In this document: positions 1 through 64,000 of the stretch, piece after piece
Layout: each line of letters opens with the position of its first letter
Numbering within the stretch: position 1 is the first letter of the stretch
Assembly (NCBI GenBank): GCA_958295775.1
Contig: CATQHC010000002.1
Coordinates: 1,139,830 to 1,203,829, forward strand
DNA: 64,000 bases
Reading direction: 5' to 3'
Source of the DNA: Chloroflexota bacterium
Lineage (GTDB): Bacteria; Chloroflexota; UBA11872; VXOZ01
The notes under the pieces: model-generated
The model's database searches: none
Told to the model about the DNA's origin: nothing
The model's input: only the letters and a program-made list of their open reading frames with translations
Made by a program: the position numbers and the translations under genes

Positions 1-1406
<1,406 letters not shown>

Positions 1407-1433
1407 GCGTTTCTCCGTCACTTCGAGAAAGCA

Positions 1434-1470
1434 AAGAGGGGCTCTTCTCCGAGGAGCCCCTCTTATTTTT
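1434..1470 (+). terminator. Rho-independent terminator of groEL
   Basis: A perfect 11-bp stem (AAGAGGGGCTC, 1434-1444, pairing with 1454-1464) and a 9-nt loop are followed by ATTTTT. On the minus strand the hairpin is followed by TTTGCTTTC, so it may also stop transcription of the convergent oxidoreductase gene. Confidence 0.92.
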
Positions 1471-1604
1471 GAGATTGCCGGCAGCTTGGCGTTCTTTCAT
1501 TCTTGCCAGCCTGACGGCGGCGCCGTGTCTACTGCCCAGGGAAAAGCCAGTCCTTCTCGCGCAGCGCCCGCTGCCTCTTCTCCAGAGCCTCCACGATTCG
1601 CTCT

Positions 1605-4055
1605 TTAGCTGCGCAGTCTGACGTTGTGCGGATCGTACAGCGGCTCATCCGTCACCGTGGCCGCATTTCTCTTGCCAAAGTACTCGACGGTCACATTGGT
1701 ACCCGCCGTCGCATACTCAATTGGCAAGTAGCCGTAAGCGATGCTCTGACCCACGGTGTACCCAAAGTTGGCGCTGGTCACGTAACCAAGCACACGGTCG
1801 CCGTCGAGGATTGGCTCTTTGCCCATGACGACATGGCCGGGGTCCGCAAGTGTGAGACAGCAGAGCCGCCGCTCAATGCCTGCTTCCATGCTGCGAGTGA
1901 GTGCCTCACGGCCAAGGAAATCACCTTTGCCGAGTTTGACTGCCCAACCCAAGCCGGCCTCATACGGGTTATATTCAGTATGAATGTCCGTGCCCCACAG
2001 CCGGTATCCCTTCTCCAGCCGCAAGGATTCAAACGCCCCGCCTCCTCCCGCGATGATGCCAAACTGCTGTCCCGCCTCCCACAGCGCATCCCAGACGCCG
2101 AGCCCGTATTCGGTTGGGGCGTAAATCTCCCAGCCCAGTTCACCTACGTAGGAAACGCGCAAGGCACGTGCCGGCGCGGCGCCAATGGCGATCTGCTTAC
2201 TCGCAAAGTAGGGGAACGCGCGGTTTGACACGTCTTCGCCACACACTTGCTGCAAAACATCTCGCGCCCGCGGACCCCACAGGCCGATTCCGCAATACTC
2301 AGAGGTAGTGTCGTCGATTTGGATCGAGCCGTCAGCAGGCGCGTGACTGCGCAGCCACGCCAAGTCGCGAGTCCCGCTGGCGCCGCCGGTTAACACGAGA
2401 AAGCGGTCTTGCGACACGCGCGTGATAGTAAGGTCGCATTGGATGCCGCCGTTCCGGTTCAGCATCGCGGTGTACACCACCTTACTCACAGGCCGGTCGA
2501 TCTGGTTCGCGGAGATTGACTGGAGGAAGTCCAACGCGCCCGGTCCCCCAACTTCCAGCTTTGTAAACGCAGTCAGATCATACATGGCCACGCGCTCGCG
2601 GGTCACACGGTGTTCGCCGGCCTGAATTGGGCTCCACTGCCGCGCCTCCCAGCCGGAGCGGGCCGGCGCCGCTTCATCTGCAATGAGTCTTTCATTGGAA
2701 TTGAACCACTGGGGACGCTCCCAGCCGGCACTTTCGAAGAATTCTGCCCCAAGCGCCTCCAAGCGCGATTGGAATGGACTGCACCGCACATCGCGGGGGT
2801 TCTCTAGCTGTTGCAACGGGTGGATGATGTCATAGACCTCGCGGTACTGCTGCGCGCCCCGCGCCTTCACGTAGGCCGGCGTATGGACATGGGCAGAGAA
2901 GCGATTGTAATCGGCCTCCCGCAAGTCAAGTGCCGTCGTACCTTCATCAATCCACTCGGCCACCACGTTGCCCACTCCGCCGCCATGTGTAATCCACACG
3001 GCTTCCGCAATCCAGAGGCCGCTCACCTGCGGCGCCTCGCCCAATATGGGCAGGCCGTCCGGCGTGAATGAGAACATGCCGTTGAACGCATCAGTCAACT
3101 CCAGACCGCGCAGCGCCGGAAAGAGCTCATCCGCTGCCCGGCGCGCGACCGCGAAGTGCTCCGGCGTGAAGTCCAGCATGGCAGGCGCACGTTTGGCCTC
3201 AGCGGGGCTGAGAATGTCATCCGCTGCCACCGGCAGCGGTTCATGCTTGTAGGACCCAATGCCGTAGCACTCACCCTCCTGCCGAAAGTACATGGCATAG
3301 TCCTGGTTCCGCACAATAGGATGAACGACTTCACGGGTCTCGCCCCGCAACGCTGGCACGGGCACGGTACGCGTATATTGGTGTTGTACCGGCAAGAGCG
3401 GAATGGAGATACCCGCCATGCGTCCGACGCGCGGCCCCCAAATCCCGGCACAGATGAGTACCAAGTCGGCATCAATGCGGCCTGCAGTTGTTTCCACAGC
3501 ACGTATGCGTCCTGCCTCCACCACAATGTCGGTGACTGTCGTATTTCCATAGAACGCGGCGCCGTGCTCTTGTGAATAGCGGGACATCGCCTCGGCCGCG
3601 CGCACAGGCTTGGCAATGCCGTCGCTGGGCACGTGGTACGCGCCGTGAATTACATCGGGGTTGAGCAGCGGCACGAGGTCGCCGGTTTCCTGAGGGGAAA
3701 TCAGGCGAGATTCCAAGCCATACGACTTGGCGAAGCCTGCCTTGCGGTGCAGGTCGCGCCAGCGTTCCTCGGTGTACGCCACCTCCAAGCTGCCAACGCC
3801 ATACCAGCATGGCTCACGGTCCAATTCGAGCGTGCGGTAAAGCCCGACCGTATCAATCGCCAGCGTGGTCATGAGCTTGGAAGCGTTAGTCTGGAACACG
3901 AGACCGGGCGCATGGGAGGAAGAACCGCCGGTATCAAACAGCGGCCCTTGATCCACCACCACTATGTCCCGCCAGCCGCGCTTGGTCAGGTGATAGGCAA
4001 CGCTGCACCCCACAATGCCGGCGCCGATGATGACGAGACGCGCCTGCGACTGCAC
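1605..4055 (-). CDS. FAD-dependent dimethylglycine/sarcosine dehydrogenase-like protein with GcvT-type C-terminal half
   Basis: 816 residues with the two-module layout of the dimethylglycine/sarcosine dehydrogenase family. The N-terminal half (about 1-370) is a DAO-type FAD domain with the dinucleotide motif GAGIVG near residue 10. TGGSSSHAPG follows, and its His48 sits where the family binds FAD covalently. A linker domain (about 375-430) and a folate-binding aminomethyltransferase-like half (about 435-805) complete it. Known members oxidise an N-methyl group of dimethylglycine or sarcosine and pass the one-carbon unit to tetrahydrofolate. The start is GTG with GAGGAG 8 nt upstream. The next gene upstream is a betaine-homocysteine methyltransferase-like protein, which makes dimethylglycine in known pathways, so a demethylation role is a reasonable inference. 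The exact substrate cannot be told from sequence alone. Confidence 0.9.
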   Translation of the reverse strand: MQSQARLVIIGAGIVGCSVAYHLTKRGWRDIVVVDQGPLFDTGGSSSHAPGLVFQTNASKLMTTLAIDTVGLYRTLELDREPCWYGVGSLEVAYTEERWRDLHRKAGFAKSYGLESRLISPQETGDLVPLLNPDVIHGAYHVPSDGIAKPVRAAEAMSRYSQEHGAAFYGNTTVTDIVVEAGRIRAVETTAGRIDADLVLICAGIWGPRVGRMAGISIPLLPVQHQYTRTVPVPALRGETREVVHPIVRNQDYAMYFRQEGECYGIGSYKHEPLPVAADDILSPAEAKRAPAMLDFTPEHFAVARRAADELFPALRGLELTDAFNGMFSFTPDGLPILGEAPQVSGLWIAEAVWITHGGGVGNVVAEWIDEGTTALDLREADYNRFSAHVHTPAYVKARGAQQYREVYDIIHPLQQLENPRDVRCSPFQSRLEALGAEFFESAGWERPQWFNSNERLIADEAAPARSGWEARQWSPIQAGEHRVTRERVAMYDLTAFTKLEVGGPGALDFLQSISANQIDRPVSKVVYTAMLNRNGGIQCDLTITRVSQDRFLVLTGGASGTRDLAWLRSHAPADGSIQIDDTTSEYCGIGLWGPRARDVLQQVCGEDVSNRAFPYFASKQIAIGAAPARALRVSYVGELGWEIYAPTEYGLGVWDALWEAGQQFGIIAGGGGAFESLRLEKGYRLWGTDIHTEYNPYEAGLGWAVKLGKGDFLGREALTRSMEAGIERRLCCLTLADPGHVVMGKEPILDGDRVLGYVTSANFGYTVGQSIAYGYLPIEYATAGTNVTVEYFGKRNAATVTDEPLYDPHNVRLRS

Positions 4056-4119
4056 GGCAGAATCTCCTCAGCTAGCCCTGCGCCAGCTACTTGCATGATC
4101 CATATTGTCGTGGGGACTC

Positions 4120-4147
4120 GTAGGGGCACGACATGTCGTGCCCCTAC
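4120..4147. repeat. 28-bp perfect palindrome, dispersed repeat family A
   Basis: A perfect inverted repeat with arms GTAGGGGCACGACA and its complement, between the methyltransferase and dehydrogenase genes. A second copy lies at 62103-62130 and differs only by a C-to-T change in one arm and the matching G-to-A in the other, so the palindrome is kept. It may also form an RNA hairpin in the transcript between the two minus-strand genes. Confidence 0.85.
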
Positions 4148-4168
4148 GCTGTTCATGCGTCATAAGTC

Positions 4169-5143
4169 TTAGCTTTCTTGACGCCGTTCCCAATTGAACT
4201 CCGTCTCGCTCATCGGCTTGTCGGGGTCCGGTTGCCAAATCTGCTCTTCTTCGTGCTTGCCGAGCACTTTCGCCATCTCGCGCACGTGTATGGCGACTGT
4301 CCCGCAACAGGCGCCGATGTAGTTTACGCCCATGGCTTTCGACTTCAGCGCGTAGTCCGCCATCTCGTAGCGTGTCATTTGGGTGGGTTCCAGCTTGTCC
4401 GGGAAGGCCGACGTGCCCGTAAACCACGGCACCTCGTCGCTGGTGCGGTGCGCGACTGGCTGGGCGGCGATAAAGGCGTCGGTCGCATCCCGCATCTCCT
4501 GGAGAATTGGGTACGTGTGCTCGGGATCGCGCATGCAGTTGGCGCCGACGATTTCGGCGCCCGCGTCCGCCAGCATGCGTGCGCAGTCAGCGGCGGAATA
4601 GCCATCGTCCGTTTCCGTCGTAGCGCGAAACGACATGGTGATCATGGCGGGCAGATTCGACTTGGCCTTGATGCGTTCCAGGCACAGCAGCGCTTCTCCC
4701 AGGTGCCAGAAGGTCTCGCCAATGAAGAAATCCACCCCATCCTGCGCCTCAATCTGCTCATCGAAAATGCCGGCTATTTCAGCGTTGCCGGATGGGTTGT
4801 CTGCGGCCCACTTCCACGTGGCGCTCAAGTCACCGGCCACAAGCGCTTTGTCACCGGCCACGTCCTTCGCAATTTGCGTGGTTTTCTGGTTGATCTCGAA
4901 TGTTCGATCGGCTTGTCCAACGGTCTCGAGCTTGCTGCGGCTGCCATAGAACGCCATCACCTGCAAGACTTCCGAGCCTGCACGCAGAAACTCAATGTGA
5001 AGTTCTCGAATGGCGCCCGGGTATTCAAGCGCCAGTTCCGGTGTGAAGGCTCCGGCAATCACGTACCCACGTTTCTCAAGCTCGACGATATAGCCGCCGT
5101 CACCAAGCACGACGTCTTCCGCCAACATCTCTAGAATGCCCAT
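4169..5143 (-). CDS. Homocysteine S-methyltransferase family protein (betaine-homocysteine methyltransferase-like)
   Basis: 324 residues of the zinc-dependent homocysteine methyltransferase fold, which transfers a methyl group (from betaine, S-methylmethionine or similar) to homocysteine to give methionine. The three expected zinc cysteines are visible: Cys203 in GANCMRD and Cys279-Cys280 in GACCGT. The length is shorter than animal BHMT (about 400) and similar to bacterial members. It starts with ATG, with GGAGGG about 12 nt upstream. The gene is upstream of, and co-directional with, the dimethylglycine dehydrogenase-like gene, with 113 bp between holding a 28-bp palindrome. The pairing favours a betaine donor, but the methyl donor is not proved by sequence. 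Confidence 0.85.
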   Translation of the reverse strand: MGILEMLAEDVVLGDGGYIVELEKRGYVIAGAFTPELALEYPGAIRELHIEFLRAGSEVLQVMAFYGSRSKLETVGQADRTFEINQKTTQIAKDVAGDKALVAGDLSATWKWAADNPSGNAEIAGIFDEQIEAQDGVDFFIGETFWHLGEALLCLERIKAKSNLPAMITMSFRATTETDDGYSAADCARMLADAGAEIVGANCMRDPEHTYPILQEMRDATDAFIAAQPVAHRTSDEVPWFTGTSAFPDKLEPTQMTRYEMADYALKSKAMGVNYIGACCGTVAIHVREMAKVLGKHEEEQIWQPDPDKPMSETEFNWERRQES

Positions 5144-5290
5144 GATTGAAGAATTCCCTCCTATTCCTACGCAATTGTGAACAAACTACGTTCCATCGCT
5201 TGTCGGCTAGCCGCGGGCGCACTGGAATTGCACCCAACTTGAAACCTGCCAATCAATCGAGACCAGCACCTAGCACGAGCTCGCTCACTG

Positions 5291-6565
5291 TTAACCCACA
5301 GGCGCAGCAGCAAGCAGTTCACTTGGCACTGCCTGCATGACCTTCCGCAACCCGGCGGCAATATCCTGCGCGTCCTGCTCCGTCCAGTCCATACTCAAGT
5401 GATACTCGCACACACGCGGCATCAGCTCTTCCGCGCGCGGACAGAGTCCCGGGCCGTAGTCCGCTGCCCCGGTGTAGACGCGCGAATCCCACGGCGACAA
5501 GCCGTCATGCCACATGCGCTTATGTAATATCGCCACATGCATATACACCGGTACGCCGCTATAGGGGAACTTGATGGGTACGCCTTCCGCGGCCAGCGCC
5601 TTGCGTACCCACGCGCAGAGTTCTGCCGTGGCGAAAACAAAACCCGGACTGACACCGGCATCACCCGCGGGATCTGCCAAAGGCCGCGCACACACGCCGG
5701 GAAAATCGCTAACGCTCTCCCTAATAATACCGCCCAGATGGCGCACATGGGCGCGCAGCCGGTCGAGTTTTTTCACCTGCTCCAAGAGCACCGCAGCCGT
5801 GAGTTCGCTCATGCGGTAGTTCTCGCCAAAGAACGGTGGCAAGTCCGCCCCTTCACTCTTGCGCGGTGTCCCTTGGTCCTGGCAGGCGACGGCGCGCTGG
5901 TGGAGCGCGGGGTCATTGGTGACAACCATGCCGCCCTCGCCAGCGGAAATGACCTTATTCATCTGAAAGCTGAAGATGTTTATGTCACCGAACCCGCCGA
6001 CGAGCCGGCCGTGATACTTTGCGCCGAACGACTGCGCGCAATCCTCCAGAATAGGTATGCCGTGGCGCGCGCCAACCGCGAGCAGCGGCTGTAAGTCGGC
6101 GGCTGCGCCCCGCCAGTGCACGACCATCACGGCCCGTGTACGCGGGGTGATTATGCGCTCGACGCTTTCGGCAGATATGCTCACGGTCTCATCCAGGTCG
6201 GCAAAGATCGGCACCGCCTGGCATGCCACCACGGCGTTCACGCAGCCGTAGAACGTCGCAGCAGGCACTATCACTTCATCGCCCGGGCCAACGCCGAGGG
6301 CGCGGAGCGCCACAATGAGCGCCGCCGTGCCGGAGGTTACGCCTACGGCATGCTCGATGCCAATGAGTGACGCCACCGCCTGTTCTAATTCGTTGACGGT
6401 GTAGGCGGGATCCGGGCCGTAGTAGCGAAACGGCGAGCGACGGTCCAAGACTTCGCACACGGCGCGTTTCTCGTCTTCGCCAATAATCGTTGCGCCCGGG
6501 TAGGCGCCCGGCAACGGCGTCGAGCGTACCGGTCTGCCACCGTCAATTGCTAGTTGTCCGCTCAT
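5291..6565 (-). CDS. DegT/DnrJ/EryC1/StrS-family PLP-dependent aminotransferase
   Basis: 424 residues of the fold-type I PLP aminotransferase family acting on keto-sugars or related cyclitols. Visible features are the TSGTAAL phosphate-binding turn near residue 78, PAATFYG near 101, the cofactor-contacting Asp175 in LEDCAQSFGA and Lys204 in SFQMNKVISAGEGG, the expected Schiff-base lysine. The motif has SFQ where many relatives have SFH or SFN. The start is ATG with GAGAGAGG just upstream. No sugar-nucleotide dehydratase or glycosyltransferase lies nearby, so the substrate is unknown. It could equally be an AHBA-synthase-like or inosamine-type member. Confidence 0.88.
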   Translation of the reverse strand: MSGQLAIDGGRPVRSTPLPGAYPGATIIGEDEKRAVCEVLDRRSPFRYYGPDPAYTVNELEQAVASLIGIEHAVGVTSGTAALIVALRALGVGPGDEVIVPAATFYGCVNAVVACQAVPIFADLDETVSISAESVERIITPRTRAVMVVHWRGAAADLQPLLAVGARHGIPILEDCAQSFGAKYHGRLVGGFGDINIFSFQMNKVISAGEGGMVVTNDPALHQRAVACQDQGTPRKSEGADLPPFFGENYRMSELTAAVLLEQVKKLDRLRAHVRHLGGIIRESVSDFPGVCARPLADPAGDAGVSPGFVFATAELCAWVRKALAAEGVPIKFPYSGVPVYMHVAILHKRMWHDGLSPWDSRVYTGAADYGPGLCPRAEELMPRVCEYHLSMDWTEQDAQDIAAGLRKVMQAVPSELLAAAPVG

Positions 6566-6713
6566 AGGCCTCTCTCTCTAATTGAGACAATTGCATAGCT
6601 CCCGTAAGGAGCAGAGAACCTCCCTCTCCTCAAGGAGACCTTTGCACAACCGCCGCCCAGGGGAGAAAGCTCCCTCTCCCTCGAGGGCACCCATGCATAG
6701 CCACTTGAAAACC

Positions 6714-6750
6714 CCCTCTCCCTTCGAGGGAGAGGGCCGGGGTGAGGGTG
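6714..6750. repeat. Dispersed repeat family C with hairpin, intergenic
   Basis: CCCTCTCCCT (6714-6723) pairs perfectly with 6727-6736 around a 3-nt loop and is followed by CCGGGGTGAGGGTG. A related copy in the opposite orientation lies at 31084-31122. The 245-bp gap around it (6566-6810) also contains two weaker CTCCCTCTCC stretches and no gene. Confidence 0.6.
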
Positions 6751-6810
6751 AATTTCCGCTATTCAGCTCACTCCCACGGATTTGGCACAGTCAAGCTACG
6801 ATTTCCTCTT

Positions 6811-8313
6811 TCATGAGTTCGCTATCCAAATCGGGCTCGACCACGCCACCTGTCCGTTCTCCTGCGTTACGCGGAGATAGTAGAAGTCTTCCGCGCGATT
6901 AGCGCTGGGAGTGTCGCCAAAAGTATAGGACGCGCCTGCCAATTCGTCCGGCACGAGACGATGGATAAGGAACGAGTCAGACGGAAAGCCGGTGGTCAAG
7001 TCGGTCACGGCATTCTTTGAGGCTTCCGCCAATGTGTACGTCTCGGTGCGCTGCATCGGTTTCGTGAACGCAAGCGTTACCGTCGCCGAAGGCGGGCCTT
7101 CGACGTCCAGCACCACCGAATTCTGCGGACAATCGTTCAAGCAATCGGAGAGCGAGGTATACGTCTGAAATCTGCATTTGGCGGCCGTAGATTCAAGAAT
7201 GCGGCTGCGATTTTCTTCATGGAAAGGGCCAGATTGGAAGCACGGCATCGCCTGATGGATGCGGGCGCCGTCCACCGAGACGGTCAGGTCCCACTCGGCG
7301 ATACGCGGCTTGCCAAACGCAGACCACGGCCCCCAGCCCACCTCAACGCGGCAACGATGCCGCCGCGACCACGGATACCCCTCTTCAGGCTCGGCGTCAG
7401 CCGGAAAGTGCCGTTGAATTACGCGGTTGTTCTTGATGACTTCAACCTTTTCGATTTCGTCCCAGCCGCGCACGTTCACGGCAATCTGGCGCTCGTTGGC
7501 GGCAGGAAGCTGCGACCCCATCGGCTGACCGTTTACGCGGAAATCCAATTCGATTTTGTCGCCCGTCACAGCGTAGCAGCGGCGGCTCCACAACGCATCC
7601 CAAATCGCCTCGCGGGTGAATTCCGGTACCAAGACCGCTACCGTGCCCTCGTTGTAGGCCCCCGGATGCGCCTGATGATCGTCGGAAGAACCCGTCACGC
7701 CAACGTGGTGACCCAAGGCCAGCGCGTGCTGGAGTGTGTTAATGGTAACGCGGGGTCCCAGACCGTGCCGCGTGTACGCAAACGGGCCGCGGTCACGCTC
7801 CGCGCCGCCGTGCTCGGAGATAATCTCCACAATGGGCGACACCGTTTCGTCTAAGTAGTCCCAGTTCGCGCCGCGAAACCCGCGCATGTAGCCGGGGTGA
7901 TGCGGCACCAGCAGCGCGCCGCTGCACCGCGCGTGCTCCTGAATCTCTCGCACGTGGTTGGCGAACTGCAGCGGGCCGTCCTCTTTATAGATGACGCAGT
8001 GGTCGCCAAACGCGGCGGAGTGCCACTCGTAGCCCAGGAAAGCCTCAAAGGCGCCAGGATCAGTCGCATCCTTGATCAACTGCTTGGTCTTTGGCCAGAC
8101 TTCCTTGTGGCGGTCAAAGCCTTCTTGCCACTGTTCGTGCCGGTTATTGGGCATCTCCGGCATGTCGTGCCACTGCGCGTGGCCGGTGAACGCAAAGAAG
8201 TCCAGGTGACTCTGCGCCATGTCTATGGCCCGTTCCAGCGTGCCTTTGGTGTAGTGGAACAAGCCCACGGTATTGTGGTTGTGAATGTCGCCCCACAGGA
8301 TCTTGTATTCCAT
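6811..8313 (-). CDS. CehA/McbA-type metallohydrolase with PHP domain
   Basis: 500 residues. It opens directly with the PHP metal motif GDIHNHNT (His11 and His13), and further PHP-like motifs follow (FTGHAQWHD, VPHHPGYM, GSSDDHQAHPG). The C-terminal third is predicted to be a beta-rich accessory domain. Characterised relatives such as CehA hydrolyse esters or carbamates with bound divalent metals. The family is broad, and no substrate can be assigned here. No signal peptide is seen, so it is probably cytoplasmic. It is the last gene of a tight minus-strand unit: two GNAT acetyltransferases precede it with a 2-bp gap. A longer relative lies at 9544-11472. Confidence 0.8.
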   Translation of the reverse strand: MEYKILWGDIHNHNTVGLFHYTKGTLERAIDMAQSHLDFFAFTGHAQWHDMPEMPNNRHEQWQEGFDRHKEVWPKTKQLIKDATDPGAFEAFLGYEWHSAAFGDHCVIYKEDGPLQFANHVREIQEHARCSGALLVPHHPGYMRGFRGANWDYLDETVSPIVEIISEHGGAERDRGPFAYTRHGLGPRVTINTLQHALALGHHVGVTGSSDDHQAHPGAYNEGTVAVLVPEFTREAIWDALWSRRCYAVTGDKIELDFRVNGQPMGSQLPAANERQIAVNVRGWDEIEKVEVIKNNRVIQRHFPADAEPEEGYPWSRRHRCRVEVGWGPWSAFGKPRIAEWDLTVSVDGARIHQAMPCFQSGPFHEENRSRILESTAAKCRFQTYTSLSDCLNDCPQNSVVLDVEGPPSATVTLAFTKPMQRTETYTLAEASKNAVTDLTTGFPSDSFLIHRLVPDELAGASYTFGDTPSANRAEDFYYLRVTQENGQVAWSSPIWIANS

Positions 8314-8315
8314 AC

Positions 8316-8819
8316 CTACGCTCTTGTCCTCTCGCTCAGTCGCATCATGTAGACAACGCTGCGGTTGAGGGGCTTGAAGCCTTGCCGCTCGTACATGCGG
8401 CGGGCAGGCGCATAGTGGTCTTCCAGCCCGGTCGATACTTGGGCGAATTCCATGCCCGCTTCCTCGATGAGTTCAAGCACCCGTGCGTGAAGCTTGCCAC
8501 CAATGCCATGCCCACGATAGTCTGGTAGCACAGCGTTATTGCCCACTGTCCCAATGCGTGTCACATCGTTCACATGGAAAGTTGCAAAGCCCACCGCTGC
8601 GCCCTCTACCTCGGCAATGACCACCAGGCCCATGTTGATCTGGCGCATGTCGTCGGCTTTCCACTGGTCCCACGTGCGCCCGCCAATGATGCCGTACCGC
8701 TCCTCACGCCAGCGATGGACCGTCACGTCCGCAAACCCACGGACGATGAGTTCGACCAGGGTCTCGCGATCCGCTTCTACCGCGCGCCGGATCTGTACGG
8801 CGGTTGCATTCGTCGTCAT
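8316..8819 (-). CDS. GNAT-family N-acetyltransferase (copy 2 of a tandem pair)
   Basis: 167 residues matching the acetyl-CoA-dependent GNAT fold: an N-terminal IRRAVEADRETLVELI strand-helix, the acetyl-CoA loop DYRGHGIGGKLH, and the end segment GMEFAQVSTGLEDHYAPARRMYERQGF. It is clearly paralogous to the adjacent gene, sharing the terminal GFxPLNRSVxY pattern. Its ATG overlaps the TGA of that gene (ATGA, 4 bp), so the two are translationally coupled. The substrate is unknown. Confidence 0.85.
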   Translation of the reverse strand: MTTNATAVQIRRAVEADRETLVELIVRGFADVTVHRWREERYGIIGGRTWDQWKADDMRQINMGLVVIAEVEGAAVGFATFHVNDVTRIGTVGNNAVLPDYRGHGIGGKLHARVLELIEEAGMEFAQVSTGLEDHYAPARRMYERQGFKPLNRSVVYMMRLSERTRA

Positions 8820-9310
8820 GGAGCACTCTGCCCAAGCTCTCTAAAGTAAGTAACACTACGGTTCAGCGGCGTGAAGCCTTGCCGCTCATACATGCGGCGG
8901 GCGGGCGCGTAAGGCGCTTCCAATCCGGTCGACACTTGGGCGAACTCCATGCCGGCTGCCTCGATTTGCTTGAGGACGAATGCGAGCAGCCGCGCGCCTA
9001 TGCCGCGACCGCGAAACTCCGGTAAGACCGCGTTGTCATCCACCGTACCAATTCGTGTGGCGTCATTCAGTTGATATGTCGCGAAGCCAACCGCTCTGCC
9101 TGCTACTTCGGCAATAATGACCCTTTTGATGTCAATCATGTGCGGGAGTTCGGCTTTCCACTCGTCCCAGATGCGCTCGAGCATGTCACCATCCTGCTGC
9201 GCGCGCACGTCCTCATATGCGAGTACGAAGAGTTCTACGAGGATTTCTCGATCGGCCTCGACTGCCTGTCGGATATTGAATTCATAGTGCTGTCCAGCCA
9301 CGTTGCTCAC
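8816..9310 (-). CDS. GNAT-family N-acetyltransferase (copy 1 of a tandem pair)
   Basis: 164 residues with the GNAT acetyl-CoA motif EFRGRGIGARLL and the ending APARRMYERQGFTPLNRSVTY. It is the first gene of the three-gene unit GNAT-GNAT-CehA. It aligns over its full length with the downstream copy, so the pair arose by local duplication. About 230 bp (9311-9543) separate it from the next upstream gene; no convincing gene is present there. Confidence 0.85.
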   Translation of the reverse strand: MSNVAGQHYEFNIRQAVEADREILVELFVLAYEDVRAQQDGDMLERIWDEWKAELPHMIDIKRVIIAEVAGRAVGFATYQLNDATRIGTVDDNAVLPEFRGRGIGARLLAFVLKQIEAAGMEFAQVSTGLEAPYAPARRMYERQGFTPLNRSVTYFRELGQSAP

Positions 9311-9543
9311 TATCTTACCACGCGCCTAGGCCATGCGCCGCCACAGCCGGTGGTCCAATTGGGATAGACCTTCGACCCCCTGATTGTTGCGAATGCGCTT
9401 CGTTCGCATACGCCTGAATCGTCTTGTACGACAGCCGAAACACGCCACGAACGGCTCCCGCACCGGACGTATGACAATAGGCGCCTGCCACGAATGCGCT
9501 GTGCATACCGCGGTTGCAGAAAGGCGTTTGCCGGCGCCCGATT

Positions 9544-11472
9544 CTATCGCTGCAAAGATGTCGCCCAGATTGGGCTCGACCAGGCGACATGGCCGTCGCT
9601 CTGCGTCGCGCGCAGGTAGAGATAGGAAGTTTGCGCTTCTGACAGTGTAAGCGTCGCGGCGAGCGTGGCGACGCGGCCCGCGGCGGACTGACTCAAGACG
9701 GCGCTCCCGTTGCAGATTACTTCCAGACGTTCAAGCGGAGCGGTGCCCAGCACCCGCGCCGTCACCGCCACCTCGCGTTTGGCCGCCGTGAATTCCTCGC
9801 CCATGCCGTGGCCGTCAACCTGGAACGCAAGCACGATGCGCGCGCCGGTGGTTGCATAGCAGCGGCGGTCCTTGAGGGCCTGGACGATTGCCTCGCGGGT
9901 GAGTTCCGGCGCAATAACGGCAGTGAGGCCGCCGGTCTTGTGGTCGTGGAAGTCAACGCCGGCCATCGAGCACGTATTCCTGCCGGGCTGGGCGTGGTGG
10001 CTGTCCGTGCCGCCCACAAAGCCAAGACGGTGTCCCATCGCCAGCGCATCCTGGGCCGAGGCGCCGCCACCGCCGATCACGGTTGCGCCGCCGGGCTCAT
10101 CGGTCTCGAACGCGCCCCGGTTCTGCGCAATCTCCAATACCCTCTGGTACTGGGGATTGTGACGCTGCCAGTCCTGCACCCGCCAGTTCTGGTAGCCGCC
10201 CTCGGAAGTGACGTTGATGTGGTGCGGCGCCACCACAGCCCCCGTGCCTGCCAGTTCCGGCCAGATCTCCTCGATCTTGCTTGTCGTAACGCGCTTGCCC
10301 GCATCGGGATAGAGAATTACGCGGTGCCCAGCGGTCGGATCGCTCAACTCTACGGCCACCAGTGGCGCGAACCGTCCCGGATCATGGAACTGAGCGATGA
10401 TTTCTTGGTATTCCTCCCAATCGTCGGCCCGCGGCACAGACCACAGGGATTCAATGTTCTGCGGCGGGGGAAACCAGGCCACGCCCACGCAGTCGAGGCC
10501 GGACACGTCGCGCGCATAGCGGAAGGCTTCGGCATACGTCCCAACGCCGTGTGCCATGAAGGGCCCGTGGGGCCGGTGACTGGGACTGAGCGCGCCGGGA
10601 GCGTGGGTGTGCAAGTCGCCAAAGAAGATGCGGTCGCTCGTCTCTGCCACGACGTCTATCGGATTGCTGACGCCGGACAGTCCGGCATCCCACGCCACCG
10701 CCGCTACCGTGACCGGACCTACCGCATTCCTGGCAACACTGAATGGCCCAGCCCGCGCTGTGCCGCCATCACTTGCCGTTAGCGTGAGCGGTGCAGATGC
10801 GCTAATGCCGCCAGGCTGTGTACGGAGAGCGATGTCGCCTGCAAAGTCCGTACAGACATTGCCGAATGCGTCCTCAACCCGCACCAGCACGGAGAATTCT
10901 TCGCCGGTAGCTACCGTTGCCGGGGCAACCACACCCAATCGCGCAGGCGGCCCGGCAACCACGTCGACAACCGGCAATTCCGGCAAGAGCCGATAGCCTT
11001 TCGGATCGCCGCCGGGATAGCGTGGGTTGCTGTAGCTGGCATTGCCCAGCACATCCACGAGCACCTGAAAGTGCATTTCAGCCATGGCGACTTCTTGGGC
11101 GCGCGCCCGCTCATAGAAGCCGGAAATGTAAGACCCGGCATCACCGATGGTCACCGAGATTTCCTCGCCCGGATGCAGTGCTGCACCCTCCACGGTGACG
11201 AATATGCAAGGAAACTGCGAATGGTGATACTTAAGCGGGTAGTCATTGCGGACACGCACGGAGACGGCGCAACTGCCATTGGAAGTGGCCGTGATATGAC
11301 CGACCCGCCAGCGCACGCTGTGCACGCAGGGCGGTACCAGAGCAATGCCGCCGCCGGGCACGATACCGGCGCTCCCCGCCGTGTACGTGATAGTCCACGT
11401 GCCGAATGCACCCGCGACGACGGGACCATCCGGGTCTAGCGTGCAGGTGCCCAGTTCAGCCTGCAAAGACAT
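9544..11472 (-). CDS. CehA/DUF3604-type metallohydrolase with N-terminal beta-sandwich region
   Basis: About 642 residues. The N-terminal ~280 residues (LGTCTLDPDGPVVAGAFGTW and an Ig-like RVEDAFGNVCTDFAGDI stretch) look like beta-sandwich domains. They are followed by the PHP-type metal motif FFGDLHTHAPG (His288 and His290) and later VVAPHHINVTSEGG and GGTDSHHAQPGR. The chosen ATG at 11472 has GGAGGA 7 nt upstream and matches the way relatives begin. An in-frame GTG at 11559 (preceded by GGGGAG) and a further start at 11634 are alternatives, but the outermost one runs through a dispersed repeat. The function is a probable metal-dependent ester or amide hydrolase of unknown substrate. No signal peptide is evident. 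Confidence 0.78.
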   Translation of the reverse strand: MSLQAELGTCTLDPDGPVVAGAFGTWTITYTAGSAGIVPGGGIALVPPCVHSVRWRVGHITATSNGSCAVSVRVRNDYPLKYHHSQFPCIFVTVEGAALHPGEEISVTIGDAGSYISGFYERARAQEVAMAEMHFQVLVDVLGNASYSNPRYPGGDPKGYRLLPELPVVDVVAGPPARLGVVAPATVATGEEFSVLVRVEDAFGNVCTDFAGDIALRTQPGGISASAPLTLTASDGGTARAGPFSVARNAVGPVTVAAVAWDAGLSGVSNPIDVVAETSDRIFFGDLHTHAPGALSPSHRPHGPFMAHGVGTYAEAFRYARDVSGLDCVGVAWFPPPQNIESLWSVPRADDWEEYQEIIAQFHDPGRFAPLVAVELSDPTAGHRVILYPDAGKRVTTSKIEEIWPELAGTGAVVAPHHINVTSEGGYQNWRVQDWQRHNPQYQRVLEIAQNRGAFETDEPGGATVIGGGGASAQDALAMGHRLGFVGGTDSHHAQPGRNTCSMAGVDFHDHKTGGLTAVIAPELTREAIVQALKDRRCYATTGARIVLAFQVDGHGMGEEFTAAKREVAVTARVLGTAPLERLEVICNGSAVLSQSAAGRVATLAATLTLSEAQTSYLYLRATQSDGHVAWSSPIWATSLQR

Positions 11473-11587
11473 ATCCGGTTCCTCCGCCGTGACTTGCACA
11501 CCGTGCGTAACACCCTGGTTCTGCGACACTGGCGGTAACATCCTCTTGTTATCACTCACGTGCGGGCTCTCCCCTAAACAATGCAGC

Positions 11588-11606
11588 GCGGGGGCTTGCC
11601 CCCCGG
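11588..11606. repeat. Dispersed repeat family D (G-run/C-run hairpin)
   Basis: GCGGGGGCTTGCCCCCC-type hairpin upstream of the metallohydrolase. Relatives occur at 28343-28361 (opposite orientation) and 30248-30264. Confidence 0.55.
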
Positions 11607-11682
11607 CTCTGTTGCAGTCTACTATCCCAGACACTCGGCATGCTACTGCGGAGTAATGTCGTAACTGCCAACTCTGCCGGAG

Positions 11683-11710
11683 GGCGCAGGTTACAAACCT
11701 ACGCTACCGG
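11683..11710. repeat. Dispersed repeat family B unit
   Basis: Reverse-orientation copy of the CCGGTAGCG-CAGGTT-spacer-AACCTGCGCC element that recurs at 28189, 33585 and in the array at 58437. It lies in the 288-bp gap between the metallohydrolase start and the amidohydrolase; nothing else was seen in that gap. Confidence 0.65.
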
Positions 11711-11760
11711 AAAATCGCAATGGCTGATGCGCTTCCGATACTGATCGCTACGCCGTGATG

Positions 11761-12531
11761 TCACACATTGAACAGACGCGCTGCGTTGTCATGGAACAGC
11801 TTCTGCTTGACCACATCCGCAATCTGCGTTTCAGTCTCGATGCTAAGCTGCGCTGATTCATGGTAATGCAACGGCGCATTGGAACCGAAGAGCACGTGAT
11901 CCGGGCCGACAGAGTTGCAGAGCTTCGCTACGTCGTGAATCGGCCCCTGCACGCGGCTGTTCTCCACGTACAGATTCTCCGTCTTGTCTACGCTGCGCCA
12001 GATGCTCGTAACTTCACCGAACCGCCCGCCGGTGACAAGAAAACGCACCTGCGGAAACGCGTTCACCGTCTGGGCAATGTCACCGGCCGCTACGTCGGGT
12101 ACCCGCACCAGCTTGTGGTGATGCCGCGCGTCCTCCAGGCCGATTGCTATGAGGATCAGCAGCCCGTGCTCCCGGGCTATCTCCAGCAGCCGCAAGTTCT
12201 CCTTGCCCAGCAGTTCATACTGATGGTAGTTGGGATGCAAACGCAGATGCTGCGCGCCAAGTTCCTCAAGGCAAATTTGCAAGTCTTCATCCCAGCCCGG
12301 ATACGCCGGATTAATGGTGTATGCCGGAATGAAGCGATCGGGATGCGCCTGCACAATCGTGTGCAGTTCGCGGTTGCCAGCCAGCAAGTCCTTGAAAAAC
12401 ACATTCTCCAGGCGTGAGATCACCGCCTTCTCAATGCCGAGATCATCCATCTTGCGCAGCAAGTTTCCAGGCTGAGAGTAGGGTAGACGCCGAAACGGCC
12501 ATTCGCCCACGTAGGCATTGCTATCGATCAC
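11761..12531 (-). CDS. Amidohydrolase-like TIM-barrel protein lacking the usual metal ligands
   Basis: 256 residues similar in order to the amidohydrolase-2 family: an N-terminal strand, AHPDRFIPAYTINPAYPG, LRLHPNYHQYE, VRFLVTGG and a final HDNAARLFNV helix. The N-terminal HxH that binds the active-site metal is replaced by IDSNAYVG (Asn5 and Tyr7). The late Asp of the usual FGSD motif is Asn (FGSNAPLH). It is therefore either a metal-independent or altered enzyme, or a non-catalytic paralogue. GTG start with AAAGGA upstream. It is co-directional with two canonical amidohydrolases upstream (gap 26 bp to the first). Confidence 0.72.
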   Translation of the reverse strand: MIDSNAYVGEWPFRRLPYSQPGNLLRKMDDLGIEKAVISRLENVFFKDLLAGNRELHTIVQAHPDRFIPAYTINPAYPGWDEDLQICLEELGAQHLRLHPNYHQYELLGKENLRLLEIAREHGLLILIAIGLEDARHHHKLVRVPDVAAGDIAQTVNAFPQVRFLVTGGRFGEVTSIWRSVDKTENLYVENSRVQGPIHDVAKLCNSVGPDHVLFGSNAPLHYHESAQLSIETETQIADVVKQKLFHDNAARLFNV

Positions 12532-12557
12532 GGGATGCGTTCCTTTGTCCGAGCCAA

Positions 12558-13334
12558 TTAATGTGTTGTCGTGCCCTCGGCGAGCACACGCGCCATATTT
12601 TCATAGAGTATCTTCTCTTTGTCGGCCGCGACAAGGCTTGTGCCGAGCACTTTCGCGAGCTGTGATGGAAACGAACGCCCCGGCATATCCGTGCCAAAGA
12701 TCACGCGCTCCGCGCCGACGTGTTCCACCAGGATGTGCACGCCCGCCGCGTTACATTCGTTGCCAGCAATGTCGAGCAGCACATTCGGCGTGCTGCGAAA
12801 GACCTTCGCGCCGTATTCGTAGTCGCCGCCCGCGTGCGCCGCAATGATCGTTGCGTTTGGATGGCGCCGCGCCAGCTCGGCCACCATCTCCGGCGACGAT
12901 TCGCTGTAGCCAAGTCCGCCGGACTTGAGCCACGTGTGCTGCAGGGCGGGCACGCGGAAGTGCGCACAGATATCCACTAAGCGATCGACACGCGGATCGT
13001 CACATGGCAGTGCATGCCACAGCTTGAGACCGACGAACCCCTGTGTATCCAGCCGTTTTTCTAACTCTGTCGCCGCTGCGTCAGCGTGGTAGGGATTCAC
13101 ATAGCAAAACCCACGCACCCGATCGGGGTAGCGTTGCATAAGCGTGTGGGTTTCATCATTAGACCGTTCGCAGAACTCATGCGTCGGAAACGAATAGCGA
13201 GAGCCATCTCTCACCGGACGAATCGCGTACGTTACGAGCACAGCATCGAATTGCTCTGCAATTTCGATCTGTTCGGCAAAGTCACCCAGTGACTTCCCAA
13301 CGTCAGTGTGTACGTGAACATCGATGATCGGCAA
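12558..13334 (-). CDS. Amidohydrolase family protein (amidohydrolase-2 type)
   Basis: 258 residues with the intact family motifs: IIDVHVHTD (His7 and His9), GLKLWHALP, LQHTW, TIIAAHAGGD and VIFGTDMPGRSFPS. This is the decarboxylase/lactonase-like branch, metal-dependent and cytoplasmic. TTG start with AAGGA 6 nt upstream. It is a close paralogue of the next gene upstream, matching it over the whole length. The substrate is unknown. The cluster with CehA proteins points to breakdown of small esters, lactones or carbamates, which is inference only. Confidence 0.82.
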   Translation of the reverse strand: MPIIDVHVHTDVGKSLGDFAEQIEIAEQFDAVLVTYAIRPVRDGSRYSFPTHEFCERSNDETHTLMQRYPDRVRGFCYVNPYHADAAATELEKRLDTQGFVGLKLWHALPCDDPRVDRLVDICAHFRVPALQHTWLKSGGLGYSESSPEMVAELARRHPNATIIAAHAGGDYEYGAKVFRSTPNVLLDIAGNECNAAGVHILVEHVGAERVIFGTDMPGRSFPSQLAKVLGTSLVAADKEKILYENMARVLAEGTTTH

Positions 13335-13516
13335 CTGGCTTCCTTCCTATCCCCCAATGGTGCCGCTTGTCATGATACCGAGTTCAGCGAGGATTCTATA
13401 GACCGTATGGTTCTAAATGACTGCCAGTCAAAGCCTAGGTGTAAGCGGCCAGACAGCCAAACTCCTGACTACCAGCCTCATTTGCTGTGCGCACCCACTG
13501 CCCGTGCTGTGCGCCC

Positions 13517-14314
13517 TCACTGCCCGGAAAATACTGCCGGATGCTCAATCGTCTTGGTTGCGGCAAGCACACGCGCCATGTTGTGGTAGAGGATCTTTTC
13601 CTTTGCGTCTGCGGCTATGTCCGCGCCCAGCACTTTCGCTAGTTGCGATGGGAACGAACGACCGGGCATGTCGGTGCCGAAGATTACGCGGTCCGCCCCG
13701 ACGTGGTCAACGAGGATTTGCACGTAGCCTGCATTGCACTCGTTGCCGCCAATATCGAGCAGCACGTTATCACACGAGCGAAAGACCTTCGCGCCGTACT
13801 CGTAGTCGCCGCCCGCATGGGCCGCGATGATTGTGGTGCGGGGATGGCGTCTTGCCAGCGCCGCAACCATCTCCGGCGGCGATTCGCCGGTCTTCTGACT
13901 CGTGGCTTTCTTCCACGTGTGCTGGAGCGCAGGCACGCGGTAGTGGGCGCAGATTTCCATGAGTTCATCGAGGCGCGGGTCAATGCACGGCACCGCCACC
14001 CAGAGCTTGAGACCGACAAAGTGTTCTTTTCCCAGGCGATAGTCAAGTTCGCCGCACGCCTCCCGCGCATGACCGGGGTTTACGTAGGCAAATCCCTGCA
14101 CGCGCTCAGGATAGCGTTCCATCAAGACGCGGGTCTGATCGTTACAGGCGCGAATTGTCTCCGGCGTGGGATACTCGTGGTTGTTGGGCGCGGTCACGGG
14201 CCGGACGGAATAGGTGACGAGGTGCACATCGAACTGCTCTGCGATATCAATCAAATCAGAGAAGTCGTCCAAGCTGCGTGAAACATGTGGGTGGACATGG
14301 ACGTCTATGATCAC
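13517..14314 (-). CDS. Amidohydrolase family protein, paralogue of neighbour
   Basis: 265 residues with MIIDVHVHPH (His6 and His8), GLKLWVAVPC, LQHTWKKA, TIIAAHAGGDYEYGAK and VIFGTDMPGRSFPSQL. It closely resembles the downstream amidohydrolase, implying tandem duplication. GTG start; the upstream Shine-Dalgarno signal is weak. The 182-bp gap to the neighbour (13335-13516) holds nothing recognisable. Confidence 0.82.
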   Translation of the reverse strand: MIIDVHVHPHVSRSLDDFSDLIDIAEQFDVHLVTYSVRPVTAPNNHEYPTPETIRACNDQTRVLMERYPERVQGFAYVNPGHAREACGELDYRLGKEHFVGLKLWVAVPCIDPRLDELMEICAHYRVPALQHTWKKATSQKTGESPPEMVAALARRHPRTTIIAAHAGGDYEYGAKVFRSCDNVLLDIGGNECNAGYVQILVDHVGADRVIFGTDMPGRSFPSQLAKVLGADIAADAKEKILYHNMARVLAATKTIEHPAVFSGQ

Positions 14315-14462
14315 GTCACTTGATCACTCTTGCGCTCTACAAGCTGAATCGATGCGTAGCCGGTCGTCTGCAATACGCAATTGCTTACAAGCTGCCAGCC
14401 AGGGGCATGTCCCGCACGCCTCTGGCCGCTAGCGTCGGGAGCGAGACTCCAAGCACACAGAT

Positions 14463-14496
14463 GGCCGGCTAAGCGGCCGCGGCCGCTTAGCCGGCC
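14463..14496. repeat. 34-bp perfect GC-rich palindrome
   Basis: Arms of 17 bp (GGCCGGCTAAGCGGCCG and its complement) meet without a spacer, 8 bp beyond the stop of the binding-protein gene on the minus strand. There is no T-run after it, so it is more likely an mRNA 3'-end stabilising hairpin or a protein site than a classical terminator. Confidence 0.75.
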
Positions 14497-14504
14497 TCCA
14501 CGCT

Positions 14505-15932
14505 CTACCAGCCGCCCACAAGCTCCTGCCACTTGGCGATGATATTGTTCCACTCCTGATCGACGTTTGCCAGGCCCTCTTGGATGGTAATGTTGCCTGC
14601 CATGACGTCGGGCAAGAATTGTGACAGGGCCGTGCGCATCTCGTCGGCGCCGGGGATTGGCAGCGAGTGGGACGCGCGGAACGGGATCTGGTAGCTCTGG
14701 TGCTCGAGGAACGGGTCGCCTTCGGTGAACTCCTCCGCGTTGGCCACCGAAAGCCGGATAGGCACGCGGTCCCATGCCTTTGCCCAACGGAGATTGTTCT
14801 CGGGTCGGGACACGAACTCGATCCAGGCAAATGCCTCCTCAGGCACGGTTGTCCACGACGACATGATCCAGATGTGGTGTCCGCTCCAACTCGCCTGCCG
14901 CACCGCGTTGGGCGGTTTTGGATGCTCGATGATACTGAACTCGAAACTCTCATCTATGGGGTAGATTTCCGCCTTGCGCGTAGAGTACGTCGCATACATC
15001 GTGGCGGTAAAGTCGTTGACGAGGGCTGCGCCCCGCGGCGAACCGGAGGGCCGTGCCGACTGATAGAGCGTGGCAAGGGCGTCCCAGCCGCCTTGGAGGT
15101 CGTTTACTTTCTTGACCCACGTGAGCGCTTCAATCCCCTCCGGGCTGTTGAGCGCCGCTTTGCTCAGGTCGTCACTCACTCGCTGCCCGCCAAGCTGCAG
15201 GAACGGTGTAATCCACTGGTATCTGCCACCGCTGCCCCATTCGGGCGGGAACCCGGCAACCACCAAATTGCCGGCCGTGTCCTTGCGCATGGTTTTCTGG
15301 GCAACCGCTTCCAGGTCGTCCCAAGACTCGGGGCCGTTATCCGGGTCCAAGCCGTTCTCCAAGAATATGCCGTCGTGCATGTAGAGCACACGCAGGTCGG
15401 GACCATACGGAAAGCCGTAGAGTTGACCGTCCTTGCTCCAGACCATATTCTCAGTCAGGCTTGTCCAAATGTCCTCCATGTCGATGTTGGAGCTCTTGAC
15501 AACGTCGTTGAGGCCCCGCGCTTGGCCGAGCGCGCCGAGCTCGATGGCGTGCCATTCGCCCCAGGAACTGATGTCGTGCGGCGTGTTGGCGGCAAACGCC
15601 GTGCGAAACGCGGCGTAACGTTCGCTTGAACTCGTCGAAGGCGGATTGACGTCAAAGTCGATATCGGGATGCTCTGCGCGGAACTCGTCGACAAGTTCGG
15701 CGGATACGCCTTCTTCATCCTGGAATTTGAAGTAGGGATGCGTGGCAAACAAGACGTACACAGCCTCTTTTTCAGGAGGCGCTGCTTCTGCCTGCGGCGC
15801 TTCCGCTTGCTCTTCCATAGCCGCGGGCTGTGCGGGCACAGCGCCACAAGCGGCAAGACCCAAAACTGCCAGCGTGCCACCAAACCCTGCCATGAGCGTG
15901 CGGCGTGAGATCTCTGTCGTATTTCGATTCAT
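14505..15932 (-). CDS. Extracellular solute-binding lipoprotein, family 1 (sugar type), Tat-like signal
   Basis: About 475 residues. The N-terminus has a twin-arginine-like SRRTLMAGFGG and a lipobox LAAC, followed by a Glu/Ala-rich linker and a periplasmic-binding-protein body (family 1, carbohydrate ABC type). The start at 15932 has GGGAGG 7 nt upstream; an upstream in-frame start would spoil the signal peptide. Members capture sugars or glycerol-phosphate-like ligands and pass them to an ABC permease pair. None is adjacent: the transporter next door is the amino-acid type. It is therefore an orphan here, and its permease must be elsewhere or shared. Confidence 0.85.
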   Translation of the reverse strand: MNRNTTEISRRTLMAGFGGTLAVLGLAACGAVPAQPAAMEEQAEAPQAEAAPPEKEAVYVLFATHPYFKFQDEEGVSAELVDEFRAEHPDIDFDVNPPSTSSSERYAAFRTAFAANTPHDISSWGEWHAIELGALGQARGLNDVVKSSNIDMEDIWTSLTENMVWSKDGQLYGFPYGPDLRVLYMHDGIFLENGLDPDNGPESWDDLEAVAQKTMRKDTAGNLVVAGFPPEWGSGGRYQWITPFLQLGGQRVSDDLSKAALNSPEGIEALTWVKKVNDLQGGWDALATLYQSARPSGSPRGAALVNDFTATMYATYSTRKAEIYPIDESFEFSIIEHPKPPNAVRQASWSGHHIWIMSSWTTVPEEAFAWIEFVSRPENNLRWAKAWDRVPIRLSVANAEEFTEGDPFLEHQSYQIPFRASHSLPIPGADEMRTALSQFLPDVMAGNITIQEGLANVDQEWNNIIAKWQELVGGW

Positions 15933-16219
15933 TTCATTACCTCCCACACATTGTGCACCAATGATCCTGCAACAAATCAAGCGTGCCCCACGTCAGCGGG
16001 CGCCGTCTACTCGCGGGTAAGCGTCGCTGCAGTGTCCTTCGGAACCATGCCTCCCTTCTTCAAGCGCGAGGGTTACCGCCAATGGGCAATCCGCTCAGTT
16101 GTCTTTTACCACCACGTGAGGCATATGTCAAGCATTCACCCGGTGACGGACGCTGGAGGACTGCACGGGCAGGACAGGAACCACAGTTGGCGTTCCGCGA
16201 TGTGCCTAATAAAGAAAGG
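15933..16219. other. Intergenic, no gene seen
   Basis: 287 bp between the binding protein and the ABC ATPase gene. It should hold the promoter for the binding protein on the minus strand, but no good -35/-10 pair was identified. No repeat was recognised. Confidence 0.5.
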
Positions 16220-17008
16220 CTAGAGAATCTGTGATAGGAAGCGCCGCACGCGCTCGTGACGGGGGTTGTTGAAGAATTCAGCGGGCGGCAGGTCCTCAAC
16301 GATCTGGCCTTCGTCGAACATGACGATGCGGTCGGCAACTTCGCGCGCAAAGCCCAACTCGTGCGTGATCGCAACAATGGTCATTTGATGCGATGCCGCC
16401 AATTCCTTCATGACTTCAAGCACCTCTTTGATCATCTCAGGGTCCAGCGCCGAGGTGGGCTCATCGAAGAGCATGATCTTGGGCTGCATCGCCAGCGCGC
16501 GGGCAATAGCCACACGCTGCTGCTGCCCGCCGGAAAGCTCACCCGGATATTTGTCGGCTTGTTCCGGAATGCCCACCCGCTCCAAGAGCTCAAGTGCGCT
16601 GGCCTCTGCTTCGTCCATTGGCGTCTTGCGCACTTTCATGGGGGCGAGGGTAATGTTGCGCATCACCGTGAGGTGGGGAAAGAGATTGAATGACTGAAAT
16701 ACCATGCCCACTTCACGGCGGATGGCATCGATATTGCGCACGTCGTCGGTCATTTCAACACCATCGACGATGATATCGCCGCGTTGATGTTGCTCCAGCC
16801 GGTTGATGGTGCGGATGAAAGTAGACTTGCCTGAGCCTGAAGGCCCAATGACCACCACCACCTCGCCGCGGCCGACGGTGGTGGTCACGCCGCGCAGCGC
16901 ATGGAAGTCGCCGAACCACTTATGCACGTCGCGGGCCACTATGATGTCGTCGGCCACCGGAGCCTGGTCCGCTGCTACTGCTACTTCTGCTGCCACGTTT
17001 TCCTCCAA
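16220..17008 (-). CDS. aapP: Polar/general L-amino-acid ABC transporter ATP-binding protein
   Basis: 262 residues of a typical amino-acid-type ABC ATPase. Walker A GPSGSGKS spans residues 55-62, the signature LSGGQ spans 158-162, and Walker B with switch is [13 protein letters not shown]. The ~20 extra N-terminal residues are Ala/Val-rich. It energises the permease pair encoded just upstream and is the last gene of a five-gene minus-strand cluster whose order (binding proteins, two permeases, ATPase) is that of aapJQMP/bzt systems. Confidence 0.93.
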
Positions 17009-17069
17009 TTACTGCGAAGGCGCCACCAAAAGGCTCGGCAACCGAAAACTACTGGCGATTCACGCGAGC

Positions 17070-18299
17070 CTACCGTTGTCCCACGCCGAGATGCCGTTCC
17101 ACTCGACGGCTAACAAACGACATTGTGTAGGTAAAGACCCAGAATACTGCTGCCACGAATATGAAGAGTTCACGTGCGTTGTCGGCGAACTGCACGTTGC
17201 CTTGCACGATTGAGCGGCCCATTTCCAAAATGTCGAGCATGCCGACAATGTAGACAAGGCTCGTATCCTTAAACAATGCGATGAACTGCCCCACGATCGC
17301 CGGAATCACGTTACGGATTGCCTGCGGCAACTGTATCAGCATGGTGACCTGCCAGCCCGGCAGCCCCAGGGCACGCGCGGCCTCAGCCTGTCCCGGGTGC
17401 AGTCCCTGCAGGCCGCCGCGAATGTTCTCCGCCGTATACGCCGCCGAAAAGAGCGTGATTACAATGGCCGCCCGCGTCACGGAGTCGACAGGAAAGTTTG
17501 CCGGCAAGGCGAGCGGCACCAGCACTTGCGACATGAAAAGCAGGGTGATCAACGGCACACCACGGAAGACTTCGATAAACACCACGCAAAGAACTTTGAC
17601 CACCGGCAGATTGCTCCTACGGCCCAGCGCCAGCAGCACACCTATCGGAAATGCGAAGAAGATACCGGACACCGCCAGGATGAGGTTGAGCATCAGCCCG
17701 CCCCACTTCCGCGGCGCTACTTCCTCCATGCCTGGAATTCCGATGAGAATCAAGAGCAGGAGCACATATATCCCAACGCCACCCAGCACAAACGTCCGCG
17801 GCTTCGCAGTCTTAGGGTTGCTCCCCAAGCCATAGCCAAGAGCGAGTGTCAGGAGATTTCCCAGGATGAAGGCCCGTACCCACCAGGGCATCACTACGCC
17901 CTCGTGGAACAGGCCGTAGGGCAGCACTCCCAGCAACACCGTAATGATGCCGTAACCAAGGGCAATGCGCCGCGCGGCCCCACCCCACATGGCGGCAGCC
18001 ATGCCGAAGAGTATGGACACCAGCAGCCAACCGGTCAAAGGCCGCCACGCGTATTCCGTGGGATAGAGGCCGATGAGGAACTGTTGGGGCCGGCTCGCGA
18101 TAAGAGTCCAGTCAGCAGGGCCGATAACCCAACTCACCATGCGCCAAACCGCCCACAGGATTAGTGGCACGGTGACGACGGTCACAAGCCCGCTGAGCCA
18201 GTTGCCAAAGAGATTGGCTCTCGCCCAACCTATCCAACCTGTTTCCGTACGCGGCGGGGGCATTGAAGGCGCCGGTTGCCACGTATCCGCAGTAGCCAT
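17070..18299 (-). CDS. aapM: General L-amino-acid ABC transporter permease AapM-like
   Basis: 409 residues. An unusually long N-terminal half with several membrane segments, typical of AapM/BztC, precedes the conserved HisM-type permease core (FPIGVLLALGRRSNLPVVK, FIEVFRGVPLITLLF, GLQGLHPGQAEAARALGLPG). The EAAxxLG-type cytoplasmic loop that docks on the ATPase is visible. It lies 7 bp downstream of aapQ, so the two are co-translated or tightly coupled. It should form a heterodimer with AapQ in the inner membrane. Confidence 0.92.
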   Translation of the reverse strand: MATADTWQPAPSMPPPRTETGWIGWARANLFGNWLSGLVTVVTVPLILWAVWRMVSWVIGPADWTLIASRPQQFLIGLYPTEYAWRPLTGWLLVSILFGMAAAMWGGAARRIALGYGIITVLLGVLPYGLFHEGVVMPWWVRAFILGNLLTLALGYGLGSNPKTAKPRTFVLGGVGIYVLLLLILIGIPGMEEVAPRKWGGLMLNLILAVSGIFFAFPIGVLLALGRRSNLPVVKVLCVVFIEVFRGVPLITLLFMSQVLVPLALPANFPVDSVTRAAIVITLFSAAYTAENIRGGLQGLHPGQAEAARALGLPGWQVTMLIQLPQAIRNVIPAIVGQFIALFKDTSLVYIVGMLDILEMGRSIVQGNVQFADNARELFIFVAAVFWVFTYTMSFVSRRVERHLGVGQR

Positions 18300-18306
18300 T
18301 TACGCT

Positions 18307-19500
18307 CTAGCCTCCGGTGAACTGGATATGGCGGTTATAGAGATTGCCAATCAAGGAGTAGGTGAGACTATACAGCAGATAGATGCCCATGATTATCAAG
18401 AAGATTGTGACCGCCGGTGCGGTCTGCGTCATCGTCTTGGCCACACTGGTCAAGTCCGCGTAGCCGATGGCCAGGGCCAGGCTGCTGTTCTTTGTGAGAT
18501 TGAGATACTGACTGATGAGGGGCGGCACGATCACGCGCAATGCCTGTGGAAAAGTCACGAAGCGCAAGGTCTGCATGGTGCCCAGGCCCAAAGAGCGGGA
18601 TGCTTCGCTCTGTCCCCGCGACACGGATTGCAGCCCGCCGCGGACGATTTCCGCGATGAAAGCGGAGGTATAGATGATGAGCCCCACCAGCAACGCCGTC
18701 AATTCAATAGAAATGGAATAACCGCCTTCCGGATGACCGAACCGACCCTCCGGGTGCGGGACACTCATGACAAACGGCGCGTTACCTATGACTATCCACA
18801 CGATCCATGCGACTACGGCTCCCGCAAACACCACGCCAATTGCCCCCAACCAGGGATAGGACGGTTGACCGGTGCGGGTCTCGCGCCGGTCCAAGAGCAC
18901 GCGTGCCACCAGACCGACCGCTATGGATGCCGCCACACAGAGCAGCCACACCCCAGGCAGTTGTTGGCCTTCCGGCCATGGGAATGACAAGCCGGCGTTG
19001 TTGTTCAGGTAGACAGCGTCGAATAGGACTATTCCGCCCTGTTGCACCGAGGGCAATCCCAAGAGCAAGATGTACCAGAAGAAGAGTTGCACCAGCAGCG
19101 GCACATTGCGAAAGACTTCCACGAATACGGTTGCTACTTTGCTGATCACCCAGTTACCGGAGAGTTGAACGGCGCCGACGATTATGCCCAATGTAGTGGC
19201 AAGAATTACCCCTACCACAGACACCATCAGCGTGTTGGTTGCGGCTACCAGGAAAGCATACGCAAAGGTGTCACTCTCTTCATACGGCAGCAGAGTCTCG
19301 CTTATCGGAGTGGAGTACTCACGGTTCAAGAATGTCCAGTTGAAGGGGATGTCTCGGCTGTCCATGGCGGAGGCAATATTGGAAATAAAGAATGCGACCG
19401 CAGCCACGACGAGGATTCCCGAGACGATCTGTGCGGTCCAACTCAGCACGCGGGAGTGCCGCCAGATTGGTATACCTTGGTATGTAAGCGAAAGTCGCAT
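18307..19500 (-). CDS. aapQ: General L-amino-acid ABC transporter permease AapQ-like
   Basis: 397 residues. An N-terminal membrane segment (about 25-50) is followed by the conserved permease motif VEVFRNVPLLVQLFFWYILLL. A large insertion with extra segments then leads into the core loop GGLQSVSRGQSEASRSLGLG (ATPase docking). Length and layout match AapQ/BztB. ATG start. The binding-protein gene lies 76 bp upstream. Confidence 0.92.
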   Translation of the reverse strand: MRLSLTYQGIPIWRHSRVLSWTAQIVSGILVVAAVAFFISNIASAMDSRDIPFNWTFLNREYSTPISETLLPYEESDTFAYAFLVAATNTLMVSVVGVILATTLGIIVGAVQLSGNWVISKVATVFVEVFRNVPLLVQLFFWYILLLGLPSVQQGGIVLFDAVYLNNNAGLSFPWPEGQQLPGVWLLCVAASIAVGLVARVLLDRRETRTGQPSYPWLGAIGVVFAGAVVAWIVWIVIGNAPFVMSVPHPEGRFGHPEGGYSISIELTALLVGLIIYTSAFIAEIVRGGLQSVSRGQSEASRSLGLGTMQTLRFVTFPQALRVIVPPLISQYLNLTKNSSLALAIGYADLTSVAKTMTQTAPAVTIFLIIMGIYLLYSLTYSLIGNLYNRHIQFTGG

Positions 19501-19576
19501 CGTGTCTGTTTCCTAGCCGCCGCGAGTTCAGCAGGTGCTGGTCGCAGCAGCAAATTCTTGCCAATCTAGACGCTCG

Positions 19577-20713
19577 CTAGCGCAGCGGCGCCGCGTAAAT
19601 TTGCCCGCCTTTCGGGCAGTCTGTGCAGGGCGCATTCGACCACAACGCATTGCGGGAACCCTCCCGCGACAAATCGATGCCGGTCTCGGGGCCCAGGTTC
19701 CGCGCATAGATTTCACCGTAATTGCCCATGAATTTGATAACTGTCTGTCCCACGATCAGATCGAGGCCCAGCTCTTCTTGACCGAATGAACCCTCGGTGC
19801 CCAGCAAGCGCTTTGCCTTCACGTTGTCGCCGGCGGCGATTTCATCAACGTTCGACGAGTTGATGCCATAGGCTTCGGCATAGATAAGGATACCCATAAT
19901 CGTCTTCACAATGTCGAACCACTGCTCGTCACCGTGGGGCACCAACGGTCCCAGCGGCTCTTCGGAAATCGTCTCCGGCAGAATGATGTGTTCATCGGGA
20001 TTTTCAAGAGAGCTCCGCAGCGCCGTCAACGCCGAGCGGTCCGAGGTAAAGACTTCACAGGCGCCGCTCTTGTAGGCCTCAAAGGCCACCTGCGCTTCTT
20101 CGAATGTCTTAGGATCATACTCCATATTATTCTGGCGGAAGAAATCTGCCATGTTGAGTTCAGACGTGGTACCGGTATTCACACAGACGGCCGCGCCGAC
20201 CAACTCGTACGCGCTCGTCACTCCCAAGCTCTTGGGCACCATGAAGCCCTGACCGTCATAGAACATCGTTTGCACGAAATTACCCCAGGAGGCGTCACGG
20301 GACGTCGTCCACGTCGTGACATACACGAGTAGGTCAACTTCGCCTGACTGCATCACTGGTCCGCGCTCAGCGGCCGTGATCAAACGAATTTCAATGGCAT
20401 CGGGGTCGCCGAGCACCCCCGCAGCCACGGCGCGACAGAGATCGATGTCAAAACCAACACTATTGCCGGACTCGTCCACGTAGCCAAACCCTGGCGTGTC
20501 ATTGAGGCTGGCGCAGATGAGTCTACCGCGGTCGCGCACAGCCTCCAAACGCGAACTCACAGCCGGAGCAGCTACCGTCTCGGTCTCCATCTTAGCCGTG
20601 GACTCTTCAACTGCCGGTTCAGCAGTAGTAGCACATGCCGCAGCCAGGAGCATGATCAACCCAAGCGCCAAAGCAGTCGCAATATCTCTAATCAGTCTCT
20701 CCCGTCCGCGCAT
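19577..20713 (-). CDS. aapJ: General L-amino-acid ABC transporter substrate-binding lipoprotein (copy 2)
   Basis: 378 residues. The signal peptide is hydrophobic with lipobox LLAAAC, then an acidic linker. The binding domain follows: VRDRGRLICASLNDTPGFGY, GFDIDLCRAVAAGVLGD, TTWTTSRDASWG and the ending NALWSNAPCTDCPKGGQIY, a region typical of AapJ proteins. It is about as long as the neighbouring copy and very similar to it, so the pair is a tandem duplication. Differences in the linker and mid-region suggest they may bind different amino acids. Confidence 0.93.
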   Translation of the reverse strand: MRGRERLIRDIATALALGLIMLLAAACATTAEPAVEESTAKMETETVAAPAVSSRLEAVRDRGRLICASLNDTPGFGYVDESGNSVGFDIDLCRAVAAGVLGDPDAIEIRLITAAERGPVMQSGEVDLLVYVTTWTTSRDASWGNFVQTMFYDGQGFMVPKSLGVTSAYELVGAAVCVNTGTTSELNMADFFRQNNMEYDPKTFEEAQVAFEAYKSGACEVFTSDRSALTALRSSLENPDEHIILPETISEEPLGPLVPHGDEQWFDIVKTIMGILIYAEAYGINSSNVDEIAAGDNVKAKRLLGTEGSFGQEELGLDLIVGQTVIKFMGNYGEIYARNLGPETGIDLSREGSRNALWSNAPCTDCPKGGQIYAAPLR

Positions 20714-20849
20714 GGCCTTCCTGCCTCCCCATTGATAGCAGTGTGTTTGGCTCTATCGCGACTTAGTTTAGGCTGCGGCTACCCGAGAATCAATCAACTT
20801 ACGCATTAGGGGCCGCTCCACAGCAGCCCGGATGAACAGTTGCTATAGC

Positions 20850-20890
20850 AAAAGTCGCGCCGACCCGGAAGCTGTCCAGGCCGACGCGAC
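20850..20890 (-). terminator. Hairpin with T-run between the two aapJ copies
   Basis: On the minus strand GTCGCGTCGGCC (20890-20879) pairs, with two G-U wobbles, with 20865-20854, followed by TTTT (20853-20850). It lies just after the stop of the first aapJ copy and would trim or attenuate transcription into the rest of the cluster, a common way to overexpress the binding protein. Confidence 0.75.
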
Positions 20891-20919
20891 ATTAGTCAGC
20901 GACTACGTACTAGCACGTA

Positions 20920-22050
20920 CTAGCGCAATGGCTGAGAGTAGATCTGTCCGCCCTTCGGGCAGTCAGTACACGGCGCATTCGACCACAAGGCATTGCGGGA
21001 GCCTTCACGCGGCAGTTGGACACCGTCGGGATTATCCAGGTTGCGCGCATAGATCTCGCCGTAGTTTCCAACGGCCTTGATGACGGTCTGACCCACCATC
21101 TGATCGAGACCCAGCTCCTCTTGACCGAATGAACCTTCGGTGCCAAGCAGGCGCTTTGCCTTGACGTTTTCGCCAGCGGCCATATCATCAACGTTGGTGG
21201 AGTTGATGCCATACGCCTCGGCGTAGATGAGGAGGCCCATCACGGTCTTCACAAGGTCGAACCACTGCTCGTCACCGTGGGGCACCACCGGTCCTAGCGG
21301 CTCCTCAGAAATTGTCTCCGGCAGAATGATGTGTTCGTCCGGATTGGGCAGAGCCGTTCTCAGCGCGGCAAGCTGCGAGCGGTCATTGGTGAACACTTCG
21401 CAGGCGCCGCTCTTGTACGCTTCAAGGACCACGTCGGTGTCTTCATAGACCTTCGGGTTGTACTCCAAGCCGTTCTGGCGGAAGAAGTCGGCCATGTTCA
21501 ACTCAGTGGTGGTACCACTGGTCACACACACGGCGGCGCCAGCCAACTCGAATGCGCTACTTACGCCCAGGCTCTTTGGAACCATGAAGCCCTGGCCATC
21601 GTAGAACATGGTCTGCGCGTAGTTGCCCCATGAGGCATCACGCGAAGTCGTCCACGTCACGGTGCGCACGAGCAGGTCAACTTCGCCCGACTGGACTGTT
21701 GGGCCGCGCTCAGCAGCCGTAATCAGTCGGATCTCAAATGCATCAGGGTCGCCCAGGACAGCCGCAGCTACCGCGCGGCAGAGATCAATGTCGAAGCCCA
21801 CGTTGTTGCCGGCCTCATCCGTGAAGCCATAGCCGGGCACGTCGTTACGGCTTGCGCAAATGATGTGACCCCGTTCCTGCACGGTCTCAAGCCGCGAAGC
21901 CGCAGCCGGCGCCTCCATCATCTCCGTTTCGGCTTCGGCGGCCTTTTCTTCCATTTCCCCTGTGTTCGCCTCTTCAGTAGCGCACGCTGCGCTGAAAAGT
22001 AGCGCAAGCATGACGCCCAAGACGACCAGGACCCTACACAGCTTTCTCAT
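20920..22050 (-). CDS. aapJ: General L-amino-acid ABC transporter substrate-binding lipoprotein (copy 1)
   Basis: 376 residues, first gene of the amino-acid transporter cluster. Signal peptide with a Cys-containing lipobox (LLFSAAC), then a Glu-rich linker and the AapJ-type binding domain (ICASRNDVPGYGF, GFDIDLCRAVAAAVLGD, ARNLDNPDGVQLPREGS, CTDCPKGGQIY). ATG start with GGGAGG about 9 nt upstream. A promoter-like TTGCAT-17-TATAAT lies 48 to 76 bp upstream of the start codon. A terminator follows, suggesting this copy is expressed more than the rest. Confidence 0.94.
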   Translation of the reverse strand: MRKLCRVLVVLGVMLALLFSAACATEEANTGEMEEKAAEAETEMMEAPAAASRLETVQERGHIICASRNDVPGYGFTDEAGNNVGFDIDLCRAVAAAVLGDPDAFEIRLITAAERGPTVQSGEVDLLVRTVTWTTSRDASWGNYAQTMFYDGQGFMVPKSLGVSSAFELAGAAVCVTSGTTTELNMADFFRQNGLEYNPKVYEDTDVVLEAYKSGACEVFTNDRSQLAALRTALPNPDEHIILPETISEEPLGPVVPHGDEQWFDLVKTVMGLLIYAEAYGINSTNVDDMAAGENVKAKRLLGTEGSFGQEELGLDQMVGQTVIKAVGNYGEIYARNLDNPDGVQLPREGSRNALWSNAPCTDCPKGGQIYSQPLR

Positions 22051-22097
22051 CTCTTTTCCTCCCTGATGGCACTGTTCTTTGTGCGTTGTCGCAATCC

Positions 22098-22126
22098 ATT
22101 ATATTGACCACACTGTCCCCATGCAA
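22098..22126 (-). promoter_or_regulatory. Sigma70-type promoter of the aap cluster
   Basis: On the minus strand TTGCAT (22126-22121) is followed after 17 bp by a perfect TATAAT (22103-22098), 47 bp before the aapJ start codon. Confidence 0.75.
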
Positions 22127-22277
22127 ATGGACTACAAGCCATTTCTATTCTGTAATTTCCGACACTCAACGCCATTGTCTCGTATGACACGAGAAAAAGG
22201 CACTTCTGGACGCTGTCTCTACCTCCTATCTCTTAAGAAAAGACTATGCGGTGCCGGAAACATACATAACCCAGCGC

Positions 22278-23219
22278 TTAGCCGGCCACTACCGACTGCT
22301 GAGCGAGCACCCGTTCCGCTTCACGGGTCGAGCGGTCATGGTACTCAACCCAATTTTCAAGGCCGTACTCTCTCTTAATGCGAGCGACTGGCCAAGCGTC
22401 ATCATTGGACTCCAACATGAAGACTCCATCATCACGCGTACCGATGATCGTTATTCTCTTGCCAAAGTCCGTCTGCATTTGACGAATTTGCTGGAATTGT
22501 AAGTCATAATGGAACACTTCGGCTTCGAGGTCTACGGTACTATGCGCGACGTGGACCCCCAGGCCGCTGGCGGCAACTACATCTCCGAGTTTGTTGATGA
22601 TGCGAGAACTACCGCCACTCACGGAAGAAACAACAATGTAGCTGTGCAGCCAGGCATATGCGCGCAGCCGCAAGCCACCGTCGCACATGCTTGGGAAGAC
22701 TACAAGCTCAGCGCCGGCAACTCCGATACGCGCCCACTCTTCCGGATAGTCGACGTCGAAACAGATGAGCATGCCAATCCTGCCAAAGTCTGTGTCAAAT
22801 ACCGGAATGTCGGAGTAGATACCCGGCACGGTGCCCGCTTCAAGTTCGCCTAGAGTTGGATGGATCTTGTCGTATTGCCCAACAATCTCGCCTTGACGAT
22901 CAAAGAGGACGCTGGTGTTCAGGCGTGTGTTGCCGCGCACCTCGCACATGCCGGCAGCCACGTACATGCCATGCTCACGGGCCTTTGCGGCGAAATGGTC
23001 TGAAGTGGGACCGGGAATCGGCTCCCAAATCTTCTCGCGCTCCTCCTCGTCCTGGGGCAAGCCCAAGAGGGTAAACTCTTCCGGCAGGCAGGCAAGATCG
23101 GCGCCCAAGCCACCTATCTGATCGAGTAATTCAGTCGCCAACTCGTGATTCGCGGCAATCGAGGGGCGGCTGCCCAGGTGGCCAACGCACGCAGTCGCAA
23201 CCAATGCTTTACGCGGCAT
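22278..23219 (-). CDS. Carbon-nitrogen hydrolase (nitrilase/amidase superfamily)
   Basis: 313 residues with the nitrilase-superfamily catalytic triad: Glu47 in LPEEF, Lys118 in YDKIHPT and Cys153 in LICFDVDYPE. These enzymes hydrolyse nitriles or amides, or condense N-carbamoyl-type substrates, in the cytoplasm. The ATG at 23219 is preferred because GGAGGG lies 6 nt upstream; the in-frame TTG two codons earlier would overlap that site. It is transcribed divergently from the 5'-nucleotidase-like gene. The substrate is not predictable. A ureidopropionase or formamidase-like role is possible. Confidence 0.87.
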   Translation of the reverse strand: MPRKALVATACVGHLGSRPSIAANHELATELLDQIGGLGADLACLPEEFTLLGLPQDEEEREKIWEPIPGPTSDHFAAKAREHGMYVAAGMCEVRGNTRLNTSVLFDRQGEIVGQYDKIHPTLGELEAGTVPGIYSDIPVFDTDFGRIGMLICFDVDYPEEWARIGVAGAELVVFPSMCDGGLRLRAYAWLHSYIVVSSVSGGSSRIINKLGDVVAASGLGVHVAHSTVDLEAEVFHYDLQFQQIRQMQTDFGKRITIIGTRDDGVFMLESNDDAWPVARIKREYGLENWVEYHDRSTREAERVLAQQSVVAG

Positions 23220-23688
23220 AGTCAACCCTCCAGGAAATAAACTACGTACTCGAACAAATGTGTGATTGCTATCCCTGAGTATACTCTATCGCGGTATGGG
23301 TAAACTAGCCTTTCGCTAGGGAATTGCTCACAAAAGGCGTGGGCATACTATGATTTTGCGGCAAAAGTGTAGTTGAATCAAGACCGACGGTAATTCGAGG
23401 TACCGTGGGACAGTTAAGTTGGCAACGGCTGCACCAGCCGCGCTGGCCTTGCAACGCTCCTACGCAAGCTGAGATCGTGATCAACGCGAGCGAAGAGCCC
23501 TGTTCGCCAACCAGCCGCCTGGGAATGTAGACCACGCACTGCGCCTGCGCCATAGTGCAGCAATAGCAAGGCAATATGGTCGCGCATTGTGAATTGTGGC
23601 ATCCGTCTAGTATGGTAGAAATAGAGGCAACCAGCGCAGGCACATCTCTGCGGAGCGGGCTTCCCAGCTTGAGAATGGCGCCATTTAC
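23220..23688. other. Divergent intergenic region, no gene seen
   Basis: About 470 bp between divergent genes. An open minus-strand stretch of 112 codons exists but has no family features and a composition unlike its neighbours. Promoters for both flanking genes are expected here but none was identified with confidence. Confidence 0.5.
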
Positions 23689-25155
23689 TTGGGCTTTACA
23701 ATCTTACATACCAACGACCTGCACGGTTTTGTGCGCGCGACGCCTCGCATAGCGCAGCGTGTGGAAGATATAAGTGGTGATGACGAGAACGTGCTCCTTA
23801 TCGACGTTGGCGACTTCTTTCGGCTGAAACGCCACCGCCGACCGCAAGAGGATGATCGCGTAACCGCCTGGACGCTGCGCTCGCTAGGATACGACCTCTT
23901 TACCCCCGGAAATGCGGAACTCTCTCGCTTCGATCCGTGGCATCTGGACTTCTTGATCGCTCAGAACTGCGGCACGATGCTCTGCACCAGCGGATTCAAT
24001 GCGCGGCTACCCGCCTCATGTCGTCCCTACACAGTTATCGCGATGAATGGCTATCGGGTGCTTTTTATCGGCATCTGCACGGAGGACGATCACTGGGACC
24101 TCGCCGCGCCCGCTAACAACTTCTACTCTTCTGCGCGGCGCTCGGCAGCAAAGACCGCCAGCCTGGTGAATGCGTACCGGGACCGCGTAGACATGATCGT
24201 CGTGCTCTCTCATTCCGGTATGGCGCAGGACATTCTTCTCGCTGAGGAGATACCGGAGATCGACCTGATTCTCAGCGGCCATTGCCATCACCCCACGCTG
24301 CGGCCGCTTTGCGTCGGCAACACCAAGATTGTGCAGGCCGGCCTCAACGGCATGTTCGTTGGCCAGGTGGATATTACGCCCGCCGACCCGAGACCCCAAA
24401 TCGAGTCTCGCCTCCATACTATTGATTCGGATTCACCGGAACATCCGGTGATGGAGCGCTTGCTCCGTCTGCAGGGGCGGCGCAATGATCCCGACCTCTT
24501 GCGCGCCATCGGTACGGCTGGCGAGAACGTGGGGCAGAACTACCTCACAGCCAATGGACTGGGCAACACGGTAACGGACATTTGGCGGGAGGCGACCGGG
24601 GCCGATATCGCGTGGACAAAGGCAACCTTCATCACACCTCTCTTTGCACCGGGGCATGCGCTCACAAGCTGGGACATTCAGCTATGTGTCAGGGGGTTTC
24701 CGCTTTCAAAATTGCTTACGCTCACCGGCGCGCAGATCCGGGAGGCTTTGGAACACAGCGTCACCGACCAATCCCATGCCTTCCTGCCGCCCGATCGCCG
24801 TGACGAGATGGTAAAGCAGCTCGAATCCGCGTCAGCCTTGCCGGGGTGCAACTTCCTCCACCAGTCCGGCATGCAGATCGAGATAGATCTCACAAAACCT
24901 GTCGGCGAACGGGTGCAAGGAGTGCGCGTGGGCGACAAACCGCTACAACCTGATGCGACCTACCGCGTGGCGATGGATGCGTTCCACGCGCGGGGCGGCT
25001 CGGCCTTCACTATGCTGCAGGATGCGCGCAGCCGGGAAGACTTGAGCCTGGAGAATCCGGTTGAAGCGCACGTGCGGGAAACGGGGCAACTCGAAGGAAC
25101 TCTCGACGAACGCTACCAGATCGTCGGAGCCACAGCCCTTGCCGCGACGGTGTGA
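23689..25155 (+). CDS. 5'-nucleotidase/UshA-like metallophosphatase with altered catalytic motif
   Basis: 488 residues. An N-terminal calcineurin-like domain (TILHTNDLHG with Asp10 and His12, DVGDFF with Asp42, SGHCHHPTL) is followed by a 5'-nucleotidase C-terminal domain from about 280 (AGENVGQNYLTANGLGN to ARGGSAFTML). The family's Asn-His catalytic motif GNHE reads GNAE (Asn75-Ala76), so the conserved His is missing. TTG start with a weak ribosome-binding site. No signal peptide was found, unlike periplasmic UshA. Activity is uncertain. It heads a plus-strand run of four genes with gaps of 24, 8 and 7 bp. Confidence 0.83.
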   Translation: MGFTILHTNDLHGFVRATPRIAQRVEDISGDDENVLLIDVGDFFRLKRHRRPQEDDRVTAWTLRSLGYDLFTPGNAELSRFDPWHLDFLIAQNCGTMLCTSGFNARLPASCRPYTVIAMNGYRVLFIGICTEDDHWDLAAPANNFYSSARRSAAKTASLVNAYRDRVDMIVVLSHSGMAQDILLAEEIPEIDLILSGHCHHPTLRPLCVGNTKIVQAGLNGMFVGQVDITPADPRPQIESRLHTIDSDSPEHPVMERLLRLQGRRNDPDLLRAIGTAGENVGQNYLTANGLGNTVTDIWREATGADIAWTKATFITPLFAPGHALTSWDIQLCVRGFPLSKLLTLTGAQIREALEHSVTDQSHAFLPPDRRDEMVKQLESASALPGCNFLHQSGMQIEIDLTKPVGERVQGVRVGDKPLQPDATYRVAMDAFHARGGSAFTMLQDARSREDLSLENPVEAHVRETGQLEGTLDERYQIVGATALAATV

Positions 25156-25179
25156 CCAAGAGATGAACGCGCAGAGCAC

Positions 25180-26076
25180 GTGATTCGCCCCCTGTTAGCG
25201 CTGGCCGCACTTGGAGCCCTTGCCGTTGGCGCCTACGGGACTCTTGTAGAGCCCTATCGGCTGCGCGTGCGGAGAGTCCGCATTCCACTCTCCTCGTTCC
25301 GCCGGCCGGATGCCGTTGTGCGCATCCTTCACATCACTGATCTGCATATGAGGTCCGGCGACTGGCGGCGTGTGCGCATGCTACGCCAACTTGCCGGCCT
25401 TAAACCCGATCTCATCTTGCTCACCGGCGACCTCATCCAAGGCGGCCACAATCCTGAAGCCGAGTTGGCCACGGTGCTCGAGGCGCTCGCGCCAATCCAT
25501 GCCAGCCACGGGGTTTTCGCGGTGCTGGGCAACCACGATCACGTGCGCCGCCATCGCATCAAGAGTTGGCTGGGGCAACCACTGCGATTCCACGACACCG
25601 GCGGGCTCGTGCGCACGCTCGCAGCGCATGGCATTCACGTGCTCACCAACGCGCACGTAAACCTCACTGTGCACGGCCAACCCCTGACACTCATCGGCGT
25701 AGACGACCCCTTCTACTGGCTCGATGACATCCGCCGCGCGACGGCCGGCGCGCCGCGCGACACCACGCGGCTGCTCCTCGCCCACACGCCCGACATCATT
25801 CGCACTTTGGAGGACCAGCGCTTTGATCTCATCCTCTGCGGCCATACCCACGGCGGGCAGATCCGTTTGGCGGAGCACATTGTCTGGCATACGAATACGC
25901 GTATCGAGTTGCCGCGTAATGCGGGCTTGATGGAACTGGGAGACCACCTTGTCTACTGCTCCGCCGGGGTTGGCGTCTCGGTGCTGCCCATGCGCCTCAA
26001 CTGTCCGCCGGAGGTGGGGTGGATCGAACTGGTAGCGGCTGAACACTCAAGCTCGGAGAATCCGCACGTAAGGTAG
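25180..26076 (+). CDS. Membrane-anchored metallophosphoesterase (YkuE-like)
   Basis: 298 residues. One N-terminal membrane segment (about 2-22) is followed by a calcineurin-like phosphoesterase with complete metal motifs: DLH (Asp54 and His56), GDLIQGG (Asp84), GNHDH (117-121) and CGHTHGGQI. YkuE-type proteins act on membrane-associated phosphates, including UDP-diacylglucosamine in related families; the substrate here is unknown. GTG start, 24 bp after the preceding stop. In contrast to the gene upstream, the GNHD motif is intact. Confidence 0.87.
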   Translation: MIRPLLALAALGALAVGAYGTLVEPYRLRVRRVRIPLSSFRRPDAVVRILHITDLHMRSGDWRRVRMLRQLAGLKPDLILLTGDLIQGGHNPEAELATVLEALAPIHASHGVFAVLGNHDHVRRHRIKSWLGQPLRFHDTGGLVRTLAAHGIHVLTNAHVNLTVHGQPLTLIGVDDPFYWLDDIRRATAGAPRDTTRLLLAHTPDIIRTLEDQRFDLILCGHTHGGQIRLAEHIVWHTNTRIELPRNAGLMELGDHLVYCSAGVGVSVLPMRLNCPPEVGWIELVAAEHSSSENPHVR

Positions 26077-26084
26077 AAGCACAC

Positions 26085-26744
26085 ATGCGCGGCCCGCTCT
26101 TGCCGCTCCTGTTCAGCATCATTCTGCTGCCACTGCTCCTGCTACTGCTCCAGATGCAGGCCGTCACGCTGGCGTTTGCGAACTTGGGGCTCTCGCCCAC
26201 GCTGGTGATCATCATCTTCTATCTTTCTCTTATCGGCAGCTTCGTTAACATTCCCGTTTCCCGCCGCAAGATTCGCGTGGAACGCAAGTCCTTGCTGCCA
26301 TTGCCTTCTTTCTTGTCACTCTTCTACTTTCCGCCGCGCGTGCAAGAGCAAGTGCTCGCCGTGAATGTGGGCGGAGCGGTGATCCCAGTGCTGCTTGCGC
26401 TCTACCTGCTGCCCAACGCGCCCTTGACGCAAGCGTTCTTTGCCACCGCAGCCATGAGCATTGTCTGCTTTGCGCTCGCCCGTCCGGTAAAGGGTGTGGG
26501 CATTACCTTGCCTGCCCTCATACCGCCCCTCATTGCGGCCTTGCTGGCCTACTTGCTGGTGCCTGATCCAATTGGGCGCACCGCAGTCGCGTACACTTCC
26601 GGCGTGCTGGGCACGCTCATCGGCGCCGATGTCTTCAACCTGCCGCGCATCCACCGGCTGGGCGCGCACGTGGTCAGCATTGGCGGGGCTGGGGTCTTTG
26701 ATGGTATCTTCCTGGTGGGCATCTTGGCAGCAATTCTCACGTGA
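26085..26744 (+). CDS. DUF1614 family integral membrane protein
   Basis: 219 residues, mostly hydrophobic, with about six or seven membrane segments. Visible family stretches are SLIGSFVNIPVS near residue 50, NVGGAVIPVLLALYLLP and TLIGADVFNLPRI. The middle loop FYFPPRVQEQ is the most polar part. The function of DUF1614 is not known. It lies 8 bp after the phosphoesterase and 7 bp before the M20 hydrolase, so the genes form one transcription unit. Confidence 0.85.
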   Translation: MRGPLLPLLFSIILLPLLLLLLQMQAVTLAFANLGLSPTLVIIIFYLSLIGSFVNIPVSRRKIRVERKSLLPLPSFLSLFYFPPRVQEQVLAVNVGGAVIPVLLALYLLPNAPLTQAFFATAAMSIVCFALARPVKGVGITLPALIPPLIAALLAYLLVPDPIGRTAVAYTSGVLGTLIGADVFNLPRIHRLGAHVVSIGGAGVFDGIFLVGILAAILT

Positions 26745-26751
26745 GGAAGCA

Positions 26752-27969
26752 ATGAGCACAGCAGAGGTACAGACCCAAGTCCGCGAATTACAGCCGGAAC
26801 TCGTGGCCATACGGAGAGAAATTCACCAGCATCCCGAAGTAGCCTTCGAGCTTGACAGAACTCCCCGTATAGTCGCCGACCGTCTCGCGGCATTCGGCTG
26901 GGAGGTCGAGACGGACGTTGGCGGGCAGGGCGTGGTCGGCATCCTGCATGGCAGCCGTCCCGGCAAAGTGCTCGCCATCCGGCCGGACATGGACGCGCTG
27001 CCTTTCCCGGACTGGAAAAAGGTTCCCTACGCGTCGCAAACCCCCGACGTGATGCACGCGTGCGGGCACGATGCCCACACTGCCATCGGCATTGGCATTG
27101 CCGCGATCCTTGCGAACATGCGCGATCAGTTCCAAGGAACCGTCAAGCTGCTCTTTGATCCGGCAGAGGAAGCCGGCGGCGCGTCAGAGGCACTAGGCTT
27201 GCCTCCCTGCGGCCCCAAAGCCCTGCGCGCAGACGGAGTGCTGGAAAATCCAAAAGTGGACGCCTTGATGGGCTTCCACAACCTGCCGGAGATTCCGGTA
27301 GGCCAGGTGTGGGCGCGCCCCGGCGTGATCTTTACGGGATACGACATGTTTTCGCTGGAGATCACCGGGAAAGAGACCCACGCCGCGCGGAGACACCAAG
27401 GGAAAGACGCCATTCTGGCAGCCAGCCACGTTATCCAAACCCTCTACGGTGCCGGCTCCCGCGTGGCGCCAAACAATCAGGTGTATTCCCTTAACGTCGG
27501 CCTTATAGAGGGCGGCAAGGACTACAACCTGATTCCATCGTCAGTCAGAATGAAAGGCTCCGTACGCTGCGGCGATCTTAACACGCGCGCGGGACTGGGC
27601 GAGCGCTTGGCAGCCCTGGTAGAGTCCGCCGCTGAAAGTGCGGATTGTACTGCGGAATTTTCACTTACGCGGGGTAACCCGCCAGTGGTCAATGATCCCG
27701 CTCTGGCATCGCTCGTGCACGCTACCGCGGCCGGAGTTCTCGGCACTGACAACGCCGTGATGATGGATGCCCCACTGCTCATCGGCGATACGTTCTGCTT
27801 CCTGGCCGAGGGCGTGCCGAGCGTCTACTGGCTCTTTGGCTCGGGCAATGCCGACCGCGGCATCACGTATCCCTTGCACCATAGCCGCTACGACCTCGAC
27901 GAAGCTTGTATCGGGCACGCGCTGCAGGTGGCAGTGGAAGCTACCTTGTCTTATCTCAACACCGGTTAG
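26752..27969 (+). CDS. M20-family metal-dependent amidohydrolase/carboxypeptidase
   Basis: 405 residues of the M20D (N-acyl amino acid or IAA-conjugate amidohydrolase) type. Motifs are RREIHQHPE near residue 21, MHACGHDAHTA (Cys104, His106, His109), DPAEEA (Glu139-Glu140), GFHNLP and the C-terminal HHSRYD. It hydrolyses N-acyl amino acids or small amide conjugates with two bound metals. The ATG at 26752 with GAGG 6 nt upstream was chosen; the open frame extends further 5' but only in the shadow of the DUF1614 gene. Last gene of the four-gene unit. Confidence 0.9.
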   Translation: MSTAEVQTQVRELQPELVAIRREIHQHPEVAFELDRTPRIVADRLAAFGWEVETDVGGQGVVGILHGSRPGKVLAIRPDMDALPFPDWKKVPYASQTPDVMHACGHDAHTAIGIGIAAILANMRDQFQGTVKLLFDPAEEAGGASEALGLPPCGPKALRADGVLENPKVDALMGFHNLPEIPVGQVWARPGVIFTGYDMFSLEITGKETHAARRHQGKDAILAASHVIQTLYGAGSRVAPNNQVYSLNVGLIEGGKDYNLIPSSVRMKGSVRCGDLNTRAGLGERLAALVESAAESADCTAEFSLTRGNPPVVNDPALASLVHATAAGVLGTDNAVMMDAPLLIGDTFCFLAEGVPSVYWLFGSGNADRGITYPLHHSRYDLDEACIGHALQVAVEATLSYLNTG

Positions 27970-28188
27970 GGTTGCTGACTTTTGGTAGCCGTTGCCTCTT
28001 GGAGTCTCCGCTATCTCCCAATGTCATACCGAACGAAGCGTAGCGGATTGTCGAACCTGTTCGCGGAATTTAACTAACGGACACCTTGCGCACGTAGAGG
28101 CGAGCCCCACGCAATTGTGTCCAGCCCCGTAATGCTGTCGAATTAGCGCTGCGGCGAAAGTCGCAGCGCTCGATGGACCCCAACATCC

Positions 28189-28216
28189 CCGGTAGCGCAG
28201 GTTTGCAACCTGCGCC
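28189..28216. repeat. Dispersed repeat family B unit
   Basis: CCGGTAGCGCAGGTT, 3-nt spacer and AACCTGCGCC: an imperfect palindrome whose relatives lie at 11683, 33585 and 58437. Confidence 0.7.
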
Positions 28217-28342
28217 CATACGGCGCAGAAGCAATAGTGGTCAGTGGCTGCGCCCGACCGGTGTAGGGGCAAGCCTTGTGATTGCCCTTTTCTCTAATGC
28301 AACAACGTTGCCCCGCCTGCGCTCCGGTATGTGCCCCGGGAA

Positions 28343-28361
28343 GCGGGGGACAAGCCCCCGC
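28343..28361. repeat. Dispersed repeat family D
   Basis: GCGGGGG-ACAAG-CCCCCGC hairpin, the reverse orientation of the copy at 30248-30264. Confidence 0.55.
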
Positions 28362-28601
28362 GCCCGCCGGCGGCCCCGGTGTGCAACCGGCGCGCCCAGT
28401 ATGGTAAACTAGCAGCGCAAGCCTGAAAAGGCGCTGTCCGCTTATTCTTAGCCGCCCCCGTCACTCCGGTAACAGCCGGAATTTTGTGATAAAGCGCGTC
28501 AGATATTCCGCCACCGTGCGTAGATAGCTGCCAGTCGCTACTGCTTAGCGAATTACCCCCGTTCTACTTAAACGTGCTGTGCGCTTGCTGTATTCAAGCC
28601 C

Positions 28602-30227
28602 ATGTCTGCCCCAGCACACCACGCTGAAACACGCCAAAGGGTGCTCTCCGTGAAGCAGATCGTCTTCGTGCTCATATTATCCGTAGGCATAGCCGCTTGC
28701 GGCGCACCAGAGGAGGCAGGATTGACGCCGTCGCCGACGGCGCAACCAACCGCTACGCTGCTGCCAAGGCCAAAACCGCCGGCGCAACCGAGACCGACAC
28801 GCGAACCCAAACCGACGCCCGCGCCGCTCCGCGAATACGTCGTGCAACCCGGCGACACCCTCTACTCCCTCGCGCGCCGCTTCGGTGTTGACCTGCACGC
28901 ACTCGCTGAATTCAACCGGATTGCGGATCCGAGGAAAATCTACGTCGGTCAACGGTTGCTCGTCCCATCCGACGCAATTATAGCGACTGCGCCGCCGGCC
29001 AGGCCCACGCCGCCGCGCGTCCACGGTGTCGATTGCGCCTTCCGGTTCGGCTTCAAGGAACTCTACGATCTCATTCCCAATACTGTCGGTCAGTGCCTGG
29101 AGACTGAGCAGTATAACGTCAGCGGCGATAGCTTTCAACGAACTACCGGCGGTCTCTTGGTTTGGCGCAAGGCCGACAATATGACCACGTTCACGGACGG
29201 CTACTGGACTTGGATACATGGAGAAAAGGGTCTCCAGAAACGGCGCAATAGCGAACGCTTTGACTGGGACCCGCTCGATTCGAAACTTGCAGATGCGATT
29301 GAGACGCTGCGCACCACACCCAGCGGGGAGCGAGTCTACACACTGTTCATGCAGTCGGGCGCCACGGCGCAATTCGGGCTATTGGAGGGCCTGTCATCCT
29401 ACTCCACTTACCGCAACCTCATCATCATTAACGAACAGTACCGCCATGAAAGCCCCGAGGCACTCGCCCACACGCTCATTTGGCCGGCAGTAGGGCTGTA
29501 CAACGAGGCGGAGCGGTCGCAATCCTGGAGCGAGTGCATGGAGCGCGTGATCGACCAAGAGACCGCGCAAGCCCAGTGGTGGCGCGAACTGTTTGGCGTG
29601 GACGGCAAAGGCAATCCGACGGATTTGGAGCGATGGGCAAACTACGAAGTTGCCCTGCTTGTCAATGAGAGCCTGCGCTACTGGGTACGACTAAGTCCTC
29701 ATTATCGTGAACAGTGCGTAAAGTACGGAGCACCGCCGCAGCACATCGATCCGGTACTCGCCAAGGCGTATCGGACGGCGCTGATGGGAGGCGAATCCAC
29801 ACTGGGAAAGGCGGCGGCCGCAACGGTCATTGCCGCCAAGACGGGCGTCGTGTTCGGGCCGGCGGAAGGCTACGGCTATTACTTCCCTGCCCATAACCGC
29901 ATCGTTGTTAGAGAAGAACTCCGCAACGCGAGCGCCGACGTGCTAGCGGCCGTGCTTATACACGAGACCATGCACGTAGCGCAGTATCGGGAGCGGAGCG
30001 GACTGCGTTCACCGGCCGAGTGCGTCGAAGATGAAATCGAAGCGTTCAAAGCGGAAGCCCAGTGGTGGGCGGAGTGGCACGGTCACGATGGTAAAGACAA
30101 TCCTAATCAGGTAGAGCAGCGTATGAACGAACTGATGTACGCTTGGCTCACTGAGCTGCTGGAAGCGTTCGTACTGCTGAGCGACGGTTACCAGGAACAG
30201 TGCTTGGGCGGCATTGTAGATTCATAG
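28602..30227 (+). CDS. LysM lipoprotein with duplicated peptidase-like domain, second copy carrying HExxH
   Basis: 541 residues. An N-terminal signal sequence ends in a lipobox (AAC, Cys33). A Pro/Thr-rich linker (41-75) and one LysM domain (about 78-122, YVVQPGDTLYSLARRFGV) that should bind peptidoglycan follow. Two ~150-residue copies of one domain come next (about 225-375 and 382-535). The copies align at EQYRHESPEALAHTLIW/EELRNASADVLAAVLIH and at AQAQWWRELFGVDGKGNP/AEAQWWAEWHGHDGKDNP. The second copy has the zinc-protease motif HETMH (454-458); in the first the same place reads IWPAV. An in-frame GTG at 28650 is an alternative start giving a more typical signal peptide. No named family was recognised for the repeated domain. 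Confidence 0.82.
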   Translation: MSAPAHHAETRQRVLSVKQIVFVLILSVGIAACGAPEEAGLTPSPTAQPTATLLPRPKPPAQPRPTREPKPTPAPLREYVVQPGDTLYSLARRFGVDLHALAEFNRIADPRKIYVGQRLLVPSDAIIATAPPARPTPPRVHGVDCAFRFGFKELYDLIPNTVGQCLETEQYNVSGDSFQRTTGGLLVWRKADNMTTFTDGYWTWIHGEKGLQKRRNSERFDWDPLDSKLADAIETLRTTPSGERVYTLFMQSGATAQFGLLEGLSSYSTYRNLIIINEQYRHESPEALAHTLIWPAVGLYNEAERSQSWSECMERVIDQETAQAQWWRELFGVDGKGNPTDLERWANYEVALLVNESLRYWVRLSPHYREQCVKYGAPPQHIDPVLAKAYRTALMGGESTLGKAAAATVIAAKTGVVFGPAEGYGYYFPAHNRIVVREELRNASADVLAAVLIHETMHVAQYRERSGLRSPAECVEDEIEAFKAEAQWWAEWHGHDGKDNPNQVEQRMNELMYAWLTELLEAFVLLSDGYQEQCLGGIVDS

Positions 30228-30247
30228 CACTGAGTAGAACATGGAGC

Positions 30248-30264
30248 GCGGGGCTTGTCCCCGC
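30248..30264. repeat. Dispersed repeat family D, possible terminator
   Basis: GCGGGG-CTTGT-CCCCGC hairpin followed by TTCTTG, just after the LysM lipoprotein gene and before a convergent gene; it may serve as its terminator. Confidence 0.5.
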
Positions 30265-30373
30265 TTCTTGGCGCGGAACACCTACGCTATCTCAGGCAAG
30301 GTAGTTAGCGGCAAGAGAGATAGGAGAGGCACGGCCGTTTCGCGCAACCTGCGACGAGAGTCAGCGCTTGTCC

Positions 30374-30808
30374 CTAATCGAGCGGCAGGTACTCCAGTAA
30401 ATCCGGCTCCACTTCTTCCAGCGGCAGCGCCTCGTGGCAGATGGTGATGTCTGGAGACGGCGCGGCTGGGGGCCAAACGGCCTGGCCCACCACCAAGTTG
30501 TCGGCAACGAAGAATACCAACACTTGGGAGCGCGGGTAACGCGCCCGGAGGAACTCCGCAAAGGGCAGTATCCGCTCGTGGCGCTGGGCCTCGGCGAGTC
30601 CGTGCCACATTGCCACCGATGGTTCATCGAGCGGCATCACGATAATGTTGGCAACGGTCACGCCGTTTCGGTAAGTTCTATCGCTCCCGGCACTGTCCAT
30701 ATTCTCCGGCACGAGCGAAAGAAACGCGTCGCAGTTCCAGTGCTCGCGCTTTTCCTGACGGGAAATCTGATCCGCTGCAGCCCGCGCCTCTCGATTATTG
30801 CCTGCCAT
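30374..30808 (-). CDS. Hypothetical protein, 144 residues
   Basis: No family recognised. The protein is soluble in appearance, with no signal peptide or membrane segment. The N-terminal 30 residues are charged (REARAAADQISRQEKREHW). A hydrophobic central strand VLVFFVADNLVVGQAVWPP precedes an acidic C-terminus. ATG start with only a weak ribosome-binding site. It is convergent to the LysM gene and isolated from other minus-strand genes. Codon usage resembles its neighbours and competing frames are shorter, so it is probably real. Confidence 0.5.
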   Translation of the reverse strand: MAGNNREARAAADQISRQEKREHWNCDAFLSLVPENMDSAGSDRTYRNGVTVANIIVMPLDEPSVAMWHGLAEAQRHERILPFAEFLRARYPRSQVLVFFVADNLVVGQAVWPPAAPSPDITICHEALPLEEVEPDLLEYLPLD

Positions 30809-31083
30809 TAAGTACTGCCTGCCATGATTGCGTAGCGCTGCGTTTCTCGTAATTGTAGCGTATTAAATCCCTGACAGTACCAGTAAGCTGAGCTTCCCTC
30901 TCTATTCCGCGCTTGGGGCAAGCCTCAATGCTGTCGTATCGATAGAGAGGCAGTACGCTTGTTATCGCCCCAAGGCAAGCCGGCGCCCATCTTCCTTCCG
31001 CCTATGGCTGCGCCGCGTCCGCCTTCAGGAAACCTCTGCAAAATTCTGCTAAACAGTTGACATTGGGCTGGGTCGGCGCCGAT

Positions 31084-31122
31084 TCCCCCTCACCCCGGGC
31101 CTGTCCCCTGGGGAAAGGGGGG
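31084..31122. repeat. Dispersed repeat family C
   Basis: CCCCCTCACCCCGGGCCTG followed by a CCCCTGGGG hairpin core, in opposite orientation to the copy at 6714-6750. Confidence 0.5.
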
Positions 31123-31343
31123 TCTGTTCGCGTGCCGGCCCGGATTGTGCATCGGACTGGAATTCAGCGCCTGCTCTGAGCTTGCCGAAGGGCTGAAGAG
31201 CGTGCCCCGTGCCCTGGATACGGGGGGTCACCGTACGGCAGGATAGCCTCATTCACGGTAGGATAGGCCGGGGAGGCGACCGCGCCATATTCCTGTCCTG
31301 CGACCGGACGCGTAGTCCAACGCTTCTTTGGCTACCTCCAATC

Positions 31344-31386
31344 CTGTCAATCTCGTCTTGACAGACCCTCGTCGCTTCTCCAGAAT
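31344..31386 (+). promoter_or_regulatory. Promoter with overlapping inverted repeat upstream of AIM24 genes
   Basis: TTGACA (31358-31363), 17-bp spacer and CAGAAT (31381-31386). A perfect 7-bp inverted repeat, CTGTCAA (31344-31350) and TTGACAG (31358-31364), overlaps the -35 box and could be a repressor site. The TTG start lies 113 bp downstream. Confidence 0.5.
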
Positions 31387-31499
31387 TGCTGGGGTAGTGA
31401 ATTCTCTAGGTTTCTTGCTCATTTCCCGGACGTATTCCTTCGTTGTGGAAGATAGTGCGAAGGATAGTAGGGCTTGGGCATGGGGAAGGAGGGAAGCAA

Positions 31500-32159
31500 T
31501 TGGAATACCAGATAGAGGGCAATCCCGCGTACGGACACCTTAGCGTACGGCTCGGTCCCGGCGAGCAATTCATCGCCGAGGGGGGCAGCATGGCGTGGAT
31601 GTCGGAGGGCGTGCAGGTAAAAGCGCGCCTGCTCGGCGGTTTCCTGCGCGCGTTCTTCAGGAAGTTGGTGGGCGGCGAGTCGCTCTTCGTCGGCGAGTAC
31701 AGCCACCCGACCGGCGGAGAGGTGGCGTTTTCACCCTCCATTCCCGGCAACGTCGGGCACCGCGCGCTGGCCGGTAACTCGCTGGTGCTGACCGGAGGGT
31801 CGTTCATGGCGGCCACGCCCGGCGTGCAACTCAAGATGAGATTTGGCGGCTTCAAGAGCATGTTTTCCGGCGAGGGCATGTTCCTCATCGAGTGCAGCGG
31901 TAACGGGGACTTGTTCTTCAACACCTTTGGTGCGCTCATCGAAAGGGAAGTCGAAGACGGCTTCACCGTCGATACCGGCCACGTGGTCGCGTGGGAGCCT
32001 ACGGTGGACTACTCGATTCGCGGCATGGGCAACCTGAAGAGCACGCTGCTTTCGGGCGAGGGTCTGGCAATGCGGTTTACGGGCCGGGGCAAGGTGTATC
32101 TCCAGACCAGAACCTTGGGGTCGGTCGCCAACTGGCTCATGCCATTCCTGCCGGCATAG
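31500..32159 (+). CDS. AIM24 family protein (TIGR00266 type), copy 1 of 3
   Basis: 219 residues of the AIM24/TIGR00266 beta-prism family: YQIEGNPAYGHLSVRLGPGE, FIAEGGSMAWMS, GGFLRAFFRKLVGGESLFVGEY and VDTGHVVAWEPTVDYSIRG. TTG start chosen because AAGGAGGG ends 6 nt upstream and because family members begin with this strand; the open frame extends further upstream without support. The role in bacteria is not established; yeast Aim24 is a mitochondrial protein tied to membrane organisation. It is first of three paralogues in a row, with gaps of 16 and 1 bp. Confidence 0.88.
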   Translation: MEYQIEGNPAYGHLSVRLGPGEQFIAEGGSMAWMSEGVQVKARLLGGFLRAFFRKLVGGESLFVGEYSHPTGGEVAFSPSIPGNVGHRALAGNSLVLTGGSFMAATPGVQLKMRFGGFKSMFSGEGMFLIECSGNGDLFFNTFGALIEREVEDGFTVDTGHVVAWEPTVDYSIRGMGNLKSTLLSGEGLAMRFTGRGKVYLQTRTLGSVANWLMPFLPA

Positions 32160-32175
32160 AGGAGGTAGCGTAGCA

Positions 32176-32868
32176 ATGGCCAAATGCACACTCACCGGCG
32201 GCGGAGGCTTCAAGGCCGCGCTGGTGGAAATCGGACCCGCTGAAAAATTCATGTCGGAGGCGGGGGCAATGTTTCGCACCTCCGACAACGTGGACGTCCA
32301 GGTCACCACGCGCACCCGGTCCGCGGGCGGGCTGTTCGGTGGCATCAAGCGGATGTTCGCCGGCGAGAGCTTCTTCCTCTCGGAGTACCGAACGACGGAC
32401 GGACGCGGCGGCGAGGTGGGCCTCGCGCCCACTCTGCCCGGCGACGTGGCGCTCATCTCGTGCACGGGGCACAACAGTTGGGTATGCGCCGGGGGCAGCT
32501 ACATCGGCTCGTCCGAAAACCTGGGGCTGGATACGGAATTCCAGGGCCTTGGCGGGATGTTCTCAGGCGAGTCGCTCTCGTTCCTCAAGGTCGATGGCGT
32601 GGGAGATTTGCTCGTGAGCGCGTTCGGCGCCATCCGGGAAATCGACGTGGACGGCGCGTTTACCGTTGACACGGGCCATGTGGTCGCGTTCGAGGACTCG
32701 CTGACCTACTCCCTCGGCAAAGCGGGCGGAAGCTGGCTCCAGTCTTTCCTCGCGAGCGAGGGCATAACGCTTAACTTCAGCGGGCGCGGCAAGCTGTACG
32801 TCCAGAGCCACAACCCCAAGGAGTGGGGAGGCACATTGGGCGGGCTGCTGCCGGAAAGGAAGCAATGA
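32176..32868 (+). CDS. AIM24 family protein, copy 2 of 3
   Basis: 230 residues with the same motif order as its neighbours: VEIGPAEKFMSEAGAMFRTS, GLFGGIKRMFAGESFFLSEY, LGGMFSGESLSFLKVDGVGD, VDTGHVVAFEDSLTYSLG. It differs most at the N-terminus (AKCTLTGGGGFKA). ATG start with GGAGGT about 10 nt upstream. The paralogues are similar in layout but quite diverged, so the duplication is old; they may form hetero-oligomers. Confidence 0.87.
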   Translation: MAKCTLTGGGGFKAALVEIGPAEKFMSEAGAMFRTSDNVDVQVTTRTRSAGGLFGGIKRMFAGESFFLSEYRTTDGRGGEVGLAPTLPGDVALISCTGHNSWVCAGGSYIGSSENLGLDTEFQGLGGMFSGESLSFLKVDGVGDLLVSAFGAIREIDVDGAFTVDTGHVVAFEDSLTYSLGKAGGSWLQSFLASEGITLNFSGRGKLYVQSHNPKEWGGTLGGLLPERKQ

Positions 32869-32869
32869 G

Positions 32870-33550
32870 GTGAATTACGAGATAGCGAGCCGGCCGACTT
32901 ACAGCGTCCTGGAGGTCGGCCTCGACCCCAACGAGTCTGTCGTAGCGGAGTCCGGCGCGATGGTGTGGATGAGCAGTTCGATCCAACTCAACACCTCGGC
33001 GCGGGGAGGCATGTTCAAGAGCCTGCGTAGGTCCGCGCTCGGCGGCGAGAGCTTCTTTCAAAACGTCTTCGAGGCGCAAGACGCCCCTGGCGTCGTGGCG
33101 TTTTCGCCGGGGCAACCCGGCGACATCGTGGCCGTCGACCTCAGCCGCGGCGACGTGCTTATGGAGGACAGCGCCTACCTGGCCTCGCAGCAGGACGTCA
33201 CCATCGACACCACCTTCCAGGGTTTCCGGGGCTTCTTCAATGAAGGTCTCTTCATCCTCAGGGCCACCGGCAGCGGACTGCTCTTCTTCAGCGGCTACGG
33301 AGACATCGAGGAGATCGAGGTGAATGGCACGTACATCGTGGATAACGGTCACGCTGTGGCGTGGGAGCCGACGCTGACGTATGAGATTACGCGCGGCCGC
33401 TCCATCCGTTCGTTCCTGTTCTCGGACCAGTTGCTGCTAAGATTCGGCGGCCGCGGCCGGCTGTGGGTCCAGTCGCGGAATCCCCAAGCACTGGCCAACT
33501 GGGTGCACCCCTTCAGAGCCATCGAGAGCCAGGACTCCGACGACGACTAG
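32870..33550 (+). CDS. AIM24 family protein, copy 3 of 3
   Basis: 226 residues: NYEIASRPTYSVLEVGLDPN, VVAESGAMVWMSSSIQ, FKSLRRSALGGESFFQNVF and VDNGHAVAWEPTLTYEITRG. It ends in an acidic ESQDSDDD tail. GTG start one base after the previous stop; AAAGGA lies at the end of the preceding gene. It closes the three-gene unit. Confidence 0.88.
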   Translation: MNYEIASRPTYSVLEVGLDPNESVVAESGAMVWMSSSIQLNTSARGGMFKSLRRSALGGESFFQNVFEAQDAPGVVAFSPGQPGDIVAVDLSRGDVLMEDSAYLASQQDVTIDTTFQGFRGFFNEGLFILRATGSGLLFFSGYGDIEEIEVNGTYIVDNGHAVAWEPTLTYEITRGRSIRSFLFSDQLLLRFGGRGRLWVQSRNPQALANWVHPFRAIESQDSDDD

Positions 33551-33584
33551 TGGTTCGACATGCTTACGTCGATGGGCAAGAACG

Positions 33585-33697
33585 CCGGTAGCGCAGGTTC
33601 GCACGAGACGTGCGCACAACCTGCGCCATCTTCCCGTGACGTGGGGCAGTCACGCCAATCCGAGGGGTTGCGCACAGGATACAAACCCGTGCTACCG
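33585..33697. repeat. Composite element: two family B repeats facing each other
   Basis: It begins CCGGTAGCGCAGGTTCGCAC, with ACAACCTGCGCC soon after, and ends with ACAAACCCGTGCTACCG, the inverted counterpart, about 110 bp away. This pair-of-inverted-repeats layout resembles REPIN/BIME elements. It lies in the 483-bp gap 33551-34033. Confidence 0.6.
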
Positions 33698-33776
33698 TCT
33701 ATTCTATTCACTACTCCAAAATAGTTAAGTCACTAGGAGCGCAAAGCAAATTACTGGCTGCGAGGAGGTTGTAGCT

Positions 33777-33896
33777 ATACGGCAGAATTTCTTTAGGAGC
33801 CGTCTCTTCAACTGGATCATAGTCGGAGTATTCGTGATAGCCATTCTGATCATCGCTCGAGTCTGCGGAATCCCAATCGAGTTCAGCGTCGGATAG
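33777..33896 (+). CDS. Possible small one-helix membrane peptide (39 aa, non-canonical start)
   Basis: After GAGGAGG (33762-33768) a frame open to a TAG at 33894 encodes a short basic segment (RQNFFRSRLFNW), a 15-residue hydrophobic helix (IIVGVFVIAILIIA) and the tail RVCGIPIEFSVG. The layout is that of a small membrane protein or an N-in signal anchor. No ATG, GTG or TTG starts the frame; the codon at a normal distance from the ribosome-binding site is ATA. It may be a rare-start gene, a remnant of a larger gene or chance. An antisense frame of about 100 codons also exists but is acidic and featureless. Confidence 0.3.
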   Translation: MRQNFFRSRLFNWIIVGVFVIAILIIARVCGIPIEFSVG

Positions 33897-34033
33897 TCTG
33901 ACCGCCAGCAGCAGGCAGCGCCCGACCGGAACGCGCTCCCGCGCCGCCTGGATAGGACCCACCGCTCTCGGCCCAACAGCGGAATGTCCGGGGAATGGGC
34001 ATTCCGCCACACAGTCAAAAGGAGATTGCCGAA

Positions 34034-36232
34034 TTGAGCGCAGCCACTTCTCATACCCGTTGGTTGGCGGTCTTGGGAGTCTTGCTCCTCATTGTGATTC
34101 TAAGCGCCTGCGGTGAGAGTCCGGCGCTCACTGCTACCCCCGTAGCTACGCACACGCCGACACCGACGCCCATCCCCGCGAGTCCAACGCCGGAGCCATC
34201 CGCCGCCATTGCCGAGCTTGATGTCAGCATCGATAGCGGTACTGTCTGGCGGGAAGTGTTCGTTACGCTCACCACCGGCGAGCAAGCGTGCATCCGCAAC
34301 GCGCTGGGCAATGAGTTAGAGACGGCGCTGGGCCGGCCTATCGTGAGCGAGAGCGACAGCCCGGAGCAGTGGGAGGTGTCCATATTTTCCTGTCTCGCTC
34401 CGGAAATTGCCCGTGCCGTCTACTTCTCCGTTGTGATCGCTGAGATGCAAGAGGACGTGGAGTTGAGCGAGGTCGAACTGGCCGGCCTGCGGGAGTCGGT
34501 GGCCGCTACCGACGTGGCGGCCGTGGTTGCCGCCATGGTTGCCGAAGCCGACGATCACTCTGCGGCTGCGGCGTTCATCTCCGACTTTGTGAGCTGCCTG
34601 CCGGACCTACTCCTCTCGACCATGGTCGCGGAGATGGGGTTGGAGTGGGAAGAGTTGAGCGAGGACGAAGTAACCTGCTTGCGCGGGTTGCTGGCTGATA
34701 TTGACTGGGGCGCCTTGCTCTTCGCCGCTGAAGACTTCGAGGCGTATGCGGACTTTGCCGTCAGCGTGATTTCTTGCGTCCCGGCCCTACTCCTGTCCAG
34801 CGCGCTGGGTGAAGAGGTGGAGCTGAGCGAGGCAGAAGCGTCCTGCCTGCGGGAGGCGTTCGCCGCTATCGACATAGTCGCCCTGCTTACCGCCACTGAC
34901 GACCTCGCCATGTTTGCGGCGCTGGCGCCGGACATAGTGGGGTGCGTCCCGGACCTGTTCGTTTCCATCTTCATCGCGGAAACGGGGGCGAGTATAGAAG
35001 ACTTGAGCGCGGAGGAGCGGGACTGCCTGCGGGAGTCGATCGTCGCTATCGACTGGGCGGCCGTGGTTGCTGATGACTCTACTGCTGTGTCCGCGGCGTT
35101 CTCCGCCTTCTTTTCTTGCGTTCCGGGCCTACTCCTCTCCGCGGCGTTCGGAGAGGACATAGAACTGAGCGCAGACGAGGCGACCTGCCTAAGGGAGTCG
35201 TTCGCTGCTGTTGACATTGCCGCCCTGCTTGCCGGCACTGACGATACCGATGCGGCTGTGAAGTCGGTCGCGGCGCTGCTAAACTGCGTTCCACACCTGT
35301 TCTTTGCCGGCCTGACCGAGGATGGAGAAGCATTGAGCGAGGAAGAAGCGGCCTGCCTGCGGGAGCTGGTAGCCGCTACCGACCTCGCCGCCCTGCTTGC
35401 CTCTCCCGACGACTCCGCCGCGTACGTGGAGTTCGGCGTCGGGCTGTTGAACTGCGTGCCGGACCTGTTGAGCGCAGGGGATGAGGGAGACATAGCTCCC
35501 GTCTCCGACAGCGTCGACGACCACGCCGGCTCAGTCGAAGAGGCCACCGCTGTAACGGTCGGAGAGCCTGTGCCGGGCGAACTGGACTACGCGGACGACA
35601 CCGACTTCTTTGCGTTCCAGGCAGAGGAGGGCGTGTTCTATCAGATAGACGTGGCGCTGGGAACGCTCTCCGACTCGCTGGTTGGACTGTATGATGCTGA
35701 CGAGCAGGCACTGGCGTACAACGACGATCACGGCGATTCGCTGGCCTCGCGCATCATCTGGGAAGCGCCGCGCTCGGGTGTGTACTACGTTGCGGTGGAG
35801 GGCTACGGCGCCGGTTCGTATACTCTGACGGTGGCCGTTTCCAATGTCACGGACGACCACGCCGGCTCAGTCGAGGAGGCCACCGCTGTAACGGTAGGAG
35901 AGCCTGTGCAAGGCGCGCTGGACTACGCGGACGACACTGACGTCTTCGCGTTCCAGGCAGAGGAGGGCGTATCCTACCAGATAGACGTGGCGCTGGGAAC
36001 GCTCTCCGACTCGCTGGTGGGACTGTATGACGCCGACGAGTTGTTGCTGGCCTTCAACGACGATCACGATGATTCGCTGGCCTCGCGCATCGTCTGGGAA
36101 GCGCCGCGCTCAGGCGGATACTACATTGCGGTGGAGGGCTATGGCACCGGTTCGTATACTCTGACGATCACTGTGTCCGACGTCAGGGACGACCGCGCCG
36201 GCGCAACTGGATTCCCGCTTTCGCGGGGATAA
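34034..36232 (+). CDS. Acidic lipoprotein of seven Cys-bearing helical repeats and two PPC domains
   Basis: 732 residues. The signal peptide has lipobox LSAC, followed by a Thr/Pro linker. Residues ~80-480 form seven repeats of about 57 residues with the pattern CLR, 31-34 residues, then CVP-DLLL, and an acidic LSEEE link; the second repeat lacks its first Cys. Predicted helices and paired cysteines suggest a disulfide-linked solenoid outside the membrane. Residues ~495-700 hold two PPC-like domains (pre-peptidase C-terminal type; DYADDTDFFAFQAEEGV, GSYTLTV). A third PPC repeat begins (DDRAG) but stops in residues encoded by a dispersed palindrome. TTG start with AAGGAG 8 nt upstream preferred; an ATG at 33995 would add 13 residues. 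No family recognised for the helical repeats. Confidence 0.8.
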   Translation: MSAATSHTRWLAVLGVLLLIVILSACGESPALTATPVATHTPTPTPIPASPTPEPSAAIAELDVSIDSGTVWREVFVTLTTGEQACIRNALGNELETALGRPIVSESDSPEQWEVSIFSCLAPEIARAVYFSVVIAEMQEDVELSEVELAGLRESVAATDVAAVVAAMVAEADDHSAAAAFISDFVSCLPDLLLSTMVAEMGLEWEELSEDEVTCLRGLLADIDWGALLFAAEDFEAYADFAVSVISCVPALLLSSALGEEVELSEAEASCLREAFAAIDIVALLTATDDLAMFAALAPDIVGCVPDLFVSIFIAETGASIEDLSAEERDCLRESIVAIDWAAVVADDSTAVSAAFSAFFSCVPGLLLSAAFGEDIELSADEATCLRESFAAVDIAALLAGTDDTDAAVKSVAALLNCVPHLFFAGLTEDGEALSEEEAACLRELVAATDLAALLASPDDSAAYVEFGVGLLNCVPDLLSAGDEGDIAPVSDSVDDHAGSVEEATAVTVGEPVPGELDYADDTDFFAFQAEEGVFYQIDVALGTLSDSLVGLYDADEQALAYNDDHGDSLASRIIWEAPRSGVYYVAVEGYGAGSYTLTVAVSNVTDDHAGSVEEATAVTVGEPVQGALDYADDTDVFAFQAEEGVSYQIDVALGTLSDSLVGLYDADELLLAFNDDHDDSLASRIVWEAPRSGGYYIAVEGYGTGSYTLTITVSDVRDDRAGATGFPLSRG

Positions 36233-36233
36233 C
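36209..36233. repeat. Dispersed repeat family E inside the 3' end of the PPC lipoprotein gene
   Basis: GGATTCCCGCTTTCGCGGGG and a few further bases; hairpin CCCGC-TTTC-GCGGG. A relative is at 62174-62195. It supplies the last codons and stop of the lipoprotein gene. Confidence 0.6.
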
Positions 36234-36244
36234 GGACGTTGAAA

Positions 36245-36278
36245 GAGAATGGCGGACAAGAAGCCAACCGCCATTCTC
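36245..36278. terminator. Hairpin between convergent lipoprotein and mutL genes
   Basis: Perfect 11-bp stem GAGAATGGCGG (36245-36255) with 36268-36278 and a 12-nt loop. The T-tracts on either side are short (ATCCTGTTC and TTTC), so it is a moderate bidirectional terminator at best. Confidence 0.55.
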
Positions 36279-36425
36279 ATCCTGTTCTGTAGCCTGCGCA
36301 AGACTATGGTGCTAAAAGGTACACCATGACGACTCCGCCTCAAGCGGGGGCCAAGCTTCCCACGCTACTCCATTAACTTGCGCCACGCTCTGTACGATTC
36401 TCCACACTACGCTGCCTGGCCACAC

Positions 36426-38135
36426 TCACGTGCGCCCAAACTCGCGCGCCAGTTGCGCATGGGAGAGCCGCACCATCGTCGGACGGCCGTGCGGACAGGT
36501 TCGGGCAAGGTCGCAGCGCTCCAGCGCGCTAAGTAGCGCCATTATCTGCTCGTGCGAGAGCACGTCGCCGGCCTTGACCGCCCCGTGGCACGCAATCACC
36601 CAGCGGAGCCGTTCCAGCGGGTCGCCGCGATAGTCAGGGTTGTCCTCTTGTTCGATGACGGTCACTACAAAGCCGCCCCAGTCATGCCCTTTGTCTGCGA
36701 GAAAAACCGGCACAGCGCGCAAAAGCCACGCGTCATTGCCAAACGGCTCGAGCGCGAAGCCCATCCGTGCCAGTTCCTCCACGTGCGTTTCCAACCATTG
36801 CACGTGCGTGGGGCTGAGGGCAAGCGGTTGCGGCTGAAGCAGCGGCTGGCTCTCCGCTCCCGGCAACCGCTTGAGCACGGCTTCATAGAGCACGCGCTCG
36901 TGGGCGGAGTGTTGATCGATCAAGTACATGCCGTCTACGCCCTCGGCGATGACGTACATGTTGCCGAGTTGCCCGAGCACCCGCAGCTCCGCGGGTGCGC
37001 TTGGCGCGGAATGGACCGCGCCGTTTTCCGGCGTGGTAGTTCCCGCGCCCGCGGGACGAAAGAGATCTACCGCTTGCCCGGACTGCCCCGGAACCGCAGC
37101 CGCGCTTGCGCTGCGCCAGGAGTCCATGGATTGAAAGTGCTGGCGCATGGGCTGCACCGCCACGTGCTGCGCCAAGACCGAGCGCACCGCGCTCCGCAAC
37201 TGCCGCACGATCCGGCCGGCATCCTTGAGCCGAATATCTGACTTCTGCGGATGGACGTTGACATCGACCTCCTCCCAAGGCAGCGCGACGTTGAGGGCAG
37301 CAAGCGGATAGCGCCCCTCAGGCATGAGTTCCGCATACACGTCGGTGATGGCATAGGTCAGCGCACGTTGTTGCACCCAGCGGTTGTTTACAAAAAGTGA
37401 TATGCCCGTGCGGTTGCCCCGGTTGACTGTGGGCTGCACTAGGACACCGTGTACGAGCGGTTCGTCAATCGCAATCAACTGCTCGGCGATTTCATGGCCG
37501 TGCATCGCGATAAACACGTCCTCGATACGTCCGCTGCCGCTCGCCGCGAATACCTCCCGCCCATTAACGGTAAGTGTAAAGCGCACCGCGGGGTGGCTAA
37601 GCGCGAGATGCTGCACACATTGAATGATGCGTTGCGTTTCCGCCTGAGGGCTCTTGCAAAAGGCGAGCCGCGCCGGGACGTTGAAGAAGAGGTGCTGCAC
37701 GTCCACGGCAGTGCCGACCGGCCCGGCCGCCGGCTCTACCGCTACGCGCTCTCCTCCAACCGCTGTCAGAACGTGCGCGGCGCGGTCTGCGGCCGTACGC
37801 GAACGAACATGCAAATGCGAGACTGCTGCAATTGACGCGAGCGCTTCGCCCCGGAACCCCAAAGTCTGTATGGCCGCCAGGTCCTCGACGCTGCTGATCT
37901 TGCTCGTGGCGTAACGGCGCACGGTGAGCGGAAGCTCAGTCCCGGAAATCCCTGTGCCGTCGTCTGCGACCACGATGCGGCGCAACCCGCCCTGCTCGAC
38001 TCCGACTGCAACGGCAGCGGCCTGCGCATCGAGCGCGTTCTCGCACAGTTCTTTCACCACCGACGCGGGACGCTCTACTACTTCACCGGCCGCGATCTTT
38101 GCCGCGAGCGCAGCAGGCAGTACTTGGACGGCCAT
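36426..38135 (-). CDS. mutL: DNA mismatch repair endonuclease MutL
   Basis: 569 residues. GHKL ATPase motifs: KIAAGEVVERPASVVKEL (13-30), ENALDA with Asn33, DDGTG (58-62) and GFRGEAL (93-99), then DVNVHPQKSDIRL (291-303). After a variable linker (about 330-385) comes the C-terminal dimerisation/endonuclease domain with DQHSAHERVLYE (407-418), a slight variant of the usual DQHA-type metal motif, and the later ACHGAVKAGD and CPHGRPT. It nicks DNA under MutS control in mismatch repair. ATG start. It stands alone, with no mutS in the window. Confidence 0.95.
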   Translation of the reverse strand: MAVQVLPAALAAKIAAGEVVERPASVVKELCENALDAQAAAVAVGVEQGGLRRIVVADDGTGISGTELPLTVRRYATSKISSVEDLAAIQTLGFRGEALASIAAVSHLHVRSRTAADRAAHVLTAVGGERVAVEPAAGPVGTAVDVQHLFFNVPARLAFCKSPQAETQRIIQCVQHLALSHPAVRFTLTVNGREVFAASGSGRIEDVFIAMHGHEIAEQLIAIDEPLVHGVLVQPTVNRGNRTGISLFVNNRWVQQRALTYAITDVYAELMPEGRYPLAALNVALPWEEVDVNVHPQKSDIRLKDAGRIVRQLRSAVRSVLAQHVAVQPMRQHFQSMDSWRSASAAAVPGQSGQAVDLFRPAGAGTTTPENGAVHSAPSAPAELRVLGQLGNMYVIAEGVDGMYLIDQHSAHERVLYEAVLKRLPGAESQPLLQPQPLALSPTHVQWLETHVEELARMGFALEPFGNDAWLLRAVPVFLADKGHDWGGFVVTVIEQEDNPDYRGDPLERLRWVIACHGAVKAGDVLSHEQIMALLSALERCDLARTCPHGRPTMVRLSHAQLAREFGRT

Positions 38136-38517
38136 GCGCAGATCCTCTCCATGCCATTCCTAATAGCAGGATAGCAATGGCAGCCACAGCCGGTCAAAAG
38201 CCTTGGACGGAAGAACACGGGAGTCTTGGAGGCGCGGATCCCTTTAATCACCAAGCGGTAGTCCGGCAACCAAAGCGTTGCCTGTCGCCGCTCCCTGAAC
38301 ACTGCTATGGACCAATGGAAACCAGCCAGTCAACACCCAAACGTTCGCACTCCGAGCAGCCCTCCACTTGGTTTCCAATAATGTTTTATAATAATTGCCT
38401 CGCAAAAAAGAATATTATCTAATAATATTCACTCATTATACTTGACACAGAGACACTCATATATTAGAATACTAGCAGAGGCTTGATTCAACAATCATTA
38501 CTATTGGAGGTAAAGAA
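38136..38517. other. Divergent, AT-rich region between mutL and hsp20
   Basis: 382 bp. The 38380-38517 part is strikingly AT-rich for this window and carries the hsp20 promoter and an inverted repeat. No gene is present; the mutL promoter was not identified. Confidence 0.6.
38410..38470 (+). promoter_or_regulatory. hsp20 promoter with upstream inverted repeat
   Basis: TTGACA (38442-38447), 17-bp spacer and TAGAAT (38465-38470). Directly upstream GAATATTAT (38410-38418) and ATAATATTC (38422-38430) form a 9-bp inverted repeat with a 3-bp spacer. This is not the CIRCE sequence, so regulation by HrcA is not supported. Confidence 0.72.
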
Positions 38518-38970
38518 ATGGCTGAACTCAAGCGCTACGAGCCCCACACGTTTGCGACCGTGCAGGATGTCTTCGATCGACTCTTCGATCGGTCGCTCTT
38601 TGGTCCAGGCCCTTTCGCCAACGGGGCCGCGTCACCGGTGAGCCGCGCTCTCCCCTCTAACCTCTGGGAGACGGATGAGGCCTATGTCCTCGAGCTGGCG
38701 ATCCCGGGCGTCAATCCCGACGACATCGAGATGACCCTGAGCAAGGGCAGCCTGATCATCAAGGGCCGGTACGAGAGTCCTGAGACCATTGCGGGCACCA
38801 ACATTTGGCGCAACTTGCCCGAAGGCGAGTTCGAGCTTGCCTACACGTTGCCCAGCGCAGTCTACGCCGACGATGCAACGGTCTCCTGGTCGAACGGCAT
38901 CTTCAAGGTGCACCTACCCAAGGAGGAGAAGGCAAAGTCGAAGCGGCTGAAGATCAACGTGGGTAGGTAG
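38518..38970 (+). CDS. Hsp20/alpha-crystallin small heat shock protein
   Basis: 150 residues. A short N-terminal arm (FATVQDVFDRLFDRSLFG) is followed by an alpha-crystallin domain (about 45-143: WETDEAYVLELAIPGVNPDDIEM, SLIIKGRY, NGIFKVHLPK). The GxL-type end is the family's usual NGxxxVxLPK motif. It is an ATP-independent holdase forming oligomers in the cytoplasm. ATG with GGAGG 9 nt upstream. It is monocistronic: strong promoter before, strong terminator after. Confidence 0.95.
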   Translation: MAELKRYEPHTFATVQDVFDRLFDRSLFGPGPFANGAASPVSRALPSNLWETDEAYVLELAIPGVNPDDIEMTLSKGSLIIKGRYESPETIAGTNIWRNLPEGEFELAYTLPSAVYADDATVSWSNGIFKVHLPKEEKAKSKRLKINVGR

Positions 38971-39012
38971 GCAGCGCACCGTTTCCACCCCAGGCATTGC
39001 TTGAGGAATACA

Positions 39013-39060
39013 GGACGCCCGCAGTGCTCTTGAAAGCTCTGCGGGCGTCCTTGCATCTTT
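39013..39060 (+). terminator. Rho-independent terminator of hsp20
   Basis: Perfect 12-bp stem GGACGCCCGCAG (39013-39024) with 39039-39050 and a 14-nt loop, followed by TTGCATCTTT. Confidence 0.85.
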
Positions 39061-39309
39061 AGTCTGAATGCACGTTACGGAAGCCCGCTTCGTGCCGAGA
39101 TTTTCTCGACAATCCGGGGCACCCAGTCATCTATTCACTCTGCGTCACGTGTGCGGCGTCTTGAACGGCGGACTTACCTCCATGCTCCCTGTATCCAGAA
39201 CTGCGCTTCTCGCCAGAAATCCCTTTGAGACGATCCCGCTCCAGGCACCCACTTTGCTCAGCGCTTCGGAGACCCGTTGGCTGACACACTGTTTGCGTGG
39301 CTTCTTTCC

Positions 39310-41070
39310 TCACCCCTCGACCAGAGCGCCGCCCTGCTGGAGCTTCCAGTCGTGCGCACGCGCAAGCAAGTCCCGGATGCTGCGTTCGGCTGCGGCGCCC
39401 ACAGCGCCGCTCATCGCTACCAATTCATCCACTTGCTGATCTGCTGCCAGCACGTTGACGTGAGTGATTGTGCGGCTGTCTGCCGACTCCTTATGGATAA
39501 AATAGTGGTGATCGGCATACGCCGCCACCTGCGGCAGATGCGTCACGCAGATCACCTGGTGACTTTGGATGAGGTTCCACATCTTCTCGCCCAGCACCGC
39601 GCCGCTGCGGCCCCCCACGCCAATCTCGATCTCGTCGAAGACAAGCACCGGTGTTTCATCAGCGTGGGCGAGCGCCGACTTGAGGGCAAGCAAGAGGCGC
39701 GATGCCTCGCCCCCGGATGCAATTGCGGCCAACGGCTTTGGCGGTTCGCCGGGATTGGGGCTGATGAGAAACTCAACCGTATCGATACCTGTTGGCCCGC
39801 ACTGCAGGGTTTGCGGGCCTTCTTCGGTCTCTACCAGGAGCCCATGCGGCACCACCTCCTGGGTCACGGCCACGTCGAACGACATGTGGGGCATGCCCAG
39901 AAGCGCAAGTTCTCGATGCGCAGCAGCAACTACATCCTGCACAGCGCCCTTGCGTTGCCGCGAGAGATTGGCGGCACACTCCGCAAGTTCTCCATTTAAC
40001 CGCCGCTCTTGCGCGGCAAGATCGTCCACACGGTCCTCGCTGGAGTGAATGCCTTCAAGTTCCGCTGCGGCTCTATCCGCATACGCCAAGACCTCACCAA
40101 TGCTGTCACCGTACTTGCGCTGTAGACTTTCGATTACATCGAGCCGCGCTTCCACCACTAGCAGTCGATTCGGTTCTTGCTCCAGACTACCGGCATAGCG
40201 CCGCACGTCAGCGACGAGCTCCTCCAACTGCGCCGAGATTTCCTGTCCGACGCGGAGGTACGGCCCCGTTTCCGGATCGAGTTCAGTCAAGCGTTGGAGC
40301 GTTGCAACCGCCTCCCCCAGCAAGTCGCTTGCGGTCCGCGCGGGATCGGGAGCATCGCTCAGAATCTCAAGGACACTGCCGGTGAGATCGACTAACTCTG
40401 CGCTATGACGCAGCCGCCGGTACTCATTGCGCAGCGCTTCTTCCTCACCGGTTTGAAGACCCGCCTCCGCGATCTCTTGAATTTGAAAAGCGAGCAAGTC
40501 GGCGCGCTGCGCGAGTTCGCGCTTGTCCTGACGCAAATGCCGCAATTCTGACTGTACATGCTGCAGTGTGCGGAAGGTTTGCCGTACTTGCTGCCGCAGG
40601 CCGTCAAGTCCGGCGAAGCGATCAAGAAAGTCCAACTGGAGCCGGGAGCGCAGCAGCGAGAGATTCTCGCCCTGGCCGTGAATGTCTACCATCAAGCCGG
40701 CCACCTGCTGCAAGGCGCCTACGGGCACGGCGCGACCTTGGATGCGCGCAGTCGTGCGGCCGGAAGCCGCAATCTCGCGCCCAAGTCGCAAGCGGTTTTC
40801 CTCATCCAGGTTGGCGCCAATCTCATCCAGCGCTTCGGCGAGAGCCGGACGCACGGCATCCAGCACAAATGTGCCGGCAACCCGCGCAGTGCGAGCGCCG
40901 CTCCGCACCTCAGCAGCGCCCACGCGGTTTCCGAGCAACGCGCCGATGGCGTCGATGATGATAGACTTCCCGGCGCCGGTTTCGCCGGTGAGGACATTGA
41001 AGCCAGCGCCAAAATCGACCCGCACCTCGTCGATGAGGGCAAAGTCGTGGATCTCTAAGTGCTCCAGCAT
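39310..41070 (-). CDS. recN: DNA repair protein RecN
   Basis: 586 residues of the SMC-like ATPase RecN. Walker A GETGAGKS is at 29-36 right after MLEHLEIHDFALIDEVRVDF. A long central coiled-coil region (about 150-380) follows, then the C-terminal half-site with GGEASRLLLALKSAL and Walker B PVLVFDEIEIGVGGRSG, and VICVTHLPQVAAYAD. It acts in double-strand break repair. The gene lies 8 bp after nadK, the same nadK-recN order seen in many bacteria. About 250 bp downstream (39061-39309) hold no gene. Confidence 0.95.
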   Translation of the reverse strand: MLEHLEIHDFALIDEVRVDFGAGFNVLTGETGAGKSIIIDAIGALLGNRVGAAEVRSGARTARVAGTFVLDAVRPALAEALDEIGANLDEENRLRLGREIAASGRTTARIQGRAVPVGALQQVAGLMVDIHGQGENLSLLRSRLQLDFLDRFAGLDGLRQQVRQTFRTLQHVQSELRHLRQDKRELAQRADLLAFQIQEIAEAGLQTGEEEALRNEYRRLRHSAELVDLTGSVLEILSDAPDPARTASDLLGEAVATLQRLTELDPETGPYLRVGQEISAQLEELVADVRRYAGSLEQEPNRLLVVEARLDVIESLQRKYGDSIGEVLAYADRAAAELEGIHSSEDRVDDLAAQERRLNGELAECAANLSRQRKGAVQDVVAAAHRELALLGMPHMSFDVAVTQEVVPHGLLVETEEGPQTLQCGPTGIDTVEFLISPNPGEPPKPLAAIASGGEASRLLLALKSALAHADETPVLVFDEIEIGVGGRSGAVLGEKMWNLIQSHQVICVTHLPQVAAYADHHYFIHKESADSRTITHVNVLAADQQVDELVAMSGAVGAAAERSIRDLLARAHDWKLQQGGALVEG

Positions 41071-41078
41071 CGCGAGTC

Positions 41079-41906
41079 CTAGGAGCTATCGAGGGGTATC
41101 CTGAGCTTGCGCACCAGGGTCTCATAGAAGTACGTGGGCTCTTGCACGCGGGCGAATTTGCACGACTGGGTCGCGGTGGTCAGGTGCATCATTCCCTCGT
41201 TGGCGAGATCGCCCACCGGCAGCCCGTCGATGGTAACCACTGCTTCATGCTGGTGGAAGACCTGCAGGCGCAGGCGAGCAGACTGTCGCAAGACGAACGG
41301 AGTCGTCGGTCCACGCAACACACACATCGGCGTGATGAGCATATTCCGCACCTCAGGATGCAGGATCGGCCCGCCGGCCACCATCGAGTATGCCGTAGAC
41401 CCGGTAGCAGTGGAAATCATGAGACCGTCCGCTACGTAATCGGCAAGAAACGCGTCGTCGATCCATACTTTTATGTCAAGTACACGGCGTACGTGGCCCT
41501 GGCTGATCAAGGCCTCGTTGAGGGCGAGAGTCTGTTTCGTTTCACCCTCTATCAAGCAATCAAGCATGGAGCGCTCTTCTATCCAGTATTCCCCGTTCAG
41601 GAAGCGCGGTAATGACTGGATTGCTTCCGCCGGCAGCAATTCCGAGAGAAAGCCTAGACGTCCAAACTTTACGCCTACGATGGGAACGTCACTCTCCGCG
41701 CACAGTGGCGCCGCCCGCAGGATGCTGCCGTCGCCGCCCAGCGTAAAGAGCAGGTCGGTTTCCGGGATTCTTTCTTGCCAGTCTGATTCCGCTTCCACCG
41801 GCACGTGCCACGCGGCATGCCCGTCTTTCTCAACCAGGGAATGCAGAACCGTCGCCAGCGACTGCGCTTGCTCGCGACCGGGATGGTAGAGCAATCCAAT
41901 ATTCAC
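41079..41906 (-). CDS. nadK: NAD kinase
   Basis: 275 residues. The ATP-NAD kinase motif LGGDGSILRAA has Gly57-Gly58-Asp59. FGRLGFLSE, the NE-containing ALNEALI and the TPTGSTAY-like TATGSTAYSMVAGGPILHP are all present. It phosphorylates NAD to NADP. The GTG at 41906 gives the usual start MNIGLLYHPG; an open frame continues 16 codons upstream without support. First gene of a two-gene unit with recN. Confidence 0.9.
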   Translation of the reverse strand: MNIGLLYHPGREQAQSLATVLHSLVEKDGHAAWHVPVEAESDWQERIPETDLLFTLGGDGSILRAAPLCAESDVPIVGVKFGRLGFLSELLPAEAIQSLPRFLNGEYWIEERSMLDCLIEGETKQTLALNEALISQGHVRRVLDIKVWIDDAFLADYVADGLMISTATGSTAYSMVAGGPILHPEVRNMLITPMCVLRGPTTPFVLRQSARLRLQVFHQHEAVVTIDGLPVGDLANEGMMHLTTATQSCKFARVQEPTYFYETLVRKLRIPLDSS

Positions 41907-42312
41907 GGCTGCGTGCCTATCTCTCACTTTTCGCAGATCAGGTATCTGCCACACACCATCATTGCGCTTTCACACGCGCAAACTGCGAACCCGAAGTGTA
42001 ATGAACTGCTGTGCCTGCAATGAATTCAGCACGCATCACTTTATGACTCAGAGCCTGGGCGCGGTTCAATTATACCGTAGTGAGCGGCAGCGAGAGCGCG
42101 TTGCGCCCACTGCACGGCGGCCTGTCAACCTATATCCGCCTGACACACGCGCCGCATGGGTCGTCGCGGGCAGCCTATTTCAATCGGCGGCACTCTCATC
42201 CCGCACGAGAAATGATAGTCGGTCCCTGCTTGCCATGGCACGCGGTCGTTTCGTCCCGGGACGAGTGCAAACGGGGCAGCCACGGTCTCGCTTCCGACGC
42301 CGCAGCGGTTTG
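41907..42312. other. Intergenic, no gene seen
   Basis: 406 bp between nadK and the glycosyltransferase gene, both on the minus strand. Short frames are present but show no family features. The nadK promoter is expected near 41920-42000 but was not pinned down. Confidence 0.5.
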
Positions 42313-43470
42313 CTATAGAACCGACTCATGCTGCTGCGCGCCGTACTGTAAGCCGTGCGTGAGTTGGCGGTACATGAGCACGGTCTTCGCCGCAATTCGG
42401 CTCTGCGTATACTCTCGGAGCACCCGCATTCGTCCCTGTGCGCCAAGTTCGTGGCGCAGCGACGTCTCTAGGTGAAGCCGGTTCAGGATCTCTGCCAGCG
42501 CTTCTGCATCCCCTTCAGGAAACGTCATGCCGCCGCGGTCGGTGTCGCTGTCACCGACAATCTCTGGGATCTCGCCCGATTCCGAGCCTACCACGGGCAC
42601 TCCACACGCCATCGCCTCAATGAGCACCCGCCCAAACTGCTCTTTCCAGTTCGGTGTCGTGAGAGAAGGCAGCACACAGACATGCATGGCGCGATAGTGC
42701 GCCGGCATCGCGCTGCTGGGAACGTGGCCGAGAAACTCAACGCGATCCTGGATGTGCAGTGACTCTACGAGTGCTCGGAGCGACGATTCCGCTGGGCCTG
42801 TCCCAAAGAGTTGGATACGGTATGGGAAGGAGAGCCGGGAGGCGGCATTGAGCAGCACGTGAACGCCTTTTTCGCGAACTAATCGACCCACGTACCCAAT
42901 CGTATAAACGTTATCGCGTTCGTGCGGATCGGTCCTCGGAGAAAAGAGGTCCGGGTCTACACCGAATTGCGGAAAGACCGCTGAGGGGTAAGAATAACGC
43001 TTACGGCGGAGGACTTCCTGTGCTTGGCGGGAGCCTGCCTGCGCTGCATTTGCCTTGAGCAAGCAGTAGAGTTCGAAGAAGTAGAACGGCAGCGGATAGA
43101 TCCTGTAGATATTCTGCCATGCAAAGAAAATCGTCTTGGCGCCAACACGCCGCGCATGCCAAATGGCGTGTGCCGTCGCAAAGTTGTAGGGCTCTTCGTC
43201 GACGTGCACCACGTCGGGCTGCCACTCCAAGAGATGACGCCGGAGGTTGGGGTAGTAGTGAACATGATAGTGACCATTGAAGCGCATGTGCTCCGGCACT
43301 AGTTCGTACCCGCTCATAAAGCGAGCATCCAACATCTGGCGATGGTCGCCCTCTTGCCAGTAGCGAGGCACGATAGCGCGGAGGTCAACATCCGAAAATC
43401 TGGCGATTTCTTCCATCTTGCGCTGATAGGTGCCAACCACCAGCGCCTTGGAGATGTAGAGCACCCTCAT
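42313..43470 (-). CDS. Glycosyltransferase family 4 protein
   Basis: 385 residues, two Rossmann domains (GT-B). The N-terminal part begins MRVLYISKALVVGTYQRKM; the C-terminal part has the nucleotide-sugar region GYVGRLVREKGVHVLLNA and VLIEAMACGVPVVGSESGEIPEIVGD with the retaining-GT4 EX7E-like segment. It starts at the ATG that overlaps the previous stop by one base (TGATG), hence translational coupling; the longer frame upstream is a shadow of that gene. It probably adds a sugar to a cell-surface glycan. Confidence 0.88.
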   Translation of the reverse strand: MRVLYISKALVVGTYQRKMEEIARFSDVDLRAIVPRYWQEGDHRQMLDARFMSGYELVPEHMRFNGHYHVHYYPNLRRHLLEWQPDVVHVDEEPYNFATAHAIWHARRVGAKTIFFAWQNIYRIYPLPFYFFELYCLLKANAAQAGSRQAQEVLRRKRYSYPSAVFPQFGVDPDLFSPRTDPHERDNVYTIGYVGRLVREKGVHVLLNAASRLSFPYRIQLFGTGPAESSLRALVESLHIQDRVEFLGHVPSSAMPAHYRAMHVCVLPSLTTPNWKEQFGRVLIEAMACGVPVVGSESGEIPEIVGDSDTDRGGMTFPEGDAEALAEILNRLHLETSLRHELGAQGRMRVLREYTQSRIAAKTVLMYRQLTHGLQYGAQQHESVL

Positions 43471-44597
43471 CAGTTGACCTGTTTGTAGACCGCTACGGTC
43501 TGTGCGGCCGTTCGCTCCCACGAGAAAGTACGTGCTCTTGCCAGCGCTCGTTCGGCGTAGTGCACCCGTTCCTGCTCGGATTCCCATAGTCGCTCGATCG
43601 CTGCCGTCCACGCGTCGGCGTCGTCAGGCGGAACCAAGATCCCGCCCTCTCCCACTACTTCAGGCAGAGAAGCCGCGTTGCTGCTTACTACCGGCGTGCC
43701 GCACGCCATAGCTTCCAAAGGGTCAAGGCCGAAGCCCTCATAGCGGGATGGAAAAACGAAAACCGTCGCGGCCCTGTACAGGAGCGGCTTATCTGCCTCC
43801 GGCACACCGCCCAAAAAGCGCACACGGGGCCCAATCTCCGTTGACGTGGCTGCGTGCACCCAATCGGGAAAGAGAACTGCCTTCCCATGCCGGGTGCGGC
43901 CGGCGACGACAAGAGTAACGTCATTGGGCAGTTTCCTCAGCGCGTCGAACAGCACGCCAATGTTCTTGCGCACATCCAATCCACCCAGATAGAAGAGAAA
44001 GCGCTCCGGCAGATCGTAGCGGCGCCGTACTGCCATCACATCCTCAACGGGCGCAATGGTGGAAAAGCGGGAGTCGGCCGCGAGGTGCACAACATGCACG
44101 TCATCGTCGGCCAGGCCGAGGCGCTCTGTGACGTCGCGCTTAGACGCCTCTGAATCCGTGATAATGGCATCTGCCTTGTGCGCTGCCGCCATGCCGAGGC
44201 TGGTATAGAGCCGTACGAGGAAATTGCCGCGATATTCGGGCAGCACCACTGGAATCAGGTCGTGGATTGTGGCGACCAGCGGAAAGCTGTGGTAGTGCGG
44301 CGGCGCAAAGTACGGTACGTGGCCCACCACGCTTTCTCCCACCTTGGCGGCAAGGCGCGGCCACGTGAACTGCTCCCACCAGAGTTTGGCTAGGTTGCCG
44401 CTGCCAAGTGCCCCACGCAATGGCGACCGCGCCTGGATGCCGCCAACCGGGCGCATAGTATCGCGTGAGAAGTAAGGGATCTGCACCCCAAGCCGCACGT
44501 CGTCACGCTTCAGTAGAGCTCGCAACAAGTGATACGAGTATTGTGCGCTGCCGGTGTGGTGCACATTGAGGAAATACCCATTGATGGCAATTTCCAT
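43470..44597 (-). CDS. Glycosyltransferase family 4 protein
   Basis: 375 residues. MEIAINGYFLNVHHTGSAQYSYHLLRAL at the start and FYLGGLDVRKNIGVLFDALRKL, FVFPSRYEGFGLDPLEAMACGTPVVSSNAASLPEVVG at the C-terminal nucleotide-sugar site are typical GT4 (mannosyl/rhamnosyl-type) features. It follows the secreted hydrolase-like gene by 11 bp and overlaps the next glycosyltransferase by one base, so the three form one operon. Confidence 0.9.
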   Translation of the reverse strand: MEIAINGYFLNVHHTGSAQYSYHLLRALLKRDDVRLGVQIPYFSRDTMRPVGGIQARSPLRGALGSGNLAKLWWEQFTWPRLAAKVGESVVGHVPYFAPPHYHSFPLVATIHDLIPVVLPEYRGNFLVRLYTSLGMAAAHKADAIITDSEASKRDVTERLGLADDDVHVVHLAADSRFSTIAPVEDVMAVRRRYDLPERFLFYLGGLDVRKNIGVLFDALRKLPNDVTLVVAGRTRHGKAVLFPDWVHAATSTEIGPRVRFLGGVPEADKPLLYRAATVFVFPSRYEGFGLDPLEAMACGTPVVSSNAASLPEVVGEGGILVPPDDADAWTAAIERLWESEQERVHYAERALARARTFSWERTAAQTVAVYKQVN

Positions 44598-44608
44598 GGC
44601 AGTGCGGG

Positions 44609-46333
44609 CTATTTCGGCAGTGCCTGTAACGCCAGGTATGCAGGCCGCGGCCGCAAGTGTTCGTCGAGAATCGCGAACGAGTACGAGCTGTCGGTCGGTT
44701 CAATGTGATTGGCAAAGTTTAAGTTAAAGACCACCAATCCGGTGACATACGGGAATCTCTGCTTCACGAGTTGATAGGACCCGACAAGATACCGCCCTTG
44801 GTCTTCATCGGAAATCTCAGACCCGTAGGGGAACTCGGGGTGAAGATTGTGGGTCGTCCATCCCATCTCGGTCAGCCAGATGCTCTTGCCGGTGTCACCA
44901 TACTTTTGCAGCACATCCCAGTGATTCTCAAAACGGCGGAAGTAGAACGACCAGTGGTGCTTGTAGGTGGTACCTGATGTCGTATAGTTATCCGGCGTGT
45001 CGCCGGGCGCGTTATTGAAACCATAGGAGTGCAGTCCGAGCACGTCGTAGTAATTGCGAATCACACCATCTTTGTATTGGTACATAGCCTCCAGGTACGC
45101 CACGTCGTCCATGGCAACTCCTTCGAGGTTGACCCCTGTGGGCGACAAGCCGCCGCTGACAACGATAGCGTTCGGGTTACCGCGCTTAACTCCTCGATAG
45201 CCCGCGGCCATAAGCTCAACGAATTCCCAAGGCGCGACCGTGCCATCCCAGTTTCCGGCCAGATTTGGCTCATTCCATAGCTCGTAAGAATGCACCCGAT
45301 CGCCGTACCGCGACGCGATAATAGATAGGAAATTCTCAAAGTCGCCGAAATTCGCTGGCGGACCGTTATGGAACGATGCAAACTGCGCCCACCACTCCTC
45401 GGCAGTAACGGCATTGGCGCCTTGTGGCACACTGCTTTGGTTTCCTGTGGGCCGCACGCGGCGCATCCAATACGGAGACGCGTATATCCCCAGCATCACT
45501 TCCAAGCCGTGCCGGTTTGCCGCCTCGACGATGCGGTCTACCTGGTCCCACATATATCCGCCGGGATGAAGCTCTACGGCTTTCCACTCCACCTGTTGTT
45601 TAATGCCGGTAAAGCCCGCGGCCTTTGCCAAGGCGAGTACATGCTCGATGTTTGGATCATAGAATAGGGAGACTTGCGCGATTAGCTTTACCTGTGAAGG
45701 ACGCGACGGCTGGTCCACGAGTTGCTGCGCCGTGCCGCGCAAGGAGAGAAACCGCCGCCCCAATGGCGCAAGCTGCACTTCGCCGGGAGTGCCGGCCTTC
45801 GTTGGATCGTACCGGAATACGGCCCGCTCGAAGTACTGCACGGCATGCTGCCATTCGTCATCGGCCGGTAGTTCCCCGGAAATCGGCAGACCAAATACCG
45901 ATACTCCGCCATGTTCCTGGAAGAAACGGAGAAAGGCAAAGCGCACGGAATGGCCCGTCTCCGGGAAGAACCGCTGAGCGGAGGTTTCTTCTACCGGAGC
46001 TTCCTTGACAAAGAAGCGCCAGTGGGGATAGAGCAGCCGGCCCAGCGGACTAAGGCGGACCTGGCCGCGCTGCGGCCACCACTCCAGACGCGCATTTTCG
46101 AAGTACTGGACAATGTGACCGTCTTCTTGTTGTTCGTTCGTCAGCGGCTCACCTAGAACGCTTTCGCCCCCCATTTGCTCAAAATACTGGAGCATGGCGC
46201 CGTGGACGACGGTATTCGTGCTCGCGAATTGCTTTGGCTCGGTATTCGCAAAGACCGGAGTCGGCAAGAGCATGACGCACAAGAGAACAAGTATGAAACG
46301 AACACACCAATTTCGGGGGCCCTTGCCATTCAT
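44609..46333 (-). CDS. Secreted glycoside hydrolase-like protein (clan A type) with two N-terminal repeats
   Basis: 574 residues. Signal peptide with cleavage likely after VFA (residue 29). Two copies of a ~75-residue motif (about 46-110 and 133-200; MLQYFEQMGGESVLGEPL/FLRFFQEHGGVSVFGLPI, each followed by VQYFE and PLGR) resemble LGFP-like surface repeats. The catalytic barrel (about 215-574) has YELWNEPNL with acid/base Glu355 and WLTEMGW with candidate nucleophile Glu489, as in families GH5/GH39 of clan A. The start at 46333 gives a proper signal peptide; GGAGG is 12 nt upstream. It is first in an operon with two glycosyltransferases, suggesting trimming of a surface polysaccharide. Confidence 0.82.
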   Translation of the reverse strand: MNGKGPRNWCVRFILVLLCVMLLPTPVFANTEPKQFASTNTVVHGAMLQYFEQMGGESVLGEPLTNEQQEDGHIVQYFENARLEWWPQRGQVRLSPLGRLLYPHWRFFVKEAPVEETSAQRFFPETGHSVRFAFLRFFQEHGGVSVFGLPISGELPADDEWQHAVQYFERAVFRYDPTKAGTPGEVQLAPLGRRFLSLRGTAQQLVDQPSRPSQVKLIAQVSLFYDPNIEHVLALAKAAGFTGIKQQVEWKAVELHPGGYMWDQVDRIVEAANRHGLEVMLGIYASPYWMRRVRPTGNQSSVPQGANAVTAEEWWAQFASFHNGPPANFGDFENFLSIIASRYGDRVHSYELWNEPNLAGNWDGTVAPWEFVELMAAGYRGVKRGNPNAIVVSGGLSPTGVNLEGVAMDDVAYLEAMYQYKDGVIRNYYDVLGLHSYGFNNAPGDTPDNYTTSGTTYKHHWSFYFRRFENHWDVLQKYGDTGKSIWLTEMGWTTHNLHPEFPYGSEISDEDQGRYLVGSYQLVKQRFPYVTGLVVFNLNFANHIEPTDSSYSFAILDEHLRPRPAYLALQALPK

Positions 46334-46585
46334 GATGCTCAATCTACCTCCTGTACACCGAATCCTGAACCCGCTGGGCTTTCCTGCGTAGAACGGCTCT
46401 TCGGCAACCGCTCTTGCTCCGCTACGCCCGCCGTCACAATCCAAATTAGGGCGAGGACACTGAGCGGATGCTTTGCCACATTATAGCATATTCGAGCCGT
46501 CGCTCAACGCAGGTGATGCACATTTTTCTTCCATCAGTTTCCCATGGATTTCGGCGCTTGAGACCGGCTAGCTGCGCCGCACTCA

Positions 46586-47725
46586 TTATTTTTTCCCGCT
46601 CTCAGCGGCGAGGGCCAAGTGCCCGCGCAGTTCGGTTGCCGCTCGCTCCCAGGTGAAGCCGGCAGCGCGCTTCATTCCCGCTGCGCCGAGCCGGTCGCGC
46701 GCGCCGACCTCTGTGGCGAGTTCCACGAGCGCCTTGCCAATAGCTTCTGCATCGGCAGGATCCACCAGAATTGCAGCCTCACCCGCAACTTCGGGCAGCG
46801 AGGAGGTGTTGCTCGTCACAACCGGTGTTCCACATGCCATGGCTTCGAGAACCGGCAAACCAAAGCCCTCGTAGAGGCTGGGAAAGACGAACGCGGTCGC
46901 GCCAGCATACAATTCCGCGAGCTCTTCATCGGAATCGACTGTGGTGAGGAAGTGCACGCGATCTGAGACACCATACTTCTGCGGAGCATCGAAAATATCC
47001 TCATTGAGCCAGCCTGGGCGCCCCACGTGCACGAGGTGGTGAGGCAGCCCGGCCCGTACCACTGTAGGCAAAGCCGCAATAATCCGAGTGATGTTCTTCC
47101 GCGGTTGTATCGTGCCTACCGAAAGAAAATAGGGGTACACGATGTCGTGTCGCCGGAGCACTGCACACCGCGCATCTTGATCGTCGCGGGGATGAAATGC
47201 GGCATCAACCCCACAATGGAGCACGGGAATGCGCGCTGCCTCCGCGTTGTATTCGGCTACCAAGTCCCGCTGTGTTGCCTCGGAATCTGCGAGTATCAAC
47301 CGAGCGCGCGCGATGCTGCGGGGCACCACCGCGTCCAAGTATGCGCGCAGCGAAGCCGGGTACGAATCGGGAAAGTGTCGATACGAAAGGTCGTGAACAG
47401 TGATAACTCCGGGCGCCCGCCATAGGGGCGGCAAGGCAAAGTCCGGGGCATAGAAGACATCAACCCCGCCGGCGAGCAGATCGGCGTAGAGGGGCAGCCG
47501 CAAGCGATGCCAGATACGCGTCAACGTGCGCTCTGAGAGCGGCACGATGCGATACTCGGAATTGAGGGTGTAGAGGCGTCGCCACAGACCTGCGGCGGGT
47601 CGCGGCGTTAAGAGTGTAAATTCGTCGGCAGGGCACTGCGCGATAAGCGCATTGACCAGCGACCACGTATACCTGCCAATGCCGGCCGGTTGCGTTGCTG
47701 CCGTAAAGTCGATGCCGATTTTCAT
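46586..47725 (-). CDS. Glycosyltransferase family 4 protein
   Basis: 379 residues. MKIGIDFTAATQPAGIGRYTW at the start; VGTIQPRKNITRIIAALP and FVFPSLYEGFGLPVLEAMACGTPVVTSNTSSLPEVAGEAA at the donor site. The pattern is that of alpha-mannosyltransferase-like GT4 members. The family-typical start at 47725 is preferred over a GTG 14 codons earlier. It is separated from the downstream operon by 252 bp with no gene. Confidence 0.9.
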   Translation of the reverse strand: MKIGIDFTAATQPAGIGRYTWSLVNALIAQCPADEFTLLTPRPAAGLWRRLYTLNSEYRIVPLSERTLTRIWHRLRLPLYADLLAGGVDVFYAPDFALPPLWRAPGVITVHDLSYRHFPDSYPASLRAYLDAVVPRSIARARLILADSEATQRDLVAEYNAEAARIPVLHCGVDAAFHPRDDQDARCAVLRRHDIVYPYFLSVGTIQPRKNITRIIAALPTVVRAGLPHHLVHVGRPGWLNEDIFDAPQKYGVSDRVHFLTTVDSDEELAELYAGATAFVFPSLYEGFGLPVLEAMACGTPVVTSNTSSLPEVAGEAAILVDPADAEAIGKALVELATEVGARDRLGAAGMKRAAGFTWERAATELRGHLALAAESGKK

Positions 47726-47889
47726 GGCGATGAAACACTTCGCAACGATCTGCCGCTCACGTGCCACCTTCAGCTACCCAAATCCGCCAATTCCGCGCGA
47801 GGCTCGTACGTTCGCTCGTACATTCATGGTACGTACCTGCTATCAAAGCCATGCAGCCATCTCTTGAAGACGTCGCCACCGTGGGGTCT

Positions 47890-48780
47890 CTATAGGCGCA
47901 GGCGGGCATGCGTAAAGTAGTAGCCTGCTCCGGGAATGAGCACCAGCCAGTAACTTATGAGGCGGTCGACGATGGCCACCGCCGCCGCCATATCCACCGG
48001 CACGTCGAGCAGCAGCATCACGCCCACCATACCGCCTTCAACGGCGCCGAGGCCCCCCGGTGTAGGCGCGGCAAGCAGAAGCGCTCCGGCGGCAAAGACG
48101 AAGAGCAGTTGCGGCATTGTCAGTGGGACTCCCATCGCATTGGCCACCAGGAAGAAGCGTCCGGCTTCGGCGGCCCACGCCAGCGCAGTGAGTATGATTA
48201 TGAGCCAGAGGGGTTGCACCGACGTGAAGATGCCGCGTTGGAAGCGCTCAAACCGTTCTCCCAACCTGTGCGGCAACCAAGACAGCAGGCTGCTGTCCAA
48301 GCGCCAGAAGAGAAACAACCCACCGGCTATGAGCACCACCAAGATGCCCGCGCTGAGCAGCACGCCCCGCATTTCGGTCAGTAGTTCCCCCCGTACAAAG
48401 AAGAACGCTGCGGCGACGGCAACGATGAGGAGAGCGCACATGTCGATCACACGCTCCGCGAGTACGCTCCCTGTGGTCATAGAGAATGAGATCTGTTCCC
48501 TGCGGCGCAGAATCAGGCCGCGATAGAGGTCGCCCATCTTGGCAGGAATTAAGTGGTTAACGAACCAGGAGAGAAAAATAACCTCACCAAGCAGACGCAA
48601 TGGCAGTGCGTGCCCAAGATTGCGCAGCATCCTGCGCCAGCGCACCGCCCGCGGCAGCAGGGTCGTGTAGTAGACCAGCAGCGCGAGCAAAAATAGCGAC
48701 AAGTTGATCTGGCGAATTTCAGTCCAGATCCCCCGCCAATCCAGACCGACCAAACGCCACAGCGCGACCAAGAGGGCCAC
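47890..48780 (-). CDS. Flippase-like integral membrane protein (LPG synthase TM / UPF0104 family)
   Basis: At least 296 residues with about seven or eight membrane segments. Family motifs include RAVRWRRMLRNLG, NHLIPAKMGDLYRGL and the C-terminal APTPGGLGAVEGGMVGVM. Members move or modify lipids. The GTG at 48780 falls inside what should be the first membrane helix; the frame continues upstream (SFRQRLISPQTIFSFLVAV), which matches the family, but has only a CTG (48912) as a plausible start before a stop at 48922. The N-terminus is thus probably longer than given. It sits upstream of glycosyltransferase genes, consistent with a role in envelope glycolipids. Confidence 0.8.
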   Translation of the reverse strand: MALLVALWRLVGLDWRGIWTEIRQINLSLFLLALLVYYTTLLPRAVRWRRMLRNLGHALPLRLLGEVIFLSWFVNHLIPAKMGDLYRGLILRRREQISFSMTTGSVLAERVIDMCALLIVAVAAAFFFVRGELLTEMRGVLLSAGILVVLIAGGLFLFWRLDSSLLSWLPHRLGERFERFQRGIFTSVQPLWLIIILTALAWAAEAGRFFLVANAMGVPLTMPQLLFVFAAGALLLAAPTPGGLGAVEGGMVGVMLLLDVPVDMAAAVAIVDRLISYWLVLIPGAGYYFTHARLRL

Positions 48781-49218
48781 CGCGACGAGGAATGAAAAGA
48801 TCGTCTGGGGACTTATGAGTCGTTGCCGAAATGACTGGGGGGCACCGCCGCCTTCTTCCTTGGAATCAGGCGGGGAGGAAACTGGTGAAGCGATGGCTTG
48901 TTCTCTCGTCAGGTTGCAGCGTCACTCATCCCTATCATACCGAAAGCCCCATGGCCACTGCTAACCGCGAAAATGTCTTTTTGCGTGCTCCGTTCCCGCT
49001 CTCGCTGTGCCAAGACTTGCCACGAACTAACAGATCAGAGTTCAACGCAGCAAGAAAAACTCTGACCGGCGAGTCGATGGGCGCCAACCAGAGGGGATCG
49101 ACGTCACGTCCTTGCGAACTTAGGTGAACACCTAGCAGTCAGTCTCTAACACCGTTACACTACTAAGAGATACTGTGAGTGCGTATACGACACTTGTGAG
49201 CTATGGAAGAGGTAGTCC
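48781..49218. other. Divergent intergenic region
   Basis: 438 bp between divergent genes; the first ~130 bp probably belong to the flippase gene (see that entry). The rest holds no repeat or gene that was recognised. GAGG lies 9 nt before the M42 start. Confidence 0.5.
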
Positions 49219-50256
49219 ATGGAATTGTTGAAGCGGCTATGCGAGACCCCGGGCATTCCTAGCCGGGAAGATCCCATTCGCAGGGTTATTTGCGAGGAAT
49301 TGGAACCGCTGGTAACCGCGGTGCGGGTCGATGCCTTGGGCAACTTGATCGGATACCGCAAGGGCCAGGGCGGACCCAAAGTCATGATCTCCGCCCACAT
49401 GGACCAGATTGGTTTCATGGCGAGGCATGTAGACGAAAACGGCTTCATTCGTCTCCAGCCGGTGGGCGGCTTTGATCCGCGCACGCTCGTAGCGCAGCGG
49501 GTGCGCGTGCACGGCACGGAAGAACTTTCCGGCGTGCTTATGCCTGCAACCAAACCGACGCACTTGCTGGATGAGTCCGAAAGGGGCAAGGCCCTGCAAC
49601 TCGACGATCTATTCGTTGATGTAGGGCTGTCCGGCGAGCGCACGAAAGAGCTGGTCCCGCTGGGGACTCCCATTACGTTCGACCGTACCTGCAATGACTT
49701 GGGCGATGTGATGGTAGGGCCGGCCATGGACGACCGCGCCAGCGTCTACGTCATGATCGAAGCCCTGCGCGGCCTTGGCGAGCATGCGGCAGAGGTCTAT
49801 GCCGTCGCGTCTTCCCAGGAAGAAGTGGGCTTGCGCGGCGCAACGGTCGCGGCTTTTGGCGTAGAACCCGATATTGGCTTGGCTCTCGACTCCACGCTGG
49901 CCGTGGACATTCCCGGCGGCACCGAAGCGGACCGCGTTTCGAAGCTCGGCGACGGCACGGCAATCAAGATCATGGACTCCTCTCTCATCTGCGACCCACG
50001 CCTCGTGGCACACAGCCGCAAGATCTGCGACGAGGCCGACATCCCCTACCAGATGGAGATCCTGCCGCGTGGCGGCACGGACGGCGGCGCCATCCAGCGC
50101 ACCCGGGACGGCGTGCCCTCGATCACAATTTCCACGCCGACGCGGTACGTGCACACGGTAAATGAGATGGTGAACAAGCAAGACGTTAACGCCACGGTCA
50201 ATCTCGTGCGGCGCTTCATTGAGACCGCACACGAGATCGATCTCACGTGGGATTAG
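49219..50256 (+). CDS. M42-family metallo-aminopeptidase
   Basis: 345 residues of the M42 glutamyl/general aminopeptidase family (FrvX/PepA-like, TET-forming). Motifs: SAHMDQIGF (His60), GPAMDDRAS (Asp171), SSQEEVGLRG (Glu201-Glu202), ALDST (Asp224) and PRGGTDGGAI, with HTVNEM near the end. It binds two metals and removes N-terminal residues from peptides in the cytoplasm. ATG start; monocistronic by position. Confidence 0.93.
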   Translation: MELLKRLCETPGIPSREDPIRRVICEELEPLVTAVRVDALGNLIGYRKGQGGPKVMISAHMDQIGFMARHVDENGFIRLQPVGGFDPRTLVAQRVRVHGTEELSGVLMPATKPTHLLDESERGKALQLDDLFVDVGLSGERTKELVPLGTPITFDRTCNDLGDVMVGPAMDDRASVYVMIEALRGLGEHAAEVYAVASSQEEVGLRGATVAAFGVEPDIGLALDSTLAVDIPGGTEADRVSKLGDGTAIKIMDSSLICDPRLVAHSRKICDEADIPYQMEILPRGGTDGGAIQRTRDGVPSITISTPTRYVHTVNEMVNKQDVNATVNLVRRFIETAHEIDLTWD

Positions 50257-50449
50257 CGCTTCGCAGGCTATTCACTGCTTCTGCACCGTTCCACGCCGAC
50301 TTGGAGCCCACAGTCACAATTGATACCTGGGAGTATTGCTGTGAGGGCGAGGGTCGCCTACGCGAATTCGGGCCATCGCTCCAAACGCTCTCACTGCAGC
50401 GGTTTGCCATTGGCAAGCGTTAACCGCCTCTTTTTACGGCAGTTTTGGA

Positions 50450-50494
50450 ACAAAAGCGAAACGCCTGCAGTGTTCCCACCTGCGGGCGTTTCGC
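50450..50494 (-). terminator. Terminator downstream of the cytochrome P460-like gene
   Basis: On the minus strand GCGAAACGCC... (50494-50480) pairs with 50470-50456 over 15 positions with one mismatch, followed by TTTTGTT. The gap 50257-50550 holds nothing else. Confidence 0.75.
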
Positions 50495-50550
50495 CTGGCG
50501 TCATTGTGGAGTGCACAGCGGGAGACGTCGCACTCCACGGGGTTGATAGC

Positions 50551-51081
50551 CTACTTCACATCCACCGAGAAGAGGAAGTCATTGTCCTGCACGTCGCCGT
50601 GACACTCAGTGCAGCCCTGGACTTTGCCCTCGGCCTCGATCACGCCGTCGGGTCCATACTTCAGGAAGAACCATCCATTCGCATCCGCGTTCTCAAAGCC
50701 GGCAGGCTTGTACATCACCGTTGTGGCAGCCAACGTGCCGTCGGGCATGAAGTTTTCCTTGACTACCATGCCGCCTGCGGGGATGCTCCCCGCCTTGTCT
50801 TCAATTGCCTTCAGCGCAATTGCGTTGAAATACGTGCTCAGCAAGGCGCCGTGGGGATCCTGTCCGGTATACAAAGGCTCAACACCGGGCAGATGCTGCC
50901 AGGTGTTTTGAAAATCCGCTGAACCGAGATACTCTACGATGGCGGCTCCTTCAGCAGCCGGGGCCTCGGCGGACATGTCCTCGGCTTCTTGGCTGGCGCA
51001 TCCTGCCGCCAACACTACACCTAAGAGTGCGGCGGTGAGCACCGTAAGAAACCTGCCCAAAAACGACCAGCTACAGCGCAT
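50551..51081 (-). CDS. Cytochrome P460-like monohaem lipoprotein
   Basis: 176 residues. Signal peptide with a Cys lipobox (LAAGC, Cys28), an Ala/Glu-rich linker, then a domain with YKPAGFENADANGWFFLKYGPDG and a C-terminal haem-binding CTECHGD (Cys157, Cys160, His161). This layout matches the cytochrome P460 family, whose studied members act on hydroxylamine or nitric oxide through a cross-linked haem; the cross-linking lysine cannot be confirmed here. The ATG at 51081 with GGAGGAG 3 to 9 nt upstream was chosen. Divergent from a Crp/Fnr regulator 106 bp away. Confidence 0.8.
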   Translation of the reverse strand: MRCSWSFLGRFLTVLTAALLGVVLAAGCASQEAEDMSAEAPAAEGAAIVEYLGSADFQNTWQHLPGVEPLYTGQDPHGALLSTYFNAIALKAIEDKAGSIPAGGMVVKENFMPDGTLAATTVMYKPAGFENADANGWFFLKYGPDGVIEAEGKVQGCTECHGDVQDNDFLFSVDVK

Positions 51082-51103
51082 GTTCTCCTCCACATAGAAA
51101 CTA

Positions 51104-51146
51104 GTACCGGTACGAATTGTGTATGATGATATTGATCAGAACTGAT
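51104..51146. promoter_or_regulatory. Candidate operator sites in the P460-Crp divergent region
   Basis: Two palindromes lie within the 106-bp gap: GTACCGGTAC (51104-51113) and ATCAG-AA-CTGAT (51135-51146), the second embedded in TTGATCAGAACTGATTGAT, which has one good FNR-like half-site. Either could be bound by the adjacent Crp/Fnr protein. Confidence 0.4.
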
Positions 51147-51187
51147 TGATTCTGTAGGCTAGACGACATGCTCGCTAGGAAAGCACT

Positions 51188-51919
51188 ATGAGCGCGCTTA
51201 GTAAACTGCTGCCGACCAAGAGTCGCAGCCCCATCGCGAGCCGAGACGAGCGCACGGCATTGCTCATGCGCTATCTCATTCACTTTGATCTCTTTCGAGA
51301 TCTCACCAAGTCTGAGCTGGAGCGCCTGTTTGGGCATTTGCCCATGTACTCCTTTGCCAAAGATACCCTTGTCTACACACCTGACGACAGAAGCGAAAAC
51401 CTCTATATCCTTAAGATGGGCGCCGTCGACATCTACCGGCTGAGCGAAGAGGGTAAACGCCTGAGCATCCGCCGCGTGTTCATGGGTAGTGTGTTTGGCG
51501 AAATGGGCTTGCTCGGTCAGTCGATGCACGGCTGCTTTGCCGAGACGGTCGCTCCCAGCCTCGTGTGCGTGATGACTCGCGCTGAGATGGAGGGCCTCCT
51601 GCGCGAGCGTCCCGACGTCGGCCTGCGCTTCTTCAAGGTAATTGGAGACCGGCTCAAGTCGCTTGAGGACCAGTTGGCGCGCCTGGCGTTCAGCCCGGTG
51701 CGCGCTCGCGTTGCCGCCTTCCTCCTCACCCACCTAGACCCGGCGTCGAGCGAGGTCCGCGGCTTCACACACGAAGAGATCGGCGATAGTATAGGAGCGT
51801 TACGCTCTACAGTGACGCAGACCCTTGGCGAATTGGCGCGCACCGGTCTGCTCGAGGTAAAGCATAAACGCATCCACGTGCGTAACTTACAGGAACTTTC
51901 AGTCATGGTCAGGGAGTAA
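51188..51919 (+). CDS. Crp/Fnr-family transcriptional regulator
   Basis: 243 residues. A cyclic-nucleotide-binding-type domain (about 30-150, [27 protein letters not shown]) is followed by a dimer helix and a winged-helix domain (about 165-240, [31 protein letters not shown]). No N-terminal cysteine cluster for an Fe-S centre is seen, so it is not a classical FNR; a haem- or nucleotide-sensing type is possible. Divergent from the P460-like gene and 5 bp before a ThuA gene, which it probably shares a transcript with. Confidence 0.9.
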
Positions 51920-51924
51920 CGGTA

Positions 51925-52662
51925 ATGGCTCAGCCAGTCCGCGTCACCGTATGGAACGAGTTTCGTCACGAGAAATCGGATGAGCACATCAGGCAGGTGT
52001 ATCCAAAAGGGATCCACGGCGCCATTGCCGACTACTTGGAAGCGCAGGCCGGCATCTCCGTGCAGACGGCGACACTGGACGAACCGGAACACGGCCTTAC
52101 GGAGACCGTGCTCGCGGACACCGACGTGTTGATTTGGTGGGGACATCAGGCTCATGGCGCGGTAGAGGATGCAATCGTAGACCGCGTGCACGCCCGTGTG
52201 CTGGACGGCATGGGGCTTATCTGCTTGCATTCCAGCCACTTCTCAAAGATCTTCAAGAGGCTCATGGGCACGACGTGCAACCTGAAGTGGCGTGAAATCG
52301 GCGAGAACGAGCGCCTCTGGGTGGTCGATCCCAGCCATCCCATTGCGGCGGGCGTGGGGCAGTACATCGACATCCCGCACGAAGAGATGTATGGCGAGTT
52401 TTTCGACATTCCTCAACCGGACAGGCTGGTCTTCGTGAGTTGGTTCCCGGGAGGCGAAGTCTTCCGCAGCGGTTGCTGCTATCACCGCGGCCGCGGCAAG
52501 GTCTTCTATTTTCGCCCCGGACACGAGACCTTTCCCACGTTCTACCAAGCGGAGGTGCGCCACGTCATCGGGAACGCCGTGCGCTGGGCAGCGCCCACCG
52601 CCGGCCCCGAGCCGGTGTTCGGCAACGTGCAGCCATTGGAAGAGGTCACTGTGACGGAGTAG
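51925..52662 (+). CDS. ThuA domain protein
   Basis: 245 residues of the ThuA (trehalose utilisation type) glutamine-amidotransferase-like fold: [23 protein letters not shown] at the start, [31 protein letters not shown] and [20 protein letters not shown]. ThuA proteins are linked to trehalose/disaccharide oxidation in rhizobia; the role elsewhere is open. Its ribosome-binding site lies in the end of the crp gene, 5 bp gap. Confidence 0.88.
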
Positions 52663-52798
52663 AGACCGGTTGAAGCACTTGTTGAAGCGCCGTACCGGCC
52701 GGCTCCGACGTGGCGATGAATCCGCCTTGTTGTGCAAACCCTAGCGCCAGCACCCCCACGCGACAGGGATTGGCCTGCGCATTTCTCGCTTGCATGGC

Positions 52799-53269
52799 CT
52801 AGCGCGTCGACCGTTCCACACCGCCGGTCAATGCCGCCAGCGCCACGCCCATCTGGAGTAGCATACCGGCGGCCAGCAAGGGCGCAGGACCGACCGCGCC
52901 ACTCAACACCGCCCACCAACGCTCGGATTCAGGCATCAACTCCCACTGGTCCGTGTAGCGGGCGTCCAAAGGCGCAACATCGTAGTTCGCCGCCAGATGC
53001 TGCCAAATCCCTACTATGGCAAAGACGACGGCCAGCGCCGCCATTGCGCGCGCCAGCCATATTGTCGCCGGTGCGATGCGCGTGGCGAGAGCCGCCAAAC
53101 CGATGCAGATACCGCCAACCGCCACCCAGGGCAGCATTTGTATCCAATCGTGCCAGTGTCGTGCCAGGGCCAACTCCCCGGCGGCGCCGATTACGCCCAG
53201 TAGTACGAGCGCCAACAGCGCGGCACGCAGGCCTTCAACTTTGCCGCTGCGGCTGATGAGCTTCTTCAC
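52799..53269 (-). CDS. Hypothetical four-helix membrane protein
   Basis: 156 residues with four predicted membrane segments (about 15-35, 44-64, 70-92 and 125-148). The loop between the third and fourth is polar (DARYTDQWELMPESERWW) and probably faces outside. No family recognised. The GTG start overlaps the TGA of the upstream lipoprotein gene (GTGA, 4 bp), so they are coupled and likely act together. Confidence 0.6.
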   Translation of the reverse strand: MKKLISRSGKVEGLRAALLALVLLGVIGAAGELALARHWHDWIQMLPWVAVGGICIGLAALATRIAPATIWLARAMAALAVVFAIVGIWQHLAANYDVAPLDARYTDQWELMPESERWWAVLSGAVGPAPLLAAGMLLQMGVALAALTGGVERSTR

Positions 53270-53739
53270 GGCAAATGCAATTGCGCGATGATTGCATCCA
53301 CAACTCCGGCAGCGGGATTGTACTTAGCGAGTTCGCCGCGTAGTTTCTTGTAGTCCGTGTCGTCGACATCATATGGGCGGTACTCATCCACTTCACGCGC
53401 CCATCGACTTGCGTTGCTAATCCCTGCGGCTTCAAATGCCGCCGCGAGCTCCGCGATGCTGGCGTTATTTGCTGACAGTGTCGTCTCAGCCGGTGCCGGT
53501 GTCTCAGATGGCGCCGCAGTTGCGGCGGTCTCATTGGAACCCTCGGCAGGCGCTGCCGTTGCCGCGGTCTGGCTCGCAGATGAATCGGCAGCCCCAGCGT
53601 CGGACTCGTCGCCACCGCACGCTGTGCCGAACACAATTGCCGCAGCGAAAACTATTGCTAAGGCACCGCGCGCAAGCCCGGTGAGAAGCCTGGGGCTCTC
53701 AGCACCTAGTTCCCAATTAGCAGTCGGTTTACCTTTCAA
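53266..53739 (-). CDS. Hypothetical lipoprotein
   Basis: 157 residues: N-terminal signal with lipobox TAC followed by GGDESD, a long Ala/Ser/Thr/Glu linker (about 45-90) and a small C-terminal domain (IAELAAAFEAAGISNASRWAREVDEYRPY). No family recognised. TTG start with AAGGA 8 nt upstream. It is translationally coupled to the membrane protein downstream. Confidence 0.6.
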   Translation of the reverse strand: MKGKPTANWELGAESPRLLTGLARGALAIVFAAAIVFGTACGGDESDAGAADSSASQTAATAAPAEGSNETAATAAPSETPAPAETTLSANNASIAELAAAFEAAGISNASRWAREVDEYRPYDVDDTDYKKLRGELAKYNPAAGVVDAIIAQLHLP

Positions 53740-54074
53740 AGCCAGAATCCTTTCTGTTTACATGCGATTCCTGATCAATTCCGATTGCTCTCGATACGCA
53801 CAACGCCACTGTAGGCGCATCCGCGAAGTGCCATTGACTCTGCGATTACGGCCACTCTAGAGACTGAGCCCATTGGAGCATTCTCCAATTCCGTTGAGTG
53901 CCGTCAGCATCCAGAACCCGTCGTATGCTGACCCTTAACTCGGATCCAGGCACAAAGAACCCCAAGGCCCCCCCAGATGGGCAAAATCGCGATCAACAGT
54001 GGACGTGCGGTAGCCCGCAATTCAGGGTCGATGGGGTGCCGTTGGCAACGGGATGCGCGTCGACACACTTCAAC
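53740..54074. other. Intergenic, no gene or repeat seen
   Basis: 335 bp between two minus-strand genes. No clear promoter or hairpin was found. Confidence 0.5.
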
Positions 54075-55565
54075 CTATTGGCGCAGCAGTTCCTGCATTG
54101 CGATGGATACCTGCTGAGCCGCATCGGCCACGGTACTTTGGCCGCTCAAGACCGGCCCCATGAGGTGTTGTTGGAAGAGTGCCTGCAGGTACGGCGCAAG
54201 CAAGGGCGGCACGCCCCGGCTGTAGCCGAGTGCATCGGAAATGATGTTCGCATCCTCAATTCTCAGGCTCGGCCGCACCTGTTTGATTCGTTCGCCGGTG
54301 ACGTTGTAGACCGGATAGCCGAAGAATGTAACGGGCAATTGGGAGAGTTGCCGTGCGAGCACGACCGCCGCCTGTGCCGCGAGGCCGGTGTCTTGCGCTT
54401 GCGCGCCCACACCCAGTCCGGCCACTGGCGACACCCACGTTGCCTGGCCTGCATCCACCGGCATGGCCGCGGCATGAATTCGCTCCGCGCCAAGCCCTTG
54501 CCCGCCGCCTGAGCGTACGGCAGTAGCCAGGCGCGCACGTTCGCTGGGCTGTACGCCGCCACCGCCACCGCCACCGCCGCCGCCTCTTTGGGGCAGTTGG
54601 TCGAAACTGACCACTTCCATGCCGTCGCGACCCGCACGCAGAGTTGCGAAGGTGCCTTCCGGCGGATTTGGCGCAATTTGATGGAGCGTTATCATATCAC
54701 GCCAGAGCTCAATTCCCTTTATTGCTTCCGGTTCGGCAAGGCGCACGTCGCCGCCTTGGGACCCGAACACCTCGCCACCGTGACTCCATATCAGGCTCAA
54801 CAGCAGCGGCACAGAGGCATGGGCGTAAGTCCCCCACTGCGAACCGTCATCGTTGCTGAAAGTGAGGCGCTTCCCCGCTTCGATCATCTCCATCCAGGTC
54901 CACGCGCTACCGGGGGCAGCTACTCCAGCATCTGCGAGAAGGTCGGAATCATACGTGAGCGTATTGATGGAACTGGAGAGTGGCAAGACGAGCGCTTGCC
55001 CTTGCCAACTCACCGCCTCCAGCGCCCCGGGCGCAAAATCTGAGAGATCAATGCTGCCGTCTACACGAGTAGCTTGCTCGAAAGGCTCGATGATACCCTC
55101 AGAATAGAGCAGTGGGAGTTCGTTGATATTGCTAATCATCAAGATGTCCGGCAGCGGATCGCCGCTGGCCAATTGTCCGCTTGCCGCTGCCTCGTTCAGC
55201 GTGTCGGCAATCGGACTGAATGGCGTTGGCGTAGGCTCTGGGTTAGCGGTGGTTGCGCCAAAGAAAGCGGCAAAGTTGAAGTTAGGCCCCGGCGGCACAA
55301 CGGTGAGGTTTACCTCCATCTGAAAGCCTAAGCTCTGGTCGTTTATCTCGTTCGCTGCGGTCTGGAGGCTGGCCAGGATATTTCCGGCCTGCGCTGCTTG
55401 AAAATTAGCCCCTTGCCCCTGAGGAAGAAAGACTGCGACGTGTACAGTCTTCTCGCCGGAATCTCCACCAACCAAGTCTTCAAAGAAACCACAACCTGAC
55501 GCAAGACTTGCCGCCAGCGGCACGCCCCCAACCAGACCGAGAAACGAACGACGCGTCATTGCCAT
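54075..55565 (-). CDS. Extracellular solute-binding lipoprotein, family 1, with poly-Gly run
   Basis: 496 residues. Tat-like TRRSFLGLVGG and lipobox SGC, followed by a family 1 sugar-type binding body (NINELPLLYSEGIIEPFEQA, LPLSSSINTLTYDSDLL, GSAWTWMEMIEAGKRL). A run of ten glycines lies in the second half, encoded by GCC/ACC triplet repeats near 54551-54591. It starts at the ATG at 55565 with GGAG 9 nt upstream. No ABC permease or ATPase is nearby, so it is an orphan; the Gly run could be a flexible loop or slippage product. Confidence 0.83.
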   Translation of the reverse strand: MAMTRRSFLGLVGGVPLAASLASGCGFFEDLVGGDSGEKTVHVAVFLPQGQGANFQAAQAGNILASLQTAANEINDQSLGFQMEVNLTVVPPGPNFNFAAFFGATTANPEPTPTPFSPIADTLNEAAASGQLASGDPLPDILMISNINELPLLYSEGIIEPFEQATRVDGSIDLSDFAPGALEAVSWQGQALVLPLSSSINTLTYDSDLLADAGVAAPGSAWTWMEMIEAGKRLTFSNDDGSQWGTYAHASVPLLLSLIWSHGGEVFGSQGGDVRLAEPEAIKGIELWRDMITLHQIAPNPPEGTFATLRAGRDGMEVVSFDQLPQRGGGGGGGGGGVQPSERARLATAVRSGGGQGLGAERIHAAAMPVDAGQATWVSPVAGLGVGAQAQDTGLAAQAAVVLARQLSQLPVTFFGYPVYNVTGERIKQVRPSLRIEDANIISDALGYSRGVPPLLAPYLQALFQQHLMGPVLSGQSTVADAAQQVSIAMQELLRQ

Positions 55566-56117
55566 CTCACATCTCTCCTCATGCGACTGCAAGTTATCTC
55601 TTTGTTAACCGCCTCACACATCACGGTTCCTCGTGTATCGGCTAAGCGCAACAGTCCCCCATACAACTAACATTCATGCTTTACGCCTACGTTAGGGTGT
55701 CCCTTGAGAGTATAGACGAATCGATGTTGACAATCCATTGTCTCTTGTCACACTGCATGTGCTGCCTTGTACAGAATCCATCGGCAAAGAATGCGGCACT
55801 TTCCCACACATGTTGATGGTACTGCCTAATTGTCAAGAGAATGTGAAGAAGTGTAGAAATAGAAGAAGCGTTGGGGTCAACGTGGGGCGCAACTTGGACA
55901 AGAGAGCCACCATAGGGAGCGGAGCAGGCGCTGAAGGAGACACACCCCAGTTCCGCTGCGTCTTCGTTGTCAACAGAGCAAGTCCGTTGGCGCCGCCGTG
56001 TTATCACGGCAGAATAAAAAGAAACCGTTCATGGTCCGTCTGGGACTTAGCGTAGCCCCCTCACCACGAACGGTCTCTTTGGCCGTCCACTCTTCTGCTC
56101 GGTCTGCCGGCCAATTC
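55566..56117. other. Intergenic with terminator and small palindrome
   Basis: 552 bp. It contains a GACAAT-CC-ATTGTC inverted repeat (55729-55742) upstream of the binding-protein gene, and the dehydrogenase terminator at 56010-56073. No gene is seen. Confidence 0.55.
56010..56073 (-). terminator. Terminator of the Gfo/Idh/MocA gene
   Basis: On the minus strand CCGTTCGTGG (56073-56064) pairs with 56034-56025 (one mismatch, long loop), followed by TTTCTTTTTATT. Confidence 0.65.
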
Positions 56118-57098
56118 CTAGAGAGGCAGAGTGATGTCTCCACCTTGCTCAGCCGACATAAAGGTCGCCAGACACACCTCCAAGGCACGGCGACCGTCGT
56201 GGCCGTCGGGCATGGGGGTCGTACCGTTGCGCGCGCAGTCATAGAACGCGGCGAGTTGGTTGTGCATCCCCACGCTATTGGGTTCGGATTCAATCTCCTC
56301 GCGTTTGCCGTCATGGGTAACTAATACCGGCCCCGAGTGTCTATTGAGATGAATTGCACCCTTCGTACCGGCGATGCCGAAGTTCGACGCGCCTGCCGGG
56401 TAGATCTGGCTGCTGTGCAGCGAACCGATCGCGCCGTTCGTATAGTTCAGGGTCGAAATGAATGTGTCCTCGATGTCTGTGTTGGCAAACGTGCCGAACG
56501 TGGCGTTGCCGTGCACTGACGCCACCGGACCACCCATCCAGAGCAATAGGTCGAGTTCGTGCACCGACGAGGACCACGTGCCGCCCACCAGTTCCCGGCT
56601 TAGGCGCCACTCGCCCACACCTACGGGCGGGCGTCCGCTCAGGCGCGTCGACCACGCCAACTTTAGATCGCCGATGTCACCGTTTTGCAGGCGCTTGTGC
56701 ACCTCGACGTAGACCGGCCAATACCGCATCACGAAACCCAGCATCAGCGGCACACCATTGTTCGCAGCGGCTTCGATCATGGCATCGCAGTCATCGAGCT
56801 TCAGTGCCATCGGCTTTTCGCAAAAGACGGCAACACCGGCATTTGCCGCATCCACGCAGATTTCACGATGCGTCGAAGTGGGCGTTACGACCAAGACGGC
56901 ATCCAGATTCTCGTTCAGAAGTTCCTTGTGGCTGGTAAACGCCTTGACGCCATGCTCGTCTGCCACCGCTTGGGCGGACTCGATATTCACGTCTACCACG
57001 CCGACCAATTCGATACCATCCATCTCATGCGAAATCTTGGCCTCGCTCGGTCCGAGGCCGCCGCACCCAACTACACCGGTTCGTAACGTGCCTGCCAT
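56118..57098 (-). CDS. Gfo/Idh/MocA-family NAD(P)-dependent oxidoreductase
   Basis: 326 residues. Rossmann motif GVVGCGGLGP near residue 8, the family's EKP segment VFCEKPMALKLDDCDAM near 95, and a C-terminal beta-sheet domain with GGTWSSSVHELDLLLWMGGP (catalytic-type His). Members oxidise sugars or inositols. The ATG at 57098 with GAGGAG upstream is preferred; the upstream extension carries no family sequence. It is divergent from a second family member 202 bp away. Confidence 0.9.
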   Translation of the reverse strand: MAGTLRTGVVGCGGLGPSEAKISHEMDGIELVGVVDVNIESAQAVADEHGVKAFTSHKELLNENLDAVLVVTPTSTHREICVDAANAGVAVFCEKPMALKLDDCDAMIEAAANNGVPLMLGFVMRYWPVYVEVHKRLQNGDIGDLKLAWSTRLSGRPPVGVGEWRLSRELVGGTWSSSVHELDLLLWMGGPVASVHGNATFGTFANTDIEDTFISTLNYTNGAIGSLHSSQIYPAGASNFGIAGTKGAIHLNRHSGPVLVTHDGKREEIESEPNSVGMHNQLAAFYDCARNGTTPMPDGHDGRRALEVCLATFMSAEQGGDITLPL

Positions 57099-57300
57099 AG
57101 CCGGACTCTCCTCTTCACTTGCTCGGGTTGGACACATCCGATTGCCACGCTCGGATTTGGACACCATGATAGCAGGTAGCATCAACATTGGGAATAATGC
57201 TGCGGCACGCAGTGCCGCCGTCACCTCGGCGCTGCCTCGGACAAACCAATGTCGTTACAATAGAGCCAACAGGAATTCGGCAGTCACGTAGGAGATGACA

Positions 57301-58344
57301 ATGGCGGACAAGTATCGCGTTGGCATAATCGGTTGCGGTTGGATGGGCAAGTCGCACGCGCAGGCGTATGCGGAATTGGATTCCGTTCAGATGGTAGCTG
57401 CATCCGACACCCATCCCAAGGCCCTAGCGGAATTGCAGAGCGAGCATAGTATTCCCGGCGGCTATGCCGATTATCATGACATGCTGGCCAAAGAAGACCT
57501 GGACATCGTCAGCGTCTGTTCCTGGCCGGGGTTGCATGCGCCTATGACGATTGCCGCCGCGGAAGCGAAGGTGTCCGGCATCATCTGCGAGAAGCCCATG
57601 GCGCGCACGCTTGGCGAAGCCGATGTCATGATTGCGGCTGCCGAGCAGCACGGCGCCAAGCTCGTGATCGGACACCAGGGCCGCTTTCGCAAGCAGACGA
57701 ACGCAATACGAGACCTGATATCCGATGGCGCTATCGGACGCGTGGAGATGCTCTACATCCAGCAGAGCGGAGGACTGACAAATAGCTCCATCCACAATGT
57801 GGACTACGCGCGCTACATTCTCGGCGATCCAAAAGTGGCGTGGGTGATGGGGTCGGTGGAACGCCGCACCGATCGCTACGAGCGCGCTCAGCGCATTGAG
57901 GACCGCGCCCAAGCCTTGATTGGCTTTGCCGGCGGCGCGCGCGGGATCTTGGAATCGGACATCGGCGACGACCGGCGCGTGCAGCCCTGCATCGTCTATG
58001 GGTCTCACGGCAGCATCTTCCCGGGGAGCGGCGGAATTCGACTGTTGACTTCCGCCGGCAGCAAGGAGATTTCGTTCAACGAGCCCAATGCCCAGACACT
58101 CCAAGCGCAAGAAATGATCGATTGGCTGCAGGGACGGCGTGAACATCGCGGCCACGCCCAGAACGGCCGGCAGGCGTTGGAAGTGTTGCTGGCGATTTCA
58201 GCTTCAACCTATACTCGTGGCATCGTCAATTTCCCCTTGGAAATTTCCGATTATCCCTTGGAGCTTGCCGTCGAAGAAGGCGTACTGCCGGTTGAGCAAC
58301 CGGGCGCGTACGATATCCGCGGTTATCTGGTGCGGAAAGACTAA
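57301..58344 (+). CDS. Gfo/Idh/MocA-family NAD(P)-dependent oxidoreductase
   Basis: 347 residues: YRVGIIGCGWMGKSHAQAY at the start, ICEKPMARTLGEADVM (EKP Lys) near 96, and SIHNVDYARYILGDP as the substrate-side His/Asp motif. It is only distantly similar to the divergent neighbour. The ATG at 57301 is preferred because GGAG ends 6 nt upstream. It likely oxidises a sugar or cyclitol; the specific substrate is unknown. Confidence 0.9.
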   Translation: MADKYRVGIIGCGWMGKSHAQAYAELDSVQMVAASDTHPKALAELQSEHSIPGGYADYHDMLAKEDLDIVSVCSWPGLHAPMTIAAAEAKVSGIICEKPMARTLGEADVMIAAAEQHGAKLVIGHQGRFRKQTNAIRDLISDGAIGRVEMLYIQQSGGLTNSSIHNVDYARYILGDPKVAWVMGSVERRTDRYERAQRIEDRAQALIGFAGGARGILESDIGDDRRVQPCIVYGSHGSIFPGSGGIRLLTSAGSKEISFNEPNAQTLQAQEMIDWLQGRREHRGHAQNGRQALEVLLAISASTYTRGIVNFPLEISDYPLELAVEEGVLPVEQPGAYDIRGYLVRKD

Positions 58345-58436
58345 GCGGAGTACACTGGGATAAAGCCGTACACACATTGAATGGCTCTCCCACTAATTGC
58401 GGCCCATAGCCGTACGAGAGTTGCATGCCGATATAC

Positions 58437-58583
58437 GGGTAGCGCAGGTTGGCAACCGGGTAGCGCAGGTTGGCAACCGGGTAGCGCAGGTTGGCAACCG
58501 GGTAGCACAGGTTCGCAACCGGGTAGCGCAGGTTGGCAACCGGGTAGCGCAGGTTGGCAACCGGGTAGCGCAGGTTTGTAACC
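58437..58583. repeat. Seven-unit 21-bp tandem array of family B repeat
   Basis: Seven uninterrupted units of GGGTAGCGCAGGTTGGCAACC; unit 4 (58500-58520) differs at two bases and the last unit runs on into CTGCGG to make a complete family B palindrome. Each unit contains a GGTT-GGC-AACC mini-hairpin. Because 21 is a multiple of three it creates long spurious frames on both strands. It fills most of the 341-bp gap 58345-58685. Confidence 0.95.
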
Positions 58584-58685
58584 TGCGGCTCTTGGCAGCA
58601 CCCTAATGAGAAGAATGAGACCACGTACCTAGGCACATTTGCCCGGTCATTCATAGCACTGGGCGCAAGACAAGGAGCGAATGAC

Positions 58686-59732
58686 ATGGCGGTACAGAGC
58701 GCGCAAATCTTGTCGCAGGACGAATTGGCAGCGAAACTGGCAGAGCAGCCCCGCGTCGAACTGGGCACGTTTCCTACGCCTTTGGATGCCTGTCCTCGCC
58801 TCTCTGAGGCCGTAGGCGGGCCGCCGCTCTACATCAAGCGGGACGACCTCACCGGACTTGCGCTCGGCGGCAACAAGACCCGCAACTTGGAATTCCAAAT
58901 AGGTTCGGCTATTGCGCAGGGCTGTGACAGCGTGGTCGCGGGTGCGGACGCGCAGTCAAACCAGTGCCGCCAGGCCTCCGCGGCCTGTGCGAAAGTGGGG
59001 CTCGATTGCTTCCTCGTGCTTTCCGGCGGCTTGCACACGGAGCTCCAGGGCAACCTTCTCCTCGACCACATCTTTGGGGCAGACGTCACTGTGCTGGAAG
59101 ACGCGACCATCGACAATCTGCAGGAGCGGATCGATCCCATCGAGGCGGAGTTGCGCGCGCAGGGACGCAAGCCCTACCGCATCACCAGCATGTATCCGGA
59201 ACCGGCGTTGCGGGCCATGTGCGGCTACTTGAGCTGTGCGCTCGAGCTTTCCACACAGCTCTCGTCACTGCCGCAGCCACCGAGCACTATCTTCATCACT
59301 TCCGGCTCGGGCACGACCCACGCGGGCTTTGCCGCCGGCATCAAAGTCTTGGGATTGCCCATCAAGGTGGTTGGCATCTCCATCAAGGAACCCGCGGACG
59401 AGCAGCGCGAAAACGTGGCGGCGCGGTCGCAACGGCTCGCGGAACAGCTAGAAATCCCCTGCGGTCTCTCTGAGGATGAGGTCCACGTGTCCGGCGACTA
59501 CATCGGTGAGAAGTACGGCTTGACGACTCCGGAGGGACTGGAAGCCATTCGGCTCACGGCACAGCATGAAGGCATCCTGCTCGATCCGGTCTACACCGGC
59601 AAGACGATGGCCGGCATCATCGCCATGGCGCGCGCCGGCGAACTGCCTGCGGAGCAGCCGGTGATCATGGTCCACACCGGCGGTATTCCGGCAATCTTCG
59701 CCTACCACGAAGAAATTATGTCAGCGCTTTAG
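58686..59732 (+). CDS. PLP-dependent ACC deaminase/D-cysteine desulfhydrase family protein
   Basis: 348 residues of the fold-type II PLP family: LGTFPTPLDACPRL, LYIKRDDLTGLALGGNKTRNLE with Schiff-base Lys64, ADAQSNQCRQ and SGSGTTHAGFAAG (phosphate-binding), HTGGIPAIFAY at the end. Candidates are D-cysteine desulfhydrase, 1-aminocyclopropane-1-carboxylate deaminase or L-cysteate sulfo-lyase; sequence by eye cannot separate them. ATG start with AAGGAG 6 nt upstream. Confidence 0.88.
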   Translation: MAVQSAQILSQDELAAKLAEQPRVELGTFPTPLDACPRLSEAVGGPPLYIKRDDLTGLALGGNKTRNLEFQIGSAIAQGCDSVVAGADAQSNQCRQASAACAKVGLDCFLVLSGGLHTELQGNLLLDHIFGADVTVLEDATIDNLQERIDPIEAELRAQGRKPYRITSMYPEPALRAMCGYLSCALELSTQLSSLPQPPSTIFITSGSGTTHAGFAAGIKVLGLPIKVVGISIKEPADEQRENVAARSQRLAEQLEIPCGLSEDEVHVSGDYIGEKYGLTTPEGLEAIRLTAQHEGILLDPVYTGKTMAGIIAMARAGELPAEQPVIMVHTGGIPAIFAYHEEIMSAL

Positions 59733-59823
59733 GCGTCGCAGCGCACTGGCCGGCCGCATGCGGCTGCAATCGATTCTCGCGAGCTATTGTGAGTGAATTG
59801 CCCGGTAGCCTACCGGCGCCAAC

Positions 59824-60204
59824 CTAGCCCGCCGTCCCGTCCTTGCGGCTGTGGAGGAGAATTAGATTGCCGTCTGGGTCAGCGATCCCAGCCGCGTAAC
59901 AGGTGGCCTGTTCGCCGGGCTCAAGGATCACGCTTACCCCCCGCGCTCGCAGTTCGTCAGTGGCCTGCTGCACGTCGTCGACCGCGATAGCAATGGTACC
60001 GCCGCGGTCCGCTCCATTCACGGCGTAGTCGCCCCGAGTCGCTCGCAGCGCGAGCACAGTTGGAGTGTCACCGACCACAAACTCCACCCAACCCGGATCG
60101 ATCCACGCGTAGAGCGTGAGACCCAGCGTGTTCTCGTAGAATTCCGCGCTCTTGCCGATGTCACTGACGGTGTAGCAAAAGAAGTCGACGCCTCTCGGTT
60201 TCAT
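59824..60204 (-). CDS. VOC-family protein (glyoxalase/bleomycin-resistance fold)
   Basis: 126 residues with the two-module VOC layout: FFCYTVSDIGKSAEFYENTLGL at the start, IAIAVDDVQQATDELRARGV in the middle and YAAGIADPDGNLILLHS at the end, the last being the family's signature. The function could be a small metal-dependent lyase/dioxygenase or a binding protein. ATG start with GGAGG only 4 nt upstream. It is convergent to the PLP gene. Confidence 0.87.
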   Translation of the reverse strand: MKPRGVDFFCYTVSDIGKSAEFYENTLGLTLYAWIDPGWVEFVVGDTPTVLALRATRGDYAVNGADRGGTIAIAVDDVQQATDELRARGVSVILEPGEQATCYAAGIADPDGNLILLHSRKDGTAG

Positions 60205-60586
60205 GAGGCCTCCTCAATTGAGCAACATCACTTTGGTTAAGCCCCGACGCACGCTGCGCTTATCCTGAAAATGGCCGGCACAGCGTAGTTTGCCCAGATC
60301 ATAGCAGAAGAAAGCTACGAGTCTCGCAGTTTCTATCCATTCTACAGCAGTCACTGGGACAGCAGAGTGGCTCAGCCTCCACTCTATACGCGTGCATACC
60401 CAGCGCTCAACTCGTTCATGCCCCGCGTTCTGGCGCTCCTTCCAGGTGGTTGCGGCTCAGCTGTCTTGACGAGTCGCTCACACTCATATAAAACTATATA
60501 TGAGATTGAGACGTTGCCATATTGAGAAGATGGTTGCATTCGCAATCGCTCCTCGGTCGTAGGCACAAGACACATGGAGGTATTCC
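60205..60586. other. Divergent intergenic region with promoter
   Basis: 382 bp between the VOC gene and the binding-protein gene. It carries the promoter/operator at 60466-60504; nothing else was recognised. Confidence 0.5.
60466..60504 (+). promoter_or_regulatory. Promoter with overlapping inverted repeat before a binding-protein gene
   Basis: TTGACG (60466-60471) with TATAAA/TAAAAC 15 to 17 bp downstream. CTCATATA (60483-60490) and TATATGAG (60497-60504) form a perfect 8-bp inverted repeat over the -10 region, as expected for a repressor site. Confidence 0.5.
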
Positions 60587-60589
60587 GTG

Positions 60590-62002
60590 ATGAGTAAAGT
60601 GCGTACTATGAAAGTCACCCGTCGCACCGCGCTCGCCGGCGCGGGAGCCGGCGCGCTGAGCGTGCTGATTGCCGCTGCGTGCGGACAGGCGACCGTGGCC
60701 ACGCCGGAGGAAGCGCCGAAGGCTGAGATGAAGGAGGAGGCGCCCAAGGCTGAAGCTACGGCAATGCCCGAGGCCGAAACGGTAACCATCTCTATGATTT
60801 CAGCAGAAAAGCCAACCACGCGACCGGTGCTGGAGCCTATTCTCGCTGATTTCGCCGAGGAAATGCCGAACATCGCAGTTGATTTGGTGCCCTCCGGCGG
60901 CTGGGGTGAGGTGCGAACGAAGTTCTACGCGGCGCAAGCGGCCGGCGACCCCATCAACATTATGGAAAACGGCTGGAGCGCGGTTCTCACCACGTATGAG
61001 ACGGGCGTGACTATCGACCTGGCGCCCCTCTTTGCCCGCGACAAGATCGATACCGCTGCTACTTTCGCTGCCCCGGCTATCAACATGTGGACGGTGGAAG
61101 GCCGAATTCTGGGCATGCCCATCACCATGTCGGTAGATTCAATGGCCTACAACGTGGAGATCTTTGAGGCGGCCGGCATCAACCCGCTACCCGTAGACCT
61201 CAACGACACCGACTGGAATATGGAAGCCCTTTTGGACTTGTCGACGCAGCTCACCAATGAAGATCGCACGCAGTTCGGCCATGGCGGCGGCATCACGTGC
61301 TCCAATGGCGGCGGCATCGGCACCGGCACCTTCTGGGGAGTGGGACCGTGGGACTCGGAGGCCAAGCGCGCAACCATAGATACGCCTGAGTTCATCAATG
61401 CACTGGAATGGTGGCGCGATTTTGGCGACAAGCACCGCGTAACACCCAACGCTGAGGAACGCGAGGCTGCCATGGGCGGCCAATCGGGCAATGTCTTCAT
61501 GTCCGGTAAGGTGGCCATGCAGCTCACGTGCACGTCTTTCCGTGACGCGCCGTTCACATGGGCGCTGGCAACTATGCCCTACTCGGGTGAGGGCCCGAGC
61601 CAGTCAGGCCGCACCTGGACGCACCCGTTGCAGATGGCGGATGACGGCGCCGACACCAACGATCTGGCATGGGAGCTCTTCAAGTGGCTCCTCAAACCAG
61701 AAAACGGCGGACGCTACCCGCCTTCGGCCGGCCACGTCGTGTCGCCGCTCCTGGATGACAACGCGTCCACACTGGCGCAGGAGGGCTACAAGAACAGCCT
61801 GGGCGTTGACCCCAGATCCTTCCTCCTCCACTCGCGTACCACGAAACCGGCAGGCTGGGGCCTCTGGACGTTTACGGAGTTTGGAGACATCTCCGGCGAC
61901 ATGAATGGTCAATACCGCGAGTTTCTCGCCGGCAATCTCACCGGTGCGGAATATGCTCGCTGGGCGGCCGACCTCATCAACGCCACGCTCGGCGACAAGT
62001 AG
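60590..62002 (+). CDS. Extracellular solute-binding lipoprotein, family 1, Tat-like signal
   Basis: 470 residues. Twin-arginine-like VTRRTALAGAGAG and lipobox AAAC, an acidic Ala/Glu linker, and a family 1 sugar-type binding body (FAEEMPNIAVDLVPSGGWGEVRTKFYAAQAAGDPIN, GLWTFTEFGDI near the end). An overlapping GTG one codon earlier is an equally spaced alternative (GGAGG upstream). No permease or ATPase follows, so it is the third orphan of this type in the window. A likely repressor site overlaps its promoter. Confidence 0.85.
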   Translation: MSKVRTMKVTRRTALAGAGAGALSVLIAAACGQATVATPEEAPKAEMKEEAPKAEATAMPEAETVTISMISAEKPTTRPVLEPILADFAEEMPNIAVDLVPSGGWGEVRTKFYAAQAAGDPINIMENGWSAVLTTYETGVTIDLAPLFARDKIDTAATFAAPAINMWTVEGRILGMPITMSVDSMAYNVEIFEAAGINPLPVDLNDTDWNMEALLDLSTQLTNEDRTQFGHGGGITCSNGGGIGTGTFWGVGPWDSEAKRATIDTPEFINALEWWRDFGDKHRVTPNAEEREAAMGGQSGNVFMSGKVAMQLTCTSFRDAPFTWALATMPYSGEGPSQSGRTWTHPLQMADDGADTNDLAWELFKWLLKPENGGRYPPSAGHVVSPLLDDNASTLAQEGYKNSLGVDPRSFLLHSRTTKPAGWGLWTFTEFGDISGDMNGQYREFLAGNLTGAEYARWAADLINATLGDK

Positions 62003-62102
62003 GAAGTTGCCTGGGCAGTGAGGGCGGTGAGATGCCCTTGGACTCAGTTCGCTTGCGGGTCAGTGGCCGGCGAACTACTGCCAACCGCGGTTAGACAGAT
62101 GC

Positions 62103-62130
62103 GTAGGGGCACGATATATCGTGCCCCTAC
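62103..62130. repeat. 28-bp perfect palindrome, dispersed repeat family A, copy 2
   Basis: Arms GTAGGGGCACGATA and complement. It is identical to the copy at 4120-4147 except for a paired change that keeps the palindrome. Confidence 0.85.
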
Positions 62131-62173
62131 CTGCGCAGTGCCCCACCGGGCTGCCGACGGGATTCGCTCTATC

Positions 62174-62195
62174 GTCATTCCCGCTTTCGCGGAAA
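62174..62195. repeat. Dispersed repeat family E, copy 2
   Basis: GTCATTCCCGCTTTCGCGGA; its core TTCCCGCTTTCGCGG is shared with 36211-36228. Confidence 0.55.
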
Positions 62196-62398
62196 TCTGC
62201 TCTTGCAGAATTTCTCTGCCTTGCTGAGCGAAGTGGTAAGAAAACCACATGCGCATGCGCTATCTCCTTTACATACTTCTCCCATTCAGTTGAAGAGCCA
62301 GGAAGCAGTTGAAGTGCAGGGCCTCAGCGAGACAGTTTCAAACGCTTGAGATTCATCGCTCCCGCACGGAGTGACGGCTACGCGGAAAGAGAGCTAAT

Positions 62399-63850
62399 GT
62401 GGCAGATCTCCAGCATGGTCAGTTACGGCTTGGTGTTGGCGCCGAGCGCATCAACCCGCCGCTGGGCGTGCCGCTGCCGTTGGCCTACAGCGGCGGTGGA
62501 GCACCAGTGGCAGTAGAGGGGCGGCACGATGACTGCTGGGCCCGGGCTTTGTTGCTGGAGCAAGGCGCAACCCGCCTCGCGCTTGTCTCGGTCGACCTGT
62601 GCACCATGCGGGACGACCAATACGGGGAAATCGTTGCCCGTATCAGCGCGCGCTGCCGCATTCCGGCCGACCACATCATGATCGCGTGCACCCACAATCA
62701 CTCCAACGCGCCGCTGCTGGAACCGTTCGATGCGCCGCCCTCTCCTTGGCAGGAAACACTCAATGACCTGATCGTCTCCGCCGTCTATCAAGCGGGCCAA
62801 TGTTTGGCGCCGGTTGCGCGCATTCGCTACGCCACGGCAAAGTACGGCAATGTTGCGTACAACCGTCGGGTCGTGCTGCCCGATGTCGTGTGCATGCTCA
62901 TTGGCGCGGAACCGAACTGGGAGGCAATTGTCGAGCGCTTGTCCGGCACGTTGGGGGCGACGTGGCAGCAACTGGGTCTGGCGCGAGATTCCGTTGCGCC
63001 CCATGGAGTTGTGGACAACCGGCTGCGCCTGCTGGTCTTTGAGGGCGCCGAAAACGCTACCCTGGCGAGCATTGTCAGCGCCGCATGTCACCCGGTCACC
63101 CATAGCTTTGCCGATCGCCACACGGGCGCGGACTATCCCGGTTTTCTTGTCAGGCTAGCCGAGCGCGGATTGGGTGGGAAGGGGTTGTTTCTCCAAGGCT
63201 GTAGCGGTGACGTGCGCACCCGCTACCGCGAACCTACGTATGAGGAAGTTGAACGGGTGAGCGGGCAGTTTGGCAGCGCCGTGCTGGAGGCGGCGGGCAA
63301 GTTGGCAGCAATTGGCGGCTCGAATGTCATTGGCGTTGCCAAGCAAGAAGTCGAGTTACCACTAAAACCCTATGAATCGCGAGCGCGGCAGCGAATCAGG
63401 CTTGCTGAACTCGCACAGACTCTGGGCGAGATGGCGCAGACTCCCGCCCAAGATTCCAAGGAAATTAGGGAACGCTGGGCAATCTACCAGGAACGTGCGT
63501 TCCTCCGCTACCAACTGAAGTGGGGCGATCTGGAAACGCGCCACGCCGACTTAGCGCGCGCACGCGTGCGGGTAGTATTGCAGGCAATTCAGCTTGGCGG
63601 AGTCCTGCTGTTGACTTCGCCCGCTGAGGTCTTTGCCGAAACCGGCAGACAACTTGCCGCCTGGGCGCGGGAGCAGGGCTGGCAGGACAGCATTGTCTCC
63701 TCCTGCACGAATGGCTACATCAATTACATTCCGCCCCGCGCCGAGGCGGAGCGGGGCGGTTTTGAGCCAAGCTGCACCATGCTCGCTCCGGGCGCATGCG
63801 AAGCAATGGTGGCGGCGCTAAAGAACTTGGCAAGACCGGCGCCGGCCTAA
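62399..63850 (+). CDS. Neutral/alkaline ceramidase N-terminal-domain-like protein
   Basis: 483 residues similar to the N-terminal catalytic domain of neutral/alkaline non-lysosomal ceramidases: GVGAERINPPLGVPL, DDCWARALLLEQG, IACTHNHSNAPLL (His ligands of the zinc site), SAACHPVTH and FLQGCSGDVRTRY. Enzymes of this family cleave ceramide amides, but many bacterial proteins with this domain lack the C-terminal ceramidase domain, as here, and their substrate is unknown. GTG start; no signal peptide. Probably monocistronic, with a terminator downstream. Confidence 0.83.
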   Translation: MADLQHGQLRLGVGAERINPPLGVPLPLAYSGGGAPVAVEGRHDDCWARALLLEQGATRLALVSVDLCTMRDDQYGEIVARISARCRIPADHIMIACTHNHSNAPLLEPFDAPPSPWQETLNDLIVSAVYQAGQCLAPVARIRYATAKYGNVAYNRRVVLPDVVCMLIGAEPNWEAIVERLSGTLGATWQQLGLARDSVAPHGVVDNRLRLLVFEGAENATLASIVSAACHPVTHSFADRHTGADYPGFLVRLAERGLGGKGLFLQGCSGDVRTRYREPTYEEVERVSGQFGSAVLEAAGKLAAIGGSNVIGVAKQEVELPLKPYESRARQRIRLAELAQTLGEMAQTPAQDSKEIRERWAIYQERAFLRYQLKWGDLETRHADLARARVRVVLQAIQLGGVLLLTSPAEVFAETGRQLAAWAREQGWQDSIVSSCTNGYINYIPPRAEAERGGFEPSCTMLAPGACEAMVAALKNLARPAPA

Positions 63851-63958
63851 GCCAAACCTGGCGGAGTTGTTTGTCGCAGGCACGTGGAAAGTGAGACCGC
63901 ATTCGCCAGGGCGGCAGCGCAACAGATCTCACCGTTCGTCTTGCAACCTTAAAACGAA

Positions 63959-63988
63959 AGAGCGCCCAATCCGGCGCTCTCTGATTTT
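63959..63988 (+). terminator. Hairpin terminator downstream of the ceramidase-like gene
   Basis: Stem AGAGCGCC (63959-63966) with GGCGCTCT (63973-63980), 6-nt loop, then CTGATTTTA. The stretch 63851-63958 holds no gene. Confidence 0.75.
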
Positions 63989-64000
63989 ATGCTATGTCCA

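Follow-up and report, generated by a model that had tools for sequence, protein, structure and literature searches.

The window analysed here, a 64,000-nucleotide stretch of DNA from a Chloroflexota bacterium, contains a gene for a predicted lipoprotein in which a LysM domain and a further conserved domain precede two homologous peptidase-like halves, hereafter referred to as copy 1 and copy 2 (Table 1). Gene order across window positions 17–39 kb is conserved with the close relative G004, whose syntenic orthologue is 78% identical to the window protein. Because this orthologue begins at the codon equivalent to the GTG at 28650 (residue 17) and the 16 extra residues encoded upstream are unshared, translation probably starts at that GTG, which would give a plain lipoprotein signal with the lipobox IAAC33. 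Two further features lie downstream: three consecutive AIM24 genes (window 31443–33550), for which the syntenic region of G004 holds no matching DNA, and a lipoprotein-like open reading frame (ORF; window 33995–36232) in which repeated modules containing Cys precede PPC-type domains.

Table 1 Features of the tandem gluzincin-like lipoprotein gene, in window positions.
Feature	Position	Strand	Length, evidence or basis
ORF	28602..30227	+	541 aa; ORF list
Likely translated part	28650-30227	+	GTG start, 525 aa; orthologue starts at equivalent codon
Lipoprotein signal, lipobox IAAC (Cys33)	28650..28700	+	Read from sequence
LysM domain, residues 79-122	28836..28967	+	Pfam PF01476, E 5.7e-16
Shared N-terminal domain, residues 139-224	29016..29273	+	Common in relatives and many paralogues
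Copy 1, inactive gluzincin-like domain, residues 225-376	29274..29729	+	Homology; helix/strand order as copy 2 in model
WPAVG, lost HExxH site of copy 1, residues 294-298	29481..29495	+	Alignment; [W/Y]P[T/A] in clade
Val316, lost third ligand of copy 1	29547..29549	+	Alignment to copy 2
Copy 2, active-type gluzincin domain, residues 382-537	29745..30212	+	DUF6782 27.6 bits alone; AlphaFold2 pLDDT 92.5
HETMH, zinc/catalytic motif, residues 454-458	29961..29975	+	H, E, H invariant in 35 active-type domains
Glu478, predicted third zinc ligand (C474+4)	30033..30035	+	Invariant in 35 active-type domains; next long helix

The LysM domain scores 58.6 bits against a Pfam cut-off of 20.9 and the lipobox can be read directly, so the initial annotation of the gene product as a LysM lipoprotein stands. 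Its attachment to peptidoglycan is plausible, given the LysM domain and a genome that also encodes transpeptidases and other LysM proteins; however, among the tandem proteins that we gathered, LysM is limited to the window protein and its orthologue. The shared N-terminal domain, which the initial annotation had not described, has no match in Pfam or NCBIfam. It carries the conserved pattern C.FRFGFK.L.DLI...TTGGLLVWRKADN.T.FTDG and precedes many different C-terminal parts in relatives; a search with the whole protein matches 58 of 61 genomes, mostly owing to this domain. The ratio of non-synonymous to synonymous substitution (dN/dS) is well below 1 along the whole chain.

The two halves are homologous, as had been proposed. 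Copy 1 and copy 2 share 38% identity across 118 residues (BLASTP, E 5e-21), and a profile–profile comparison of families built on each half aligned 154 columns with an E value of 1.9e-35. In an AlphaFold2 model of residues 139–541, pLDDT is mostly above 90 in both copies, and the order of helices and strands matches between them.

To describe the active site, we aligned 35 active-type domains from the genus and the class. The columns that never vary are H, E, H, Cys, Glu and Ala, arranged as HE..H and C...E..A, and a second Cys is nearly invariant. Since HExxH and C...E were the features by which the domains had been selected, the constancy of those letters is in part a product of that choice; the place of the motifs in the alignment and the invariant Ala lay outside the selection criterion. 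HETMH occurs in the second half only, and a candidate third metal ligand, Glu478, follows it. In the AlphaFold2 model of copy 2 alone, computed with 35 sequences, HETMH is on one helix (64–83 in the model) and Glu478 on another (90–112). We infer that copy 2 is a gluzincin-type zinc peptidase, which would bind zinc through HExxH and Glu478 and cleave a presumed target by proteolysis. The sole Pfam peptidase family matching copy 2 near its cut-off is DUF6782 (PF20573), a putative metallopeptidase family: against a cut-off of 27 bits, its profile scores 27.6 with copy 2 alone, 26.4 in the whole protein and 25.6 in the genome scan. It matches 20 of the 35 active-type domains at E 0.01 and none of the inactive copies, and our literature search found no paper mentioning it. 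The inverted HxxEH motif of M16 peptidases is absent, the motif being HETMH, and no M16 Pfam family matches.

A sequence search against solved structures gave no match, and a Foldseek search with the copy 2 model gave none with an E value of 0.001 or better. Its top nine matches were all minigluzincins (best probability 0.99, E 0.036), followed by weaker ones, with E values above 0.001, to ArdC, IrrE/PprI and a DNA–protein-crosslink repair protease. In minigluzincins, HExxH is followed by a Glu further downstream. The closest folds of known structure are jannalysin, abylysin and selecase (PDB 4jix, 4jiu and 4qhf–4qhj), at Foldseek E values above 0.001, but these are single small archaeal proteins, whereas the window protein is secreted, carries an inactive twin and adds a conserved Cys pair and extra C-terminal helices.

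Copy 1 has lost this site entirely. The initial annotation had noted IWPAV at the place of HETMH; the loss is real, although the aligned residues are WPAVG, IWPAV starting one residue earlier. With WPAVG and Val316 at the corresponding positions, copy 1 lacks every metal ligand and the catalytic Glu. The alignment thus confirms the annotated pairing, within a single chain, of one half with an intact active site (HETMH and Glu478) and one in which each catalytic residue has been replaced. Both Cys are nevertheless retained in copy 1, as are the WW and G..G region and the core hydrophobic residues. The relatives of copy 1 show comparable replacements: each of the 12 copies in its clade (the WP clade) has [W/Y]P[T/A] at the old active site, and the third-ligand Glu is also missing in 21 of the 24 genus copies that lack HExxH. 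The three others are WP-clade copies with a Glu in the third-ligand column and no HExxH. In WETVL-type copies, the Glu at the catalytic position is kept, and both His and the third Glu are lost. Twelve columns are conserved in the inactive WP clade and not in the active clade, among them the pseudo-site Pro and a Trp that precedes the first Cys.

We then examined how active-type and inactive copies are distributed in the genus, sampled as six genomes, all Chloroflexota metagenome-assembled genomes (including JAPPLM010000002, JAJEAH010000076 and JAAXIC010000047). In the genome carrying the window, the domain model finds 14 matches, including the two window copies. Of 14 multi-domain proteins found in the genus, the window protein among them, 13 contain exactly one active-type copy, which is always the last, C-terminal one and follows one or two inactive copies; the exception, L090, has two inactive copies. 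Single active-type and single inactive proteins also occur, the latter (L011, L012, L079, L083, L084 and L089) indicating that an inactive copy does not always depend on an active one in its chain. One single-copy active-type paralogue lies on a 2,406-base stretch that is 100% identical between L015 (1270–3675, contig C2) and L009 (6741–9146, contig C9) of genome G000; the identity would reflect a duplication that is very recent, a mobile copy or an effect of assembly. Elsewhere in the class and in the sampled phylum, each copy of the domain that we examined stands alone, and nearly all are active-type; KQTVH in L101 and L131 is one exception. No tandem copies were found among these class and phylum matches; one weak domain, in L113, is reported in two pieces. 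Across the phylum, then, the pairing is unusual for this domain family, as had been suggested; inside the genus it is not, an inactive copy followed by an active one being a theme there and not a one-off. Given this recurrence in many related proteins of the genus, the inactive half probably serves a purpose of its own.

The history of the inactive copies bears on whether copy 1 is merely a functionless, decaying duplicate. When the catalytic columns were left out of the tree, inactive copies clustered with inactive copies of other proteins and not with their own partners, in clades that are well supported (support 99/98 for WP, n = 12; 97/97 for WE, n = 6; 100/99 for GS, n = 3). A single clade of all inactive copies was rejected by the AU test (p 0.02), indicating that activity was lost more than once; a single origin of the d1-type inactive copies (the WP, WE and GS clades and two single ones) was not rejected (AU p values of 0.13–0.15). 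Repeated loss, together with the loss of activity in the second copy of L090 as well, would fit decay. By contrast, the inactive copies are under purifying selection. Between the window protein and its G004 orthologue, dN/dS is about 0.22 for the inactive copy and 0.25 for the active-type copy; the other inactive and active-type pairs gave 0.18 versus 0.04, 0.17 versus 0.31 and 0.52 versus 0.22, and proteins with inactive domains only gave 0.19 and 0.10. Overall, inactive copies range from 0.10 to 0.52, mostly near 0.2, comparable with active-type copies. Their wide retention over the genus and their own conserved residues likewise argue against decay, which we consider very improbable.

The spacing between inactive and active-type copies is also conserved within a subfamily. 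In that of the window protein, the spacer between the inactive and the active-type copy is 8–9 residues in all eight pairs, whereas at the two junctions between inactive copies it is 18 residues long and rich in Pro and Thr, and ahead of copy 1 it ranges from absent to about 38 residues. This pattern suggests that the last inactive copy and the active-type copy are held in a fixed arrangement, although longer linkers between inactive and active-type copies occur in the L013 pair (27 residues) and in WE-type pairs (15 residues). One alternative is that copy 1 is an intramolecular inhibitor, a zymogen-like lid released by cleavage or ligand binding: inactive copies lie directly N-terminal to the active one, where pro-domains sit, across a short conserved spacer, and several minigluzincin zymogen structures are among the closest folds. 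However, no conserved cleavage motif was seen in the spacer between inactive and active-type copies, and inactive domains also occur as single-domain proteins, so that an inhibitory role seems distinctly unlikely. Those same single-domain proteins, conserved as their dN/dS values show, would fit inactive copies that are separate adhesin or ligand-binding modules, each with its own partner, sharing a chain with a peptidase that acts independently. The conserved residues specific to the inactive clades and the two inactive copies in some paralogues point the same way, but in pairs the active-type copy always directly follows, at a spacer length kept in the main subfamily, and we regard this reading as rather unlikely.

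Known enzymes offer partial parallels. Anthrax lethal factor, a gluzincin, has an N-terminal domain whose fold is akin to that of its catalytic domain but which lacks the zinc motif; the protein appeared among the weak Foldseek matches, but no sequence relation was found, and its organism, domain context and delivery differ. A literature search on duplication in lethal factor found nothing pertinent. M16 enzymes (pitrilysin/insulin-degrading enzyme and MPP) need an active and an inactive homologous half together, the inactive one being essential (PMC11266112, PMC12731061). Their fold and HxxEH motif differ from those of the window protein, making this an analogy only. In single-chain M16 forms, the active half comes first and the inactive half second, the opposite of the order here. 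In the M14 enzyme carboxypeptidase D, a secretory-pathway protein with tandem peptidase domains, most active-site residues of the third domain are replaced (PMC11266112); its fold is unrelated, it has two active domains and the inactive one is last. Pairs of active and inactive peptidase domains in one chain are thus established in M16A/C and carboxypeptidase D (PMC11266112); as far as we could find, none has been reported for this gluzincin family.

Our preferred reading, to which we assign a probability of about 0.5, is that the gene encodes a secreted gluzincin anchored by lipid and LysM, with the inactive copy retained as a substrate-binding or scaffold half. The product would be a lipid-anchored surface protein comprising LysM, a lineage-specific domain and two gluzincin-fold domains. 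Copy 1 would be an old duplicate that lost zinc and catalysis and is held by selection as a non-catalytic half, most likely at fixed geometry beside the active domain, where it may help to hold or select the substrate or stabilize the enzyme, a role like that of the inactive half of M16 enzymes. The regulatory or scaffold use suggested by the initial annotation is consistent with the data.

Few families are known in which a pseudopeptidase and its active twin share one chain, and the present case points to a family of secreted peptidases in Chloroflexota that has yet to be described. Within a single genus, the same small domain occurs in active-only, inactive-only, inactive–active and inactive–inactive–active forms, which provide a natural series in which to test the contribution of an inactive enzyme copy. 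A broader reading, possible though on balance doubtful, is that inactivated gluzincin domains form a lineage toolkit, a new class of binding module in which the pseudo-site [W/Y]P[T/A] replaces HE and which is rigidly docked before an active twin, in mixed inactive–active, inactive–inactive–active and inactive-only arrangements. If so, the inactive modules would diversify recognition by a surface protease.
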